Source: Pseudoblastomonas marina | GTDB taxonomy: Bacteria; Pseudomonadota; Alphaproteobacteria; Sphingomonadales; Sphingomonadaceae | NCBI RefSeq assembly: GCF_014641655.1 | Contig: NZ_BMID01000001.1 | Coordinates: 806,001-870,000 of the forward strand | Length of the DNA stretch: 64,000 nt | Reading direction: 5' to 3' | Shown: one piece after another, positions 1 through 64,000 of the stretch | Layout: every line of letters starts with the position of its first letter | Numbering within the stretch: position 1 is the stretch's first letter | The notes under the pieces: model-generated | What the model saw: the letters and a program-made list of their open reading frames with translations, nothing else | Told to the model about the DNA's origin: nothing | Databases searched by the model: none | Made by a program: the position numbers and the translations under genes

Positions 1-2
1 GC

Positions 3-431
3 TTCATCCTGCGCCTGCTGGCCTGGACAGCTTTGGCGCTGGTGCCAGTGGCGCTGCTGTTCCGGGTGATCGGCCGGCGCGAAGGTACGCGCCCCGGCTG
101 GCGCGAGGTCTTCGCCTTTGCGCGCAGTCTCGGCGAACCGACGCTGTTTCTGGTCTTGCTGCTGCTCGTGGCGGGATCGGTGCCGCCGGCGATCTACCAG
201 AGCTTCAGCTGGGGTAAGGGCAAGGTCACCGAGATCACCCCCGAAGCCGCGCTCACCGGTTGCGAGGGTGGCGAGCTGTTCGTGGTCTGGTCGGGTTCGA
301 AGGCAGAGGTTCTGCGTTGCTTTGCTGCCTCGGGCGAGCGCGATTTCGTCGTCCTGCGCGGCGAGCACACGGTGATCGAGCTCGAGCGCCAGAACGTGCG
401 GGGCAGCACGCTCGAACGCATCGAACCCTGA
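3..431 (+). CDS. C-terminal part of a membrane protein of unknown function (5' end outside window)
   Basis: The reading frame is open from the first bases of the window, so the true start lies upstream; an internal TTG at 33 is not convincing as a start. About 142 residues are visible. Two hydrophobic segments can be seen, one at the very beginning and one around residues 50-62 (run LFLVLLLLVAG), separated by a short basic loop. They are followed by a soluble tail of about 80 residues with two cysteines. No family motif is recognised and no function is proposed. A gap of about 100 bases separates it from the next gene on the same strand. Confidence 0.55.
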   Translation, partial: FILRLLAWTALALVPVALLFRVIGRREGTRPGWREVFAFARSLGEPTLFLVLLLLVAGSVPPAIYQSFSWGKGKVTEITPEAALTGCEGGELFVVWSGSKAEVLRCFAASGERDFVVLRGEHTVIELERQNVRGSTLERIEP

Positions 432-530
432 TCGGCTGCTGCGCCCGATCGTAGTTAACGCGACCCTTACCAATCTACTCATATACCCCCGGTGCCGGAC
501 AGAGGCCGGCCGCTGAGGGGGAAATCGTCG

Positions 531-1997
531 ATGACCGTGCGCCATGTCGTCCTGTCGGATCTGCATCTGGGGGCGAAGGAAAGCCTGCTCACCCATCTCG
601 ACCATCGCGGGGAGGTCGCGCGCGATCCCTCCGACGTGATGTGCCGACTGGGCGAGGCGCTGCGCGCTACCGTCGCTCCGCTATCCGACGGCGAGCCGGT
701 GCAACTGGTGCTGATGGGCGATGCGCTCGATCTCGGGCTCACGCCGTTCGGAACGGTCAGCCGCGCATTCCTCCACCTGGTCGATGCGCTGTGGCCCGAA
801 GGCGAGCCGCAGGTCTTCTCTCGCGACATCCTCTGCATCCCCGGCAATCACGATCACCATCTGTGGCGGATGGCGCAGGACAGGGCCTTCGTCGATGCTA
901 TCGCCGCTGCGCCCGAGACGGATATCCCATCCGACATTCCCCACGTATCGCGCGCCACCGGCAACCCGACCTATCGCTGCGAGCTGATGGAAGCGATCCT
1001 GACCAAGCGCGCACATATGCGCGGCGCGAGCGTGCGGATCGCCTACCCGAATTATGCCGTAGCCAATGAAGATTCGAGCCGTGCCGTCGTCTTCCACCAT
1101 GGCCATTATATCGATGCGATGTACCGCACCCTCTCGCGCTTGCGCGCATGGATCGCGGGCAGCGACCCCAAGGGCGAGACGATCGCCCAGATCGAGGCCG
1201 AGAACGGCGCCTGGGTCGATTTCCTGTGGTCGAACCTCGGGTCCTGCGGGGAGTGGGGCAGCGAGGCCGATACGCTTTACGAAACCATGCTCGATGCCGG
1301 CGCGAGCCACGATTTCGCCGAGGCGCTCGCCCTGCGCGTATGCGGCGATCTCGGCACGAAGATGGGGGTGCGCGGGGATACCGAGATCAAGTACGGGGTC
1401 ACCGTCGAACAGGCGATCCGTGGGATCGTCGACCTGACTGCAGGCCGCACCGCGCAATCGCAGCGCGACGGCTATGCCCATGTTCTGTCGCGCGGCGAGG
1501 TGGACGATCTCGGCTGGTTCATGTCGGGCCCGGTGGCGAAGCAGCTCGAGCAAGAACTCGGCCGCGTGCCCGAGAACTGCTCGCTGGTGTTCGGTCACAC
1601 CCACAAGCCGTTCCAGGATCAGGTGAAGGCCGACGGCTTCGCCAAGCCGCTCGGCGTCTACAATACCGGCGGCTGGGTGCTCGACCAGCCGACTCTGATG
1701 GCGACGCAGGGCGGCGCGGCGATGTTCGTCGACGATCGATTGGGAGTCGCCAGTCTGCGCCTGTTCAACGATTGCGTCGGCGGGCGGATGCGCGGGGTGC
1801 ATGCCGCGGGTTGCGGGATGCGCACGCGTGAAGACGCTGCGCTGGTGACGCGGTTGCAGGTGCAGGTCGAGGCCAATCGCGCGGGCTGGGATGCCTTCAC
1901 CGCCGCCACGAAGAACCGGATCGAGCGCGGCAGCGCCGAGACAGTGGAGCGCTTCCTCGACCGCGAGCACTGTGTGCTGAAGGAGGCGGCCCAATGA
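531..1997 (+). CDS. Calcineurin-like metallophosphoesterase
   Basis: A 488-residue protein with the complete metallophosphoesterase signature. It has the DxH block (SDLHLG) near the N terminus, GDALD around residue 64, GNHDHH around 105, a lone metal-binding His in VFHHGHY around 190, and the closing GHTH block (FGHTHKPF) near residue 350. These build a dinuclear metal site that hydrolyses phosphomono- or diesters. The substrate cannot be told; there is no signal peptide, so it is probably cytosolic. ATG 531 is preferred over an upstream GTG at 492 because a GGGGGA-type ribosome site precedes it and the DxH block then starts in the usual position. The stop overlaps the next gene's ATG (ATGA), so it is probably translationally coupled to the oxidoreductase/hydrolase fusion downstream. 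Confidence 0.85.
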   Translation: MTVRHVVLSDLHLGAKESLLTHLDHRGEVARDPSDVMCRLGEALRATVAPLSDGEPVQLVLMGDALDLGLTPFGTVSRAFLHLVDALWPEGEPQVFSRDILCIPGNHDHHLWRMAQDRAFVDAIAAAPETDIPSDIPHVSRATGNPTYRCELMEAILTKRAHMRGASVRIAYPNYAVANEDSSRAVVFHHGHYIDAMYRTLSRLRAWIAGSDPKGETIAQIEAENGAWVDFLWSNLGSCGEWGSEADTLYETMLDAGASHDFAEALALRVCGDLGTKMGVRGDTEIKYGVTVEQAIRGIVDLTAGRTAQSQRDGYAHVLSRGEVDDLGWFMSGPVAKQLEQELGRVPENCSLVFGHTHKPFQDQVKADGFAKPLGVYNTGGWVLDQPTLMATQGGAAMFVDDRLGVASLRLFNDCVGGRMRGVHAAGCGMRTREDAALVTRLQVQVEANRAGWDAFTAATKNRIERGSAETVERFLDREHCVLKEAAQ

Positions 1998-4900
1998 ACG
2001 CGATCACCAAGTTCCCGCGCGCCGCGCGCCTGTCGCGTCATATCGACCATGCGCAAGATGCCTACGAGATCGTCGTCATCGGCTCGGGTTACGGCGCGGG
2101 CGTCGCGGCCTCGCGGCTGGCGCGCGCAGGGCGCGAGGTCTGCTTGGTCGAGCGCGGGCGCGAAATCCGCCCAGGCGAATATCCGGAGAAGCTCGGCGAC
2201 GCGCAAGATGCGATGCAGGCGAATACCAGGCGCGGCCGGCTCGGCGACCCGAACGCGATGTTCGAGATGCACGTCAACGACGACCTGTGGGCGCTGGTCG
2301 GCTGCGGGCTCGGCGGTACCTCGCTGATCAACGCCAACGTGTCGCTCGAGATCGAACCGCGCCTGCTCGAAGCCGGGCACTGGCCGCAGGCCTTCCGCGA
2401 CGACCCGGCGATGCTCGAACCTTTCTACGACCGCGCGCGCGAAATGCTCGGTGCCAATCCGTACCCGGCCAGTCGCGCCGAGCCGAACAAGCTGGCGGCA
2501 TTGCGCGAGGCGGCGGAGAAGCTCCAGCAGAAGCATTACCGTACGCCGATCAACGTCAATTTCGCGGACAAGACCAATCGCTTCGGCGTGCCGCAACCGG
2601 CCTGCAACGACTGCGGCAATTGCGTCTCGGGCTGCAATGTCGGCGCGAAGAACACCACGCTGATGAACTACCTGCCCGACGCCGCGAACCACGGCGCACA
2701 GATATTCACCGAAGCGCGTGTCGATTGGGTCGAGCGGGACGGCGAAACCTGGATAGTCCACCTCGAAAACGGTCGCAGTATTTCTGCACAACACGTTGTT
2801 CTGGGAGCAGGAACACTCGGTTCCACCGAAATACTCTTAAGATCGAAAGCACGCGGGCTGAAGCTCTCCGATCGTCTTGGCACAGGTTTCTCGGGCAATG
2901 GCGACGTGCTCGGCTACAGCTACGACAGCTACTGGAAGACGTCGAAGGACGATGACGGCAACGTCACCAGTGCGCCGGTCAATGCGATCGGCCATGCCAG
3001 CGACGCCGTGCCCGATCAGGGCGCGCCGGGGCCGTGCATTACCGGCGTGATCGACATGCGCGACTGCGCCGACGTCGGGCGTGGGCTGGTGGTGGAGGAA
3101 GGCGTCGTGCCCTCGATCATCGCTCCGCTGCTCGCGCCTGCGTTCTTCTTCTGCGAGGCCAATGGCGGCAATTTCGCACGCTTCGGCATCGACGAGATCA
3201 AGCCGCGGCTGATGGACGCCAAGGATATGGGGCTCTCGTTCCAGTCCGATCCCGGCGCAATCGGCGAATGGGCCTATAAGGGCCCGGTCTCGCGCCTTCA
3301 GACCTTCCTCGTGATGAGCGTCGAAGAGGGACGCGGTACGCTCGAGCTCGACAACGACCGATTGAAGATCGACTGGCCCAAGGTCGGCGAAGATCCCTCG
3401 ATCGTCCACGACAACAACGTGCTTGCACAGGTCGCCGGCGCGATGTCTGGCCAGTTCTTCCCCAACCCGCTCTGGACCGATCCGCTGGGCAAGAAGCTCG
3501 TCACGGTCCACCCGGTCGGCGGCTGCGGAATGGGCGACGATGCGGCCCACGGCGTGATCGACCATGCCTGCCGCGTGTTCACCGGCGAGGGCGACTCGAC
3601 CTATCGCGGGCTTTACGTCTGCGACGGCGCGGCGATGTCCGGGCCCGTCGGGGTCAACCCGCTGCTTACGATCACTGCCGTTGCCGAACGGGCGATGGAA
3701 TTGATGGCGCAGCGCGAAGGCTGGCAGATCGACTGGACGATGGGCGAAGAAGCCCCGCTGCCCGCGCTCGAGGCCGAAGCTCCACAACCCGAGGCCGACA
3801 AGCCTCATCCGAAGCATTTCGCACAAGTCCACCAGCGCATCGCGCACCTCGTCGACGAGAGCGTGCTGGCCAAGGTCGCGCATGCGGTGGCGGGGATCGA
3901 GCACGCCGCATCGCAGGGCGCGCTCGACGAGGCCAAGCGCGCGGTGAAGAAGCTGGTGATCGAGTATCCCGACCTGATGAGCCCGCAATTCGGCTTTACC
4001 GAGCGTATGGCAGGGTTCGTCAGCGCCGAAGGGTTGGGCAATCCCTGCTGCCCGGGCGAGCGCATCTCCGACGATTTCGCCGCCGGTGCCGCCTGGGGCG
4101 AGAGCGAGGGGACCTCCTGCGCCTTCGAACTGACCGTTCATACCGACGACCTCAATGCGCTGGTCTCGCGCCCCGAGCACCAGGGTGTGCTGACGGGCGA
4201 GGTTGCCTGCGATCTCGTTTCGCCTGCACCGATGAAGGTTCGAGATGGCCGCTTCAACCTGCTGACCGTCGATCCCGACTGCCCCGAGCGCTGGCTGATG
4301 AGCTATGTGATGGTGCTCGAGCGCGAAGGTGGCGAACCGGTGCACTTCCACGGTTTCAAAACCTTGCAGCAGCGCAGGGGCTCCGATCCCTGGACCGACC
4401 TCACCACGCTGTTCCTGACGATCAGCGAAGGCGAGGACGGAAACGGTGCGGTGCTCGCCAAGGGAATCCTCAAGCTCGAGCTCACCGACCTGATGTGGCA
4501 GGCGAAGAGCTTCGCCCTGCCGTGCCAGGACAATCTCGCCGGCCATCTGATCGACCGGGTCCCGGCGGCGAAGGACGCCATCGCCGAATATTTCCTCGCC
4601 AAGTTCGCGGCGCTGTTCGGCCTGTCGAGCTTCCAGGCCTATGGCGGCATGCTCGCCACGCTCAACGACTTTCCCGCCAAGCAGGCGGAGGACCTACGCC
4701 ATCGCACGCTCGATGCGCCCGCGTCGGAGCGGCATGTCGTGCCGACGGCGGACGGCTGGAACGTCGCATTGACCCGTTACCAGGGCGGCGCGAAGGGGCC
4801 GGTGTTGCTCGCGCCGGGTTTCTCGGTGAAGGCGTCGAGTTTCGCGACCGACACGGTGGCGCGCAACCTCGTCGAGGAGCTCTGCGCCGCCGATTACGAC

Positions 4901-5749
4901 GTCTGGCTGTTCGACTATCGCGCCAGCGCCGATAGCGGGAATCCGCTCGATCCGCCCAAGCCCTTCACGATCGACGATATCGCGCAGCACGACTGGCCCG
5001 CCGCGGTCGATTTCGTGCGCGCGCGGACCGGCGCGGAGAGCGTGCAGGCGATGGCGCATTGCGTGGGCTCGATGAGCCTGCTGATGGCTCTCGCCGCCGG
5101 CCACGTATCGGGCATCCGCTCGGTGGTCAGTTCGCAACTTACGCTGCATCCGGTGACCGACTGGATGAACTACCTGAAGGCCGATATCGGCACCGCCAAG
5201 CTTATGGGGCAGGTTGCACAGCTCGGCGGGCATATCGGCTTCGCGCCCACGGGAACCGAGCTCGACTACGAGATCGACGCGGTCGCCTACAATTTGCCGG
5301 TACCTGAAGGGCAGGAGTGCAAGAATCCCGCCTGCCGCCGCGTCTTCGGCATTTTCGGTCCGAGCTACGACCATGCGCAGCTCGGTCACGCCACCCACGT
5401 CGCGATCGCTTCCATGTTCAGCGATATTTCGCTGAAACCTTTCGACCAACTCTCGGCGATCATGCACGAGGGCAAGGTTGTCGATGCGGCAGGCAAGGAC
5501 GTCTATCTAGGAACCGAGAATGTGCATCGCATGGCGCTGCCGATCACCTTCCTTTCGGGCGCTAACAACCAGATCTTCTATCCCGAAGGCGCGCAGCGCA
5601 CGCGGGCCTGGTTGGCGGCGCACAACGATCCGGCGCTCTACGAGCAGATCGTGATCCCCGATTACGCCCATATGGACCTGTTCATCGGCCGCGATGCCGC
5701 GCGCGACGTGGCGCCGATCATCGTCGGGGAGCTCGACAGGTTCAATTGA
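1994..5749 (+). CDS. GMC-type FAD oxidoreductase fused to an alpha/beta hydrolase
   Basis: A very long, 1251-residue protein. Residues about 24-580 form a GMC/cholesterol-oxidase-like flavoprotein. A dinucleotide motif GSGYGAG sits at 30-36, a four-cysteine cluster C-x2-C-x2-C-x3-C at 204, 207, 210 and 214, the HPVGGCGMG block near 506 and the VNPLLT block near 555. An acidic linker follows, then a middle domain of unclear type (about 660-840), then an alpha/beta hydrolase domain (about 900-1251). Its nucleophile elbow reads AHCVGS, placing Cys 1023 where Ser is usual; the likely catalytic His lies in DYAHMDLF near the end. It probably oxidises an alcohol or sterol-like substrate and hydrolyses a product, but the substrate is unknown. 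It overlaps the metallophosphoesterase by four bases. Confidence 0.85.
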   Translation: MNAITKFPRAARLSRHIDHAQDAYEIVVIGSGYGAGVAASRLARAGREVCLVERGREIRPGEYPEKLGDAQDAMQANTRRGRLGDPNAMFEMHVNDDLWALVGCGLGGTSLINANVSLEIEPRLLEAGHWPQAFRDDPAMLEPFYDRAREMLGANPYPASRAEPNKLAALREAAEKLQQKHYRTPINVNFADKTNRFGVPQPACNDCGNCVSGCNVGAKNTTLMNYLPDAANHGAQIFTEARVDWVERDGETWIVHLENGRSISAQHVVLGAGTLGSTEILLRSKARGLKLSDRLGTGFSGNGDVLGYSYDSYWKTSKDDDGNVTSAPVNAIGHASDAVPDQGAPGPCITGVIDMRDCADVGRGLVVEEGVVPSIIAPLLAPAFFFCEANGGNFARFGIDEIKPRLMDAKDMGLSFQSDPGAIGEWAYKGPVSRLQTFLVMSVEEGRGTLELDNDRLKIDWPKVGEDPSIVHDNNVLAQVAGAMSGQFFPNPLWTDPLGKKLVTVHPVGGCGMGDDAAHGVIDHACRVFTGEGDSTYRGLYVCDGAAMSGPVGVNPLLTITAVAERAMELMAQREGWQIDWTMGEEAPLPALEAEAPQPEADKPHPKHFAQVHQRIAHLVDESVLAKVAHAVAGIEHAASQGALDEAKRAVKKLVIEYPDLMSPQFGFTERMAGFVSAEGLGNPCCPGERISDDFAAGAAWGESEGTSCAFELTVHTDDLNALVSRPEHQGVLTGEVACDLVSPAPMKVRDGRFNLLTVDPDCPERWLMSYVMVLEREGGEPVHFHGFKTLQQRRGSDPWTDLTTLFLTISEGEDGNGAVLAKGILKLELTDLMWQAKSFALPCQDNLAGHLIDRVPAAKDAIAEYFLAKFAALFGLSSFQAYGGMLATLNDFPAKQAEDLRHRTLDAPASERHVVPTADGWNVALTRYQGGAKGPVLLAPGFSVKASSFATDTVARNLVEELCAADYDVWLFDYRASADSGNPLDPPKPFTIDDIAQHDWPAAVDFVRARTGAESVQAMAHCVGSMSLLMALAAGHVSGIRSVVSSQLTLHPVTDWMNYLKADIGTAKLMGQVAQLGGHIGFAPTGTELDYEIDAVAYNLPVPEGQECKNPACRRVFGIFGPSYDHAQLGHATHVAIASMFSDISLKPFDQLSAIMHEGKVVDAAGKDVYLGTENVHRMALPITFLSGANNQIFYPEGAQRTRAWLAAHNDPALYEQIVIPDYAHMDLFIGRDAARDVAPIIVGELDRFN

Positions 5750-5756
5750 GGGGAAA

Positions 5757-5831
5757 TGGTGCCCAGGGGCGGAGTCGAACCACCGACACGACGATTTTCA
5801 GTCGTCTGCTCTACCACTGAGCTACCCGGGC
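5757..5831 (-). tRNA. tRNA-Phe (anticodon GAA)
   Basis: Read on the minus strand, this is a 75-base cloverleaf. The acceptor stem GCCCGGG pairs with CCTGGGC (one G-U pair), the D arm contains AGCTCAGTGGTAGAGC, the anticodon loop reads CTGAAAA with anticodon GAA, and the T loop is TTCGACT. The 3' CCA is encoded. It lies just downstream of yacG, in the order infA-maf-RNase E/G-yacG-tRNA-Phe, and may be co-transcribed with that cluster. It is separated by only seven bases from the end of the convergent oxidoreductase gene. Confidence 0.95.
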
Positions 5832-5907
5832 ATTCCGTCGTCTGGTGCACAAGTCACCGCGTTCGGAAGGCGCGCCTATGGCGTGGCGCAGACGCTTTGG
5901 CAAGGGG

Positions 5908-6099
5908 TCAATCGTCGCTTTCTTCGCCCAAGTTCCCCGGCCCGATGCTTTCGGGATCGACCGGCTCGGCGGGCACCGCATAACTATCGGTCAACCAGGC
6001 GCCCAGGTCGCGGTCGCGGCAGCGCTTCGAACAGAAGGGGGCGTGCTCCGCGACGCGAGGCTTCTTGCAGATCGGGCAGCGGCGGACGGGCGTGTTCAT
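5908..6099 (-). CDS. yacG: DNA gyrase inhibitor YacG (zinc-binding)
   Basis: A 63-residue protein with the YacG zinc-ribbon spacing: Cys 8 and 11 (CPIC), then Cys 23 and 27 (CSKRC), followed by LGAWLTDSYAVP, which is characteristic of the family. In Escherichia coli YacG binds gyrase and inhibits its activity. The ATG at 6099 is chosen because the zinc motif then starts at residue 8 as in homologues; a longer frame upstream only copies the end of the neighbouring gene. The start overlaps the stop of the RNase E/G-like gene by four bases (ATGA), so translation is probably coupled. The acidic C terminus (GEESDD) is common in this small family. Confidence 0.9.
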   Translation of the reverse strand: MNTPVRRCPICKKPRVAEHAPFCSKRCRDRDLGAWLTDSYAVPAEPVDPESIGPGNLGEESDD

Positions 6100-7067
6100 G
6101 GGGAGATCGCCTGCGCGAATCCGCCCTCGATCGCAACCGCCGGATCGATTTTCCAGCGGATTTCCCGTCCCGTCCGCCGCGCGAGTTCGTCGCGCCATTC
6201 GTCGCGGAAAAGCGGTTGCAGCGCCGGATGCGCGGTCAGCAGCAACGCGCCGGGCTGCTCGACCGTCTCGGCCCGGCGGAACAATTGCCGGATTGCCGCG
6301 CGGGTGCGGCGGAATTGCGCGCGGTGGAGGATCGAGGGGCCGGTCACGCGGCTGACGATCTGGACGAAGCCGAAGCCGTTGATCCCGGTCCGCTCGTGGC
6401 GATATCCGCCGAGCGCTGCGCCCAGCGCTTCGTCGACCGCCTTGCGATCGGCCTTCGCGGCGAGGGTAGGAAAATCGATCCCGATCGAGCCCGACAGGTC
6501 GAGCAGCCGCAATTGCCGCGCCAGCGCTCCGATCGCGGCGAGCGCGAGTTCGCGCGGCGGCAGCGTCCCGTCGATATCGATCAGCGTCATCGCCGGCGTC
6601 GCGCTGAACAGCAGGCTGCCACCGTCGAATTCGGTCGTGCCCTCGAAGGCGGATTGCAGGATGTCGTCCCAGCCCTCGACCGGGAAGCGGCGGACCTCCT
6701 GCACTTCGTGACCGTCGGCCTTGAGGGCGTCGATCGCGCGCCAGTCGCGTGGGGCTTCGTCGGTCACGATTCCTTGCGCCGGCTTGCGCCGACCACGCTC
6801 GCCGATGGCGGCGCGGGTGATTTCGATAGTGATCGTGCTGCCTTCGGTGGCGGAGGCGGGCAGGCGCTGAAGGAGCACCTCCTCGCCCCGTGCGGTCTCG
6901 GCGACGGCGCGCGATGCGCCAGCGCGACGCTTGGCGACCCGGCCCTCGATTCGTGCTCCGGCTGCTAGGCGCTCGTGCCAGTCGAGCTTCGCCGCGACGA
7001 TTTCATCATGTTCGACGCATACCAGCCGCGTCTCGCCGATCCCGCGCTCGGCATACCACTCAGCCAA
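6096..7067 (-). CDS. Ribonuclease E/G family protein (short form)
   Basis: A 323-residue protein related to the catalytic half of RNase E/G. The central segment has DIDGTLPP followed by LDLSGSIGIDFPTL, which resembles the DNase-I-like core containing the two metal-binding aspartates of RNase E/G. It is much shorter than classical RNase G (about 490 residues), lacks the Cys-pair zinc-link and C-terminal domains, and has only a degenerate S1-like N terminus. It probably acts on RNA in the cytosol, but loss of the zinc link makes activity uncertain. The gene overlaps maf by eight bases upstream and yacG by four bases downstream, so the three are likely translated as one unit behind infA. This gene order is common in Sphingomonadales. 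Confidence 0.75.
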   Translation of the reverse strand: MAEWYAERGIGETRLVCVEHDEIVAAKLDWHERLAAGARIEGRVAKRRAGASRAVAETARGEEVLLQRLPASATEGSTITIEITRAAIGERGRRKPAQGIVTDEAPRDWRAIDALKADGHEVQEVRRFPVEGWDDILQSAFEGTTEFDGGSLLFSATPAMTLIDIDGTLPPRELALAAIGALARQLRLLDLSGSIGIDFPTLAAKADRKAVDEALGAALGGYRHERTGINGFGFVQIVSRVTGPSILHRAQFRRTRAAIRQLFRRAETVEQPGALLLTAHPALQPLFRDEWRDELARRTGREIRWKIDPAVAIEGGFAQAISP

Positions 7068-7635
7068 GGGGAAAGCCCGCCGATCTGAGCAGCGCGCGCG
7101 TTTCGAAAAGCGGCAGGCCCATTACCGCCGAATGGCTGCCGCGGATCCACTGGACCAAACCTTCGGCCGTGCCCTGGATCGCGTAGCCGCCGGCCTTGCC
7201 GTGCCATTCGCCGCTGTCGAGATAGGCGGCGATCTCGGCGGGTTCGAGGGCCTTGAAGCGAACCACCGTCTCGTTGAGCTTGTGACGGAGCGTGCCGTCC
7301 GGATAGCGAAGGGCGACCGAACTCAGCACAAGGTGGCGGCGGCTCGACAGCGCCTGCAGGCAGGCCTGAGCGGTGTCGAGATCCTCGGCCTTGGGCAGTA
7401 TACGGCGTCCCATCGAGACCACGGTATCGCCCGCCAGCACATGAGCATCGGCGCGCGCGAGCGCCATCGCCTTCTCGCGCGCCATGCGGATCGCGTAGTC
7501 CTTCGGGCGTTCGTTCGGCCCCGGCGTTTCGTCGATTTCGGCGGCAGCGATTTCGCTCGGCTCGATCCCGAGCCGCGCGAGCAGTTCGCGCCGCCGCGGG
7601 CTGGCCGAGGCGAGGACGAGCTTCATGTCGCTCAT
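7060..7635 (-). CDS. maf: Maf-like nucleoside triphosphate pyrophosphatase
   Basis: A 191-residue member of the Maf/HAM1 fold family, which hydrolyses non-canonical or specific nucleoside triphosphates to monophosphates. Visible landmarks are the N-terminal LASASPRRRELL motif, the conserved DETPGP stretch, AGDTVVSMGRRILPKAED (the metal-binding Asp region) and GGYAIQG near residue 160. Length agrees with the family. Two starts are possible: ATG 7635 and ATG 7626; the second places the LASASPRR motif at residue 4, as in many homologues. It begins 12 bases after the infA stop and overlaps the RNase E/G-like gene by eight bases. Confidence 0.92.
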   Translation of the reverse strand: MSDMKLVLASASPRRRELLARLGIEPSEIAAAEIDETPGPNERPKDYAIRMAREKAMALARADAHVLAGDTVVSMGRRILPKAEDLDTAQACLQALSSRRHLVLSSVALRYPDGTLRHKLNETVVRFKALEPAEIAAYLDSGEWHGKAGGYAIQGTAEGLVQWIRGSHSAVMGLPLFETRALLRSAGFPLG

Positions 7636-7647
7636 CCCGCTGCTATC

Positions 7648-7893
7648 TTACTGGGGGCCAGGTCCGCCGCGACCCGGCATGAAGCGATAGGTGATCCGAC
7701 CCTTGGTCAGGTCGTAGGGCGTCAGTTCGCAGAGCACTTCGTCGCCCACCAGAACGCGGATGCGATTCTTGCGCATCTTGCCCGCGGTGTGGCCGAGGAT
7801 TTCGTGTCCGTTCTCGAGTTCGACGCGGAACATGGCGTTGGGAAGTAGTTCGACGACTTTCCCACGCATTTCGAGGAGTTCTTCTTTCGCCAT
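7648..7893 (-). CDS. infA: Translation initiation factor IF-1
   Basis: An 81-residue S1/OB-fold protein: [13 protein letters not shown], then [32 protein letters not shown] and [11 protein letters not shown], all textbook IF-1 blocks. IF-1 binds the 30S ribosomal A site during initiation. It is slightly longer than the usual 72 residues because of a Gly/Pro-rich tail (PGRGGPGPQ), seen in several alphaproteobacteria. It is the first gene of the minus-strand cluster infA-maf-RNase E/G-yacG. The 188-base space to the divergent receptor gene must carry both promoters; no clear consensus box was picked out there. Confidence 0.97.
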
Positions 7894-8081
7894 TAACGGC
7901 TCGTTCCGATGAGGTTTCGCATGGCGCGCGGCATAAACGCCACAACGTCAAAAGAAAAGGGCGCATCGCTGAGACATTTTGCGACTTGCTGCGTACCTCC
8001 ACCGTCCCCAAGGCCATGCCGGCGGGGCACTGCGTTCGTCCCGACCGCGCTCGCGGTCGTTTTCATAATTGGAGCAAAGCC

Positions 8082-11000
8082 TTGCGTTCCCTGATCGGCC
8101 TTCCCCTCATTGCCCTGATCTGCGCCCCCACTTCTGTCATCGCGCAGGACGCCGAAGGCGAGGATGCCGTCGCCGCGGCGGATGCAGAAGTCGGCGATAG
8201 CTGTGCCGAAGACATCAATTGCATCGTCGTCTCGGCCGAGCGACTGCTGGGGCAGGTCGATGCGGCGCAGGAACCGATCCAGACGCTCGACGAGGCCGAT
8301 ATCGCGGCCTACGGCGCAGGCTCGATCGCCGAACTCGTCCAGCAGCTCGGCCCAACGGTCAGCTCGGGCGGCGCACGCGGCGGCGGACCCCCGGCCATCC
8401 TGCTCAACGGCGTGCGCATCTCGGGCTTCCGCGAATTGCGCAACTTCCCGCCCGAAGCGATCGAGCGCGTCGAGGTCCTGCCCGAGGAAACCGCGGTCCG
8501 CTTCGGTTTCTCGCCCAACCAGCGGGTGATCAACTTCATTCTAAAGGACAATTTCACCGCCAAGACGGTCGAGATCGAAGGCGGCGGGCCGTTCCAGGAC
8601 GGCTTCACGCGCGGCGAACTCGAAGCCAGCGCGCTGAATATTTCGGGCAGCACAAGGATCAGCCTCGCGCTCGAGGCCGAGGCGCGCCAGCGGATTACCG
8701 AGGCCGACCGCGACCTGCCGGTCGCCGATGGCTCCGAGGACCGGCTGGCCGGTGATCCGGATCCGGCCGAATTCCGCACGCTAGTGCCCGAGAGCGACGA
8801 ATTGTCGCTCAACGGAACGGTCGCTGTCCCGATCGGGGAGGGCGGCAAGGACGGCTCGCTCTCGGTCAATGGCACGCTGTCGCGCAGCAGCTCGCGCTCG
8901 CTCGCGGGGCTCGACACCGTTACCCTCACCGATCCGCTCGGCAACACGCAGGTCCGCACGCTGTCCGATCCGCTCGAGCGGCGAACCCGCAACGTCACCG
9001 CGCAGATCGGGAGCGCGTTTTCGACCAATATCGGCGACTGGCAGCTGAGCCTGACGGGCGACGGCACCCATACCGAGGGTTTCACCCGGATCGATCGTCG
9101 CGCCGATGTCGGTATCCTGCAGGCGCAGGCGCTGGCCGGGACCCTTGCGATCGACGGTGTGCTGCCGGGGCTCCCCCTCGCGGGGGTCGATTTCGCCAAT
9201 AGCAAGACCAACCGTCTCGATACCGACGCAACGCTGATCGGCCGCCCCTTGCTCCTCCCCGGCGGCGACCTGTTGGTAACGCTGAAGGGCGGCTTCACCT
9301 ATAACGACATCCGCAGCGACGACACGCGCAGCGGGCTGGGCGAGACCTTCCTCGACCGCACGCGCTTTTCCGGCGGGGTGACGCTGGGAGTCCCGATCAC
9401 CAGCGTCGACGAAGGCTTCGGCGATTTTCTCGGCGACATCACGCTCGATCTCGGGGCCTCGATCAACGATTTGTCCGATTTCGGTTCGCTCTATGCCTGG
9501 TCGAGCTCGCTCAACTGGCGCCCGATCGAGGCTGTCGGCTTCACCGCGACCTACCAGTACCGGCAGGAAGCCCCGTCGCTGACCCAGCTGGGCAGTCCGC
9601 TGACCGAGAACTTCAACACGCCCGTCTTCGACCTCGCGCGCAACGAGACGACGCTGGCGACGGTGATCGGCGGAGGTAATCCGGACCTCCTGCGCGAGAC
9701 CCAACGCGACTGGAAATTCGCCTTCAACTACAATCTTCCCTTCATCGAGAACGGGCGCTTCCAGGTCGAATATTTCACCAATGATTCGGACGACGTGACC
9801 GCGGGCTTCCCGACGCTCACGCCCGAGATCGAGGCGGCTTTCCCGGGTCGCGTCTCGCGCGACGCGACCGGGCGTCTGCAGGAGCTCGACCTGCGCCCGG
9901 TGACCTTCGCAGAGCGCAATTCGGAATCGCTGCGCTTCTCGCTCAACCTCTCCGGCCCGTTCGGGTCGGCTTTCCCCGAGGGGGAAGAACCGGCGGCACA
10001 GGGCCGTCGCGGCGGTCCTCCCGGCGGGGGATCACAGGCGCGCGGTGGTGGTGGCGGCCAGGGCGGCGGAATGTTCTCGCCCGAGCGGATGCAGCAATTG
10101 CGCGACCAGCTTTGTTCGGACGATCCCGAAGAATTCCTCGCCCGCCTCAAGGCGGCGGCGGAAAGCGAAAATCCGCCATTCCCGCCGCAGATGCTGGCGC
10201 GGCTCAAGAACGATGCCGGCGAGCTCGACCCGCAGCGAGTCGAATTCGTGCGTCGCCAGTTCTGCCGCGCCGGCGATGGCGAGAGCGAAGGTACGCCGGG
10301 CGCCCCCGGTGGCCCCGACCGCGAACGCCTCGCCGCGATCCGGCAGGAGCTGTGCTCGCTCAGCCCGTCCGATTTCCTCGAACGCCTCAGGGCCGAGGTC
10401 GCGCGTGCCGAGAGTGGCGAGATCGCGGAGGGCGATCGCCCGGCGATCCCGTCCTTCATCCTCGACCAGATCAAGGACGAGAATGGCGAGATCGACCCCG
10501 AGAAGGCCGAACAGTTGCGCCAGCGCATCTGTGCCGCCGGTCCGGGGGGTGAGGGCGGACAACGCGCCGAAGGCGGCGGTGGCGGTGGCCAGCAGCGGTC
10601 ACGCGGCGGGCGTCGCGGCGGGGGTGGTTTTGGCGGCGGCGGTGACGGGCGCGGGCGGTTCTTCGCCAACGCCGACTACACGCTGCGGCTCGAGGACGAG
10701 GTGCTGATCGCCCCGGGCGGGCCGTTCCTCGACCTGCTCGACGGCGATTCGATTGCGGGCGGTGGTAGCCCGCGCCATGAATTCCGCGTTTTCGGCGGGG
10801 CGTTCTATCGCGGCTTCGGCAGCTTCCTGAGTGCGAACTACACCGGCGAGACGCGCGTCGACGGCAGCGGCCTGCCGGGCAGCACCGACCTGTTCTATGG
10901 CGAGCAGTTCACTCTCAATGCGCGCTTCTTCATCGATTTCGACCAGCGCGAGAGCATCGTTGCGGCGGTGCCCTTCCTCGAAGGGTCGCGCTTCTCGTTC

Positions 11001-11132
11001 TCGGTGTCGAACATCTTCGATTCTCGCCGTTCGATCGTCGACCAGAACGGCGATGTGCCCAATGCATTCCTGCCCGATCGGCTCGATCCATACGGTCGCT
11101 CGTTCGAGATCGATTTCAGGAAAGCGTTCTAG
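8082..11132 (+). CDS. TonB-dependent outer-membrane receptor with a duplicated Cys-bracketed insertion
   Basis: A 1016-residue outer-membrane receptor. TTG 8082 is the best start: GGAG lies seven bases upstream, and the protein then opens directly with a signal peptide (MRSLIGLPLIALICAPTSVIAQ) cut before DAEG. A plug-like domain follows (TLDEADIAAYGAGS, AILLNGVRI, ERVEVLPEETAVRFG), then the beta-barrel, ending in the expected terminal Phe. Between about residues 631 and 860 the barrel is interrupted by Gly/Pro/Arg-rich linkers. These enclose two similar helical modules (about 668-734 and 746-822), each bracketed by two cysteines (678/728 and 758/817). The transported substrate is unknown, and no transporter genes sit next to it. 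Confidence 0.85.
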   Translation: MRSLIGLPLIALICAPTSVIAQDAEGEDAVAAADAEVGDSCAEDINCIVVSAERLLGQVDAAQEPIQTLDEADIAAYGAGSIAELVQQLGPTVSSGGARGGGPPAILLNGVRISGFRELRNFPPEAIERVEVLPEETAVRFGFSPNQRVINFILKDNFTAKTVEIEGGGPFQDGFTRGELEASALNISGSTRISLALEAEARQRITEADRDLPVADGSEDRLAGDPDPAEFRTLVPESDELSLNGTVAVPIGEGGKDGSLSVNGTLSRSSSRSLAGLDTVTLTDPLGNTQVRTLSDPLERRTRNVTAQIGSAFSTNIGDWQLSLTGDGTHTEGFTRIDRRADVGILQAQALAGTLAIDGVLPGLPLAGVDFANSKTNRLDTDATLIGRPLLLPGGDLLVTLKGGFTYNDIRSDDTRSGLGETFLDRTRFSGGVTLGVPITSVDEGFGDFLGDITLDLGASINDLSDFGSLYAWSSSLNWRPIEAVGFTATYQYRQEAPSLTQLGSPLTENFNTPVFDLARNETTLATVIGGGNPDLLRETQRDWKFAFNYNLPFIENGRFQVEYFTNDSDDVTAGFPTLTPEIEAAFPGRVSRDATGRLQELDLRPVTFAERNSESLRFSLNLSGPFGSAFPEGEEPAAQGRRGGPPGGGSQARGGGGGQGGGMFSPERMQQLRDQLCSDDPEEFLARLKAAAESENPPFPPQMLARLKNDAGELDPQRVEFVRRQFCRAGDGESEGTPGAPGGPDRERLAAIRQELCSLSPSDFLERLRAEVARAESGEIAEGDRPAIPSFILDQIKDENGEIDPEKAEQLRQRICAAGPGGEGGQRAEGGGGGGQQRSRGGRRGGGGFGGGGDGRGRFFANADYTLRLEDEVLIAPGGPFLDLLDGDSIAGGGSPRHEFRVFGGAFYRGFGSFLSANYTGETRVDGSGLPGSTDLFYGEQFTLNARFFIDFDQRESIVAAVPFLEGSRFSFSVSNIFDSRRSIVDQNGDVPNAFLPDRLDPYGRSFEIDFRKAF

Positions 11133-11138
11133 GGCCGC

Positions 11139-11585
11139 TCAGAACCCGCCGAAATAGTCGTCGCTCGCGCGATAGGGGTCGTTCGTCTTGCCCGACGAGC
11201 GACCCTTCGCGACACATGCGAGGTCGTGCACATCGCTGGCGAAGGTGCGTTCGGCCAACGGGTTCTCGATCGTGTCGCGGCTGGCATTGGTAATCGGCTT
11301 GCGATCGATATCGAAAGCCCGCAGCGACAGGACCGTCAGGGTGCCGCTGCTGCAATCCGCACTCATCCGGTAGATGACGTAGTAGACCTCGCCGTCCTTG
11401 CCCTGGCCGTACATGTAGCCGACGAACATATCGAAGGTGACGGGTGTGGTGTCTGTGCGGAGCGTATCGGTGTCGACGAAGCCGATCGTCTCTCCGGTCT
11501 TGGCGAATTCGTGCCATTCCTCGGCAAGCGCCGGGGTTGCGACGAGCATCAGCGAACAGGCCAGTCCCTTCACCATTCGGAGCAT
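11139..11585 (-). CDS. Secreted protein of unknown function (surface-adhesin-E-like)
   Basis: A 148-residue protein with a clear signal peptide (GLACSLMLVATPALA, cleavage before EEWHEF). The mature part starts with WHEFAKTGETIGFVDTDTL, a pattern of short beta-rich periplasmic proteins resembling the surface-adhesin protein E family, in which a short domain reports on a residue such as Tyr or Asp rather than forming a known active site. Two or three cysteines (in SADCSSG and DLACVAKG) could form a disulphide. It is convergent with the receptor gene, with only six bases between the stops. The function is not known; periplasmic location is the safe inference. Confidence 0.6.
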   Translation of the reverse strand: MLRMVKGLACSLMLVATPALAEEWHEFAKTGETIGFVDTDTLRTDTTPVTFDMFVGYMYGQGKDGEVYYVIYRMSADCSSGTLTVLSLRAFDIDRKPITNASRDTIENPLAERTFASDVHDLACVAKGRSSGKTNDPYRASDDYFGGF

Positions 11586-11747
11586 GGATATCCTCCATTC
11601 ACAACGGCGAAGCGATTAAGCGCCTGTTTGGCCGATCCGTCAAACTGGGCGCGAGAAGCCTCTGTAAAGCATTGAAACAAAGCGATGTGCCATAGTCCGA
11701 GTGAACCGTTGGCAGGTTGAAGGCCAGCCCGCGACTCGTACGGTTGC

Positions 11748-12920
11748 TCAGAGGCTGTCGCCCGCCGCCACCCCGCTCGCCCAGGCCCACTGGAAATTGT
11801 ACCCGCCGAGCCAGCCGGTGACGTCGACCGCCTCGCCGATCGCGTAGAGACCGGGCACGCGCTTCGCTTCCATCGTCTTCGAGGAAAGCTCTGCGGTGGC
11901 GATCCCGCCGATGGTGACTTCGGCCTTGGCAAAGCCTTCGCTGCCATTGGGATGGAAGGTCCAGCGCGCAAGCCGTTCCTGCGCCGCGCGCAAGTCCTTG
12001 TCGGGGACATTGCCGAATTCGGTCTCGATCGCGAGCTTGTCGGCGAGGATGTCGGCCAAGCGCTGGGGCAGCAGGTCGCGCAAGGTCGATCGCAGCGTGG
12101 CGCGCGGCTGTTCGCGCTTGCGCTCGAGCAGCCAGTCGCCCTCCTGTTCGGGGAGGAAGTCGATGGTGACCGGATCGCCCGGATACCAGTAGGACGAAGC
12201 CTGCAGGATTGCCGGGCCCGACAGCCCGCGATGGGTGAACAGCGCGGCCTCGGGAAACCGGCCCTTGCCCGCGCTGGCGACCACCGGGGCGGAAACGCCG
12301 CTGATCTCGCGAAACAGCACTTCCTCGCCGCCGAGCGTGAGCGGGACGAGAGCGGGGCGCGGTTCGACCACCTTGAGCCCGAACTGGCGCGCGAGATCGT
12401 AGGCGAAGCCGGTCGCGCCCATCTTGGGGATCGAGGGACCGCCGGTGGCGATCACGAGCGCATCGGCTTCGTAGTTGCCCGTTTGCGTGGCTACGTTGAA
12501 GCGACCGTCATGCGTGACCTCTTCGATCTCCTCGCCGCAGCGGACCTCGACATCGCCATTCGCGCATTCCGCGAGCAGCAGGTCGACGATCTGCTGAGCC
12601 GAGCCGTCGCAGAACAGCTGGCCGAGCGTCTTCTCGTGCCAGTCGATCCCGTAGCGTTCGACCAACGCGAGGAAATCTCGTGCGGTGTAGCGGGCGAGGG
12701 CGGACTTGGCGAAATGCGGGTTGGACGAGAGGTAATTGGCCGGGCCCGCGCCGATATTGGTGAAATTGCACCGCCCGCCGCCCGAAATCAGGATCTTCTT
12801 GCCCGGCCTGGTCGCGCGTTCGAGCACGAGCACGCGCTTGCCGCGCTGGCCCGCGCGCGCCGCACACATCAGTCCCGCCGCGCCTCCGCCGAGCACGATC
12901 GCGTCGTAACGATCGCTCAC
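11748..12920 (-). CDS. NAD(P)/FAD-dependent oxidoreductase of the BaiN/HI0933 family
   Basis: A 390-residue flavoprotein. GTG 12920 is chosen as the start: it overlaps the stop of the upstream gene (GTGA) and is followed immediately by the FAD-binding GGGAAGLMCA motif (residues about 9-18) and LVLERATRPGKKILISGGGRCNFTN, the hallmark of this family. The C-terminal block ends in GLYAIGEAVDVTGWLGGYNFQWAWASG, which binds FAD. Members are flavin reductases; some act on bile-acid or other unsaturated rings, but the substrate here cannot be told. It is translationally coupled to the luciferase-like monooxygenase gene upstream. Confidence 0.88.
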   Translation of the reverse strand: MSDRYDAIVLGGGAAGLMCAARAGQRGKRVLVLERATRPGKKILISGGGRCNFTNIGAGPANYLSSNPHFAKSALARYTARDFLALVERYGIDWHEKTLGQLFCDGSAQQIVDLLLAECANGDVEVRCGEEIEEVTHDGRFNVATQTGNYEADALVIATGGPSIPKMGATGFAYDLARQFGLKVVEPRPALVPLTLGGEEVLFREISGVSAPVVASAGKGRFPEAALFTHRGLSGPAILQASSYWYPGDPVTIDFLPEQEGDWLLERKREQPRATLRSTLRDLLPQRLADILADKLAIETEFGNVPDKDLRAAQERLARWTFHPNGSEGFAKAEVTIGGIATAELSSKTMEAKRVPGLYAIGEAVDVTGWLGGYNFQWAWASGVAAGDSL

Positions 12921-13900
12921 GAGGCGAGCGCTTCGGCGGTCAGGCGCAGCGAGGTTTCGCGCGCCTGCGGCTCGTAGGTCGCGCCGGCGACGATGATCTC
13001 GTCGGCCTGCGTGCGCTTGACGAAGTCTCCGATCTTCTCGCGCACCATGTCGGGCGTCCCGACCGCGCTGGCCAGCGAGACGTGTTCGACGATCCGCCGC
13101 TCCATCGGGCCGAGGCTTTCGCGATAGCCGTCGACCGGCGGCGGGAGCTTGCCCGGGCTGCCGGTGCGCAGCCGCACGAAGCTCTGCAATTGCGAGGAGG
13201 CGAGCCGCTCGGCTTCGTCCGCTTCTTCTGCCGCGAAGACGTTCATCGCGACCATCACATGCGGCTTGTCGAGCCGCTCCAACGGCTTGAAATCGCGGCG
13301 ATAGATCGCGAGCGCATCGTCGAGATGATCGGGCGCGAAATGCGCGGCGAAGGCGTAGGGCAGGCCGAGCGCGGCCGCGAGCTGCGCGCCGTAGAGGCTC
13401 GATCCCAGCGCCCACATCTCGATATCGGCGCCGAAGCCGGGATTGGGGCGCAGCGAGATGTCCTCCTGCCCCGAGAAATAGGCCGCCAGCTCCATCACGT
13501 CCTGCGGGAAATCGCCCGCCGCTTTCATCAAATCCTTGCGGAAGGCCTGCCGGATCCGCCCGTCGGCCCCGGGGGCGCGACCGAGGCCGAGATCGATCCG
13601 GCCGGGGAACAGCGCATCGAGCGTGCCGAACTGCTCGGCGATCACGAAGGGGTTGTGATTGGGCAGCATGATCCCGCCCGAACCGATCCGGATGGTCGAG
13701 GTCGCATGGCCGATATGCGCCAGCACGACCGAGGTCGCGGCGCCGCCGATCCCTTCCATCGCATGGTGCTCGGCGACCCAGAACCGCTTGTAGCCCGCCT
13801 CCTCTGCGACGCGCGCAAGGCCGGCGGCGGCTTCATAGGCTTCGGAAAGGGTCCCGCCTTCGCGGACGGGGACGAGATCGAGCACGGAAAGTTCGGTCAT
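12917..13900 (-). CDS. Luciferase-like flavin-dependent monooxygenase
   Basis: A 327-residue TIM-barrel protein of the bacterial luciferase-like family. It begins LSVLDLVPVREGGT and has the family blocks GYKRFWVAEHHAMEGI, IRIGSGGIMLPNH, EQFGTLDALFPGRIDLGLGRAPG and a C-terminal MVREKIGDFVKR. Such enzymes use reduced FMN and oxygen on small organic substrates; the substrate is unknown. ATG 13900 gives the usual N terminus, but in-frame ATGs at 13912 and 13936 have slightly better ribosome-binding sequences and cannot be excluded. It is divergent from uvrC, with at most 57 bases between the starts, and its stop overlaps the BaiN-type gene downstream. Confidence 0.88.
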   Translation of the reverse strand: MTELSVLDLVPVREGGTLSEAYEAAAGLARVAEEAGYKRFWVAEHHAMEGIGGAATSVVLAHIGHATSTIRIGSGGIMLPNHNPFVIAEQFGTLDALFPGRIDLGLGRAPGADGRIRQAFRKDLMKAAGDFPQDVMELAAYFSGQEDISLRPNPGFGADIEMWALGSSLYGAQLAAALGLPYAFAAHFAPDHLDDALAIYRRDFKPLERLDKPHVMVAMNVFAAEEADEAERLASSQLQSFVRLRTGSPGKLPPPVDGYRESLGPMERRIVEHVSLASAVGTPDMVREKIGDFVKRTQADEIIVAGATYEPQARETSLRLTAEALAS

Positions 13901-13957
13901 GCCGCAGAACATGGTGTGCGCCTTGGCTTTTTCCATGGAGAATCCTACTTGGCTGGC

Positions 13958-15919
13958 ATGTCGCGCTCGAAAGCCGGATCCCCCCACGACCCGAGAGGCA
14001 AGGAACGCTTCAACGAGGAGCGCGCGACCTATACCGTCGCCAGCGCGCAGCCCGATCTCGAAGCCGGGATCGCCGCGATCCGCGAGACGGTGAAGACCTT
14101 GAAGCCGCGCCCCGGGGTCTACCGCATGCTCGATACGCGCGGCGACGTGCTCTATGTCGGCAAGGCGCGCAGCCTCAAGGCGCGAGTCGCCAATTACACG
14201 CAGGTGAAGGGGCTCTCGAACCGGCTCCAGCGGATGGTCAGCCAGTGCCGCGCGATGGAGATCGTGGTGACGAACTCCGAGGCCGAGGCGCTGTTGCTCG
14301 AGGCGCAGCTGATCAAGCGCTATCGTCCGCCCTTCAACGTGCTGCTGCGGGACGACAAGAGCTTCCCCTTCATCTTGCTGCGCGCCGACCACGCCTTCCC
14401 ACGGATCCAGAAGCATCGCGGCGCACGGCGGGCTAAGGGCAATTACTACGGCCCCTTCGCCAGCGCCGGATCGGTCAACAAGACATTGAACGCGCTGCAG
14501 AAGCTCTTCCTTCTGCGGAGCTGCAGCGACAGCTTCTTCAACAATCGCGACCGGCCCTGCCTGCTCTACCAGATCAAGCGCTGCTCGGCCCCCTGTGTCG
14601 GGCGGATCGACGAGGAAGGCTATGAAAAGCTCGTCGGCGAGGCGAAGGACTTCCTCTCGGGCAAGTCCAGCGCGGTGCAGGCCGATATCGAGAAACAGAT
14701 GGCGAAGGCCGCCGAGGAGCTCGATTTCGAGACCGCGGCGATGCTGCGCGACCGGCTGCGCGCGGCGACCTTCATCCAGGGTTCGCAGGCGATCAACGCG
14801 CAGGGGGTGGGCGATGCCGATGTCTTTGCGCTCGCGACCAAGGGCGGGCAGATCGGGGTGCAGGCGTTCTTTATTCGCGGCGGGCAGAACTGGGGCCACC
14901 GTACGTTCTATCCCAAGAATACCGGCGAGGTCGACGAGGGCGAGGTGCTCGCCGACGTGCTGCTGCAATTCTACGAGGAAGTGCCGCCGCCGCGCACGAT
15001 CCTGGTCGATCGCGAACTCGAAGAGCAGGAACTGCTGGCCGAGGCGCTGGCGGAAGGGGCCGGGCACGCGGTCGCGATATCGATCCCGCAGCGCGGGGCG
15101 CGGCGCAAGCTGATGCAACAGGCGCAGCGCAACGCCACCGAGGCGCTCGAACGGCGGCTGGCAGAGACCGGCACCAAGGCCAAGATCAATCGCGAATTGG
15201 CCGAATTCCTCGAACTCGACGAACCGCCGCAGCGGATCGAGATCTACGACAACAGCCATATCCAGGGCGCGAAGGCCGTGGGCGCGATGGTGGTCGCCTC
15301 GCCCGAGGGCTTCGAGAAGAGCCAGTACCGCAAGTTCAATATCAAGACCGCGCAGACGAACGACGATTTCGGAATGATGCGCGAGGTGATGGAGCGCCGC
15401 TTCCGCAACCTTGCCGAGCATCCCGATGGCGAGGAGGGCAAGTCGAACAGCCACGAGACCGTGTGGCCCGATCTCGTGCTGATCGACGGCGGCAAGGGGC
15501 AGGTCTCCAGCGTAATGAGCGTGCTGGAAGGGCTCGGCATTGCCGACCAGGTGCCGGTAATTGGCATCGCCAAGGGTCCGCATCACGGCCGCGAGGGGCG
15601 CGAAGTGTTCCACTTTCCTGACGGTCGCGAGAAGACGCTGCCGACCAATTCGCCGGTGCTGTTCCATGCCCAGAACCTGCGCGACGAGGTCCATCGCTTC
15701 GCCATCGGCGCTCACCGCGCCAAGCGCAGCAAGGCGATCACCGCCAGCCCGCTCGACGAGATCCCCGGCATCGGCCCCTCACGCAAGCGCGCGCTGCTGC
15801 TCGCCTTCGGCACCGCCAGCAAGGTCCGCGCCGCCGCGCTCGACGATCTGAAGCGCACCCCCGGCATCAGCGAGGGCGTTGCGCAGAAGATTTACGACTT
15901 CTACCACGCGGGCGGGTGA
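13958..15919 (+). CDS. uvrC: UvrABC excinuclease subunit C
   Basis: A 653-residue UvrC. Domains in order are a GIY-YIG nuclease (PRPGVYRMLDTRGDVLYVGKARSL near residues 47-72), a Cys-containing segment (CSAPCVGRI), a UvrB-interacting UVR domain (around 250, AAEELDFETAAMLRDRL), and an RNase-H-like second nuclease (YDNSHIQGAKAVGAMVV, DLVLIDGGKGQ, with catalytic Asp and His residues). Paired helix-hairpin-helix motifs close the protein (IPGIGPSRKRALL, TPGISEGVAQKI). It makes the 3' and 5' incisions in nucleotide excision repair. uvrA lies in the same window at 52.4 kb; uvrB is not present here. No LexA box was recognised in its very short upstream gap. Confidence 0.96.
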   Translation: MSRSKAGSPHDPRGKERFNEERATYTVASAQPDLEAGIAAIRETVKTLKPRPGVYRMLDTRGDVLYVGKARSLKARVANYTQVKGLSNRLQRMVSQCRAMEIVVTNSEAEALLLEAQLIKRYRPPFNVLLRDDKSFPFILLRADHAFPRIQKHRGARRAKGNYYGPFASAGSVNKTLNALQKLFLLRSCSDSFFNNRDRPCLLYQIKRCSAPCVGRIDEEGYEKLVGEAKDFLSGKSSAVQADIEKQMAKAAEELDFETAAMLRDRLRAATFIQGSQAINAQGVGDADVFALATKGGQIGVQAFFIRGGQNWGHRTFYPKNTGEVDEGEVLADVLLQFYEEVPPPRTILVDRELEEQELLAEALAEGAGHAVAISIPQRGARRKLMQQAQRNATEALERRLAETGTKAKINRELAEFLELDEPPQRIEIYDNSHIQGAKAVGAMVVASPEGFEKSQYRKFNIKTAQTNDDFGMMREVMERRFRNLAEHPDGEEGKSNSHETVWPDLVLIDGGKGQVSSVMSVLEGLGIADQVPVIGIAKGPHHGREGREVFHFPDGREKTLPTNSPVLFHAQNLRDEVHRFAIGAHRAKRSKAITASPLDEIPGIGPSRKRALLLAFGTASKVRAAALDDLKRTPGISEGVAQKIYDFYHAGG

Positions 15920-15949
15920 ATCGTGGCAAAGGTTAGAGGGGTGCGGTTG

Positions 15950-16324
15950 ATGTCTAGTTTCTTGAGGTTGGCCGCTGCAGCGCTTCTCGTCAGTGCCTGC
16001 GCGACCAGCTCAGCTGCCCCTCGAGACGAGACTGACGACAAATCTCGCGAGGCCTCGATCACGAACGACATGGAGTGGCTTCGAAAGTCCTACCAGTCGC
16101 GGCCGCGCAATCTGAGGCGGGGCGTGAAGGGCACCGTGAGGATGCTGATCACGGTGAGGCCGTCCGGCAAGGTTTCCAAATGTGTGATCATACGCAGCAG
16201 CGAGAATGCTGCGCTCGATAGCTATGCCTGCCGAAGCGTCGTTCGATACGGGAAATTCGAGCCGGCGCTCGATGCCTCAGGCACGCCCATCGAAGACACC
16301 GTTGTCCTCGCGTTGATGGTCTAG
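15950..16324 (+). CDS. Lipoprotein with a TonB-C-terminal-like domain
   Basis: A 124-residue lipoprotein. ATG 15950 is chosen because AGAGGGG lies seven bases upstream; a GTG at 15923 is poorer. The N terminus is a lipoprotein signal (LRLAAAALLVSAC, lipid on the Cys). The C-terminal 75 residues follow the TonB C-terminal pattern: a basic strand (RRGVKGTVRMLITVRPSGKV), then CVIIRSSENAALDSYACRSV and a final strand ending VVLALMV. Two cysteines in this domain may form a disulphide. Proteins with this fold outside TonB are usually of unknown function and sit in the periplasm. It starts about 30 bases after uvrC and converges with the helicase gene. Confidence 0.7.
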   Translation: MSSFLRLAAAALLVSACATSSAAPRDETDDKSREASITNDMEWLRKSYQSRPRNLRRGVKGTVRMLITVRPSGKVSKCVIIRSSENAALDSYACRSVVRYGKFEPALDASGTPIEDTVVLALMV

Positions 16325-16335
16325 CGAAGCGTCGC

Positions 16336-18186
16336 TTACGAACGCGGCCCCTTTTCGCGTTTCCATTTGCCGGCGAGCGACTTGCCGCTTGCACCTTCGG
16401 ACTTGGGCTTGCCCTTGAACTTGCCGCCGTCGGGATTGCCTTTGCCCTTGGCGGAGTCCTTCCCCTTGAAGTAGCCTTTTCCGCCCTTGCGGTGCGGCTT
16501 CACGAAGCCCTTGCCGCCGCGCGGGCCGCCCTTGAAAGTTCCCCGCGGGCCGCCCTTGTTGCCGGCACCGACCTGTGGGCCTTCGGGGGCCTCCTCGATC
16601 GCGATCGCGTCCTGCTCGTCCTCGCTCGAAGCGGTGCGGGCGAGGGCGTCCTGGAATTTGGGAGCCACGTTGCGCGGCACCTGGAACCAGCTTTCGTGCG
16701 TGCCGATCCTGATCGCGCCGATCTCGTTGCGGGTGATGTGCCCGCGGCGGCACAGCAGCGGCAGGATCCAGCGCGGCTCGGCGTTCTGCTTGCGGCCAAC
16801 CTCGATCTTGAACCACACCGTGTCCTCGAAGCCGGGACGGTGGGCGTCCTTCTTCGCTTTTTCGCGTGCTTCTGGCGTGTTGGCGAGCAGCTCTTCGGGT
16901 TCGGGCATCTTGGCGCGGTGCGAGTGGATCAGGGCAGCCGCGATATCTTCGGCCGACATGGTTTCCATCAGCGTCGCAGCCAGCTTGCGGTCATCCTTGG
17001 TGATCTCGCTGGTATCGGTGATCTGCCCCATCATCCGTTCGCGATCCTTTTCGCGGATCGCTTCGGGGGTGGGGGCGTCGGTCCACTCGGCGGTAATCTT
17101 CGCGCCGCGCAGCATGCCGTCGACCCGGCGGCGGCGGTTGAACGGCACCACCAGCACGGCGGTGCCCTTCTTGCCTGCGCGACCGGTGCGGCCCGAGCGG
17201 TGCTGCAGCGTTTCCGCATCGCGCGGAATCTCCACGTGGATCACGAGGCTGACGCTGGGGAGGTCGATCCCGCGCGAGGCGACATCGGTGGCAACGCACA
17301 CGCGGGCGCGGCGATCGCGGAGCGCCTGCAGCGCCTGGTTGCGTTCCGACTGCGAATGCTCGCCCGACAGGGCGACGACGCCGAAGCCGCGCTCCTGCAA
17401 CGTGGCGTGGAGGCGGCGGACGCTGTCGCGCGTGGCGCAGAACAGGATCGCGGTTTCCGCCTCGTGGAAGCGCAGCAGGTTCACCACCGCATTCTCGACT
17501 TCGGACGGCGAGACGGCGATGGCCTGATAGGCGATGTCGCCATGGCCGCGGTCCTTGCCCGCCAGCGAAAGCCGCTCGGCATCGGTCTGGTAGCGTTCGG
17601 CGAGCCGCACGATCGCAGGCGGCATGGTGGCAGAAAAGAGCAGTGTCCGGCGCTTGTCGGGCGTCGCGTCGAGGATTTCCTCGAGATCGTCGCGGAAGCC
17701 CATGTCGAGCATCTCGTCGGCCTCGTCGAGTACCACGCCGATCAGGCCGGAGAGGTCGAGCGCGCCGCGTTCGAGGTGATCGCGCAACCGGCCCGGCGTG
17801 CCGACCACGATCGCGGGTCCGCCGCGCAGGTTGCGGCGTTCCTTGCTCGCATCCATCCCGCCGACGCAGGTCGCGATGCGCACGCCTTGCTGGCCGTAGA
17901 GCCAGCCCAGTTCGCGGCTGACCTGAAGCGCGAGTTCGCGGGTGGGCGCGATGACGAGCGCGAGCGGGCGCTCGACCATCGGCAGGCTGCCGAGTTCGGC
18001 GAGCAGTTCATCGGCCAGCGCGAGGCCGAAAGCGACGGTCTTGCCCGAGCCGGTCTGTGCCGAAACGATCAGGTCGCGGCCCGCGACATCGGGCGCAATC
18101 ACGGCGGACTGGACGGGGGTTAGCTCGGTATAGCCGCGCTCGGTCAGGGCTTGGGCGAGGGGCGGCTGGACGTTTTCGAAGGACAT
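16336..18186 (-). CDS. DEAD-box ATP-dependent RNA helicase (DeaD/CsdA-like)
   Basis: A 616-residue helicase. Motifs in order are the Q motif (ELTPVQSAVI), motif I (AQTGSGKT), PTRELALQ, GTPGR, motif II DEADEMLD, SAT, and then the second RecA domain with ATDVASRGIDLP and HRSGRTGRAGKKG. After about residue 430 comes a DbpA-type RNA-binding domain, then a strongly basic Gly/Lys-rich tail with several GGKG or KGK repeats, probably an unstructured RNA tether. It unwinds structured RNA in ribosome assembly or mRNA turnover, often at low temperature. The start is ATG 18186, just before the Q-motif region; longer reading is unsupported. Convergent with the small lipoprotein gene. Confidence 0.93.
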   Translation of the reverse strand: MSFENVQPPLAQALTERGYTELTPVQSAVIAPDVAGRDLIVSAQTGSGKTVAFGLALADELLAELGSLPMVERPLALVIAPTRELALQVSRELGWLYGQQGVRIATCVGGMDASKERRNLRGGPAIVVGTPGRLRDHLERGALDLSGLIGVVLDEADEMLDMGFRDDLEEILDATPDKRRTLLFSATMPPAIVRLAERYQTDAERLSLAGKDRGHGDIAYQAIAVSPSEVENAVVNLLRFHEAETAILFCATRDSVRRLHATLQERGFGVVALSGEHSQSERNQALQALRDRRARVCVATDVASRGIDLPSVSLVIHVEIPRDAETLQHRSGRTGRAGKKGTAVLVVPFNRRRRVDGMLRGAKITAEWTDAPTPEAIREKDRERMMGQITDTSEITKDDRKLAATLMETMSAEDIAAALIHSHRAKMPEPEELLANTPEAREKAKKDAHRPGFEDTVWFKIEVGRKQNAEPRWILPLLCRRGHITRNEIGAIRIGTHESWFQVPRNVAPKFQDALARTASSEDEQDAIAIEEAPEGPQVGAGNKGGPRGTFKGGPRGGKGFVKPHRKGGKGYFKGKDSAKGKGNPDGGKFKGKPKSEGASGKSLAGKWKREKGPRS

Positions 18187-18393
18187 GGTGCTCACAGGGG
18201 AAACGGCACCGGCGCGCGGTGCGGGGAGGGATCTGGAATGCGGGGTCGCGCCGGAGGGGCGCCGATGCAAAAAGGCACGCCAGCCCTATGGCCAGCGGCG
18301 ACATGCGCGCCCCTTAGCGGATTAAACCCGGTTTGGCTTCCCTAAAAATTGTGCAGCTGCGAAGGTGGTCGTCGGCCCGCGGGGCGGAAATGG

Positions 18394-18423
18394 AAAAGGG
18401 GCCGCGGATCGCTCCGCAGCCCC
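18394..18423 (-). terminator. Rho-independent terminator of the small secreted protein gene
   Basis: On the minus strand the stem is 11 base pairs (18413-18423 with 18398-18408, one G-U pair) with a GCGA loop, followed directly by TTTT. It lies about 20 bases after the stop codon of the gene that starts at 18719. The plus-strand reading has an A-C mismatch, so the hairpin belongs to the minus-strand transcript. Confidence 0.85.
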
Positions 18424-18443
18424 CTCGAGGTATGGCGCGTGCT

Positions 18444-18719
18444 TCAGCTCAGCGCCTTGATGCACTGGCCCTGGTTGCGCGCGCCGACGAGGTCGAGCAG
18501 GCCGAGGTCCTTGAGCGCCTTGCAGACGCTGACGGCATCGCCGTCCTTGAACAGTTTCACGCAGGTGCCGACCGACACGCCGATGGCATCGGCGAGACCG
18601 GAATTGCAGGCCTTGGCGGCGGCGTTGCTGCCACCCGGGTTGGCGTGCAGCGTGGTCGGCGCCACCGAGAACGACATGGCCATCGCCAGCGATGCTGCAT
18701 AGGCAAAGAGTTTCTTCAT
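18444..18719 (-). CDS. Small secreted four-cysteine protein of unknown function
   Basis: A 91-residue protein with a signal peptide (MKKLFAYAASLAMAMSFSV, cleavage probably after the HA of TTLHANPGG). The mature chain of about 60 residues is helical and has four cysteines, in KACNSG, GTCVKLF, SVCKALKD and GQCIKA, enough for two disulphides. A strong GGAGGAG ribosome site precedes ATG 18719. It has its own terminator and lies between an AT-rich upstream region and the helicase gene, so it is probably monocistronic. No family is recognised. The composition would fit a small periplasmic or exported helical protein. Confidence 0.65.
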   Translation of the reverse strand: MKKLFAYAASLAMAMSFSVAPTTLHANPGGSNAAAKACNSGLADAIGVSVGTCVKLFKDGDAVSVCKALKDLGLLDLVGARNQGQCIKALS

Positions 18720-18845
18720 CGAATTTACTCCTCCAAGAGGGGCAATTCAGGCTGCCCCATTCCCTGCGTCCCGAATAGATCAACGTAATCCGGGAGTTGG
18801 AGAATGGTAAATGAGTGATTACCGAATCTAGCCGAAGTATATGAA

Positions 18846-18872
18846 TGGCAATAAAAATACTTTCGATTGCCA
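18846..18872. repeat. Inverted repeat TGGCAAT/ATTGCCA in an AT-rich spacer
   Basis: Seven-base arms (18846-18852 and 18866-18872) are separated by a 13-base AT-rich spacer. It lies in the 224-base gap between the small secreted protein gene and the tesB gene, in DNA clearly richer in A and T than the surroundings. It could be an operator for the small gene or a weak hairpin after tesB. No regulator is assigned. Confidence 0.45.
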
Positions 18873-18943
18873 CTCTAGTCATTGAAAGAACTGGTTTCTA
18901 AACGGAAACATTGTTTCGCGACTCGGGGTGGCTTCGAACCTTG

Positions 18944-19855
18944 TCAGTCCTTTTTTCGCATCTTGCGGATCACGCCTTCCTGCGCGACGCTGGCGACGAG
19001 CTCGCCGTTCTCGGTGAAGATCTTCCCGCGATTGAACCCGCGCCCGCCACCGCTCCACGGGCTGTCGGTGGCATAAAGCAACCACTGGTCGACCCGCGCC
19101 GGGCGATGGAACCAGATCGCATGGTCGAGGCTCGCGCCCTTCAGTTCGTTGCGCCACCACGAGAGCCCGTGCGGGAGCGCGCTGGTACCGAGCAGCATGA
19201 AGTCGCTGGCATAGGCGAGCGCGGCGCGATGGAGCGACGGATCGTCGGGCATCTGAGCTACCGCGCGAAACCAGGTGTGGCTCACCGGGTCCTTCGGCTC
19301 CTTGCTCTGCCAATGCGGCGCATCGACGTTGCGCAATTCGATCGCGCGCGGGCGCAGCATGTAGCGGCGGGCGTTCTCGTCCTTGAGGGTGTCCGCCATT
19401 TCGCGCCGGATTTCCATTTCGGGGCGAAGCTCCTCGGCATGCGGCACCTCGGGCATCGGCGCATCGACATGCTCGAGGCCCTCCTCGGGGCGCTGGAAGC
19501 TCGCGGCGAGGTTGAGGATCGGCGTGCCCTTCTGCTTGGCGACGACGCGGCGGTTGGAAAAGCTGCGCCCGTCGAACTGGCGGTCGACCGCAAGCTCGAT
19601 ATCGTAATCCTCGCTCCCGCCGCGGAGGAAATAGGCGTGGAGCGAATGCGGCGCTCGGTCGTCCTCGACCGTCATTTCCGCCGCGCGCAGCGCCTGCGCG
19701 ATCACCTGCCCGCCGAACACCCGGCCGATCCCGTCGCCCTTGCGCGGCCCGCGATAGATGTCGTGTCCGACGGTCTCCTCGGGGGTCAACAGCGTGACCA
19801 GCCGTTCGACCAACGTTTCGGGGGAGGGCGGGGTGGCTTCGTCTGCGTCGCTCAT
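18944..19855 (-). CDS. tesB: Acyl-CoA thioesterase II (TesB family)
   Basis: A 303-residue double-hotdog thioesterase that hydrolyses medium- and long-chain acyl-CoA to free acid and CoA. The N-terminal hotdog has RVFGGQVIAQALRAA and HSLHAYFLRGG; the middle has RDGRSF-like FDGRSFSNRRVVAKQ; the C-terminal hotdog carries the catalytic Asp in YASDFMLLGTSALPHG and SLDHAIWFHRP, ending in LVASVAQEGVIR. Length is typical. ATG 19855 (MSDADEA) is preferred over an upstream GTG. It lies 31 bases downstream of the cupin gene and probably belongs to the same minus-strand unit. Confidence 0.9.
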   Translation of the reverse strand: MSDADEATPPSPETLVERLVTLLTPEETVGHDIYRGPRKGDGIGRVFGGQVIAQALRAAEMTVEDDRAPHSLHAYFLRGGSEDYDIELAVDRQFDGRSFSNRRVVAKQKGTPILNLAASFQRPEEGLEHVDAPMPEVPHAEELRPEMEIRREMADTLKDENARRYMLRPRAIELRNVDAPHWQSKEPKDPVSHTWFRAVAQMPDDPSLHRAALAYASDFMLLGTSALPHGLSWWRNELKGASLDHAIWFHRPARVDQWLLYATDSPWSGGGRGFNRGKIFTENGELVASVAQEGVIRKMRKKD

Positions 19856-19886
19856 GCGGATCACATGTGGCGCGGGCGGGACGAGG

Positions 19887-20729
19887 TCAAGCGGACTTCA
19901 TTCGCCGCAAGGCGCGCCATGCCATCGCCTTGGCGCGATTGCGCGCAGGCCAGCGGCCCGGTGCGCGCGGGGTCAATCCGATCCCGCGCAGCATCCGGTT
20001 GAATGCGCGTGCATCGGCCTCGGCGAAGCTCCATTCGGATCGCCAGGTGATCGACAGCGAGATCGACGGCGCACCGCCATTGCGCACGAAATGCGGTGCC
20101 ATGACCGGGACGTAGAGCGCCTCGCCCGCGTCGAGCGCGAAGGTGTGCCCCTCGTCGATGAAGCCGTCCTGCCAAGTCAATTCGCGCCCGCCGCCGGTGT
20201 GATAGGCCTCGTGCGCGGTATCGGGCGCGAAGCGCGGATGGCCGGCGGGAAACTGGGTCATCGCCTTGCTGCCTTCGAGCTGCAGCAGGATGTTGTGCTC
20301 GGGATCGAAATGGTAGGGCGTCACCGCGTCGGGGCTCGACACGAAGATGTATCCCTGCGGCTTGAGCATCGCCCCGGTCGCCGCCTCGATCGGCGCGCGC
20401 AGTTCTTCGAGCAGCCCGGCCACGAGATCGCGATAGGCGGGCACCTGTTCGATGTTCTTGAGCACCGCCCAGCTGCGGACCTCGTCGATCCGGCGGATCG
20501 TCTCGCCGATCGAGAGACCGTTCGCGGGCGGCTTGTCGTCGACGCCGATCGGCACGTCGCCACGATTGTATTCGACGCTGGCGGCCGGCAGTGTCTCGCC
20601 GAGCCGTGCGAGCGCCTCGCGCTCGAGCAGGGCGTGGCGATCGAGCGCGTGGACCAGCTTGTGCGGCGTTTCGGGATAGCATTCGGCGAAGCTGCGCTGT
20701 GCCTCGTCGGGAAAGATTGCCTGCGTCAT
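19887..20729 (-). CDS. JmjC/cupin-8-like iron-dependent oxygenase
   Basis: A 280-residue protein. A double-stranded beta-helix core is visible with an H-x-D pair (in TPYHFDPEHN), a central strand LLQLEGSK and a distal His in MAPHFVRNGG. Together they make a 2-His/1-Asp metal site as in cupin-8/JmjC-type 2-oxoglutarate oxygenases. It probably hydroxylates a protein or small molecule; the target is unknown. ATG 20729 is chosen because it overlaps the stop of the upstream GNAT gene (ATGA), giving translational coupling. No signal peptide is present, so it is cytosolic. Confidence 0.72.
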   Translation of the reverse strand: MTQAIFPDEAQRSFAECYPETPHKLVHALDRHALLEREALARLGETLPAASVEYNRGDVPIGVDDKPPANGLSIGETIRRIDEVRSWAVLKNIEQVPAYRDLVAGLLEELRAPIEAATGAMLKPQGYIFVSSPDAVTPYHFDPEHNILLQLEGSKAMTQFPAGHPRFAPDTAHEAYHTGGGRELTWQDGFIDEGHTFALDAGEALYVPVMAPHFVRNGGAPSISLSITWRSEWSFAEADARAFNRMLRGIGLTPRAPGRWPARNRAKAMAWRALRRMKSA

Positions 20730-21868
20730 GCGACCGTTCCCTCGAATGCGAGGAGCGCGCCGAACAGCGCCTGACGGGCGGCTCCGCCGATACCGATGCT
20801 GTAGCGCGCGATCCGGCGGCGTTCGCGCCACATGTGATCGATCATCGGGTGATCGGCGCTGGCACAGCTATCGACCCAGTCGATCGCCGGGTCGGACAGG
20901 CTGTCGAGGTTCTCGACCTGCAGCAGCACGCCGGGGGAGAAGCGCGCGAATTCCTCGTCGAATGCCGTCTTGTAGGAGAACGCACCCGGCGGCGTGTAAA
21001 AGCTGGCGAGCATCGCGATCGGTGCGCCATCGAGCCGCAGCGTCCGGCGCTCGAGCTTGCCGCAGGCCGCGGCGCCGTGCAGCGCGCGGGTGAAGATCGC
21101 GGCCTTGTCGGGATCGTTGGCGGTGGCGCTGCCCTGCTTGCCCTTCCAGCCCGCCGCCTCGAGCGCGAGGAAGGCCGCGATCCACGCCTGCAGATCGCTG
21201 TCGTCGCGGAGGAATTCGGTCTCCACCGCGCCGCATTCCTCGAGCCGCCGCCGCTGGCGTCTCAGCTCCTTGCGTCGCTTGGTGGAGAGAACCTCCTCGA
21301 GATAGGCCTGCGGCTCGAGCGCCGACGCGAGCATGGCGCGTTCGACGACGTGCACCCGGCGCCCGGCGCGATGTGATCGCGCAAGGCATGCCTCGAGTTC
21401 GTCTGCGAGCGCGGTTTCGAGCGGCATTCCGGCGAGGTGGACGAACATCGGCAGCGCTCCCGCGCTGTCGAGCCATTCGAACAGGGCGGGCCAGAAGACG
21501 GCTTCGCATCCCGCGCGCACCAGCGGAGCGCCGAGGAAGCAATTGGCATGCATCCAGTTGCGCCAGTGCGGTATCGGGCGCCCGTAATAGCCCAGCTCGC
21601 GCTTGAGGGGGAGCAGGCCGAGCGCCTGCCCGTCCGCATCCTCGAGCCAGAACACCATGACCTCGCCCTTCGGATCGAGCGCCTCGAGCGATGGGAACAG
21701 GTGCCATTCCTCGAAAAAGGGGTTGGGCTGCGTGGCATGCGCGGCAAGGTCGCGCAACTGCGCACGCTGCGGAAGTCCGAAGTCGCGCCAGGCGAGCGCG
21801 TGCGAGCGCATGCCACCTCGCGATGGCTGCGCCGCCGGTGTGCCGAGCGCTGGATCGTGCTGCATCAC
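20726..21868 (-). CDS. GNAT/FemAB-like N-acetyltransferase
   Basis: A 380-residue protein of the FemAB/CelD-like acyltransferase branch of the GNAT fold. Supporting segments are NPFFEEWHLFPSLEAL at about residues 49-64, the basic helix STKRRKELRRQRRRLEE near 200, a fully buried-looking AFLALEAAGWKGKQGSA, and the late block FSYKTAFDEEFARFSPGVLL that closes the acyl-CoA site in this family. Members transfer acyl or aminoacyl groups in polysaccharide or cell-wall metabolism. The substrate cannot be told here. It is the first gene of the coupled GNAT-cupin pair and has about 50 bases of upstream space before divergent genes start further on. Confidence 0.78.
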   Translation of the reverse strand: MMQHDPALGTPAAQPSRGGMRSHALAWRDFGLPQRAQLRDLAAHATQPNPFFEEWHLFPSLEALDPKGEVMVFWLEDADGQALGLLPLKRELGYYGRPIPHWRNWMHANCFLGAPLVRAGCEAVFWPALFEWLDSAGALPMFVHLAGMPLETALADELEACLARSHRAGRRVHVVERAMLASALEPQAYLEEVLSTKRRKELRRQRRRLEECGAVETEFLRDDSDLQAWIAAFLALEAAGWKGKQGSATANDPDKAAIFTRALHGAAACGKLERRTLRLDGAPIAMLASFYTPPGAFSYKTAFDEEFARFSPGVLLQVENLDSLSDPAIDWVDSCASADHPMIDHMWRERRRIARYSIGIGGAARQALFGALLAFEGTVA

Positions 21869-22060
21869 TCGCGGTTCCTTCGCGCGATTTCATAGCACCG
21901 AAGCGCAAATCTTTCGCTAATGCTGTCGTTCAGACTAAACCTGACTTTTCTTAACAATGTCTGTCAGCGCAATTCAGCGTCGCCTCAAGCCCGGTCCTCT
22001 AGAACGGCAATCGAAGGTCGCGGGATATCTCCCCCGGCCAGCTGTGAAGGAGGCAGAATA

Positions 22061-22600
22061 ATGAACAACTATAGCAAAGCCCTGCTCGGTACCGCTGCGG
22101 CTGGCGCAATGACGATGGGAGCGTTCGCGACCCCGGCTCAGGCGCAAAGCACCGAGGAAATCATTGCCGGTGCCGTGATCATCGGCGGAATCGCCGCCGT
22201 GCTCGGCGCGTTCGACGACGACGACGACGATCGCTATTACCGCGGCCAGCGCTACCGCGACGATCGCTACCGCGACGATCGCTACGCCCGCCGCGGCAAC
22301 GGTCGCCAGGCGGTCGAGCAGTGCGTGCAGATCGCCGAGAACCAAGCGCGCCGCGCCGGTTATCGCTACGCCGACGTCTATGAAATCTACGATGTCGACC
22401 GCAAGCGCGACGGCTGGAAGATCAAGGGCCGCATCGCGGTCGAAGGGCAGCGCGGCTACCGCGGCGCACGCTACGACCGCCGCGATCGCTACGACCGCCG
22501 CGACCGACGTCGGGTGCGGGACGAAGGCAAGTTCTCCTGTGAAGTCAGCTACGGTCGCGTCCGCGATCTCGACTTCAGCGGAGTGCGCGGGCTGCGTTAA
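22061..22600 (+). CDS. Secreted Arg/Asp/Tyr-rich protein of unknown function (copy 1)
   Basis: A 179-residue protein. ATG 22061 has a perfect AAGGAGG seven bases upstream and begins a signal peptide that ends around TPAQAQ. The mature part has a short glycine-containing hydrophobic segment (IIAGAVIIGGIAAVLGAF), an acidic run (DDDDD), then repeated RYRDDRY motifs encoded by near-identical DNA repeats around 22250-22280. A folded part containing EQCVQIAENQARRAGYRYADVYEI follows, then a second Arg/Asp/Tyr stretch and the end CEVSYGRVRDLDFSG. The ending, with its single Cys and a strand, matches the gene at 22706, a paralogue. Function unknown; probably periplasmic or membrane-associated. Confidence 0.7.
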   Translation: MNNYSKALLGTAAAGAMTMGAFATPAQAQSTEEIIAGAVIIGGIAAVLGAFDDDDDDRYYRGQRYRDDRYRDDRYARRGNGRQAVEQCVQIAENQARRAGYRYADVYEIYDVDRKRDGWKIKGRIAVEGQRGYRGARYDRRDRYDRRDRRRVRDEGKFSCEVSYGRVRDLDFSGVRGLR

Positions 22601-22624
22601 GGGTCGCACAGTCCGGGCATGAGG

Positions 22625-22665
22625 TGGGCGGTTCAGTCTGGTGACAGGCTGGATCGCCCATTTTT
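22625..22665 (+). terminator. Rho-independent terminator
   Basis: A 16-base-pair stem (22625-22640 with 22645-22660, three G-U pairs) with loop GTGA, followed by TTTTT. It lies just after the first paralogue, so the two paralogues are likely transcribed separately or with partial read-through. Confidence 0.9.
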
Positions 22666-22705
22666 CGTTCCTACATGGAGTTTACCCAAGAGGAGGGCCG
22701 GGTAG

Positions 22706-23428
22706 ATGACCAAGACCAGTTCCGCCGCCGCCATCATGGCGATCTTCTCCATGCTGGCGACGCCCGTCGCGGGTGCCGAGCGCGCGCGCGGCCCGGGGCA
22801 GGTCCAGCGCCCGGTCGAAATTGCGCCCGCCACAGGCGAGGCGGAACTGAAGCTCGAGCGCCATCGTCGCTATCGCTGGAGACGCGACCGCGGGATCGAC
22901 GCAGGCGACGTGATTACCGGCATCCTGATCCTCGGCGGGATTGCTGCGATCACCGATGCGGCGCGCGATGCCGAACGCGACCGGCGCGAGCGTGACGAGC
23001 AATACGAGCGCGAGCGCGATTATCGCGGCCGGGACTACGACCGCGATTATGCCGAGCGCCGCGATGCCGATCGCTATGCGAGCGAGGTGTCGCCCTCGCA
23101 GGCCGCCGAAGCCTGCGTCGACGAAGTCGAACAGCTCGGCGAAGCGCAGCAGCCGGACCTGATCCGCCGGGTCGGCGAGGGCTGGCGGGTCGAGGGACGG
23201 ATGGACGACGGCGCGCCCTATTCGTGCGAGATCGGCCCCGATGGCCGGGTCCGCGAGATCGGGCGGCGCGCCTCCGTCAGGGCACCTTATGCTGTCGAGG
23301 ACGACCTGCAGGCCGATTTCGATTACGCCGCCGCGCGCGAGCGACAGGGCGAATACACCTATCGCATGAAGCAGACCGGCGATTCCGGTGAATTTGAAGG
23401 CGAAATCGATGGAGACCTGGGCGGCTAG
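22706..23428 (+). CDS. Secreted Arg/Asp-rich protein of unknown function (copy 2)
   Basis: A 240-residue paralogue of the preceding gene. It has a signal peptide (cut near TPVAGA), a hydrophobic glycine-rich segment (DVITGILILGGIAAIT), a charged stretch of repeated ER/DR/RDYDRDY units, and then a folded region with EACVDEVEQLGEAQQ, GWRVEGRMDDGAPYSCEIGPDGRVREI, matching the end of copy 1 (GWKIKGRIAVEG, FSCEVSYGRVRDL). The C terminus adds about 50 residues with FDYAAARERQGEYTYRMK. GAGGAGGG precedes ATG 22706. Its stop is the CTAG palindrome shared with the convergent TRIC gene. Function unknown. Confidence 0.72.
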   Translation: MTKTSSAAAIMAIFSMLATPVAGAERARGPGQVQRPVEIAPATGEAELKLERHRRYRWRRDRGIDAGDVITGILILGGIAAITDAARDAERDRRERDEQYERERDYRGRDYDRDYAERRDADRYASEVSPSQAAEACVDEVEQLGEAQQPDLIRRVGEGWRVEGRMDDGAPYSCEIGPDGRVREIGRRASVRAPYAVEDDLQADFDYAAARERQGEYTYRMKQTGDSGEFEGEIDGDLGG

Positions 23429-24069
23429 TCGTCGCGCAAATCTCCCTCGGCGCCGCTATGCGAGGGGAGCGACAGGCCGAAGCGGATCGCGGCGGCGCGC
23501 AGCCCAAAGCCCGCGACCACCGCCACCGGCCAGACGAGCGCGCGATCGAAGCCGAGCGCGAGCCCCGTCGCGCACAGGCCCGCCGCCAGTGCGGCTGCGG
23601 TGACGTAAAGCTCCGGGCGCATGATGATCGAAGGACGGTTGGCCACCACGTCGCGGATGATCCCGCCGACGCAGCCGGTCACCACCCCCATCACCGCCGC
23701 CGGGATCGGTGCGACGCCGTAGGCGAACGCCTTGGCGCTGCCGAGCACCGCGTAGGAGGCCAGGCCCATCGCGTCGGCATATTCGAGCCCGTCGCCTTCC
23801 CACCAGCGCGGGGGCGTGAACCAGGCGAGCAGCGCGGTCGCGAAACAGACCGGCGCGACCCATGGATCCTGCATCCAGAAGACCGGGGCCCCGATGAGCA
23901 GGTCGCGCACCGTGCCGCCGCCGACGCCGGTCACCAGCGCGAAGAACGCCATCGTGACGAAGGTCTGGTTGAGCCGTGCCGCGACCAGCGCGCCGGTCAG
24001 CGCGAACACCGCCACCCCCACCAGGTCGAGCCAGTCGAGCATCGGGGTGAGGATCTGGTCGGGGGTCAT
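23425..24069 (-). CDS. TRIC-type cation channel family protein (YadS/UPF0126)
   Basis: A 214-residue inner-membrane protein with about seven hydrophobic segments in two similar halves. Each half has the signature glycine/aspartate motif: GVGGGTVRDLLIG around residue 48-60 and GCVGGIIRDVVANRPS around residue 130-145. Prokaryotic TRIC proteins are trimeric cation channels, mainly for potassium. Its physiological role here is unknown. The stop codon overlaps that of the convergent secreted protein gene in a CTAG palindrome (23425-23428). The PepSY gene lies nine bases upstream on the same strand, so the two may be co-transcribed. Confidence 0.88.
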   Translation of the reverse strand: MTPDQILTPMLDWLDLVGVAVFALTGALVAARLNQTFVTMAFFALVTGVGGGTVRDLLIGAPVFWMQDPWVAPVCFATALLAWFTPPRWWEGDGLEYADAMGLASYAVLGSAKAFAYGVAPIPAAVMGVVTGCVGGIIRDVVANRPSIIMRPELYVTAAALAAGLCATGLALGFDRALVWPVAVVAGFGLRAAAIRFGLSLPSHSGAEGDLRDD

Positions 24070-24078
24070 GCGCCTTGC

Positions 24079-24780
24079 CTATTTGGGGACCTTGATCCGC
24101 GCCTTGCGCCGGCGGAACATCAGGATGCAGCCGAGGATCGCACCGAATGTGGCGAGCGTACCGAAGATCAGGATGATCGGATGGTTGCTCGGTTCACGGG
24201 TCTCGAGGTCCATGATGTGGAGGCCCCACATGAAATCGAACCAGCGCCACCAGCGCGTCCGCACCGCCTCGATCTTGCCGGTATCTCGCCCGACATAGAC
24301 ATAGGTCCCGTCCTCTAGCGCGACCCGCCACACCGGCTGCGGCCGGCGGAAATCGAAGGGCACGTCGTCGGCCTCGTAGAAGGTCGCGCTGGCGAAATCA
24401 TCGCCGCCTTCGATCCGTTCCTCGACCAGCATCCGCGCGGCAATCTCGTTGAGTGGGGCGATCCGCTCCCCATCCTCGCCGTAGCGCTCGACCGAGCCGT
24501 CTTCGTAGTTGAGGGTGGTGACGACTTGGTCGCCGTCCATCGCCAGCGAGACCGAGCGTACGGGCCGCTCCGAGGTGGGGACCGTGACCGATGTCGTGCT
24601 GCCGGCGGGCAATGCCTGCTGCTCGACCGGAACGCGCAGGTCCTCGCCGCGCACTTCCTCGAACGGCTTCAGGACCATGAACAGGCCGGTGGCGAGCCAC
24701 ATCAGGATCGGGACCCCGACGAGCCAGCCGAGCCAGATGTGCCAACGGGCGAATTTCTGCATCCAGAGACGTTTTGCCAT
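24079..24780 (-). CDS. PepSY-domain membrane protein
   Basis: A 233-residue protein with an N-terminal membrane segment (WLGWLVGVPILMWLATGLFMVL), a periplasmic region with a PepSY-like repeat (ASATFYEADDVP, WRVALEDGTYVYVGRDTGKIEAVRTRWW), and a C-terminal hydrophobic segment (IILIFGTLATFGAILGCILMF) followed by a basic tail. This is the PepSY-TM pattern, often associated with iron-siderophore reduction or peptidase regulation; the partner is not visible. ATG 24780 is preferred (AAGGAACG upstream) over an ATG eight codons earlier. It is divergent from the M49-like lipoprotein gene, leaving 73 bases. Confidence 0.78.
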   Translation of the reverse strand: MAKRLWMQKFARWHIWLGWLVGVPILMWLATGLFMVLKPFEEVRGEDLRVPVEQQALPAGSTTSVTVPTSERPVRSVSLAMDGDQVVTTLNYEDGSVERYGEDGERIAPLNEIAARMLVEERIEGGDDFASATFYEADDVPFDFRRPQPVWRVALEDGTYVYVGRDTGKIEAVRTRWWRWFDFMWGLHIMDLETREPSNHPIILIFGTLATFGAILGCILMFRRRKARIKVPK

Positions 24781-24853
24781 GGCGTTCCTTTGCGTGACTC
24801 GCATTCAGGCGCAAGCTACACGCGGCGACAATCAACGAATGTGGAGAGATACG

Positions 24854-26517
<1,664 letters not shown>

Positions 26518-26536
<19 letters not shown>

Positions 26537-27351
26537 TCGCCGGTCGGGTCCCCGCCTTGGCGGGGGCCCGGCTGGTTGCCGGCCAGCCATAGCGCCAGCG
26601 CCAGTCCGAGGATCGCCGCCGCGCCGTATCCCACCAGCGGGGCCGGATAGACCGACAATGCGGCGGTGTAGAAGAACCCCGCCATCGTCCCGGCGATCGC
26701 GAAGCGTGGTGCGCGGTCCATCGAGTGGTCGAGCGCAATGAGGACGAGCGGCGCGAGGCTCGCCGCCACCAGCAGGACCAGCCACAACACGCCGCCGCCG
26801 GCGGCATCCAGATAGACCTGCTCGACGAACTCGACCGGCGGCAGCACGCCGCGCTTGTGCGCCCAGATCGCCGCCAGCAGCGCGGCGATCGCGACCAGCG
26901 AGGGCTTGGTATCGCGCGTGGCGAGCGCGACGCCGATCCCCGCCCCGCCAACCGCCAGCGCGAGCGAGGCGTCGGGCTGTGCGACGGCGGCCGCGAGCGC
27001 TGCCACCGACAGGCCGAGCTGCCAGCGCCAATCCATCTTCGCCGCCAGAACGGCGAGCGCGGGCAAGGCGAGCAGCGAGGCGTTTAGCCCGATCGGTCCC
27101 GCCCCGATCCAGCGATGCACGCCGTTGAGTTCGGGCCCCGCCAGCAGCGGCAGGAATAGCAACGCGACGAAAATCACCGCGGCGGCATCGGGCTGCACCC
27201 TGGGGAGCGGGGCAAAGTGCACCAGCGCCAGCGCGGCCAGCAGGCAGCCGGCATTGATCGCGAGGTAGTGCGTCGGCGCGCCCTGCGCCGCCATCCACGC
27301 CAGCCCCGACGCGATGGGCAGGGCGAGCGCGAGGAGGGCGGCCGGGCGCAG
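26518..27351 (-). CDS. Polytopic membrane protein of unknown function (weak FtsW/RodA resemblance)
   Basis: A hydrophobic protein of about 277 residues with eight or nine membrane segments. The motif NGVHRWIGAGPIGLNASLL recalls the RWI-x-LG-x4-QPSE loop of FtsW/RodA glycosyltransferases, but the acidic catalytic residues of that family are not obvious, so this is only a resemblance. The start is uncertain: an AAGGA site overlapping the stop of the upstream serine hydrolase points to CTG 27351, while the first in-frame ATG (27294) would remove the first membrane segment. Translational coupling with the serine hydrolase is likely. A GC-rich palindrome, probably a dispersed repeat, sits in the last codons near 26551. 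Confidence 0.5.
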
Positions 27352-27355
27352 CGGA

Positions 27356-28708
27356 TTATTCCTTCGCGCCGTCGATTTCCTGGCCGCCCTGGAACAGCGT
27401 GATCGAGATGACCTCGCCGCTATCGTCGCGGTTGAAGCGCACACGGGCGTCGACCACCTTCAGGAAGAAGTGATCGGCCTCCTCGCCGGGGAAGAGCTGG
27501 AAAGCGGGCTGGTTGGTCGCCTGTGTCATCAGCTTGCCGTCCTCGACGAACATGCGGATCTTGAATTGCGGTGAAAGAGCGAACGTGCCCTCGTATTGCG
27601 GCAGCGCAGCGGTATCGACGCTGCCTTCCACCCTTTCGCTCGCGAGGACGACCTCGCCGCCGCGCGCAAGGTCCATCAATTGCTGGCCCAGCGCGCCGGC
27701 CTGTCCGCCATTGATGTTGGCGAGCACCACAACCGTGATCGCGTCTTCGGGATCGTGCATCAGCATCGCGTTGAAGCCTTCGATCCCGCCGCCGTGCCAC
27801 ACCATGCGACCGTCGTCGTTCTCGGTGACGAGCACCCCGAGACCGTAGGTCGCCTCGCCCATCGCCGGCACGCCCGGCGCGGTCATCGCGGCGAGGCTGT
27901 CCGACGAGAGAACCTGGCCGCCGAACAGGCCGCGCTGCCATTTGAGCAGGTCGTGTGTGGTCGAATAGAGCGCGCCCGCGCCGGTGGGGATCTCCATGTT
28001 GACGTAGTCGGCGTTCTTCGGGCCGCCTTCCGAAGGGAAATAGCCCGAGGCACGCCTGGCGACGATATCGGCAGAAACGTCGATCGCCGTGTCGTCCATG
28101 CCGAGCGGATCGAAGATGTTGGCCTTCACGAAGTCGGCGTAATCCTGGCCGCTCACCTCCTCGACGATGGTCGAGAGCAGGACGTAACCCGAATTGGAAT
28201 ATTCCCACTTTTCGCCCGGCGCGAATTCGAGGGGTTCATCGGCGAACATCGCGGTCAGCTCCGCGCGTGTCGTCGGAAGGTATTTCTGGCGCGCGAAGGC
28301 GTCGAGGCTGGTGACGTTGGCGAGCCCCGACGTGTGCTGGAGCAGGTGCCGCACGGTGATCGCGTCCCACGCCGCGGGCGCATCGGGCAGGTAGGTCTTC
28401 ACCGGCGCGTCGAGCGTCAGCTTCCCCTGTTCCTGCAGCAGCAGGATCGAGGCGGCGGTGAACTGCTTGGTGACCGAGCCGATCCGGAACTTGGCCGCGG
28501 GCGTGTTGGCGATATCCCATTCGAGGTTGGCGCTGCCATAGCCCTTGTCGAGCAGGATCTCGTCCCCCTTCGCGACGAGGACGGCGCCCATATAGGCACC
28601 GGTGTCGGCCTCGGCCGAGACGACCTCGTCCATCCGCTCCGGGTCCTGCGCAAGCGTCGGCGTGGCGAAAGCCAGCGCAAAGGCGGCGGTGGCGGCAAAA
28701 CGTAACAT
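27356..28708 (-). CDS. Beta-lactamase-fold serine hydrolase (class C-like), secreted
   Basis: A 450-residue protein with a signal peptide (ending TPTLAQ) and the class C beta-lactamase/esterase fold. SxxK is SVTK with Ser 78 and Lys 81, the YxN motif is YSN near residue 169, and the third motif is HGG near 305. A C-terminal beta-rich domain of about 110 residues (YEGTFALSPQFKIRMFVEDG) is typical of the stand-alone serine hydrolases, most of which are peptidases or esterases rather than resistance enzymes. It acts in the periplasm. It lies upstream of the membrane protein gene with overlapping signals, so the two may work together. Confidence 0.88.
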   Translation of the reverse strand: MLRFAATAAFALAFATPTLAQDPERMDEVVSAEADTGAYMGAVLVAKGDEILLDKGYGSANLEWDIANTPAAKFRIGSVTKQFTAASILLLQEQGKLTLDAPVKTYLPDAPAAWDAITVRHLLQHTSGLANVTSLDAFARQKYLPTTRAELTAMFADEPLEFAPGEKWEYSNSGYVLLSTIVEEVSGQDYADFVKANIFDPLGMDDTAIDVSADIVARRASGYFPSEGGPKNADYVNMEIPTGAGALYSTTHDLLKWQRGLFGGQVLSSDSLAAMTAPGVPAMGEATYGLGVLVTENDDGRMVWHGGGIEGFNAMLMHDPEDAITVVVLANINGGQAGALGQQLMDLARGGEVVLASERVEGSVDTAALPQYEGTFALSPQFKIRMFVEDGKLMTQATNQPAFQLFPGEEADHFFLKVVDARVRFNRDDSGEVISITLFQGGQEIDGAKE

Positions 28709-28767
28709 GATTCTCTCCCTAGGTGCAGTAGTTGCCTAATACACCCGGGGTGGGCATGCAAGCCGCT

Positions 28768-28796
28768 CGTCACCCCGAACCGTCAACGGGGTGACG
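28768..28796. repeat. 10-bp perfect palindrome (dispersed-repeat-like)
   Basis: Arms CGTCACCCCG and CGGGGTGACG (28768-28777 and 28787-28796) flank a nine-base loop. It lies between the serine hydrolase start and the lpd stop. It has no T-run on either strand, so it is not a classical terminator. It resembles intergenic palindromes common in Sphingomonadales. It may still stop or stabilise the 3' end of the TCA transcript. Confidence 0.55.
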
Positions 28797-28819
28797 ATAA
28801 AACGTCTCGATTTTCTCGG

Positions 28820-30238
28820 TTAGACGTGGATCGGCTTGCCCTGCACCGCCATCGCCGCTTCCTTGATCGCCTCGGAATGCGTCGGGTGAGCGTGGCAGGT
28901 ATAGGCGATGTCCTCGCTCGTGGTGCCGAATTCCATCGCCACCGCCGCTTCGGCGATCATCGTGCCGGCGGGCACGGCGATCGCCCACACGCCCAGCACG
29001 CGGTCGCTTTCGGCTTCGGCGATGACCTTCACGAAGCCGTCGCCTTCGTGATTGGTCTTGGCGCGGCTGTTGCCCAGCATCGGGAACTTGCCGACCTTCA
29101 CGGCCTTCTTGTCGCCACCCATCTTCTCGATGGCTTCCTCGGTCGTCAGGCCCACGCCCGCGATTTCGGGCCAGGTGTAGACCACGCTGGGAATGATCGC
29201 GTGGTTCACGATGCCCGTCTGTCCGGCGATGTTCTCGGCCACGGCGATGCCTTCGTCCTCGGCCTTGTGCGCGAGCATCGGGCCGGGAATCACGTCACCG
29301 ATCGCCCACACGCCGTCGACGCGGGTGCGGAAGTCGTGGTCGGTCTCGATCTGGCCGCGCTTGTTGGTCTCGAGCCCGATCGCGTCGAGGCCGAGCCCGT
29401 CGGTGTTGGGCTTGCGCCCGATCGACACGAGTACGCAATCGGCCTCCATCGTCTCCTCGTCGCCGCCCGCGGCGGGTTCGAGCGTGAGGGTGGCCTTCTT
29501 GCCCTTGACCGAGACGCCGGTGACCTTGGTCGAGAGCTTGAATTCGATCCCCTGCTTCTTGAAGATCTTGCGCGCTTCCTTGCGGATGTCGCCGTCCATG
29601 CCGGGCAGGATTTCGTCGAGGAATTCGACGCAGGTGACTTCGGCACCGAGGCGCCGCCAGACCGAACCAAGCTCCAGCCCGATCACGCCGCCGCCGATGA
29701 CGACCATCGTCTTCGGCACCTTGGGCAGTTCGAGCGCGCCGGTGCTGTCGACCACCACGTGCTTGTCGTTGTCGACCTCGACCCCCGGCAGCGGGGTGAC
29801 CGACGAACCGGTCGCGATCACGATGTCCTTGGCGGTGACCGTCTCGTCGCCGACCTTGACCGTGTGCGCGTCCTGGAACGTCGCATAGCCCTTCTTCCAG
29901 TCGACCTTGTTCTTCTTGAACAGGAATTCGATCCCGCCAGTCAGGCCCTTCACCGCGTCGCGGCGCTGGTTATGCATCTGGTCGAGATTGAGCTTCGGCG
30001 TCACGTCGATGCCGAGTTCCTTCATCGCGCCGTTCTTGGCCGCGTCGAAATACTCGCTTGCGTGCAACATCGCCTTCGACGGGATGCAGCCGACATTGAG
30101 GCAGGTCCCGCCGAGCGTCTCGCGGCCTTCGGCACAGGCGGTCTTCAGCCCGAGCTGCGCGGCGCGGATCGCGGCGACATAGCCGCCGGGGCCGGCACCG
30201 ATGACAAGGACGTCGTAATCGTAGGAATGGTCAGCCAT
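28820..30238 (-). CDS. lpd: Dihydrolipoyl dehydrogenase (E3)
   Basis: A 472-residue flavoprotein disulphide reductase that reoxidises the lipoyl arms of 2-oxoacid dehydrogenase complexes with NAD. Landmarks are the FAD motif IGAGPGGYVAAIRAAQLG, the redox-active pair Cys 46 and Cys 51 (GGTCLNVGCIPSK), the NAD motif VVIGGGVIGLELGSVW, a third FAD motif VWAIGDVIPGPMLAHKAEDEG, and the C-terminal HAHPTHSEAIKEA that supplies the catalytic His and Glu to the partner subunit. It is the last gene of the minus-strand TCA cluster and starts 10 bases after the sucB stop. Confidence 0.97.
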   Translation of the reverse strand: MADHSYDYDVLVIGAGPGGYVAAIRAAQLGLKTACAEGRETLGGTCLNVGCIPSKAMLHASEYFDAAKNGAMKELGIDVTPKLNLDQMHNQRRDAVKGLTGGIEFLFKKNKVDWKKGYATFQDAHTVKVGDETVTAKDIVIATGSSVTPLPGVEVDNDKHVVVDSTGALELPKVPKTMVVIGGGVIGLELGSVWRRLGAEVTCVEFLDEILPGMDGDIRKEARKIFKKQGIEFKLSTKVTGVSVKGKKATLTLEPAAGGDEETMEADCVLVSIGRKPNTDGLGLDAIGLETNKRGQIETDHDFRTRVDGVWAIGDVIPGPMLAHKAEDEGIAVAENIAGQTGIVNHAIIPSVVYTWPEIAGVGLTTEEAIEKMGGDKKAVKVGKFPMLGNSRAKTNHEGDGFVKVIAEAESDRVLGVWAIAVPAGTMIAEAAVAMEFGTTSEDIAYTCHAHPTHSEAIKEAAMAVQGKPIHV

Positions 30239-30248
30239 GGGTCTTTCC

Positions 30249-31505
30249 TCAAAGGTCGATCAGGATCCGGGTCGGATCCTCGATCGCTTCCTTGATGATC
30301 TTGAGTGCGGTGACGGCTTCGCGGCCGTCGATCAGGCGGTGGTCGTAGGACAGCGCGATATACATCATCGGGCGGATCACGATCTCGCCGTTCACCACCA
30401 CCGGACGGTCCTCGATCCGGTGGAGGCCGAGCACCGCGCTCTGCGGGGGGTTGATGATCGGGGTGCTCATCAGCGAGCCGAACACGCCGCCGTTCGAGAT
30501 GGTGAAGGTGCCGCCCTTCATATCGTCCATCGTGAGGCTGCCGTCGCGCGCGCGTTTGCCGAAATCGGCGATGTCGAGCTCGATCTGGGCGAAGCCCTTC
30601 TTGTCGACGTCGCGCACGACCGGGACCACGAGGCCGTTGGGCGCGCTGACCGCGACCGAGATATCGACGTAATCGTGGTAGACGATCTCTTCGCCGTCGA
30701 TCTGCGCGTTGACGCTGGGCACGTCCTTGAGCGCGAGGTGCGCGGCCTTGGCGAAGAAGCTCATGAAGCCCAATTTGATGCCGTGCTTCTTGGCGAAGGT
30801 GTCCTTGTACTTCTCGCGCGTCTCGATGACCGCGGTCATGTCGACATCGTTGAAGGTGGTGAGCAGCGCAGCGGTGTCCTGCGCGCTCTTGAGGCGCTTG
30901 GCGATGGTCTGGCGCAGGCGGGTCATCTTGACGCGCTCTTCGTTGCGACCGCCGGCCGGGGCCGAAGCCGCCGGTGCGGGCGCGTCCTGGCTTTGCGACG
31001 GGGCGGGCGCCTCGCGCTTGGCCTTGGCCGCGGCGAGCACGTCTTCCTTGGTCAGGCGGCCGTCCTTGCCGGTGCCCTTGACGCTCGACGGGTCGATCCC
31101 GTGTTCGAGCACCGCGCGGCGCACCGCAGGCGAAAGCGCGGCGGCATCGAAATCGGTGCCGGTGACCTCGCCGGTCGAATTGGGGACCGCGTCCTGCTCG
31201 TCGCCGGTGTCCTTGGGAGCGTCCTTCGCGGGCGCGTCGGCCTTCTTCGCGGGCGCCGTGCCGGAGCCGCCTTCCTCGACGGTCGCGATAACTGCGCCGA
31301 CTTCGATCGTGTCGCCTTCCTCGGCCTTCAATTCGCCGATCGTGCCGGCGACGGGCGAGGGCACCTCGACCGCGACCTTGTCGGTCTCGATCGAGACGAT
31401 CGGCTCGTCGACGGCGACGGCGTCACCGGGCTGCTTGAGCCATTCGGCGATCGTGCCTTCGGTGACGGATTCACCCAGCGAGGGGACGGTAATGTCGGTG
31501 GCCAT
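30249..31505 (-). CDS. sucB: 2-oxoglutarate dehydrogenase E2 (dihydrolipoyl succinyltransferase)
   Basis: A 418-residue E2 component. Domains are an N-terminal lipoyl domain with the lipoylated Lys 43 in ETDKVAVEV, an Ala/Pro/Lys-rich linker, an E3-binding domain ([22 protein letters not shown]), a second Pro/Ala/Gln linker, and the catalytic acyltransferase domain ([15 protein letters not shown], ending in [10 protein letters not shown] with the catalytic His and Asp). It transfers the succinyl group to CoA at the core of the complex. ATG 31505 is the natural start, just before [11 protein letters not shown]. It follows sucA by 14 bases. Confidence 0.97.
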
Positions 31506-31519
31506 GTGCTGGTCTTTCC

Positions 31520-34387
31520 TCAGACTTTGGGCAGGGAGGGCGGGCAATCGAGTTCACGCTGGGCGGCTCCGCCGTCGGCGCAGCCCAATGCGATGGTGAG
31601 CAGGGCGTCCTGCTGCACCTTGTGGCGTCCGGCGAGGCCGGTGGCGGGCGAGGCGGCTTCCTCGCGCCCGGCATAGCAGGGGCGCATGCCCTCGTGCCCG
31701 GCTTCGTGGAGCGCCTGCTCGATCTTCTCGGCGACGAAGAACCACGCGCCGTTGTTGCGCGGCTCTTCCTGGCACCACACGACTTCCTCGAGATTGGTCA
31801 TGCGCTTGAGGCGCACGGCGAGCGGTTCGCCGGGGAAGGGATAGAGCTGTTCGATGCGAACCACCGAGACGTCCTCGCAGCCCAACTCCTCGCGCTTCTC
31901 GAACAGGTCGTAGGAGACCTTGCCCGAACACAGCACCAGCCGCTTGATCTTCGTGTCGTCGATCTCGACCGGGTCGGACTTGATCCGCATGAAGTGGCTT
32001 TCGCCGAGGAACCCTTCGCGGCTCGACTTGGCCTTGGGATGCCGCAGCAGCGACTTGGGCGTCATGATCACGAGCGGCTTGCGGAACGGACGCAGCATCT
32101 GGCGGCGCAATACGTGGAAATAATTGCACGGCTCGGTGATGTTGCAGACCTGGATGTTGTCGTTCGCGCACAGCTGGAGGAAGCGCTCAAGGCGCGCGGA
32201 GGAATGCTCCGGTCCCTGGCCCTCGTAACCGTGCGGCAGCAGCATGACGAGCCCGTTGGCGCGCTGCCACTTGACCTCGCCCGAGACGATGAACTGGTCG
32301 ATCATGATCTGCGCGCCATTGGCGAAATCACCGAACTGCGCTTCCCACAGGACCAGCGATTTCGGATCGGCCATCGCATAGCCGTATTCGAAGCCGAGCA
32401 CGCCGTATTCGGAGAGCGGGCTGTCGAGCACGGTGAAATCGCCGTGCGGCACGGTCTCCAGCGGGACGTACTTCCGCTCGTCCTTCTGGTCGACCCAGAC
32501 CGCATGCCGCTGGCTGAAGGTGCCGCGGCCCGAATCCTGGCCCGACAGGCGCACGCCGAAGCCTTCGGACAGCAGCGAGCCGAAAGCGAGCGCCTCGGCG
32601 GTGGCCCAGTCGAAGCCTTCGCCGCTTTCGAACATCTCGCGCTTGGCATCGAGCACGCGGCCGAGCGTGCGGTGGATGTTGAGGTCGTCTGGCACGGTGG
32701 TGAGCGTGCGGCCAAGGCTGTCGAACAGCTTGCCCTCGATCCCGGTATGGACGTTGCGGCGCGCGGTCTCCGGATCGGCGGGCTTGTGCAGGCCCGACCA
32801 GCGACCGCCGAACCAGTCGGCCTTGTCGGGGGTGTAGTTCTGCCCCGCCTCGAACTCGTCGGCGAGCTTGGCGGTGAAGGCGGCCTCGTCTTCCTTGAGG
32901 AAATCCTCGTCGATCACGCCTTCCTCAACCAGCCGCCGGGCGTAGATATCCGACACCTTGGGGTGCTGCTTGATCTTCGCGTACATCAGCGGCTGGGTGA
33001 AGCTCGGCTCGTCGCCTTCATTGTGGCCGAAGCGGCGATAGCACCACATGTCGATCACGATGTCGCGGCCGAATTTCTGGCGGTATTCGATCGCCAGCTT
33101 GCAGGCGAAGGTCACCGCTTCGGGATCGTCGCCGTTGACGTGCAGGATCGGCGCCTGGACGCCCTTGGCGACGTCCGAGGGGTAGGGGCTCGAACGCGCG
33201 AATTGCGGGCTCGTGGTAAAGCCGATCTGGTTGTTGATGACGAAGTGGATGCAGCCGCCGGTATTGTAGCCGCGCACGCCGGAGAAACCGAGGCATTCCC
33301 ACACGATGCCCTGTCCCGCGAAGGCAGCGTCGCCGTGGATCAGCACCGGGAGCACCTGCTGGTGCTTGACCAGGTCGTCGCGGATCGCCTGCTGCGCGCG
33401 GACCTTGCCGAGCACGACCGGATCGACCGCCTCGAGGTGGCTGGGGTTGGGCACGAGGCTCATATGGACTTCGATGTCGTCGAAGCCGCGATCGGTGCTG
33501 GTGCCGAGGTGGTACTTGACGTCGCCCGACCCGCCGACCTCGTCGGGGGTGGCCGAGCCACCGGAGAACTCATGGAAGATCACGCGATAGGGCTTGCCCA
33601 TCACGTTGGAGAGCACGTTCAACCGGCCGCGGTGGGCCATGCCGTAGACGATCTCGTTGACGCCGTAGGCGCCGCCATACTTGATCACCGCCTCGAGCGC
33701 GGGGATCATGCTTTCGCCGCCGTCGAGGCCGAAACGCTTGGTCCCGACATATTTCTTGGCGAGGAATTCCTCGAACTGCTCGCCGCGCACCACGGCCGAG
33801 AGGATCGCGCGCTTGCCCTCGGGCGTGAACTCGATCTCCTTGTCCTTGCCTTCGAACTTGTCCTGCAGGAAGCGGCGTTCCTCGACATCGGCGATGTGCA
33901 TGTATTCGAGGCCGATGCGGCCGCAATAATTGGCCTGCAGCGTGCGCAGCAGCTCGCCGATGGTGACCCATTCGAAGCCGAGATTGCCGGCGAGGAAGAC
34001 TTCCTTGTCTTCCTGCCCGGCGAATTCGTGCCATTCGAGCGTCAGGTCCTTGGGCAGTTCGTGCGTGGTGAGGCCGAGCGGGTCGAGATCGGCCGCGAGG
34101 TGGCCGCGCACGCGATAGAGCCGCACCAGCAGCATCGCGCGCAGCGCGTCGCTCGCCGCCGCCTCGACCGAGCGCGCATCAGCAGGCTTGCCCGCCTTCT
34201 CCAGCGCTTCCTTCACCTTGATCTGCATCGCGGTGGGATCCAGCGCCTGGGTCAGCTCGTCCTCGGTCTCCCCGCCGACCAGCGGCCAGCCGCGTCGCTG
34301 CCAGGACGGCCCGGCCTGCGGTTCGGCAGCCGGATCGCCCGGATCGCCCGGGTCGCTCGGCGTGAAGTCGTGGTTCTCGTTGCCCAT
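31520..34387 (-). CDS. sucA: 2-oxoglutarate dehydrogenase E1 (thiamine-dependent)
   Basis: A 955-residue E1 subunit that decarboxylates 2-oxoglutarate with thiamine diphosphate. Seen are the N-terminal E2-binding region and the [14 protein letters not shown] segment, the IGLEYMHI block, [12 protein letters not shown], the thiamine/Mg site [14 protein letters not shown] with [13 protein letters not shown], and the transketolase-like second half ending in [17 protein letters not shown]. The length is that of alphaproteobacterial SucA. It is preceded by sucD (28-base gap) and followed by sucB (14 bases), all in one transcription unit. Confidence 0.97.
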
Positions 34388-34415
34388 GCGGGGAGTCTCC
34401 GAGGGAGGAGGAAGG

Positions 34416-35305
34416 TTAGGCGAGTTCTTTCAGCATCGCGTCGAGCGTGGTGCCGAGCTCGCTGGGCGAGGGCGAGACGCGGATGCCCGCATCTTCCATC
34501 GCCGCGATCTTGTCGTCGGCGCCGCCCTGGCCGCCCGAGACGATCGCCCCGGCATGGCCCATGCGGCGGCCCGGAGGCGCCGTGCGGCCCGCGATGAAGC
34601 CGACCATCGGCTTGCGGCGCCCCTTGGCGGCTTCCTGCTTGATGTATTCGGCCGCTTCCTCTTCGGCGCTGCCGCCGATCTCGCCGATCATGATGATCGA
34701 CTTGGTCGCGTCGTCGTCGAGGAACAGGTCGAGCACGTCGATGAAATTGGTGCCGTTGACCGGGTCGCCGCCGATGCCGACCGCGGTGGTCTGGCCGAGG
34801 CCGACCTGCGTGGTCTGGTGCACGGCTTCGTAGGTCAGCGTGCCCGAACGCGAGACCACGCCGACGCTGCCCTTCTTGAAGATGCTGCCGGGCATGATGC
34901 CGATCTTGCATTCATCCGGGGTCAGCACGCCGGGGCAGTTCGGGCCGATCAGGCGCGACTTCGATCCTTCGAGCGCGGCCTTGACCTTGACCATGTCGAG
35001 CACCGGGATGCCCTCGGTGATGCAGACGATCAGCGGAATCTCGGCGTCGATCGCCTCGCAGATCGCGTCGGCGGCGAAGGGCGGGGGCACGTAGATGCAG
35101 CTCGCATCGGCGCCGGTCGCTTCCTTGGCTTCCTTGACGGTATTGAAGTTGGGCAGGCCGATATGCGTCGTGCCGCCCTTACCGGGAGTCACGCCCGCCA
35201 CCATCTGGGTGCCGTAATCGAGCGCCTGCTGGGTGTGGAAGGTGCCGGTGTCGCCGGTCATCCCCTGGGTGATGACCTTGGTGTTCTTGTTTACGAGGAT
35301 GGACA

Positions 35306-35306
<1 letters not shown>
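34416..35306 (-). CDS. sucD: Succinyl-CoA synthetase alpha subunit
   Basis: A 296-residue CoA-binding alpha subunit. It begins [18 protein letters not shown] and has [45 protein letters not shown] and the phosphohistidine site [14 protein letters not shown]. The ATG at 35306 shares one base with the TGA of the upstream unknown gene (TGATG), so translation is coupled. The beta subunit (sucC) is normally directly upstream in alphaproteobacteria but is absent here; the alpha subunit cannot work alone, so sucC must be encoded elsewhere. Confidence 0.96.
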
Positions 35307-36916
<1,610 letters not shown>

Positions 36917-37021
36917 GAAGAGGTTTCGCGGGCGTCCGATCTGGCAACGGGGCGCACGGCATCGGGTTCCGGACAGGCCTGGTCCGGCGCGCGTCATTCG
37001 GCAGGATGTGTGCAGGTCGCG

Positions 37022-38971
37022 TCAGCTTGCGACGCGCTGGTCCTGGTCGGTCGTCTGTTGCTCGCGGGCGAGCAGCATCGTCGCCAGGTAATCGGGCACC
37101 GCGCGGCTGAAGTAATAGCCCTGGCCGAGCGTACAGCCGGCCTCGCGCACCGTGCGGACCTGTTCGATCGTTTCGATCCCCTCGGCGACGATCTCCATCT
37201 CGAGCGTGCTGCCCATTTCGGAGACCGCGCGGATGATCGCCTCGCTCTTCTTGCCGACATGGCTGCCCGAAACGAAGCTGCGATCGACCTTGATCTTGCC
37301 GAACGGATATTTGTGCAGATAGGCGAGCGACGAATAGCCGGTCCCGAAATCGTCGAGCGCGAAGCGGACCCCGGCCTGCGAGAGCTCGGCGATGAAGGCT
37401 TCGGTCGTCTGGTCGTGGTCGACCAGCACCGATTCGGTGATTTCGAGTTCGAGCCGGTGCGGATCGAGCCCCGCTTCCTTGAGCGCGGCGAGGATTCCCA
37501 GCGCGGCGCCGGGCGTGCGGATCTGCAGTGGCGAGAGATTGACCGCGAGCGTGACATGTTCGGGCCAGTGCGCCGCGATTTGCGCGGCCTGTGCGAGGAT
37601 CCAGTTGCCCAGCGTCACGATCGCGCCGGTCTCCTCGGCCACCGGGATGAATTCGTCGGGCCGCATTTCCCCCTTTTCGGGGTGGAACCAGCGCACCAGC
37701 GCCTCGAAACAGCGAATCCGGCCGGTCTCGAGGTCGACGATCGGCTGGAAGAAGATCGACAATTCGTCGCGCTGGACCGCTTGGCGCAATTCGGCCTCGA
37801 TCTCGCGCCGGCGCACGAGGTCGCGGTTCATCGACGGATGGTAGAACGACATCTGGTTCCGGCCGTTGACCTTGGCGTGATACAGCGCGAGGTCGGCCGC
37901 CTGCAGCAGCGGCTCGAGGTCGCTGGCGTCGTCGGGCAGCATCGCGATGCCCATCGAGGCCCCGATCTCGATCCGCTCGCCGCGGAAGCGATAGGGCCGG
38001 GTAAGCGCGTCGAGCAGCTTGACCGCCATCTTCTCGACCTCGTCGCGGCGATCGGCTTCGAACGCAACGATGAATTCGTCGCCGCCAAAGCGCGCGATCG
38101 TCGCGGTTCCGGGTGCTTCCTCGCGCAGGCGCCGCGCGACATTGGCGAGGACCTTGTCGCCGACCTGGTGGCCGAGCGTGTCGTTGACGAACTTGAAGCG
38201 GTCGAGGTCGACCCACACCAGCGCCAGCTTGCGGTCGTTCGCGATGTCCATCAGCGCGGCGGTCAGGTGGTGATTGAGACCGGCGCGGTTGAGCAGCCCG
38301 GTGACGATGTCGGTCCGGGCGAGCTTCTCCATCTTGTCGGCCAGGCGGCGACTCGTCTCGGCCGCGGTGATCGAGCGCTTGAGCACGTCGAACACGTCCT
38401 TGATGATCGACACCATCGCCGGGATGCAGAGCAGCAGGCCCAGCGCGGTCATGAGCAGCGGCAGGCTGCCGACATAGACGCAGGCGGCGACGACCGGGAG
38501 CAGCGACAGGCAAAGCTGGCCGATCGCGATCACCGGTCGCCCGGCGTTTCGCGCGGCGATGCCGACCCCATAGACCGCGGCATTGGCGAGCAGCATCAGC
38601 TGGATTGCGGTGCCGAAATCCATCAGGATCGCGTAGGCGGCGATGATGCCAGTCAGGCCGGAAAAGGCGAACGCGCCGATCTCGTAGACCACTTCCATGC
38701 GGCGCGGCGCGACGAATTTCATCTTCGGCAGCGCCAAGCCGAGCGCGATCCGGAACACCGCCACCAGCAACAGCACGGCCGTCAGGAGGGTGAGCGTCCG
38801 GTCCTGCGTCACATAGGCCCCGACCGAACTCGTCGCGACGCCGTTGCAGGCCCCGATGATCAGGCTCGACGGGCGCGCGTAGAGCGTGTCGACCAGCGTC
38901 TTCCGAATACGCGAGTCAACCGCGGTGCTGCCCCGCCATCTGCGCCAGTAGGATTCGAGTGCGCTTACCAT
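37022..38971 (-). CDS. Membrane-bound GGDEF-EAL protein (cyclic di-GMP turnover)
   Basis: A 649-residue protein. The first 200 residues hold about six hydrophobic segments, so the sensor is in the inner membrane. A diguanylate cyclase domain follows with an intact ARFGGDEFIVAFE motif around residue 295-307, then an EAL phosphodiesterase domain with EALVRWFHPEKG, NLSPLQIRTPG, LELEITESVL, LDDFGTGYSSLAYLHKYPFGKIKVDRSFV and the late HIGKK/IVAEGIET blocks. Both catalytic signatures look complete, so it could make or break cyclic di-GMP. It probably controls motility or attachment. It is a single gene with no obvious partner. Confidence 0.92.
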   Translation of the reverse strand: MVSALESYWRRWRGSTAVDSRIRKTLVDTLYARPSSLIIGACNGVATSSVGAYVTQDRTLTLLTAVLLLVAVFRIALGLALPKMKFVAPRRMEVVYEIGAFAFSGLTGIIAAYAILMDFGTAIQLMLLANAAVYGVGIAARNAGRPVIAIGQLCLSLLPVVAACVYVGSLPLLMTALGLLLCIPAMVSIIKDVFDVLKRSITAAETSRRLADKMEKLARTDIVTGLLNRAGLNHHLTAALMDIANDRKLALVWVDLDRFKFVNDTLGHQVGDKVLANVARRLREEAPGTATIARFGGDEFIVAFEADRRDEVEKMAVKLLDALTRPYRFRGERIEIGASMGIAMLPDDASDLEPLLQAADLALYHAKVNGRNQMSFYHPSMNRDLVRRREIEAELRQAVQRDELSIFFQPIVDLETGRIRCFEALVRWFHPEKGEMRPDEFIPVAEETGAIVTLGNWILAQAAQIAAHWPEHVTLAVNLSPLQIRTPGAALGILAALKEAGLDPHRLELEITESVLVDHDQTTEAFIAELSQAGVRFALDDFGTGYSSLAYLHKYPFGKIKVDRSFVSGSHVGKKSEAIIRAVSEMGSTLEMEIVAEGIETIEQVRTVREAGCTLGQGYYFSRAVPDYLATMLLAREQQTTDQDQRVAS

Positions 38972-39103
38972 CGGAAGCCTGTTTCCATCACCGGTCGGCT
39001 ATGGCAGCGAACTTTCAAACAATAGTTAATGTGGGTCTGCGCCCAAGGCCTAACGCGGCGTTTCACGCTCAAGATGGCACTGCGCGATTTGGTTAACGCG
39101 GCA

Positions 39104-39418
39104 CTAGGCTTCGCGGCGGGCGTCGTCCTCGCGAGCCGCGACGGCTCCCGCCATCCGCGCATCGAGCAGGCGGCAGATTCCGAGCCAGTGGTCGTAAGTC
39201 TCTCGATCGCCGCGGAAAAAGGCGTCCTCGGCCTTTTCCCGAGCGGCATCGGCAGCACCGAGGCCGTGGCGCGCGAAGTGCTTGAGCGCCGCGCGCAGCA
39301 GTGCGTCGCTTTCGGCGGTGGCGGCGCCGTCGTTCGCGGCAAAAGAAGATATCTGCGTACCGAAGAACCGGTCGAGCGAGCGGCGCCCGCCCTTTGCAGC
39401 GCTGAATCGGATCGTCAA
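39104..39418 (-). CDS. Small conserved-looking protein of unknown function
   Basis: A 104-residue protein. The start is TTG 39418, with AGGAG seven bases upstream on the minus strand, a convincing site. The sequence is basic at the N terminus (FSAAKGGRRSLDRFF), then helical and Ala-rich: LLRAALKHFARHGLGAADAAREKAEDAFF, then TYDHWLGICRLLDARMAG. No membrane segment, signal peptide or known motif is visible. It is a single gene between the GGDEF-EAL gene and a cell-wall hydrolase gene. The good ribosome site and helical, charged pattern support a real protein. Confidence 0.55.
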   Translation of the reverse strand: MTIRFSAAKGGRRSLDRFFGTQISSFAANDGAATAESDALLRAALKHFARHGLGAADAAREKAEDAFFRGDRETYDHWLGICRLLDARMAGAVAAREDDARREA

Positions 39419-39548
39419 AATCTATCTCCTGGCACGTCCGGGCCGCGCTCGCCTTAATGCGAATCCGGCGGGTCGGGTGCGTTGGAGAATCGCCTAGCCT
39501 CAAGGCCTGAAGCCTTCGTCTCGCGGGATGGTTAAGCGGCCATTTACC

Positions 39549-40652
39549 CTAATCTTCGGAGGGCTTGGCGGCAGGCGTGCGCCAGCGTCCGCTGTCGCGA
39601 TATTCGGGGCGTACCGTGCCACCCCCGGGCAATCGGTCGTCGCGCGGGGCGGGTGACGCCGAGGGCGCCGGCGCGGGGTCTCCGGGGCGCCGGTCGAGCG
39701 CACGCGGCGCGGGCGGCAGGCGGTCGTCGGTTTGCGGGGGCGCGGCCGAAGCAGGCGCCACTTGTGGCAGGTCATCGAGCGGGTCGGGCATCCGCGAATC
39801 GTTCGCCCGGACCGCCGAGATGGTCGGTTCGTCGCCGCGATAGTTTGTTGCGAAGGCGCGCAGTCTGCCGGCGCTGCCGGGCAGGACGTAGAAACGGTGC
39901 GCGCCGATCACCGTCAGCGTCGCGAGCCGGGGCGCCCAGTACGGGTTCACCGCCAGCGTGTGGTAATGCGTCGCAAGCCCGGCCGGTGCATGGACGTAGC
40001 CGCTTAGCGCGGCGCGGGCGATGTCCTGCGCCTTGTTCCAGGCCGAGCGCGAGGGGCGCCGCGCGAGGCTCCCGTCGCAGGTGAAGCTGAACTGGCACCC
40101 GGTCTTGCGCGTGCTGCCTTGGAACACCACCCCACAGACCGAGCCCGGCCAGGAGGCATGTTTGACCCGGTTGAGCACGACCTGTGCGACCGCGCGCTGG
40201 CCGCTGTCCGATTCGCTCGCGGCTTCGTAATAGATGGCCTGCGTGAGGCAGGTCAGCGCGCGGCGTTGGTCGGTCGCCGATCCCGCGCGACGGAAGGCGG
40301 CGGCGATGGCGGAGGGAGCGGAAGTGGCGCCTTCGCCCCCGGCGTCGGGAGCCGCCACGCTGTCGGCCTCGAGGTAGTAATAGGCCGACCCAGGGAAGTT
40401 CCAGCCTTCGCGCTCGAACGGCATCCGCGCGACCACCGGGCCGCTGCCCCCAGCGGGAATTTCGGTCACCGCGCCCCAGCGCATGTCCATGTCGGTCGTT
40501 GCGGCCAGCGCGGGGACGCCGATCGCCACCAGCAGCGCGAGCCCCCAGCGCGGATCGATCCGGCGGCGCGCGGCCTTGCGCCGGGCCGCAATCTCGGCCC
40601 GCCGCATGGCGATATCGACCCGGTCGCGGGGCCCTGTAACGCGCGCATCCAT
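39549..40652 (-). CDS. Cell wall hydrolase, SleB (Hydrolase_2) family
   Basis: A 367-residue protein with a basic cytosolic N terminus, one membrane anchor (WGLALLVAIGVPALAATT, residues about 37-54), and a SleB-type lytic domain from residue 130 to 260. The domain has LTCLTQAIYYEAASESDSGQRAVAQVVLNRV, with the catalytic Glu in IYYEAASE, then SVCGVVFQG and CQFSFTCDG. A Pro/Asp/Arg-rich unstructured tail of about 90 residues follows. SleB-family enzymes cut the glycan of peptidoglycan. In a non-sporing bacterium it probably helps cell-wall remodelling from the periplasmic side. It is divergent from the B12 riboswitch locus. Confidence 0.85.
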   Translation of the reverse strand: MDARVTGPRDRVDIAMRRAEIAARRKAARRRIDPRWGLALLVAIGVPALAATTDMDMRWGAVTEIPAGGSGPVVARMPFEREGWNFPGSAYYYLEADSVAAPDAGGEGATSAPSAIAAAFRRAGSATDQRRALTCLTQAIYYEAASESDSGQRAVAQVVLNRVKHASWPGSVCGVVFQGSTRKTGCQFSFTCDGSLARRPSRSAWNKAQDIARAALSGYVHAPAGLATHYHTLAVNPYWAPRLATLTVIGAHRFYVLPGSAGRLRAFATNYRGDEPTISAVRANDSRMPDPLDDLPQVAPASAAPPQTDDRLPPAPRALDRRPGDPAPAPSASPAPRDDRLPGGGTVRPEYRDSGRWRTPAAKPSED

Positions 40653-40734
40653 GCTGCCGCCTTAGCCCAGCTAAGTTAACATTGCAGCGTCTCTTGTGCG
40701 CTGCGGAAGGCGGCGCTAATCGGGGCCCAGCGTC

Positions 40735-40920
40735 ATAGGTTGTCCCGCGCCAAGGAAGACTTGGGGCCGGACCGAAGAGGGAAGGAGGTGCGAAACCTCC
40801 GCTGCCCCCGCAACTGTGACCGGGGAGGCCGTTCCCGAGATGCCACTGCCGCGTGCGCCTGCACCGGTGGGAAGGCGGGAAAGGCCGGCGATCCGGGAGC
40901 CAGGAGACCTGCCTGCGACG
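40735..40920 (+). promoter_or_regulatory. Cobalamin riboswitch
   Basis: The conserved blocks of the AdoCbl-type riboswitch occur in order. GGAAGGAGGTGCGAAACCTCC is approximated at 40789-40800 and its neighbours (GGTGCGAAACCTCCGCTGCC), then CCCGCAACTGTGA, then GCCACTG, and the B12 box AGCCAGGAGACCTGCC at 40898-40913. It lies about 105 bases upstream of btuB on the same strand, so it should switch off the uptake operon when cobalamin is plentiful. Exact ends are approximate. Confidence 0.93.
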
Positions 40921-41022
40921 TGTCGTTCCGCGGCCGGGCGGGGTGTACCGGAAGCAGGCGAGAGCCGCGATCTTCGCGCGCTTTCCGTCATGAGCGATAT
41001 GTTCGCGAATGACGGAGGAATA

Positions 41023-42930
41023 ATGCGTAAATTTCTGTTTTTGTTGAGCGTTTCGGCGCTACTTCCCAGTATTTCCCAAGCGCAGGAAAGCGCGGCACCG
41101 CTCGTCGAGAGCGATGGCGCGGACGAGGATGCGCGCACGCTCACAATCACCGGCGACGGTTTCGCGGCGAGCACCGAGCTGACCGGCGAGAGCGTCTCGA
41201 TCCTCACGCGCAGCGAGATCGAAGAAGTGCAGGGTGCCGATATCGTCCGCGTGCTGACCCGCACGCCGGGCGTAGCCGCGAGCCGCAATGGCGGGGTCGG
41301 CAGCTTCACCGGCATACGGCTGCGCGGGGCCGAGGCAGAACAATTGCTGGTGCTGGTCGACGGGGTGCGGGTGGCCGATCCGGCAGCGCCTGGTGCGGGA
41401 TTCGATTTCGGGAACCTACTGCCCGGCACGGTAGGCCGGATCGAATTGCTGCGCGGATCGAACTCGACGATCTGGGGCAGCCAGGCGGTCGGCGGCGTGC
41501 TGCTGGTCGAAGGGCGCGAGTTCGACGGGGCGGAGGCGAGCGTCGAATACGGCGCACGCGATACGCTCTATGCGACCGCCGCGCTCGGGCTCGAAGGCGA
41601 GCGCTACGGGCTGACCTTCTCGGGCGGCCATTACGACACCGAGGGGTTTTCCTCGGCCGCCGCCGGAATCGAAGCCGACGGCTACCGCCAATGGCAGGCG
41701 GGCGCTCGCGGTCGCTTTGCGCTGACCGACACGCTCGACGTGGTCGCCAGCGCGCGCCATGCAGACAGCCGGCTCGAGATCGACGGCTTTCCTGCACCCG
41801 CGTTCACGCTCGCCGACACCGCGGGGTTCCAGGAAACGCGCGAGAGCAGCGGACGGATTGGCCTCGACTATGGCGGAGAAAGGCTGAACCTCACGGCGTC
41901 GTTCTCGCTCTCCGACACCGACCGCGACACCTTCGATCCCGGCTTCGGCACCGAACCGAGTTTCTCCACACAGGGCCGCAGCGAGCGTGCCGAACTGCGC
42001 GGGCGCTATTTCCTCAAGCCCTATGTCGTCGCGATCGCCTTCGGTGGCGAGGCCGAGTGGAGCCGCTTCTCCTCGAGCTTCGATCCGCAGCAGGACGCCG
42101 AGATCGTCGGCGCCTATGCCCAGCTCGAATATCGGGTGCGGCCCTTGGTGCTCAATCTCGGCGTCCGGCGCGACGAGCATGACCGCTTCGGCGGCGCGAC
42201 CAGCCTTGGTGCCGATGCCGCCTGGTTGCTCGGCGATGGCTGGAGCGTGAAGGCCAGCATGGGCGAGGGCTTCAAGGCGCCGACGCTGTTCCAGCTCTAT
42301 TCGGACTACGGCAACGCCGCGCTCGAGCCCGAACGCAGCGTCAGTTACGATATCGGAATCGAGAAGGGCGCGCGGCGTTCGGGCCGGTTCCATTTCGCCG
42401 TGACCGCATTCCAGCGCGACACCGAAGACCAGGTCGATTTCGTGTCGTGCTTCGGCGTCACCGGCGGGATCTGCACCGATCGCCCGTTCGGCACCTACGA
42501 CAATGTCGGGCGGGCCCGCGCGCGCGGCGTCGAAGCCGAAGCGACCGTCGGCCTGTGGGCGAAATTCGAGGCCGGCGCGGCCTACACCTATCTCGAGACC
42601 GCGAACCGCACGCCGGGTTCGGCCAATTTCGGCAACCGGCTCGCGCGCCGTCCCGACCATGCGCTGACCGTGTGGGGCGACTGGCGCACTCCGCTCGACG
42701 GGCTGACGCTCGGGTTCGACATCCGCATGGCGTCGGAAAGTTTCGACGACGCAGGCAATTTCAACGCGCTCGACGGCTACGCTACCGCCGACCTGCGCGC
42801 ACGCTACGATCTCGGCCCGGTCGAACTGTTCGGCCGGATCGAGAATGTGGGCGACGCGCAATACCAGACCGCCGCCGGCTACGCGCAGGCCGGGCGCGGC
42901 GCGTTCGTCGGGGTGAGGGCGGGCTATTGA
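41023..42930 (+). CDS. btuB: TonB-dependent cobalamin receptor BtuB
   Basis: A 635-residue outer-membrane receptor. ATG 41023 follows GGAGGAATA, and the signal peptide ends around ISQAQES. A TonB-box-like stretch and a plug follow, with VLTRTPGVAASRNGG, IRLRGAEAEQLLVLVDGVRVADP, RIELLRGSNSTIWGSQAVGGVLLV, then the barrel, ending in GAFVGVRAGY with a C-terminal aromatic. It binds cobalamin outside the cell and passes it through with TonB energy. The riboswitch directly upstream and btuFCD downstream support the substrate. Its TGA overlaps a TTG that is the probable start of btuF. Confidence 0.92.
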   Translation: MRKFLFLLSVSALLPSISQAQESAAPLVESDGADEDARTLTITGDGFAASTELTGESVSILTRSEIEEVQGADIVRVLTRTPGVAASRNGGVGSFTGIRLRGAEAEQLLVLVDGVRVADPAAPGAGFDFGNLLPGTVGRIELLRGSNSTIWGSQAVGGVLLVEGREFDGAEASVEYGARDTLYATAALGLEGERYGLTFSGGHYDTEGFSSAAAGIEADGYRQWQAGARGRFALTDTLDVVASARHADSRLEIDGFPAPAFTLADTAGFQETRESSGRIGLDYGGERLNLTASFSLSDTDRDTFDPGFGTEPSFSTQGRSERAELRGRYFLKPYVVAIAFGGEAEWSRFSSSFDPQQDAEIVGAYAQLEYRVRPLVLNLGVRRDEHDRFGGATSLGADAAWLLGDGWSVKASMGEGFKAPTLFQLYSDYGNAALEPERSVSYDIGIEKGARRSGRFHFAVTAFQRDTEDQVDFVSCFGVTGGICTDRPFGTYDNVGRARARGVEAEATVGLWAKFEAGAAYTYLETANRTPGSANFGNRLARRPDHALTVWGDWRTPLDGLTLGFDIRMASESFDDAGNFNALDGYATADLRARYDLGPVELFGRIENVGDAQYQTAAGYAQAGRGAFVGVRAGY

Positions 42931-43802
42931 GGATTGCTTTCGCCTCGCCGTCCCCGCGCAGGCGGGGATCCAGGGCGGCCTGGCGCGCGCTCCTACTCTG
43001 GATTCCCGCCTGCGCGGGAATGACGATGGGGTGTGTGGAGGTACCGCAACCGGAAACCGAAGAACTCCGCATCGTCAGCCTCAACCCCTGTTCCGACGCG
43101 ATCCTCGCCGAGATCGCGCCCGACAAGCTCGCTGCGGTCTCGCATTACAGCCACGATCCCGCCGCCAGTTCGTTGGACGTGCGCGAGGCGCGCCGCTGGC
43201 CCGCCACGGCTGGGACGGTCGAGGAGATTGCCGCGCTCGATCCCGACCTCGTGGTCGCCACGACCTTCCTCCCGCCCGCCACCGCGCAGGCGCTCGAGCG
43301 GCTCGGCTACCCGGTCGCGCGGATCGGGATCACCGCGACGGTCGAGGAAAGCATTGCCCAGATCCGCGAGCTGGCGGCGCTGGCCGATGCGAAGGATGCG
43401 GGCGAAGCGCTGGTCGCCGAAATCGAGGACGCGCTGGCCGCTGCCGAAGGTGCGGGCGATCCAATCCCCGCGCTGGTGTGGCAGGCGGGCGGGATCGTTC
43501 CGGGAGAGGGGACACTGATCGTCGACCTGCTCCGCCGCACAGGTTTCGCCCACGCCGCCGCCGCGCGCGGGCTGGGGCAGGCCGACCGGCTCGGGCTCGA
43601 AGCCGTGCTCGCCGATCCACCAGCGCTGATCCTCGCCGCCGGTTCGCCGACCGCGGAGGAAGACCGCGCGCTGTTCCACCCGGTGATCGACAGCGCGGGC
43701 ATCGAGCAGCGGCGGCTCGCCTCGAACCTGCTCTATTGCGGTGGTCCGACGATCATCCGCGCGGCCGAGCGGTTGCGGGCGATCAGGGAGGGTATCGGCT
43801 GA
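42927..43802 (+). CDS. btuF: Cobalamin-binding periplasmic protein (BtuF-like)
   Basis: An ABC-transporter binding protein of the BtuF/FecB type: SLNPCSDAILAEI, VSHYSHDPAASS, LDPDLVVATTFLPP, LVWQAGGIVPGEGTL and the closing GGPTIIRAAERLRAI. The start is unusual. TTG 42927 overlaps the btuB TGA and has GAGGG seven bases upstream. Reading from there passes through an inverted dispersed repeat (42950-43024), which then supplies the only plausible export signal (a run of Arg, then ALLLWIPACAGMTMGC). ATG 43020 or 43026 would give a protein without an export signal. About 291 residues from TTG 42927. It binds B12 in the periplasm and delivers it to BtuCD. Confidence 0.8.
   Translation: MRIAFASPSPRRRGSRAAWRALLLWIPACAGMTMGCVEVPQPETEELRIVSLNPCSDAILAEIAPDKLAAVSHYSHDPAASSLDVREARRWPATAGTVEEIAALDPDLVVATTFLPPATAQALERLGYPVARIGITATVEESIAQIRELAALADAKDAGEALVAEIEDALAAAEGAGDPIPALVWQAGGIVPGEGTLIVDLLRRTGFAHAAAARGLGQADRLGLEAVLADPPALILAAGSPTAEEDRALFHPVIDSAGIEQRRLASNLLYCGGPTIIRAAERLRAIREGIG
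42950..43024. repeat. Inverted pair of GC-rich palindromic repeats (REP/BIME-like)
   Basis: The left arm (42950-42973) and right arm (42998-43024) are near-perfect reverse complements: GTC, CCCGCGCAGGCGGG and ATCCAG read inward. Each arm contains its own CCCGC...GCGGG palindrome. The right arm, translated in one frame, gives WIPACAGMT, a string familiar from dispersed repeats in proteobacterial genomes. It overlaps the start of btuF and forms part of its coding sequence. Confidence 0.85.
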
Positions 43803-44756
43803 ATGCGCCGCCCGGTCCCGATCCTCCTGCTTGCCATCGCCCTCGCACTGCCGCTCTCGCTGCTGGCAGGGAGGGTCTGGCTCGATCCAGCCACCACACC
43901 CAATGCAACGGTGATCCTAGCCGAATTGCGCCTGCCGCGCGGGGTGCTCGCGTTGGTGGTGGGCGCCGGGCTAGGCGCGGCGGGGGCGGCGATGCAGGGC
44001 TATCTGCGCAACCCGCTCGCCGATCCGGGCCTGTTCGGGATCGCGCCAGGCGCGGCGCTCGGCGCGGTGCTGAGCTTCTGGCTCGGCTATGCCGCGCAGC
44101 CCTACGCGCTTCCGGCCTTCGCGCTGGTCGGCGCGGGCGGGGCGATGGCGCTGCTGTCGCTGATCGCGGGACGCGGCAATTCGGTGTTGCTGTTCACGCT
44201 TGCGGGAATGATGATCGCCAGCCTCGCGGGTGCGCTGATGAGCCTCGCGATCAGCCTTGCCCCCAATCCGTTCGCGATGAGCGAGATCGTGACCTGGCTG
44301 ATGGGCGCTTTGACCGATCGCAGTTGGAGCGATGTCTGGCTCGCCGCGCCGTTGATCGTGATCGGTATCGCGTTGTTGCTGCTCGCCGGGCGCGGGCTCG
44401 ATGCGCTGACGCTGGGCGAGGAAGCGGCGCGCAGCCTCGGGATGGAGCCGCGCGCGCTGCAATGGCTGCTGATCGGCGGGGTGGGCCTGACCGTGGGGAG
44501 CGGCGTGGCGGTCGCCGGGATCATCGGCTTCGTCGGGCTGATCGTGCCGCACCTGGTGCGCCCGCTGACCGATCGTCGACCGTCTTCGCTGATCCTCCCG
44601 AGCGCGCTCGCCGGCGCGCTGCTGGTGCTCGTGGCCGACATGCTGTGCCGCATCCTGCCGCTGGCGAGCGAGTTGCGGCTCGGGATCGCGCTGAGCCTGA
44701 TCGGCGCGCCCTTCTTCCTTGCGCTGTTGCTGCGCATCCGCCGCGAGACCGTGTGA
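43803..44756 (+). CDS. btuC: Cobalamin ABC transporter permease (BtuC, FecCD family)
   Basis: A 317-residue permease with about nine or ten hydrophobic segments. The family blocks are visible: LRLPRGVLALVVGAGLGAAGAAMQGYLRNPLADP (cut here into LRLPRGVLAL and AGAAMQGYLRNPLADPGLFG), TWLMGALTDRSWSD, and the ATPase-coupling loop GIIGFVGLIVPHLVRPL. Two copies make the channel of a type II importer. ATG 43803 directly follows the btuF stop, and its own TGA overlaps the ATG of btuD (TGATG). The transported compound is inferred from the riboswitch and btuB. Confidence 0.93.
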   Translation: MRRPVPILLLAIALALPLSLLAGRVWLDPATTPNATVILAELRLPRGVLALVVGAGLGAAGAAMQGYLRNPLADPGLFGIAPGAALGAVLSFWLGYAAQPYALPAFALVGAGGAMALLSLIAGRGNSVLLFTLAGMMIASLAGALMSLAISLAPNPFAMSEIVTWLMGALTDRSWSDVWLAAPLIVIGIALLLLAGRGLDALTLGEEAARSLGMEPRALQWLLIGGVGLTVGSGVAVAGIIGFVGLIVPHLVRPLTDRRPSSLILPSALAGALLVLVADMLCRILPLASELRLGIALSLIGAPFFLALLLRIRRETV

Positions 44757-45514
44757 TGCTGTGCGCGGACAATATCACGCTCGGCGATCGCCTGGACGGG
44801 GTATCTGCCGGGATTGCGCCGGGCCGGATCACCGCGATCTGCGGCCCGAACGGGGCCGGCAAGTCGAGCCTGTTGTCGGTGCTCGCGGGCTTGATCGCGC
44901 CAGATGCTGGCGCCGCCGAGCTGGACACGACGCCGATTGCCGACCTTTCGCCGCGGGCGCGGGCGCGCGCGATCGGTTACCTCCCGCAAACGCCCGAGGT
45001 GGCGTGGGACGTCACCGTCGAGACGCTGGTCGATCTCGGTCGCTTGGCGTGGCGCGGGGGGCCGCTGGCGAAGCGCCGTAGCGGTGGCGCCGATGATGCC
45101 GCCGCGATCGAGACCGCGCTCGATGCGATGGAGTTGCAGGATTTGCGCACCCGTCCGCTCTCGCGCCTGTCGGGCGGCGAGCGCAGCCGGGCGCTGATGG
45201 CGCGGGTGCTGGCGGGTGCGCCGCAGTGGATCCTCGCCGACGAGCCACTCGCCAATCTCGACCTTGCGCACCAGCTCGCGCTGCTGCGGCTCCTGCGCCG
45301 CGAAGCCGATGCCGCGCGCGGCGTGGTGCTGGTGATGCACGACCTTGCGCTGGCGATGAACCATGCCGACGAGGTGCTGGTACTCGACGAGGGGCGCCGC
45401 GTCGCGCTGGGCGAGCCCGAAACCGCGCTCTCCGAAAACGTGCTGCGCGAGGTCTGGGGCGTCGATGCCCGCTGGGTCGGCGAGCCGGGCAGCCGCGCGC
45501 TGGCACTTCGCTAG
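44756..45514 (+). CDS. btuD: Cobalamin ABC transporter ATPase (BtuD)
   Basis: A 252-residue ABC ATPase. Walker A is GPNGAGKSS (about residues 35-43), a Q-loop is YLPQTPEVAWD, the signature LSGGERSRALMARVLA, Walker B WILADEPLANLD, and the switch His is in VMHDLALAMNHAD. Its shape fits the BtuD/FecE class. It is the last gene of the riboswitch-btuB-btuF-btuC-btuD unit and is followed by a strong hairpin. All four parts of the importer needed on both membranes, except TonB itself, are therefore here. Confidence 0.93.
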   Translation: MLCADNITLGDRLDGVSAGIAPGRITAICGPNGAGKSSLLSVLAGLIAPDAGAAELDTTPIADLSPRARARAIGYLPQTPEVAWDVTVETLVDLGRLAWRGGPLAKRRSGGADDAAAIETALDAMELQDLRTRPLSRLSGGERSRALMARVLAGAPQWILADEPLANLDLAHQLALLRLLRREADAARGVVLVMHDLALAMNHADEVLVLDEGRRVALGEPETALSENVLREVWGVDARWVGEPGSRALALR

Positions 45515-45521
45515 ATACGAA

Positions 45522-45547
45522 AAGGGCGGACCCGCGGGCCCGCCCTT
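45522..45547 (-). terminator. Hairpin terminator between btuD and the M3 peptidase gene
   Basis: Arms AAGGGCGG (45522-45529) and CCGCCCTT (45540-45547) form an eight-base perfect stem; the loop contains a further CCCGCGGG palindrome. On the minus strand it is followed by TTTTCG, so it best fits the end of the peptidase transcript. It may also stop the B12 operon from the other side. Confidence 0.75.
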
Positions 45548-45567
45548 CGTTCCGGTTGCGATGCGGC

Positions 45568-47841
45568 TTACTGGCCGCTGTCGCCGACTTCGGCCGGGCC
45601 GTCATCGGCCACTTCGCTGTCGACCGCCTCGTCGCCACCCGCGAGCAGGCCGCGCGCTTGCAGCATCGGGGTGACGTCGGGCTGGCGGCCCGCGAAGTTC
45701 TCGAACATCTTGAAGTAGTCCATCGTCCCGCCGCGGCTGAGCACGGTCTTGCGATAGTGATCGCCGTTGGCGCGCGTCAGCCCGCCATTGTCGAGGAACC
45801 ACTTGCGGCTGTCGCGATCGAGCATCTCGGTCCACAGATAGCTGTAGTAACCGGCGGAATAGCCTGCCGGCGAGCTGAAGATGTGGTTGAAGTAGGTGCT
45901 GCGATAGCGCGGCGGGACGAGGTCGATCTCGAGCCCCAGTTCGGTCAGCGACTGGCGTTCGAACGCGTCGACCTTGGCCGGCGTGTCGAGCGCGGCGGCT
46001 TCGGCCGGCGACAGCGCGGCCCACTTCATGTCGAGCAGCGCCGCAGTCACGACTTCACCGAAATCGTAGCCCTGGTTGAACTGCGCCGCAGCCTCGATCT
46101 TGTCGATCAGTTCGGCCGGGATCGTCTCGCCGGTCTGGTAGTGCTTGGCGTAGTTCGACAGCACCGAGGGATAGGTCGCCCACATCTCGTGGACCTGGCT
46201 CGGATACTCGACGAAGTCGCGCGCGGTCGCGGTGCCCGACAGGCTTTCGTACTTCTGGTCGGCGAAGAAGCCGTGCAGCGCGTGGCCGAATTCGTGAAAC
46301 GCGGTGTTGACCCAGTCGAAACTGACCAGCTGCGGCTCGCCCGCCGGGGCCTTGGGGATGTTGAGCACGTTGTAGATCACCGGCTTCGTGCCCCAGAGAT
46401 AGCTCTGGTCGACGAAGTTGCTCATCCACGCGCCGCCGCGCTTGGACGGACGCTGGAACGGATCGAAGTAGAACAGGCCGAGTTCGCTGCCGTCGGCGTC
46501 GAACACGGTGTAGGTCCACACGTCTGGGTGGTAGACGGGCAGGTCGGTGCGACGCTCGAAGGTCAGGCCGTAGAGCTTTTCCGCCATGTAGAAGATGCCG
46601 TCCTCGAGCACCTTGTCGAGCTGGAAATACTCCATCACGGCGTCTTCATCGAGCTCGTAACGCTCGGCCTTCACCTTGTTGGCGTAGCGATACCAGTCCC
46701 ACGGCTGGACGTCGAAATCGCCACCTTCGGCTTCGATCATCTCGTTGAGCAGCGCGGCTTCGCGGCGCTGGGTCGCGGCCAGCGCGGGGACCATCTGGCC
46801 CATGAAGTCGAGCGCTGTGTCGGGCGTCTTCGCCATGCGATCGTACATGGTGTAGCTGGCCCAGTCGTCCTCGCCGAAGATCGCGGCCTTCTCGGCGCGC
46901 AGTTCGGCGATCCGCGCGATCAGCATCCGCGTGTCGATATCGGTCGTGCCGTCGGCGCGGTTGTAGCTGAGCTTGAACAGCTTCTCGCGTGTGGCGCGGT
47001 TCTCGAGGCTCGGCAGGAGCGGCTGCTGCGTCGTGTTCTGCAGCGCGATCGCGAACTTGCCCGGATAGCCTTTCTCGGTCGCGAGATCGGCCGCGGCCTT
47101 GATGTCGCTGTCGGACAGGCCGGCGAGTTCCTCGCGGGTGTCGACGATCAGCGGCTGTTCGCTCATCGCGGCGCGCGCGGTCTGGCCGAATTCGGTGGTG
47201 AGGGTCGAAAGCTCGGTGTTGATCTCCTTGACCCGCTCGACCTGGGCGTCGGTCAGCAGTGCACCGGCGTGGACCATGCTGTCATAGGTGTTCTCGAGCA
47301 GGGTCGCGTCCTCGGGCGTCATGCTCATCGCGGCGCGGTTGTCGTAGACCGCCTTCACGCGGGCGAAAAGTTCGGGATTCAGCGTGATGCTGTCGCCATG
47401 GGCCGACAGGCGCGGGCTGATCTCGGTGTTGATCTCGTCGAGCCGGTCGGTGGTGTTCGAACCCGACACGGCGAAGAAGACGCGGCCGACGCGGCCGAGC
47501 ATGCGGCCCGACTTCTCGAGCGCGACGATGGTGTTGTCGAAGGTCGGCGCGGCGGGATTGTCGATGATCGCCTGCACTTCGGCCTTCTGGATCGCCATAC
47601 CCTGCTCGAAGGCGGGGATGTAATCGTCTTCCGAAATCTTCGTGAAATCGGGGGCGAGGAAGGGCAGGTCGCTGTCGGACGCGAAATAGCCGGTGCCTTC
47701 GGGGATGTTCACGGCGGTGACGCCGGTGTCGCCGTCGATCGTGGCGGTGGTTTCGGTGCTGTCGATGCCGCTGCCGTCATAGGTGGCGCAGCCTGCAAGC
47801 AGCGCGGCGGAGGCGGTGGTGGCGAGTAGGCGGTAAAGCAA
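45568..47841 (-). CDS. dcp: Peptidyl-dipeptidase Dcp-like M3 metallopeptidase (lipoprotein)
   Basis: A 757-residue M3-family zinc peptidase. The zinc site HEFGHALHGF lies near residue 516, and the extended C-terminal block around YSYLWTEMLDRD near 660 completes the active site as in Dcp and oligopeptidase A. The start is TTG 47841, with AGGAG eight bases upstream; it opens a lipoprotein signal LLATTASAALLAGC, so the enzyme is probably tethered in the periplasm. M3 peptidases cut short peptides, releasing dipeptides from the C-terminal end. It is a single gene with its own terminator. Confidence 0.9.
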   Translation of the reverse strand: MLYRLLATTASAALLAGCATYDGSGIDSTETTATIDGDTGVTAVNIPEGTGYFASDSDLPFLAPDFTKISEDDYIPAFEQGMAIQKAEVQAIIDNPAAPTFDNTIVALEKSGRMLGRVGRVFFAVSGSNTTDRLDEINTEISPRLSAHGDSITLNPELFARVKAVYDNRAAMSMTPEDATLLENTYDSMVHAGALLTDAQVERVKEINTELSTLTTEFGQTARAAMSEQPLIVDTREELAGLSDSDIKAAADLATEKGYPGKFAIALQNTTQQPLLPSLENRATREKLFKLSYNRADGTTDIDTRMLIARIAELRAEKAAIFGEDDWASYTMYDRMAKTPDTALDFMGQMVPALAATQRREAALLNEMIEAEGGDFDVQPWDWYRYANKVKAERYELDEDAVMEYFQLDKVLEDGIFYMAEKLYGLTFERRTDLPVYHPDVWTYTVFDADGSELGLFYFDPFQRPSKRGGAWMSNFVDQSYLWGTKPVIYNVLNIPKAPAGEPQLVSFDWVNTAFHEFGHALHGFFADQKYESLSGTATARDFVEYPSQVHEMWATYPSVLSNYAKHYQTGETIPAELIDKIEAAAQFNQGYDFGEVVTAALLDMKWAALSPAEAAALDTPAKVDAFERQSLTELGLEIDLVPPRYRSTYFNHIFSSPAGYSAGYYSYLWTEMLDRDSRKWFLDNGGLTRANGDHYRKTVLSRGGTMDYFKMFENFAGRQPDVTPMLQARGLLAGGDEAVDSEVADDGPAEVGDSGQ

Positions 47842-47954
47842 GAGATTCTCTCCTGGAAATTGGACGGACGAAATGTAGGGGTCCGTCGCTTGTTAGATGG
47901 TCGCGCTTGAACCGCAGATGTCCGACGGATTCAAGGGTAAAGCTCGGCGCGGGC

Positions 47955-48665
47955 TCAGCCCGACTGTCTCGAAACGCCGTTCTCGCCCGCCTGCGCCTTG
48001 GCGCGCGCGGCTTCGGCGGCTTCCATGATCGCCTGGCGGTTGACGGTGACGATGCGCGGGCGGGAGCCGGGTTCGTCTACGACGAGCCACAGCGAACCGA
48101 GTTCGAAGAAGCCGCCCTTCTGTTCGGGGACGACGGTCATCTGCGACAGGTCGATCCGCTGGAGCATCGCCATGGTCGCGCCGTCGAAGACCTCGTCGAA
48201 CACCGCGTCGACCGTCTGCGGGTCGGCGAGAGCGCGCCGATTGCCGTCATTGTCGATGTAGATCAGCGGGATGTCGACCTCGCGCAGCATGCGGGCCTTG
48301 TCGCCACTGCCGGCGGCATCGCGGATCGACGCGATCGCGCGTTCGAACTGGCTTGGGCTGGTGCCGGTGGCACAGGAAATCGCGCCACCCTCGGCCTGGT
48401 CGTGTGCCCGGTCGAAGGCGATGTCGCGTTCTTCCTGGGCCTCCCAGACGACGAGCAGGCAGTCGTCGGCATGGGCGACGATCTGCTCGACCACTTCGGC
48501 GTCGGTTTCGGGGACGGAGGCAGCGACAGCGGGGAGGTCGGTCCCCTCTTCGCCTTTCCGCATCTCGTCGACCACCCCGCAGGCGGTCAGCGAGAGCGCA
48601 GAAAACGTCACGAAGACCGAACCGGTGTATGAACGCCAATCACGACTGTTCGCGAGGATCTTCAT
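47955..48665 (-). CDS. Lipoprotein of unknown function
   Basis: A 236-residue protein. ATG 48665 begins a lipoprotein signal (GSVFVTFSALSLTAC). The mature part is acidic at first (EEGTDLP), with DDCLLVVWEAQEERDIAFDR, ISCATGTSPSQFERAI, and a C-terminal half with QMTVVPEQKGGFFELGSLWLVVDEPGSRPRIVTVN and a basic/Ala-rich end. No family is recognised. Its start lies 26 bases inside the end of the lysozyme gene, so the two are translated together and may be partners in the envelope. Confidence 0.65.
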   Translation of the reverse strand: MKILANSRDWRSYTGSVFVTFSALSLTACGVVDEMRKGEEGTDLPAVAASVPETDAEVVEQIVAHADDCLLVVWEAQEERDIAFDRAHDQAEGGAISCATGTSPSQFERAIASIRDAAGSGDKARMLREVDIPLIYIDNDGNRRALADPQTVDAVFDEVFDGATMAMLQRIDLSQMTVVPEQKGGFFELGSLWLVVDEPGSRPRIVTVNRQAIMEAAEAARAKAQAGENGVSRQSG

Positions 48666-49623
48666 AGCTCGCCTGTTCGAAGATGGCGACGCGCCGCTCG
48701 CTGCGGAATTCGAGCCCGCGCGCCTTCTTGCCCGCAGCAGTGGTGTAACGCAGTTCATCGGCGATCGTCTCGTAATCTCCGGCGGCGATCGCGGCATTCA
48801 GGCGCGGCGATTCCTGCGCGGATACGTTTCCTTCTCCGACATTGTAGACGAGGTCGAGCAGCGCGTCGAATTCGTGCTGGTAGATCGGCAGGTCGCCGAC
48901 GAGGCGGCGGACGCCTTCCTCGGCAATCGCGAGATCGTCCTCGAGGAAATCGAGTACCCGGTCGTAACTGATCCGGTCGCCGACGCTCAGCCCGTCCTCG
49001 GAGCGAATGAGGTGGCCGACCCCGACGGTCGGGTAGCCGGCGACGTCGCGATAGACGGTCTGGCGCACGCCTTCCTCCTCGATCAGGGCCTGCTTGAACG
49101 CGTCGCTCGCGCCGATCTTGGCGGCGTGGACGCGATAGCGGGTCGCGTCGACCGAGACGTCCTGGATCACCGGCACCGACTTGGTGCGGAGTTCGGGCCC
49201 GGTCGCCGCGACGGTGCTCAGCGTCATCGCGCCGAGCCCCATCATCAATGCCGCGCGCTTGCGGCCCGATTTGCGCGGCTTGACCCCGAAGGTCTTCTGC
49301 GCGGCCGCGCGGGCGCGCTGCAATTCGCTGCGGTGGCGATAGCGTTCGCCAAGGTCGCGCACCATGTTGTGCGCCTTGGTCTTGGGGCGATTCGCACCCG
49401 ACGCATTGGCCTTGTTGGCCTCGTCGAGCGAGGTGTCGATATCGCGCAGCAGCTTGTCGAGCGCCGCCTTGCGCCGCGCCTTCTCGTCATCGGACCGCGC
49501 CGCGGTGGCGGGGCGATTGACGGAGGCTTTCGTCGGGGAATGGGTCGGTTGACCGCCCAGTCTGTCCCGCGACGCGGGGTTGAGGGGATCGCCACCCGAG
49601 GTGGCGGATTCGATATAGGACAT
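48640..49623 (-). CDS. GH24-family lysozyme with an N-terminal cytosolic region
   Basis: A 327-residue protein. Residues 1-120 are hydrophilic and charged, with KARRKAALDKLLRDIDTSLDEANKANAS. A single hydrophobic segment (AALMMGLGAMTLSTVAATG) near 125-145 follows, then a glycoside hydrolase 24 (phage-type lysozyme) domain: EEGVRQTVYRDVAGYPTVGVGHLI near 190-213, with the Glu-Asp-Thr catalytic triad, and ALLDLVYNVGEG. It should cut peptidoglycan on the periplasmic side. Start ATG 49623 is the first good in-frame ATG; a longer frame is unlikely. The long cytosolic N terminus is unusual for phage lysozymes, which suggests a domesticated cell-wall enzyme rather than a prophage lysis gene; no holin or other phage genes are nearby. 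Confidence 0.82.
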   Translation of the reverse strand: MSYIESATSGGDPLNPASRDRLGGQPTHSPTKASVNRPATAARSDDEKARRKAALDKLLRDIDTSLDEANKANASGANRPKTKAHNMVRDLGERYRHRSELQRARAAAQKTFGVKPRKSGRKRAALMMGLGAMTLSTVAATGPELRTKSVPVIQDVSVDATRYRVHAAKIGASDAFKQALIEEEGVRQTVYRDVAGYPTVGVGHLIRSEDGLSVGDRISYDRVLDFLEDDLAIAEEGVRRLVGDLPIYQHEFDALLDLVYNVGEGNVSAQESPRLNAAIAAGDYETIADELRYTTAAGKKARGLEFRSERRVAIFEQASYEDPREQS

Positions 49624-49822
49624 CGGGTCGTATCTTTCTGTCTGCGTGGGAGCCCGAGCGCCCGCCCTGCCGGCGGCGCATCGAGGCCTCCTGTGCTCTT
49701 GTCTGTTCAACGGATGGGGAGGGGCATCGGTCCTCGCTTCGTCGTGCGAGTCCGTGCGGTGGTCGCTATTCGCTTGCTGCCCTGCGGCGCGGAAAAGCGA
49801 TCCTCCAGCCTGAGGAATGTCT

Positions 49823-50359
49823 TTAGTTTACAAGCCGATACTGTACGACGGGTGTATAGACCGCGCCGCTTTCGGCGAGCTGGCTTTCATACAGGACGAA
49901 GCGTTCGACCGGCCATTCGGGGGCGGTGAGCCGCCCGTGGCGTGCGAGCCAGCCGTCGATCGGCCCGCTCGAGGCGTTCAACCGCGCGATCGTGACATGC
50001 GGCACGAACTTGCGGGTTTCGGGGGGCAGTCCGGCCGCGCGGCAGGCGCGCTCGACCCGGCGTTCGAGGATGGCGAGCCCTTCGCTCGGCTCGAACGCCG
50101 CCCACAGCGCCGAGGCGCGGCCCTTTCTCGCGAAATGCCCGACCCCGCGCACCTGCAGCGCGAACGGCCCGGCGCGCACCTCCGAAAGTGCATCGGCAAG
50201 GTCGTTCGCCTGCGGGCTGTCGACCTCGCCCACGAAGCGCAATGTCAGGTGCAATTGCTCGTCCCCCTGCCACCGCGCCCCGTCGAGCCCCTCCATCGTA
50301 TCGATCAGGACATCGCGCAGGAACTCGGGCGGACGAAGGGCGACGAACAGGCGGTGCAT
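49823..50359 (-). CDS. thpR: RNA 2',3'-cyclic phosphodiesterase (ThpR, 2H family)
   Basis: A 178-residue member of the 2H phosphoesterase family with both HxTx motifs: HLTL (His 37, Thr 39) and HVTI (His 121, Thr 123). ThpR hydrolyses 2',3'-cyclic phosphates on RNA ends. ATG 50359 is chosen, starting MHRLFVALRPPE; a GTG three codons earlier (50368) has a similar site. A near copy of its first 47 codons and of 45-50 bases upstream occurs at 51271-51461, on the other side of the next gene. Confidence 0.9.
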   Translation of the reverse strand: MHRLFVALRPPEFLRDVLIDTMEGLDGARWQGDEQLHLTLRFVGEVDSPQANDLADALSEVRAGPFALQVRGVGHFARKGRASALWAAFEPSEGLAILERRVERACRAAGLPPETRKFVPHVTIARLNASSGPIDGWLARHGRLTAPEWPVERFVLYESQLAESGAVYTPVVQYRLVN

Positions 50360-50519
50360 CGGGATCACCTAAGCCCAGCCTCCGTGAACGTCCAATCCCG
50401 TGTCGCGGAAAGCCGGGGCAGGCCCGCGCGTCGCCTGGATATGCTATGGACCCATGCGCGGAGTCGCAAAGGCTTCGCCACCTCGATCGGGTCGCGCTTC
50501 AATCGAAGGGAAGTCGATC

Positions 50520-51095
50520 ATGAGCGGATGCACAGGCCAATGCCGCGAGCGGGAATATCGATACAAGAAGGACCGGGCTGAACGGATCGTGATGCAGGTC
50601 AACGAAAACGTCCGTGTGATTCCGGGCGAAAACGAGAGCCAGCAGGAGGCCGAGCAACGCTGTCGCGACGCAGTTCGACCCACCGCCGACGAACGGGAAG
50701 CGGCGGCCCGGCGTGTGCTCGCCCAGTATCCTGAGACCGAGCGCCAAGTCTGTAGCGCGGAGGGCGATGAGACCGGGGGGCGGTGCAAATGCCTCTTCGG
50801 CCGTTGGGGGGAATTTCTTCCCGAGGACGAGAGCCGGGTCGTCGACGGCCAGACCGTGACCGAAGAGAAATGGGAAGCGCGTCGTATCCACGCGACCTTT
50901 GAACGCGGCGACTGCAAGTTCCGGGTGTGGGGCCACGTGCAGGTGAAGGTCCGCGAGCGGTTCGGGATTTGTCTCGACAAAGAGCTTCACGAAAAAGTCG
51001 CCTACATTCCCGAATGGGGCGTGGACCTCGACGACGAACGTCTCGCACATCTCTCCCAGGCGTCGCGGGAAAAGATTCTCGCCAAGCTCGGCTGA
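50520..51095 (+). CDS. Cys-rich hypothetical protein flanked by a partial thpR duplication
   Basis: A 191-residue protein with no signal peptide and about eight cysteines. They are spread as GCTGQC at the N terminus, QRCRDAV, QVCSAEG, then RCKCLFG, GDCKFRV and ICLDKEL. Charged, partly helical sequence separates them. Such spacing could bind metal, but no known family is recognised, and the function is unknown. AAGGGAAG precedes ATG 50520. It is divergent from thpR and lies exactly between thpR and a 190-base partial copy of the thpR 5' end, so it looks like an inserted segment. Confidence 0.6.
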   Translation: MSGCTGQCREREYRYKKDRAERIVMQVNENVRVIPGENESQQEAEQRCRDAVRPTADEREAAARRVLAQYPETERQVCSAEGDETGGRCKCLFGRWGEFLPEDESRVVDGQTVTEEKWEARRIHATFERGDCKFRVWGHVQVKVRERFGICLDKELHEKVAYIPEWGVDLDDERLAHLSQASREKILAKLG

Positions 51096-51270
51096 AGCAC
51101 CCGACCGGCGCGGGGGCAGTCCGTCCCTCTCGGGCGGATCCCCGCACCCGCGGCGGGCTCGTCAGAAGAGCTGGATGGCCCGGATCGACTGCTGGCTTCC
51201 GATCAGCAGGTGAATAGGTCCCTCGACGAGGTTGGCCACAGGTGAAGTTGGCGCATCGTGGCCGGGATCG

Positions 51271-51411
51271 GTCGACCGCGCCAACATAGCGTAAGGTCAG
51301 GTGCAACTGCTCATCCCCCCGCCATCGAGCGCCCTCGAGTCCCTCCGTCGTATCGATGAGGGCGTCGCGCACGGGCTCGGGCGGGCGCAGGGCGACGAAC
51401 AGGCGGTGCAT
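51271..51411 (-). pseudogene. thpR 5'-end fragment (partial duplication)
   Basis: The first 47 codons match thpR almost position by position, beginning MHRLFVALRPPE and including DEQLHLTLR with the first HxTx motif. Identity then stops abruptly after VGAVD, and no second HxTx motif or sensible downstream frame follows. The upstream 45-50 bases (to about 51461) also resemble those before thpR. The fragment cannot form the two-motif enzyme. Confidence 0.85.
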
Positions 51412-51483
51412 GCGGATCAGGTCGGCCCAGCCTCAGTGAACGTCCAACTTCGTGGAGCGGAATGTTCCGGTGGCGAACCAAAT

Positions 51484-51505
51484 GGGCGGCCCTCACGGGC
51501 CGCCC
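51484..51505 (-). terminator. Hairpin downstream of hsp20
   Basis: A nine-base-pair perfect stem (GGGCGGCCC at 51484-51492 with GGGCCGCCC at 51497-51505) with loop TCAC, followed on the minus strand by ATTTGG. It lies 22 bases after the hsp20 stop and separates it from the thpR fragment. The short T-run makes it a moderate terminator. Confidence 0.7.
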
Positions 51506-51527
51506 ACTGAGGGTGGTTGCTATGCGC

Positions 51528-52112
51528 TCAGGCGTCTTCGTTTTCGCGCTTCTTGTTCTTCTCAGTCTGGTTCGAGGATTGGTCCTCTTGGTCGATCAGC
51601 GCCTGCTCGGCGCGGTTGTCGCCCGTGCGCTTCTTCCCGCCGCCGAGTTCGATCTTCCGACCGCGGGCCTTCTCTTCGCTCTTGGGCAGGGTGATCGTCA
51701 GCACGCCGTCTTCGAAGTCGGCCGAGATCTCTTCCTCGTCGACATTCGAAGGCAGGGTGATGCTGCGTTCGAACCGTCCGTAGCTGCGCTCGCGATAGCC
51801 GGTCCCGTCGTCGTCGCGCTGGCTTCTCTTTTCGCCGGAGATCGTCAGCACGCCCTCATTGACCGTGATATGGATGTCGTCGCGCTTGACCCCCGCCAGC
51901 TCGGCGGTGATCTCGATCTGGTCGTCGTCCTGATGGATGTCGAGCATCGGGCTGGTCATGGTGGCGGTCGTGCCGGTCCCGTCGCCGTCCTGCTCGAACA
52001 GGTCGTCGAACAGGCTGTTCATCTGGCGATGCAGGTCGAACAGCGAGCCGCCGCCGAGGCGCGAGCGAGGTGTCATGCCGCGGCGATAGGGGGTGAGGTA
52101 TCGGAATGCCAT
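51528..52112 (-). CDS. Small heat-shock protein, Hsp20/alpha-crystallin family
   Basis: A 194-residue small heat-shock chaperone. The alpha-crystallin domain runs from about residue 55 to 150: SPMLDIHQDDDQIEITAELAGVKRDDIHITV, EGVLTISGEKRS, YGRFERSITLPSNVDEEEISADFEDGVLTITLPK. An N-terminal arm (LFDLHRQMNSLFDDLFEQ) and a long acidic/Asn-rich C-terminal tail of about 35 residues complete it; the tail is longer than in most bacterial Hsp20. It keeps unfolded proteins soluble under stress. GGAG precedes ATG 52112. A heat-shock-type -10 hexamer, CCCCATTT, lies 41-48 bases upstream. Confidence 0.92.
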   Translation of the reverse strand: MAFRYLTPYRRGMTPRSRLGGGSLFDLHRQMNSLFDDLFEQDGDGTGTTATMTSPMLDIHQDDDQIEITAELAGVKRDDIHITVNEGVLTISGEKRSQRDDDGTGYRERSYGRFERSITLPSNVDEEEISADFEDGVLTITLPKSEEKARGRKIELGGGKKRTGDNRAEQALIDQEDQSSNQTEKNKKRENEDA

Positions 52113-52152
52113 GCTGTCTTCTCCTTTTGCTATGCGCCCCCCGGCACGCCGG

Positions 52153-52160
52153 AAATGGGG
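52153..52160 (-). promoter_or_regulatory. Possible RpoH-type -10 box for hsp20
   Basis: Read on the minus strand the sequence is CCCCATTT, matching the RpoH (heat-shock sigma) -10 consensus CCCCATNT, about 40 bases before the hsp20 ATG. A clear -35 (CTTGAA type) is not seen at the usual distance, so this is tentative. Confidence 0.35.
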
Positions 52161-52344
52161 AACAGACGCGCCTGGAGCCGCCGTTGATGTCGGGTGCAAA
52201 ACGCATGACCGCGCCACGGTGTTCCGGACGGCGCAGCGGTTTGGGAGGTGTCGCGTGCCCTGTCTGCCATCGCCGTTTGCAATCGACCGGCCTGCACCCA
52301 CATGGGCGTCGGATACCCCAGCATCGTCGCCCCTTGACCTGCGC

Positions 52345-52359
52345 GAACAATTCAGGAAC
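52345..52359. promoter_or_regulatory. LexA (SOS) box upstream of uvrA
   Basis: GAAC (52345-52348), seven bases, GAAC (52356-52359). This is the alphaproteobacterial LexA site GTTC-N7-GTTC on the other strand. It ends 12 bases before the uvrA ATG and lies just downstream of a TTGACC (52334-52339) that could be the -35 box, so LexA would block the promoter until DNA damage. Confidence 0.75.
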
Positions 52360-52370
52360 ACGCATCCCCC

Positions 52371-55303
<2,933 letters not shown>

Positions 55304-55307
<4 letters not shown>

Positions 55308-56251
55308 AAATACGTTTCGACATACCTTGGAAGAAATCGAACGAGATCTTCATAGGCCTTAAAATCGGCCTCTGTGAAACCCAAGTCTCGTAGCTTATTG
55401 GCCTCTTTACAGTTTCTCCGCGCTGTTGCAGAAAATTCGAAGAGATGTCTCTCTCGTTCGGTTAGATTATAGTTACGAATGGAATAAAATTCTTCGTCTC
55501 TCAATAAGAAAGGGAGGCGCCTTTTCACGATTTTCTTGAGCTTCTTTGCAACTTCCGCATTTGCGAACGTTCCTCCATATGTAAGCATACGGCTACTATC
55601 ACGGTAATCCACTCTAAATATCGGTAGCCACAAGCCATCGGTTCGTCCGGCAAAGGAGTTTTGGAACGCCTTTGTCAAAATCTTCGAAACTGCCATGGAA
55701 AAATTGGCTTCTTCAAGGTCTCCATGAGCGACGTCATCTGAAAACGCGCCAAAAATTTCACTGATATCTTCTTGCCGTTCTTGGCCTGACATATCTCTCA
55801 GCCTATCCGGCAAATCAGAACATACAGTAACAAAAAAGCTAGAGTTTATAACTGCTTTAGATCCAATTTTAACAATATCTTCGATGATATCATCATTTAA
55901 CCCAGTGTCGTAATCGAGCCAGGTTACCGCCAATTTCTCGTGTAGGTGATCGTCTATGTAGCGACCGACCCTTCTGTTTTGGACGTCTATAAGCGCAAAC
56001 GGGCGGTTGTAGTTGCCACGACGTGCCATCGTCTCATTCCACTCGCAACTGACGAGATCAGAAATTCCCAAGAATCGGTGGACCATCGCAAAATCATAAA
56101 ATTTTGCTCCGCCCATACCTATATAACGAGACGAAGAAATTTCCACTCCAGTTTCTTTGAGAGATTCCAAATAATCTAGAAGAAGACGCCGCTCCGTTTG
56201 CTTGGCTGGCCTCAAGTCATAGGCAATGAATTTTGCTGTAGACCTAGGCAT
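55304..56251 (-). CDS. Rossmann-like protein of unknown role in the methyltransferase/ATPase island
   Basis: A 315-residue protein. ATG 56251 lies within the GHKL gene's end (eight-base overlap) and is followed by a basic start. A GxG motif ([12 protein letters not shown], residues 43-54) and an acidic residue in SCEWNE thereafter resemble a class I methyltransferase core, so it may be a SAM-binding enzyme, but the motifs are weak. No nuclease motif was found. The island is AT-rich compared with neighbours, and its codon use differs strongly, so horizontal acquisition is likely. It is the last gene of the three and ends at the CTAG shared with uvrA. Confidence 0.7.
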
Positions 56252-57584
56252 CGTAGCCAACCCGATTTTTAAGAAAATACTCGAAAGTTCGGCGTCCAAC
56301 GTCTGACCCCGACATCCGCCTTTTCCCTAGATACTCTCGAATCGCATCGACCTTTTCTAATTCGGCGTCGTATTGGATCCGAATGGTTTCTGGACCTTTT
56401 TTTTGCGGAATCTTGAACTCAGTCTTTTTGCTAAGAGACATCTTCAAAGCGGTGGTGGAGCTTCCCGATATAGTGGCGACCTCACTGCGTGAAACTTTCG
56501 TTCCTTCATTATCATACCGCCTATCCAAGAAGCCTGTTACCTGTCTGCCGACAGACACCATTTTCTTACGTGCTTCTTGCCATACTTCGCTCTCGCGATT
56601 GATCGCTCCTTTAGTTGTGGTCCACGGCAATTTTTCTGGATCTGACGCTACGAAAAAGACAAATCCTACGAAAGGCCTATGCTTTGGTTGAAATAGCGGT
56701 AGCTCAGGACTTCCCGACCAGCCAGTAAGTGCGCTCTTGTCGGCAAAAAGGAGTGCTCGACCATTACAAAAAATTGTCCATCCAGCCTTGTCGTCAACAA
56801 AAAAGCCACGGGCATCGGGCGTGCCAACACCAGCGACGATGTTGCAAGAAACTCCATCCATTTCGAAGGTGTCAGACGAGACGTTCTCCCCAACAGATAG
56901 GCCAAAAGGCTCGATCTCTTGTTTGTTCACGAATATTCGTACTACTTTTTTCAAAAAAAACTCGTAAGCGCGCTGCATCTTTCGTATGAGTTCGCCGATG
57001 AATAAGCCATCAGATATTCTGCGTTTCACTTCAGGGTATAGATCTTTAATTGAAATAGTTGTGCCTGTAGATGCAGGTGCCTTCTTGCCTTTCTCGATAT
57101 CTATTACCCAAGGATTTCGCTTATCGGATTCCCATTTGTCGACATGTAGATCAGTCGAGAAGCCACCCTCCGCGTGCTTCGAATTTATCTTAATGTGATT
57201 CCCGATTTTGAAAATTGCTCTCTTCAGCCCTACCCCATATACGCTGAGACGATCATCGGGGTGTCGTTCGTTGCTGGCGCGGCCGAATTGGAAGACATGG
57301 TCACGTGCTGAGGTGAAGCTGATTCCAGTTGAATCATCGCTTATCTTGACCTCGTTCCCGTCGATCTGGATATCGATTTTGGCAGGCGGCCTACTTATTT
57401 TTCCTTCTAAGACCTTTACGTAGCCAGCGGCGCTACTGAGATCCTTTGAGAAGTTTGCTAAAACGGAATTGATTGAGTTATCGACCAGGTCCAGAAAAGC
57501 GTCCGCCAGCGGAATATCTCTCGTCAAAAGTGAAATGAATAGACGTTTTTCTGGATTGGCTTTTGCCTCAATTGTTTCAGCCAT
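56244..57584 (-). CDS. GHKL (Hsp90/MutL/MORC-type) ATPase
   Basis: A 446-residue ATPase. The Bergerat-fold motifs are in order. The N box is DLVDN (Asp 32, Asn 36), with Asp where MutL and Hsp90 have the catalytic Glu. The G1 box is DDSTGIS (83-89), with Ser in place of the usual Gly. The G2 box is YGVGLKRA (116-123). A central domain and a C-terminal region with a basic, helical end follow. Such stand-alone MutL/MORC-like ATPases are known beside DNA methyltransferases in restriction-modification islands. It overlaps the methyltransferase stop by eight bases and the third gene by eight bases, so the three are a translation unit. Confidence 0.85.
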   Translation of the reverse strand: MAETIEAKANPEKRLFISLLTRDIPLADAFLDLVDNSINSVLANFSKDLSSAAGYVKVLEGKISRPPAKIDIQIDGNEVKISDDSTGISFTSARDHVFQFGRASNERHPDDRLSVYGVGLKRAIFKIGNHIKINSKHAEGGFSTDLHVDKWESDKRNPWVIDIEKGKKAPASTGTTISIKDLYPEVKRRISDGLFIGELIRKMQRAYEFFLKKVVRIFVNKQEIEPFGLSVGENVSSDTFEMDGVSCNIVAGVGTPDARGFFVDDKAGWTIFCNGRALLFADKSALTGWSGSPELPLFQPKHRPFVGFVFFVASDPEKLPWTTTKGAINRESEVWQEARKKMVSVGRQVTGFLDRRYDNEGTKVSRSEVATISGSSTTALKMSLSKKTEFKIPQKKGPETIRIQYDAELEKVDAIREYLGKRRMSGSDVGRRTFEYFLKNRVGYDA

Positions 57585-58467
57585 TACCCTGTCCTTCTTT
57601 GAAATGTCTCGGGCGTTTAGTTACTGCCTCGGTCGGAACAGGCGTTCGGACTGGTATGTCCGGTCGCTCTGGAAGTTTGTTTTGTACCGCCTTTGAGAGT
57701 CTATCTCTCGCTATGTCGACATATTTCTCTTCCAAATCTGAACCGATAAACCTTCGGCCCAGTGTGATGGCTGCCGCTCCGGCAGTCCCCGATCCCATAT
57801 AAGGATCTACAACCAAGCCACCTTTAGGGGTTAATGAAGTAATTAATCGCTTAGCTAATGCCAGTGGGAACTGGCATGGGTGTTCGGTTTTTTCGACATG
57901 CTTAGCTTTGACGTTAGGAATGTCCCACACGTCACCTGGATTTTTGCCCAACGGATTACCGCTGTATTGACCTCGTTGAGGGCCTTTATAGTGCCTTTTC
58001 CCCGGATACTTTTGAGGAACCCGAACTGCATCGAGATCGAAAAAATAATCGTTCGTTTTCGTAAACCATAATACCGTTTCGTGGCGACCACTAAATCTCC
58101 GTTTGGCGTGGGTGCCGTGACCAAACGTCCACACGATCCTGTTGCGGAGGGTCAAGCCTAGCTGATTGGCGAAGACATCATAGACTATATAGTCGAGTGG
58201 TTGGATCGAACCTTGATCGACAAAGTTACCGACCTGCCAACAAATTGAACCAGCGGACGAGGTTACGCGAACCGCTTCGGATGCGACCCGCATGAGTTCT
58301 CCCCGAAATTCGTCAACGCTGGAATGACGATCATACTCTTTGCCGACGCAGTATGGAGGCGAGGTCAGAACCAAGTCTGCTGCGGAGTCAGCTAACGTCT
58401 TCAGCATCCCAACCGCATCACCGTGACGTAGGTCTGACCCACGCGTTTCACTTTTCGCTACCATCAT
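57577..58467 (-). CDS. Site-specific DNA methyltransferase, beta-class (SPPY type)
   Basis: A 296-residue amino-methyltransferase. The catalytic motif IV is TSPPY (residues 35-39), close to the N terminus, and the SAM-binding motif I is DPYMGSGTAG near residue 225, so the order IV-to-I is that of the beta class. A TSPPY (rather than DPPY) sequence is more typical of N4-cytosine than N6-adenine enzymes. It overlaps the GHKL gene. Start ATG 58467 has a second ATG directly behind it; the ribosome site is weak. The sequence recognised is unknown. No cognate restriction endonuclease with a known motif is visible. Confidence 0.9.
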   Translation of the reverse strand: MMVAKSETRGSDLRHGDAVGMLKTLADSAADLVLTSPPYCVGKEYDRHSSVDEFRGELMRVASEAVRVTSSAGSICWQVGNFVDQGSIQPLDYIVYDVFANQLGLTLRNRIVWTFGHGTHAKRRFSGRHETVLWFTKTNDYFFDLDAVRVPQKYPGKRHYKGPQRGQYSGNPLGKNPGDVWDIPNVKAKHVEKTEHPCQFPLALAKRLITSLTPKGGLVVDPYMGSGTAGAAAITLGRRFIGSDLEEKYVDIARDRLSKAVQNKLPERPDIPVRTPVPTEAVTKRPRHFKEGQGNG

Positions 58468-58533
58468 CGATGCTTACTAGCTCGTGTCTGGAAGATCCAG
58501 CAAGAACCGTTCTGTCCTACACGGCCTTTCGGG

Positions 58534-58539
58534 TATAAT
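58534..58539 (+). promoter_or_regulatory. Possible -10 box (TATAAT)
   Basis: A perfect TATAAT lies about 40 bases before the HTH gene ATG. The -35 region (around 58511) is a poor match, so only the -10 is convincing. Confidence 0.35.
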
Positions 58540-58577
58540 TAGTCCGGTTCCCCAACGTCCCCGTACGAGGTGAACCG

Positions 58578-59633
58578 ATGAACGCCCCCACCACCATCAC
58601 CCCAAACCTCCCCGCGCTGCTCTCGGGCTTGCCGGAGGACGATCCGCGCAAGCCTTGTGTCGAGTTCACGCGCGAGGTGCAGGTCGTGTTTCTCGAGGCG
58701 CTGGCGGTGGTCGGGTCGGTGCGGGCGGCGGCGCGCAAGGCGCGGGTGTCGCACCAGACGGTCTATCGCGCGCGGCGGGCCTGTGCCGATTTCCGGCGGT
58801 GCTGGGAGGCGGCGCAGTTGCAGGCGCTGGCGCGGGCGGAGGACGTGCTGGCGTGTCGCGCGATCGACGGGGTGGAGGAGACGGTCTTCTACCATGGCGA
58901 GGAGGTCGCCAAGCGGCGGCGCTACGATGGGCGGCTGCTGCTCGCCCATATCGGGCGGCTCGACAGATTGTCCGAGCGCGCCGAGGTGCGCGCGCTGTCG
59001 GAGGAGTTCGACGCGGCGATGGCGGCGTTCGGGGCAGGGGAGCCCCTACCGGGGGTGGAATTGCCGGGCACCGGCACTCGCGAACCGGCCGACTCGCGCG
59101 AGGGCGGCGAGGGCGATCCGGCGGCGGCGAGCGGGGGCGAGGGCGCGGATTGCGGCACCTCTCCGACGGGCGCAGGGCCATCCGGTAAAAAAGGTCCTGG
59201 ACAGTGTAACACCCGGTCCATCGCCCTCGATGCGATGCGGCGGCAGGACTGGGCCTCGCCCGCCTTCTGGGCACCGGTGCAGTGGCGCGATCCCGATTGC
59301 GACAAGGGCTGGCGCGCGCGGGTGGCGGAGATGCTCGAAGCGCGCGAGGCGGCGGGAGAAGCGGCGGGGGACCCGGTGGTGTTCGAGCTGCTCGCCGAGC
59401 CCGCGCCCGAGCCCGACGACGCGGACGGCGCACCGCAGGACGCCACGCTCGAGACGCTGCAGGCCTGCATCGAACAGCAGGTGCTCGCCTTCGAGCGCGG
59501 GACGCCCGAATGGTGGCTGGTCGATGCCTGGGGTCACATCCGCCAGGACGTGCAGGCCGAATGGGCGCGCGACGTGGTGGAATGCGCTGCGGATGAGGCG
59601 GAAGCCGGGGGTTGCAACATTGCTGTCACATGA
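58578..59633 (+). CDS. Helix-turn-helix protein (small-terminase-like) of unknown function
   Basis: A 351-residue protein. The N-terminal 60 residues hold a helix-turn-helix (VGSVRAAARKARVSHQTVYRARRACADFRR, given here as SVRAAARKARVSHQTVYRAR) like those of phage small-terminase and transposase-type DNA-binding proteins. A long Glu/Gly/Ala-rich low-complexity linker follows, then a C-terminal region with WWLVDAWGHIRQDVQAEWARDVVE. GC content returns to that of the chromosome, so it is not part of the AT-rich island. It may bind DNA; a packaging role cannot be claimed as no large terminase is near. A TATAAT lies upstream. Confidence 0.6.
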   Translation: MNAPTTITPNLPALLSGLPEDDPRKPCVEFTREVQVVFLEALAVVGSVRAAARKARVSHQTVYRARRACADFRRCWEAAQLQALARAEDVLACRAIDGVEETVFYHGEEVAKRRRYDGRLLLAHIGRLDRLSERAEVRALSEEFDAAMAAFGAGEPLPGVELPGTGTREPADSREGGEGDPAAASGGEGADCGTSPTGAGPSGKKGPGQCNTRSIALDAMRRQDWASPAFWAPVQWRDPDCDKGWRARVAEMLEAREAAGEAAGDPVVFELLAEPAPEPDDADGAPQDATLETLQACIEQQVLAFERGTPEWWLVDAWGHIRQDVQAEWARDVVECAADEAEAGGCNIAVT

Positions 59634-59676
59634 ATAGCACCGTCGGCGGGACTGAAATGGCCGGGGAGAAAAGCGG

Positions 59677-60297
59677 ATGGCCAGCCGCGCATTCGACGTG
59701 AAACCGCTCTTCGCGGAACCGTACTTCGTGACCAGCATCGCCGATGCGATCACGCCCGAGCAGGTCAAGCTGCTCAAGGGGCTCGAGATGGTCGACAACC
59801 AGACCAACAAGATCTCGAAGGACCTCTACATCTTCAAGCGCAAGGAGCTGCGCTCGATCGCCAAGGCGGTGCAGGAGGCGCTCGACACCTATGCCAAGGA
59901 GGTGATGGGGCTGACGCAGAAGCTCTACGTCACGCAGAGCTGGACGCTGGTGAACCCGCCGGGGGCAGGGATGCACGGGCATTCGCATTCGAACTCGATC
60001 GTGTCGGGCTCGCTCTACTACGCCGCGATGCCCGATCCGCCGGCGAACATGATCTTCGAACGGCACACCGCCTACCAGCAGCTCGAACTGGGGCCGAACA
60101 ACGGGCAGGTGAACGTCTACAACACGCTCAAGAACGCGGTGGTGCCCAAGCAGGGCGACCTGCTGCTGTTCCCGAGCAAGCTGCAGCATTACGTCGAGCC
60201 CAACCAGTCGCAGATGCCGCGCTACTCGATCGCGTTCAACGCCTTCATCAAGGGCAAGCTGGGATCCTTGCGCGACGTGTCGGAGCTGACGCTCTAG
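59677..60297 (+). CDS. 2-oxoglutarate/Fe(II) oxygenase-like protein
   Basis: A 206-residue protein resembling the 2OG-Fe(II) oxygenase-5 family, often found in phages and bacteria. The putative iron-binding His is in MHGHSHSNSIVSGSLYY, the distal His in LLFPSKLQHYVEPN, and the 2-oxoglutarate-binding Arg in RYSIAFNAF. A GGGGAGA ribosome site precedes ATG 59677. It follows the HTH gene on the same strand by 43 bases and may be co-transcribed with it. The substrate, perhaps a protein or nucleic acid, is unknown. Confidence 0.75.
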   Translation: MASRAFDVKPLFAEPYFVTSIADAITPEQVKLLKGLEMVDNQTNKISKDLYIFKRKELRSIAKAVQEALDTYAKEVMGLTQKLYVTQSWTLVNPPGAGMHGHSHSNSIVSGSLYYAAMPDPPANMIFERHTAYQQLELGPNNGQVNVYNTLKNAVVPKQGDLLLFPSKLQHYVEPNQSQMPRYSIAFNAFIKGKLGSLRDVSELTL

Positions 60298-60343
60298 CGG
60301 CTCGGGGGGAGAACGCGCGGGGAGGGCGCGCGGCGTGGGCGCG

Positions 60344-60880
60344 CTAGTCGACCAGCGCGAGCTCGACCAGGCCGTGGCCGCGCCCGACCAGGCCGAGTTC
60401 CTCGGCCGCGGCGCGCGAGACGTCGATGATCCGGCTGCCGTGGAACGGGCCGCGATCGTTGACCCGCACGACCACGCTCGCCCCGGTGCGCGGATTCGTG
60501 ACGCGCAGGCGGGTGCCGAAGGGCAGGGTGCGGTGCGCGGCGGTCATCGCGTACATGTCGAACGGCTCGCCGCTGGCGGTACGGCGCCCGTGGAACTTGC
60601 GCCCGTAATAGGAGGCGGTGCCGCTGCCGATCGCGGTCTCGTCCTCGACCACCTCGATCGGCGGGTCGATCTCGGTCACGTCGACCGCGCCGTCGGCGGG
60701 TTCGGGCGTGGTGTCGGGTTCGGGGACCGAGGGAAAGCTGTCGGCGAAGCTCGGCGGTACGTCCTGCACCACCGGTTCGGACACGGCGTCCTGCGACACC
60801 GCCGCCGAGCTCGACCAGGTGAGGGCGAGCATGGCGGCCAGCCAAGTGGCGCGGCGCAGGGGTTTGCGGGTCCCTTCCAT
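60344..60880 (-). CDS. rlpA: Septal ring lytic transglycosylase RlpA family
   Basis: A 178-residue protein with a signal peptide (ATWLAAMLALTWSSSAAVSQ), a Pro/Asp/Glu-rich linker, and a double-psi beta-barrel domain: GSGTASYYGRKFHGRRTASGEPFDMYAMTAAHRTLPFG and VNDRGPFHGSRIIDVSRAAAEELGL, the RlpA hallmark with the catalytic-site Asp and His. The SPOR domain of larger RlpA proteins is missing. RlpA cuts naked glycan strands at the division septum. ATG 60880 is chosen; the long open frame upstream lies in the non-coding region and is not part of the protein. Confidence 0.9.
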   Translation of the reverse strand: MEGTRKPLRRATWLAAMLALTWSSSAAVSQDAVSEPVVQDVPPSFADSFPSVPEPDTTPEPADGAVDVTEIDPPIEVVEDETAIGSGTASYYGRKFHGRRTASGEPFDMYAMTAAHRTLPFGTRLRVTNPRTGASVVVRVNDRGPFHGSRIIDVSRAAAEELGLVGRGHGLVELALVD

Positions 60881-61040
60881 CGTGGCCGGGTTATACAGCG
60901 CCGAACGGCTCAGGAGTCGCGATGTGCCACCGTTTTGCCGCAATTTGCCGTCGTCCGGTCGCGATTCCGGGCGGCAAAGAACGGGAAATTGCCGATCCGC
61001 CCCTCGAGAATCGCGGCGCCAGTGTGACTCGGGTCCGGAA

Positions 61041-61650
61041 TGACAAACGGGGCCGGCATTGCTGCCGACCCCGCTCTCGCCGACGTCTCGTTCCGGGGGG
61101 AACGCATACGCCGAAGCATGTTGCCCGTTGGCCGAAACCGCGGGGCTCGTGCGTCCGGCGCTCGCGCCGGGAACCGGTTCCGTCGGGCGGGGAGTTCCGG
61201 TCCACGAGCCTGAGGCTCGCTTTCCTTCACTGCCACCACCCGGCGGTTCCGAAGCCTTCACATCCGTAGCGGTCTCGCGATATCCGCGGTTCCGGCAATC
61301 CACGAGGGATTGCGTTTCACCCGACTTTTCCCTTCCGGTTCCGTCGGTGCCGAAGCACCCCGGTTTCCCGGAACTTGCGGTCTTCGCTCGGTTCGGCTCG
61401 CGCCTCCCTTTGCTCCGACCTCGCGTGACCGGATGATCCGGCCAAACCGTAACGAGCCACTCGCAGCATCTGCGGTTCGTCTTGATCAAACCCGAAGGTT
61501 CGTTCGCGACGTGTTTTCCGACGCTACCGCGGGCTCAGCCACGGTACCGGATGGTTTCAACGGAATTCCGCTTTCCTATCAAGCCTTTCGGCCTTCAAGT
61601 TCCGACGGGTTCCTCCGCCTTCCGATGACTTGAAACTGCGCCGGGAAAGC
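61041..61650 (-). ncRNA. Candidate large structured RNA of unknown class
   Basis: This 600-base stretch has no believable protein gene but many perfect stem-loops. Minus-strand examples (plus-strand coordinates): 61049-61072 (10 bp, GCAA loop), 61089-61104, 61155-61170, 61205-61219, 61295-61313 (7 bp), 61346-61359 (UUCG loop), 61358-61373 (GAAA loop), 61427-61443, 61487-61502 (UUCG loop), 61525-61546 and 61581-61594 (GAAA loop). Five of these contain base pairs that are G-U on the minus strand but A-C mismatches on the plus strand, which sets the direction of transcription. It is not tmRNA, RNase P, SRP or 6S RNA by their conserved motifs. Ends are approximate. Confidence 0.5.
61049..61072 (-). 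terminator. GC-rich terminator-like hairpin at the 3' end of the candidate RNA
   Basis: On the minus strand the stem is 10 base pairs (one G-U), with a GCAA loop, followed by GTTTGTCATT. The following T content is moderate. It ends the structured region and would separate it from rlpA, 170 bases further on. Confidence 0.55.
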
Positions 61651-61677
61651 GATTCGTTCAAGCTGTGCAAGCCCGAC

Positions 61678-61720
61678 TTATCGACATTCCACACTTTTGG
61701 CTGTGGACAACGGTGGATAA
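61678..61720. other. Cluster of DnaA-box-like 9-mers
   Basis: TTATCGACA (61678-61686), TGTGGACAA (61702-61710) and GGTGGATAA (61712-61720) each match the DnaA box TTATCCACA (or its complement TGTGGATAA) at eight of nine positions. TCCACA/TGTGGA inverted arms (61688-61693 and 61702-61707) lie in the same stretch. An AT-rich stretch (61751-61762) follows. They could bind DnaA at or near the promoter of the candidate RNA; an origin is not claimed. Confidence 0.45.
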
Positions 61721-61817
61721 GTAATGACAAGCGTGGATTGCATTTGGTGCAACAATATTATAAGTGCGCCGCCAATTCCGACATATTTGCCGAGTCGTGG
61801 TGAGTTCGATCCTGAAT

Positions 61818-63047
<1,230 letters not shown>

Positions 63048-63140
63048 CGCGCGCAGCTAGCAGCGGCGCGGTTCCTGGGCAATCTTTCGCATGCCGACGG
63101 GTGCCGGGATACGACGCGCCGCATTCGAAGCCGCTCGTCC

Positions 63141-63998
63141 TTACTCCGCCGCGTCGCGCAGTTTCGGATCGAGGCTCCATTGCGGCGCTTCGTCCGCGTC
63201 GCGCAGCCGGGCGCTTTCTTCGTACATCCAGTCGCGGGTCATCGGGATCGCGGCGCGGTCCTTCACATAGAGGATCTGCCAGTTGACCATCGTGCCGTGA
63301 CGGAAGCTCTGTTCGGCGCCGGCGAGGTAGTAGAGCCACATGCGGTAGAACTGCTCGTCGTAGAGCGAGACGATCTCGTCCTTGTGGAGGACCGTGCGGT
63401 TGTACCATTCCTCCAGCGTGTGGCTGTAGTGGAAGCGCATCGCCTCCACGTCCATCACCTGCCAGCCATGCTTCTCGCTCTCGCTCACCAGTTCGGACAG
63501 GGCGGGAATATAGCCACCGGGGAAGATGTACTTTCGCGTCCATGCATCGGTCGTGCCCGGAGGTCCGGCGCGGCCGCAGCAATGGCTGAACATCACCCCG
63601 TCGGGCTTCAGCAGGCGTGCGGTATGCTCGTAGAATTGCGGGTAGTGGATCGTGCCGACATGTTCGAGCAGCCCGACCGAGCAGATGCGATCGAACCGCC
63701 CGCCTACCTCGGCCTCGACGTCGCGATAGTCGCACAATTCGAATTTCACGCGGTCCGCCACGCCCAGCGCCTCGGCGCGCTCCTTGCAGAATGCGATCTG
63801 GTCGGGCGCGAGGGCCACGCCCAGCACGTCGACGTCGTAATGCTTGTGCAGATAGAGCGCGAGCCCGCCCCAGCCGCAGCCGATATCGAGCACCTTCATG
63901 CCCGGCTTCAGGTTCAGCTTGGCCGCGATATGCGCCTTCTTGTCGAGCTGCGCCTGCTCCAGCCTGTTCGCCGGGTCGCGGTAATAGGCCATTGTGTA
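63141..63998 (-). CDS. Cyclopropane-fatty-acyl-phospholipid synthase-like methyltransferase (5' end outside window)
   Basis: The C-terminal 286 or so residues of a CFA-synthase-like SAM-dependent methyltransferase of usually about 400 residues. The frame remains open to the window end, so the start is beyond it; an internal ATG at 63992 is only part of the protein. Seen are the family sequence YYRDPANRLEQAQ, the SAM motif VLDIGCGWGG, GLLEHVG with a catalytic-site Glu, the lipid-site Cys-containing HCCGRAG, and YIFPGGYIPALSEL. It methylenates double bonds of phospholipid acyl chains, or makes a related methylation. Its neighbour argG is unrelated in function. Confidence 0.88.
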   Translation of the reverse strand, partial: YTMAYYRDPANRLEQAQLDKKAHIAAKLNLKPGMKVLDIGCGWGGLALYLHKHYDVDVLGVALAPDQIAFCKERAEALGVADRVKFELCDYRDVEAEVGGRFDRICSVGLLEHVGTIHYPQFYEHTARLLKPDGVMFSHCCGRAGPPGTTDAWTRKYIFPGGYIPALSELVSESEKHGWQVMDVEAMRFHYSHTLEEWYNRTVLHKDEIVSLYDEQFYRMWLYYLAGAEQSFRHGTMVNWQILYVKDRAAIPMTRDWMYEESARLRDADEAPQWSLDPKLRDAAE

Positions 63999-64000
63999 CT

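Follow-up and report, generated by a model that had tools for sequence, protein, structure and literature searches.

In the 64,000-nucleotide stretch of the Pseudoblastomonas marina genome analysed here (the window), a gene of the TonB-dependent receptor type carries within its barrel sequence a long insertion with two similar, cysteine-bracketed segments. This raises the question of whether the insertion is a true structural feature, on which side of the outer membrane it is located and what it may do there.

The gene (8082..11132, forward strand) codes for 1016 amino acids and likely starts with a TTG codon at 8082, with GGAG located upstream; many orthologues likewise seem to use TTG or GTG. 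A plug domain (PF07715) was detected with Pfam at an E-value of 1.3e-6 (29.3 bits versus a cut-off of 23.9), and matches to the receptor at E 0.001 or better are present in 43 of 59 sampled relatives, distant receptors being counted in. Judged by its sequence, the gene product is a TonB-dependent outer-membrane receptor. The fold predicted by AlphaFold is the 22-strand barrel of TonB receptors (pTM 0.66 for the whole model), where the strand count, obtained with DSSP, leaves out short bridges inside the loops. The nearest solved folds are those of Fiu (Z 23.5), PirA (22.5), Cir (21.9) and BtuB (21.0), and the 50 solved entries compared with the model, nearly all of them TonB receptors, range from Z 18.4 to 23.5. 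Before the plug, a Ton-box-like segment IVVSAERLL (8223..8249, forward strand) is aligned by the receptor profile with the BtuB Ton-box segment DTLVVTANRF, a stretch of the alignment which taken alone is weak. An extra cysteine pair, C41 and C47 (8202-8222), lies just before this segment and among the aligned homologues is found only in the genus of P. marina.

Plug domain, Ton box, 22-strand barrel and overall fold are thus common to this receptor and to BtuB, Fiu, FhuA and Cir. In these receptors, the turn T8 consists of a few residues, whereas here 230 residues (628-857; 9963..10652, forward strand) are inserted in T8 between the predicted strands 16 (607-627) and 17 (858-875). Ordinary TonB receptors lack such an insertion, as originally predicted, and the Gly/Arg/Pro-rich linkers around the modules were found as described, the insert being slightly wider at its 5' side than reported. 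On the forward strand, it is composed of an N-terminal linker of 37 residues with 16 Gly (9963..10073), module 1 (10074..10274), a Gly/Pro-rich linker of 13 residues (10275..10313), module 2 (10314..10541) and a C-terminal linker of 37 residues with 21 Gly and 6 Arg (10542..10652). Over most of the two outer linkers (residues 633-665 and 820-853) the pLDDT is below 50. Both modules match the module profile and each contains two cysteines, C678 and C728 in module 1 and C758 and C817 in module 2, exactly the residues named beforehand (window positions 10113, 10263, 10353 and 10530, numbered from the TTG at 8082).

Whether the two modules align above chance was decisive for calling them a duplication. 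The local alignment extends over nearly their full length with a score of 135 and an identity of 39%, while 20,000 shuffles gave a mean of 27 and a maximum of 65. This alignment identifies them as a genuine repeat and supports an internal duplication. Their helical nature is borne out by the AlphaFold prediction as well: module 1 alone, modeled with 97 aligned modules, is predicted to form four helices (3-15, 18-29, 38-44 and 53-66) with a mean pLDDT of 80, and in module 2 helices are predicted at 747-759, 762-777, 791-796 and 806-818. In the model of the full receptor the confidence within the modules is moderate, with pLDDT mostly 60 to 85. Short modules lacking the second helix also appear to exist, as suggested by the alignment.

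The original prediction placed the modules in a loop projecting outside the cell, which might capture an extracellular substrate, polymer or partner protein, and when outer-membrane barrels carry long and variable insertions, these are indeed usually extracellular. The AlphaFold model contradicts this placement, since the gap between strands 16 and 17 is an even-to-odd one, that is the periplasmic turn T8, and not an odd-to-even, extracellular loop. The other nine even-to-odd gaps of the model comprise 2, 6, 2, 2, 10, 2, 5, 2 and 16 residues, and the periplasmic turns of outer-membrane barrels normally have few residues. The same result is obtained from the C-terminal end, which in outer-membrane barrels lies in the periplasm, since six strands follow the insert. 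Strand parity thus assigns the insert to the membrane side where the short turns and the two termini lie. Furthermore, in a profile alignment, which worked for two other TonB receptors of the genome while most others did not align, the receptor L210 spans the insert point with only some 9 residues, again arguing against an extracellular loop, and in the module-free paralogue L194 the turn comprises about 35. The capture of an extracellular ligand is therefore not supported and appears highly improbable. Strand parity of the predicted model together with standard barrel topology instead predicts a periplasmic insert near the docking place of TonB.

The number of modules was suspected to vary among homologues, and this variation is large. 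Among 116 deduplicated homologues, the module profile detected two modules in 48, one in 37 and none in 31, a count that includes some incomplete loci and in which the most distant module-free members may be paralogues. The surroundings of the gene are constant: infA adjoins the receptor at all 80 named loci, most of which are from Erythrobacteraceae and Novosphingobium, maf is present at 79 and an RNase E/G gene lies beyond at 78 of them. These fixed neighbours indicate that one orthologous, vertically kept locus is compared, at which zero, one or two modules are found beside infA and maf. As to the substrate, infA, maf and the RNase E/G gene give no clue to the ligand. A module-free receptor from Croceicoccus mobilis (L133) groups with the P. 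marina receptor in the tree; at its locus, uvrC is located upstream of the receptor on the opposite strand, which differs from the other loci where uvrC was found.

A receptor tree calculated from the sequence outside the insert requires at least 15 changes in module number. In a tree of the modules themselves, which is short (58 columns) and poorly resolved at many forks, both modules of the genus of P. marina form one group (support 81). The same holds for the Novosphingobium resinovorum clade (support 84) but not for Qipengyuania, whose modules 1 and 2 are separate. Several separate duplications plus an older one would be the simplest reading of these sequences. In module-free relatives, a cysteine-free segment that differs in length and is usually rich in Gly and Pro occupies the corresponding position. 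Such a turnover, together with the bare, often Gly-rich turn kept by the module-free relatives, is what would be seen if T8 were a tolerant turn collecting Gly-rich sequence and small domains in a near-neutral manner and with little function.

A neutral region would be expected to look like the linkers, and the modules do not. Exactly two cysteines are present in all 133 modules found, and none in the linkers or in the loops that lack modules, a pattern which suggests that each module is probably closed by one disulphide, in line with the cysteine bracketing initially noticed. In 13 close orthologue pairs the pooled dN/dS is 0.111 for the modules, as low as that of the rest of the receptor (0.141), and 0.249 for the linkers; the same pairs contain 6 gap columns in the modules, 57 in the rest of the receptor and 126 in the linkers. 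This contrast is absent in the P. marina receptor's own pair (L002/L003), with 0.275 for the modules, 0.199 for the rest and 0.208 for the linkers. By these pooled substitution rates, the modules are under purifying selection as strong as that of the barrel. Since the modules are conserved and the linkers are not, the insert is more than a low-complexity expansion, the outcome that would have spoken against the modules, and its near-neutral origin is quite improbable.

A search for similar modules outside of receptors, as had been proposed, revealed none that is convincing. In samples of the family (298 genomes), the order (396 genomes) and the phylum (398 genomes), strong profile matches were confined to frames of receptor size or frames cut by a contig end, where matches without a checked locus were judged by frame length alone. 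Of 63 module loci checked, 61 hold the receptor, one is truncated where its contig ends and the last (L169) is a weak match to a periplasmic EF-hand protein from another order of Alphaproteobacteria. No match to the module was found in plasmids and phages. Among 1152 genomes it was seen only in this receptor and in one bacterial family. Pfam yielded scattered weak matches without a recurring family, no solved structure matched the module significantly in sequence or fold (the best Foldseek E-value of any fold was 1.3), and no paper on such an insert was found in the open-access literature. The module is without a Pfam family and without a convincing solved fold.

These results also bear on the idea of an envelope tether, in which the receptor would be anchored to the cell wall by Gly/Arg-rich arms and modules that attach to peptidoglycan. 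The predicted periplasmic location, the cationic C-terminal linker with its six Arg in 37 residues and linkers whose length would let them reach away from the membrane surface would fit to such a tether. However, the modules resemble no peptidoglycan-binding family, are themselves mostly net acidic, and a distribution restricted to a single receptor would be odd for a general tether, which makes this role distinctly unlikely.

The module bears some likeness to EF-hand proteins, weak in profile around a helix-DGxID-helix and weak in fold, with Z under 3 (calbindomodulin, Z 2.9; caltractin, Z 2.6). None of 97 modules matched a Pfam EF-hand at E 0.1, and by eye no calcium ligand is seen at loop positions 1 and 12. 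In contrast to EF-hands, the module is probably disulphide-closed and, in its short form, appears to lack the second helix. We treat the likeness as a common helix-turn-helix shape. This touches on a further possible role, in which the modules would accept the transported ligand, or a metal, where it leaves the barrel on the periplasmic side and then hand it over. Their position at the barrel mouth, conserved Arg in helices 1, 3 and 4 that could bind an anion and the weakly EF-hand-like helix-DG-helix motif point in this direction, but the failure to find an EF-hand and the homologues without any module argue against it, and such a hand-over is unlikely.

What, then, would a periplasmic turn of this size do? 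In the crystal complex of FhuA with TonB, the sheet formed by the Ton box and TonB is shown next to the turns T8 and T9 (PMC11658791), and in HasR the periplasmic loops 1, 4 and 10 contribute to the binding of the TonB protein HasB (PMC11633176). The simplest reading of these two observations would be an arm that docks TonB or another periplasmic partner close by. Here, T8 would have been expanded into a flexible Gly/Arg-rich arm, on which the duplicated, probably disulphide-closed modules would serve as tethered docking sites, holding a periplasmic partner at the receptor's opening or gating it there. The leading candidate for this partner would be the C-terminal domain of TonB or the motor around it; the best TonB_C matches of the genome are located at 2341681 and 1760313 of contig C1. 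The effect of such an arm would be to make capture more probable or to tune the coupling, with its reach or avidity adjusted by a copy number from 0 to 2. We regard this as a plausible but tentative explanation, since the HasR loops that matter are 1, 4 and 10 and not 8, and the loss of modules is tolerated; the module-free homologues imply that the receptor can do without the arm.

Receptors of the HasR/FoxA type likewise have an additional domain in the periplasm close to where TonB docks. There, the domain is N-terminal and precedes the Ton box, whereas here it lies inside the barrel sequence and is of another, helical kind. A more far-reaching and so far doubtful possibility is that the modules constitute an undescribed family of periplasmic domains, repeated on a barrel turn, which would dock the TonB motor or other periplasmic machines onto one core receptor and evolve by gain and loss of copies.

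The receptor itself belongs to an already known kind, the TonB-dependent receptors; new is the predicted periplasmic turn of 230 residues with modules that have no Pfam entry. Within TonB coupling, the step of capture or regulation is still poorly understood. A turn T8 with zero, one or two conserved, probably disulphide-closed modules at one locus represents a natural copy-number series, whose members could be compared to learn whether barrel turns contribute to the capture or regulation of TonB.

Two other genes of the window deserve mention. A single frame of 1251 amino acids (1994-5746) joins a GMC oxidoreductase to an alpha/beta hydrolase domain. About 5 kb from the receptor, a small TonB_C protein (PF03544, E 2e-9) is encoded at 15923-16321 directly behind uvrC.

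What the first reader, a model, noticed from the sequence alone, without database searches (positions are those of the whole stretch)
61041..61650. Candidate large structured RNA between argG and rlpA, class unknown
The gap of over 900 bases contains no convincing protein gene but at least eleven stem-loops that pair well on the minus strand. Several have UUCG or GNRA loops, which are typical of real RNA. Five stems are perfect only if read from the minus strand, since they then need G-U pairs that would be A-C mismatches on the plus strand. That fixes a direction and argues against chance palindromes. The run ends in a 10-bp hairpin with a following GTTTGTC. The conserved sequences of RNase P RNA, tmRNA, SRP RNA and 6S RNA are not present. 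A 600-base ornate RNA of this kind would be a real novelty.
Basis: partly seen in the sequence, partly recalled or inferred. Interest (0 to 1): 0.85.

Follow-up and report, generated by a model that had tools for sequence, protein, structure and literature searches.

The report
New large structured RNA in sphingomonads
The gap between two ordinary genes holds a roughly 585-letter RNA gene of no known family, with its own switch and stop signal, which relatives across a whole bacterial family keep in shape while changing its letters; its job is unknown but its switch looks tied to chromosome copying.

Summary
The finding holds up. Minus-strand 61626-61041 encodes a stand-alone structured RNA of about 585 nt. 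Relatives lie between argG and rlpA in about 100 Erythrobacteraceae genomes. A structure derived from 63 of these sequences was tested on 69 others, and the reverse. 82% of the predicted pairs can form, and 12-14 pairs covary significantly. Slid controls gave about 37% and 0-1. G-U outnumbers A-C about 4:1, which fixes the strand. The gap is not protein-coding, and no Rfam 15 family matches it or its divergent relatives.

Upstream lies a conserved promoter: DnaA-box-like sites, a -35, a GANTC (CcrM methylation) site between -35 and -10 in 57 of 66 relatives, and a -10. A 13-14 bp GNRA-capped terminator ends it. Genes with the same promoter layout and terminator, but very different bodies, occur at other loci in other genera of the family, sometimes as tandem pairs. 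In divergent lineages the downstream gene is not rlpA and is often convergent, so this is not an rlpA leader.

Best reading: a new RNA family, probably trans-acting, expressed under replication-linked control. Existence and strand are well supported; promoter regulation is inferred; molecular function is unknown.

The parts
61041..61626 (-). Structured RNA gene, about 585 nt (start inferred from the -10; end at the terminator tail)
   Evidence: Covariation out of sample; conserved ends in 66 aligned relatives; no Rfam match
61712..61720 (-). DnaA-box-like site I, TTATCCACC
   Evidence: Sequence; forward box within the upstream block in 63 of 66 relatives
61702..61710 (-). DnaA-box-like site II, TTGTCCACA
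   Evidence: Sequence; TCCAC core in 64 of 66 relatives per column
61678..61686 (+). DnaA-box-like site III, inverted, TTATCGACA here (one mismatch); GTGGATAA or GTGGAAAA in most relatives
   Evidence: Sequence; inverted box in 61 of 66 relatives
61656..61661 (-). -35 hexamer TTGAAC, 17 nt from the -10
   Evidence: CTTG conserved in 56-66 of 66 relatives per column
61651..61655 (+). GATTC (GANTC, CcrM methylation site), reads CGATTCG on the plus strand, between -35 and -10
   Evidence: GANTC within 2 columns in 57 of 66; on the RNA strand N is only C (48) or A (9); background in RNA bodies 0.00027 per nt
61633..61638 (-). -10 hexamer CAGTTT
   Evidence: CA and one downstream T invariant in 66 of 66
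61547..61625 (-). Domain 1: long-range stem with a hairpin capped by a UAAC, CAAG or GNRA loop
   Evidence: Consensus structure and covarying pairs
61446..61545 (-). Domain 2: 8-bp closing stem and UUCG hairpin; holds the best-scoring pair of the first alignment
   Evidence: Pairs 88-184, 90-182, 132-139; domains 1 and 2 together 174-201 nt in all but one relative
61253..61443 (-). Domain 3, expanded in this genome compared with relatives
   Evidence: Covarying stem
61175..61251 (-). Domain 4: stem with variable tip
   Evidence: Pairs 291-339, 311-320, 312-319
61078..61172 (-). Domain 5: most conserved block (GCGAGCGCCGG), with a variable covarying hairpin
   Evidence: Conserved block and pairs 366-408, 424-438, 425-437
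61044..61076 (-). Terminal hairpin with GCAA loop then GTTTGTC, the likely intrinsic terminator
   Evidence: Core stem 100% standard pairs with compensatory changes in 66 relatives
61818..63047 (-). argG, upstream neighbour, same strand
   Evidence: ORF; upstream of the RNA in 106 of 108 named genomes
60344..60880 (-). rlpA, downstream neighbour, same strand
   Evidence: ORF; downstream in 99 of 99 named genomes, absent downstream in divergent lineages

Best explanation
This is a stand-alone noncoding RNA gene of a previously undescribed, fast-evolving family of the Sphingomonadaceae. It is transcribed on the minus strand from its own housekeeping-type promoter (start near 61626) and ends at an intrinsic terminator (61076-61041). 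The RNA folds into about five domains plus the terminator and acts as an RNA, not as an mRNA leader. Its promoter carries DnaA-box-like sites and a CcrM GANTC site between -35 and -10. Most likely, therefore, DnaA and the GcrA/CcrM system tie its expression to replication or cell-cycle stage. The likeliest molecular role is a trans-acting structural RNA, either a protein-binding scaffold or a self-assembling RNA. Shown: conservation, structure, strand, promoter and terminator motifs. Inferred: transcription, cell-cycle timing. Guessed: molecular role. Rough confidences: real structured RNA 0.95; independent gene 0.93; replication-linked control 0.65; RNP or architectural role 0.45.
For: Covariation out of sample in both directions. 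15 of the 20 best-scoring column pairs lie in the predicted structure. G-U over A-C fixes the strand. Promoter: -35 and -10 with 17-nt spacing, boxes and GANTC in 57-66 of 66. Terminal hairpin covaries, with full stem replacement in one locus. Downstream genes differ or are convergent in divergent lineages. RNA kept without argG within 2.6 kb upstream in Pelagerythrobacter rhizovicinus L282. In the family-wide set, 16 of 20 fetched loci show DnaA box, GANTC at mostly 37-38 nt, then a 13-14 bp hairpin. Tandem copies in genus g22, each with its own promoter. GcrA present in 8 of 8 genomes. In Caulobacter, GANTC sites between -10 and -35 mark a group of cell-cycle promoters with a shared activation time (PMC4287350).
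Against: No RNA-seq, so transcription is inferred. The covariation test is my own approximation of R-scape. Over all column pairs only the best pair is significant (E = 0.017); significance is strong only within the proposed structure. Fold energies without the terminator are only moderately better than shuffles. Regulation by DnaA, GcrA or CcrM rests on motifs only. Nothing here identifies a partner or target.
Confidence: 0.7

Rival explanations
1. The structure is a long 5' leader or attenuator of rlpA: transcription starts at the promoter, and the terminal hairpin decides whether RNA polymerase reads on into rlpA.
For: rlpA follows on the same strand in 99 of 99 named Erythrobacteraceae, and the RNA ends in a terminator-like hairpin.
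Against: In divergent lineages the RNA is followed by unrelated genes, several of them convergent (L051, L065, L071, L143), or by other same-strand genes (L160, L164, L166, L076). Other genera hold it at other loci, some as tandem pairs. Terminator-to-rlpA distance varies from about 130 to 600 nt or more.
Confidence: 0.08
2. The functional element is DNA: a DnaA-box cluster acting as a titration or reactivation site, like datA or DARS, with the RNA secondary.
For: Two direct and one inverted DnaA-box-like sites are strongly conserved. The locus is about 1.0 Mb from gidB, and the family's oriC is placed at hemE (PMC4741004), so this cluster is not oriC.
Against: Selection on the RNA structure is direct. 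The boxes sit immediately upstream of a promoter. Outside Erythrobacteraceae often only one or two exact boxes are seen while the RNA gene stays.
Confidence: 0.12
3. A conventional trans-acting regulatory sRNA that base-pairs with mRNAs, a cell-cycle relative in role of Caulobacter CcnA.
For: A cell-cycle-type promoter; [quoted passage not shown]
Against: The length (mostly 430-600 nt) and multi-domain paired architecture are unusual for base-pairing sRNAs, and the sequence evolves fast while structure is kept. CcnA is 182 nt and lies in oriC. Unpaired seed conservation was not tested.
Confidence: 0.22
4. Chance palindromes or remains of a protein gene.
For: GC-rich DNA folds readily; single-sequence z-scores are moderate.
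Against: Out-of-sample covariation, strand asymmetry, conserved promoter and terminator, no codon signal.
Confidence: 0.02

Closest known systems
OLE RNA (Bacillota)
   Same: Large (about 600 nt), stand-alone, multi-domain structured RNA
   Different: No Rfam match; different clade; different neighbours; no known protein partner; promoter with DnaA boxes and GANTC
ROOL and GOLLD RNAs
   Same: Large ornate RNAs whose sequence varies more than their structure (PMC12286853)
   Different: No Rfam match; chromosomal and syntenic with argG here; no hit in viral contigs
CcnA of Caulobacter crescentus
   Same: Alphaproteobacterial ncRNA with a cell-cycle-linked promoter
   Different: 182 nt, inside oriC, CtrA-linked (PMC8959179); ours is about 585 nt, far from gidB, with DnaA and GANTC motifs
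CsrB/RsmZ-type sponge RNAs
   Same: Long structured RNA with many GGA motifs (about 19 per RNA)
   Different: CsrA absent from 9 of 9 genomes; GGA only slightly over shuffles, 19.3 against 16.2

Membership tests
Any of the 4227 Rfam 15 families, including RNase P, tmRNA, SRP, 6S, OLE, ROOL, GOLLD | Covariance-model match | tested here: not met
   Window and 26 loci with relatives: no match over the RNA reaches a family's cut-off or a credible E-value
RNase P RNA | Being the genome's RNase P RNA | tested here: not met
   Full-length RNase P RNA lies elsewhere, G000:C1:526512-526890, E = 1.7e-94
CsrA-sponge RNA | CsrA protein in the same genome | tested here: not met
   0 of 9 genomes; controls ring
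ROOL/GOLLD (phage-linked ornate RNAs) | Occurrence in viruses | tested here: not met
   0 exact matches of the 3' block in viral contigs
Large ornate RNAs as a kind | Long, multi-domain, covariation-supported structure outside coding sequence | tested here: met
Large ornate RNAs as a kind | Homo-oligomer or protein complex | not testable with these tools
   Needs biochemistry or cryo-EM
CcnA | Location in the replication origin | tested here: not met
   About 1.0-1.1 Mb from gidB in six genomes; oriC at hemE in the family (PMC4741004)
Cis-regulatory leader of rlpA | Always directly upstream of and co-directional with rlpA | tested here: not met
   Met in Erythrobacteraceae but not in divergent lineages
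GcrA/CcrM-controlled promoter | GANTC between -35 and -10, extended YGAKTCK (YGAKTCG) motif | tested here: met
   57 of 66 with GANTC; opposite-strand reading GAKTC in all 57; motif from PMC7987155. Flanking bases of the extended motif vary
GcrA/CcrM-controlled promoter | Expression changes on GcrA or CcrM loss | not testable with these tools
   Needs an experiment

The most novel reading that the evidence does not exclude
A family-wide, replication-timed architectural RNA: a new large RNA class whose transcription is set by DnaA and by the methylation state left by the passing replication fork, and which assembles an RNP or RNA-only particle needed in the sphingomonad cell cycle.
Probability: 0.3. 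Interest if true: 0.92.

Novelty: new variant of a known kind. Interest (0 to 1): 0.82.

Why it matters
Large structured bacterial RNAs outside ribosomes, RNase P and tmRNA are few, and several have opened new biology (OLE complexes, RNA nanocages). This one is kept across a large, well-cultured alphaproteobacterial family yet is missing from Rfam. Its promoter combines DnaA-type and CcrM-type sites, which would connect a large ncRNA to replication control. Culturable species (Erythrobacter longus, E. ramosus, Qipengyuania flava, Porphyrobacter) make it testable directly.

Tried and rejected
GC-skew sampling of a relative (G016) to place the locus relative to the origin was too weak to read; gidB positions were used instead. 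BLAST hit in G046 (L079) was an iscS-like coding sequence. Weak R1 hits L163, L168 and L171 are terminators of protein genes; those in other orders are unconvincing. A TGTC/GACA pseudoknot between domains 2 and 5 was considered; co-variation of those columns follows two subfamilies and does not restore pairing, so it is not claimed. Csr-sponge idea rejected. First rlpA query was in the wrong frame and was redone. MAFFT structural mode was unavailable. Models R1 and R2 took in few base pairs, 18 and 6. A strict promoter pattern found 5 of 399 genomes, all in the family, and is too strict to give a distribution.

Full report
WHAT WAS CLAIMED AND WHAT IS THERE. The gap between argG (61818-63047, minus strand) and rlpA (60344-60880, minus strand) is 937 nt. 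Rfam 15 finds only a cobalamin riboswitch and a tRNA elsewhere in the window. A permissive search of 60300-62200 finds nothing credible. The minus strand folds at -301.5 kcal/mol, z = -5.5; the plus strand has z = -1.7. These z-scores include the strong terminal hairpin and rest on 20 shuffles. Without the hairpin the window RNA has z = -2.8, and relatives average about -2. Fold energy alone would therefore not carry the case.

CONSERVATION AND SYNTENY. The minus strand finds matches in 85 of 299 genomes of the family, in 34 of 96 genera; a few of the weakest of these are false. Those titled at genus level are Erythrobacteraceae genera: Erythrobacter, Porphyrobacter, Qipengyuania, Altererythrobacter, Aurantiacibacter, Croceicoccus, Pelagerythrobacter and others. 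argG lies upstream on the same strand in 106 of 108 usable loci. Of the other two, L268 has only 811 nt of upstream sequence, and L282 (Pelagerythrobacter rhizovicinus) keeps the RNA without argG within 2.6 kb. rlpA lies downstream on the same strand in 99 of 99.

STRUCTURE. 66 relatives were aligned from the -10 to the terminator, most of them 430-600 nt long. RNAalifold gives a consensus of five domains plus the terminator. I scored covariation by a G-test with average-product correction, against null alignments made by redistributing inferred substitutions on the tree. This is an approximation of R-scape, not R-scape itself. In the first alignment 15 of the 20 best-scoring of all column pairs lie in the predicted structure, but none reaches E = 0.05 over all pairs. 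In a larger set of 132 sequences the best pair reaches E = 0.017. Because the structure came from the same data, I then tested it out of sample. A structure from 63 sequences tested on 69 others has 82% standard pairs and 12 of 101 pairs at E < 0.05 within the structure. The reverse gives 82% and 14 of 89. Partners slid by 1-3 columns give 31-41% and 0-1 pairs. The two sets are related and share one alignment, but near-identical sequences had been removed. Hairpin loops are mostly UUCG, GNRA, UAAC and CAAG. The core of the terminal hairpin keeps 100% standard pairs while stem and loop change.

NOT A PROTEIN. Between the window genome and its closest relative, indels are single nucleotides and substitutions fall 27/27/21 by phase. 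RNA lengths spread evenly modulo 3.

PROMOTER AND ENDS. Upstream of the reported interval lies a strongly conserved block. It holds TTATCCAC, TGTCCAC and an inverted GTGGATAA (DnaA-box-like; in the window TTATCCACC, TTGTCCACA and a degenerate TTATCGACA). These are followed by CTTG (-35), GANTC, and a -10 reading CAGTTT in the window, with 17-nt spacing. GANTC is within two columns in 57 of 66 relatives. On the RNA strand N is only C or A, so the other strand reads GAKTC. GANTC is rare in the RNA bodies (0.00027 per nt). In Caulobacter, promoters with GANTC between -10 and -35 form a class with a shared activation time in the cell cycle (PMC4287350), and GcrA is reported to favour YGAKTCK or YGAKTCG (PMC7987155). 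GcrA is present in 8 of 8 genomes tested. Cell-cycle control is therefore a reasonable inference, not a demonstration. The locus is 1.0-1.1 Mb from gidB in six genomes, and oriC of this family is placed near hemE (PMC4741004), so this is very unlikely to be the replication origin.

INDEPENDENT GENE, NOT A LEADER. In divergent lineages the RNA still follows argG, but the next gene is unrelated. It is convergent in L051, L065, L071 and L143, and a different same-strand gene in L076, L160, L164 and L166. In L141 another gene separates it from argG. These neighbours were read from open reading frames, not from a family search.

FAMILY-WIDE COPIES. Weak model hits led to copies at other loci in other genera (L161, L162, L165, L167, L169, L170, L172), recognised by promoter and terminal hairpin. 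BLAST with two of these found many more, often through the box block alone. Of 20 loci then fetched, 16 have TTATCCAC, a GANTC at mostly 37-38 nt beyond it, and after about 300-560 nt a 13-14 bp tetraloop hairpin, typically AGTGGGGGC...GCCCCCATT. In L308 the stem has been replaced outright. For loci found through the box block, neither the GANTC nor the hairpin was part of the selection. Genomes of genus g22 hold two tandem copies. These bodies are too diverged to align with the window RNA, so homology of the bodies rests on shared promoter, terminator and size and is less certain than for the argG-linked group. Rfam has nothing over these copies. Searches in other families of the order and in other orders found nothing convincing, but the models are weak and this is not proof of absence.

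MECHANISM. I commit to this: a stand-alone, replication-linked noncoding RNA acting in trans through its structure. A protein scaffold or self-assembling RNA is more likely than a base-pairing regulator, because sequence turns over fast while fold, promoter and terminator persist. The alternatives (rlpA leader, DNA titration site, base-pairing sRNA) are weighed in the rivals.

COMPARISON. It is like OLE, ROOL and GOLLD in size and in conserving structure over sequence, but it belongs to none of them by covariance model, host or neighbourhood. It resembles CcnA only in being an alphaproteobacterial ncRNA with a cell-cycle-type promoter; size and place differ (PMC8959179). CsrA is absent, so it is no Csr sponge. 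RNase P RNA is elsewhere in the genome. Literature searches in the open library found no description of it, but the library lacks most subscription papers.

VERDICT. It is a new RNA family of the large structured noncoding kind, function unknown.

Noticed in passing
window 40720-40930 (+): Cobalamin riboswitch, 113.5 bits.
   Followed up: no
window 5760-5831 (-): tRNA gene.
   Followed up: no
L296, L297 (and G192 in L295): Two tandem copies of the RNA gene, each with its own box and GANTC promoter and terminator, in genus g22.
   Followed up: partly
L309:1235-1414 (-): Sub-threshold match to Caulobacter sRNA CC2171 (39.3 bits, cut-off 75, E = 3.5e-5), just beyond the terminator of the RNA gene and on the other strand.
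   Followed up: no
A1/A2 alignments, domains 2 and 5: Two subfamilies of the RNA (TGTCC with GTGACAGAACC, and ATGCC with GCGACATA) differ together at domains 2 and 5, which hints at a contact that simple pairing does not explain.
   Followed up: partly
RNA bodies of the aligned relatives: GANTC sites are nearly absent inside the RNA bodies (0.00027 per nt); GAATC alone is seen 0.05 times per RNA against 0.91 in shuffles.
   Followed up: no
window 61443-61253: Domain 3 is about twice as long in this genome as the alignment consensus (about 190 nt against 95 columns).
   Followed up: no
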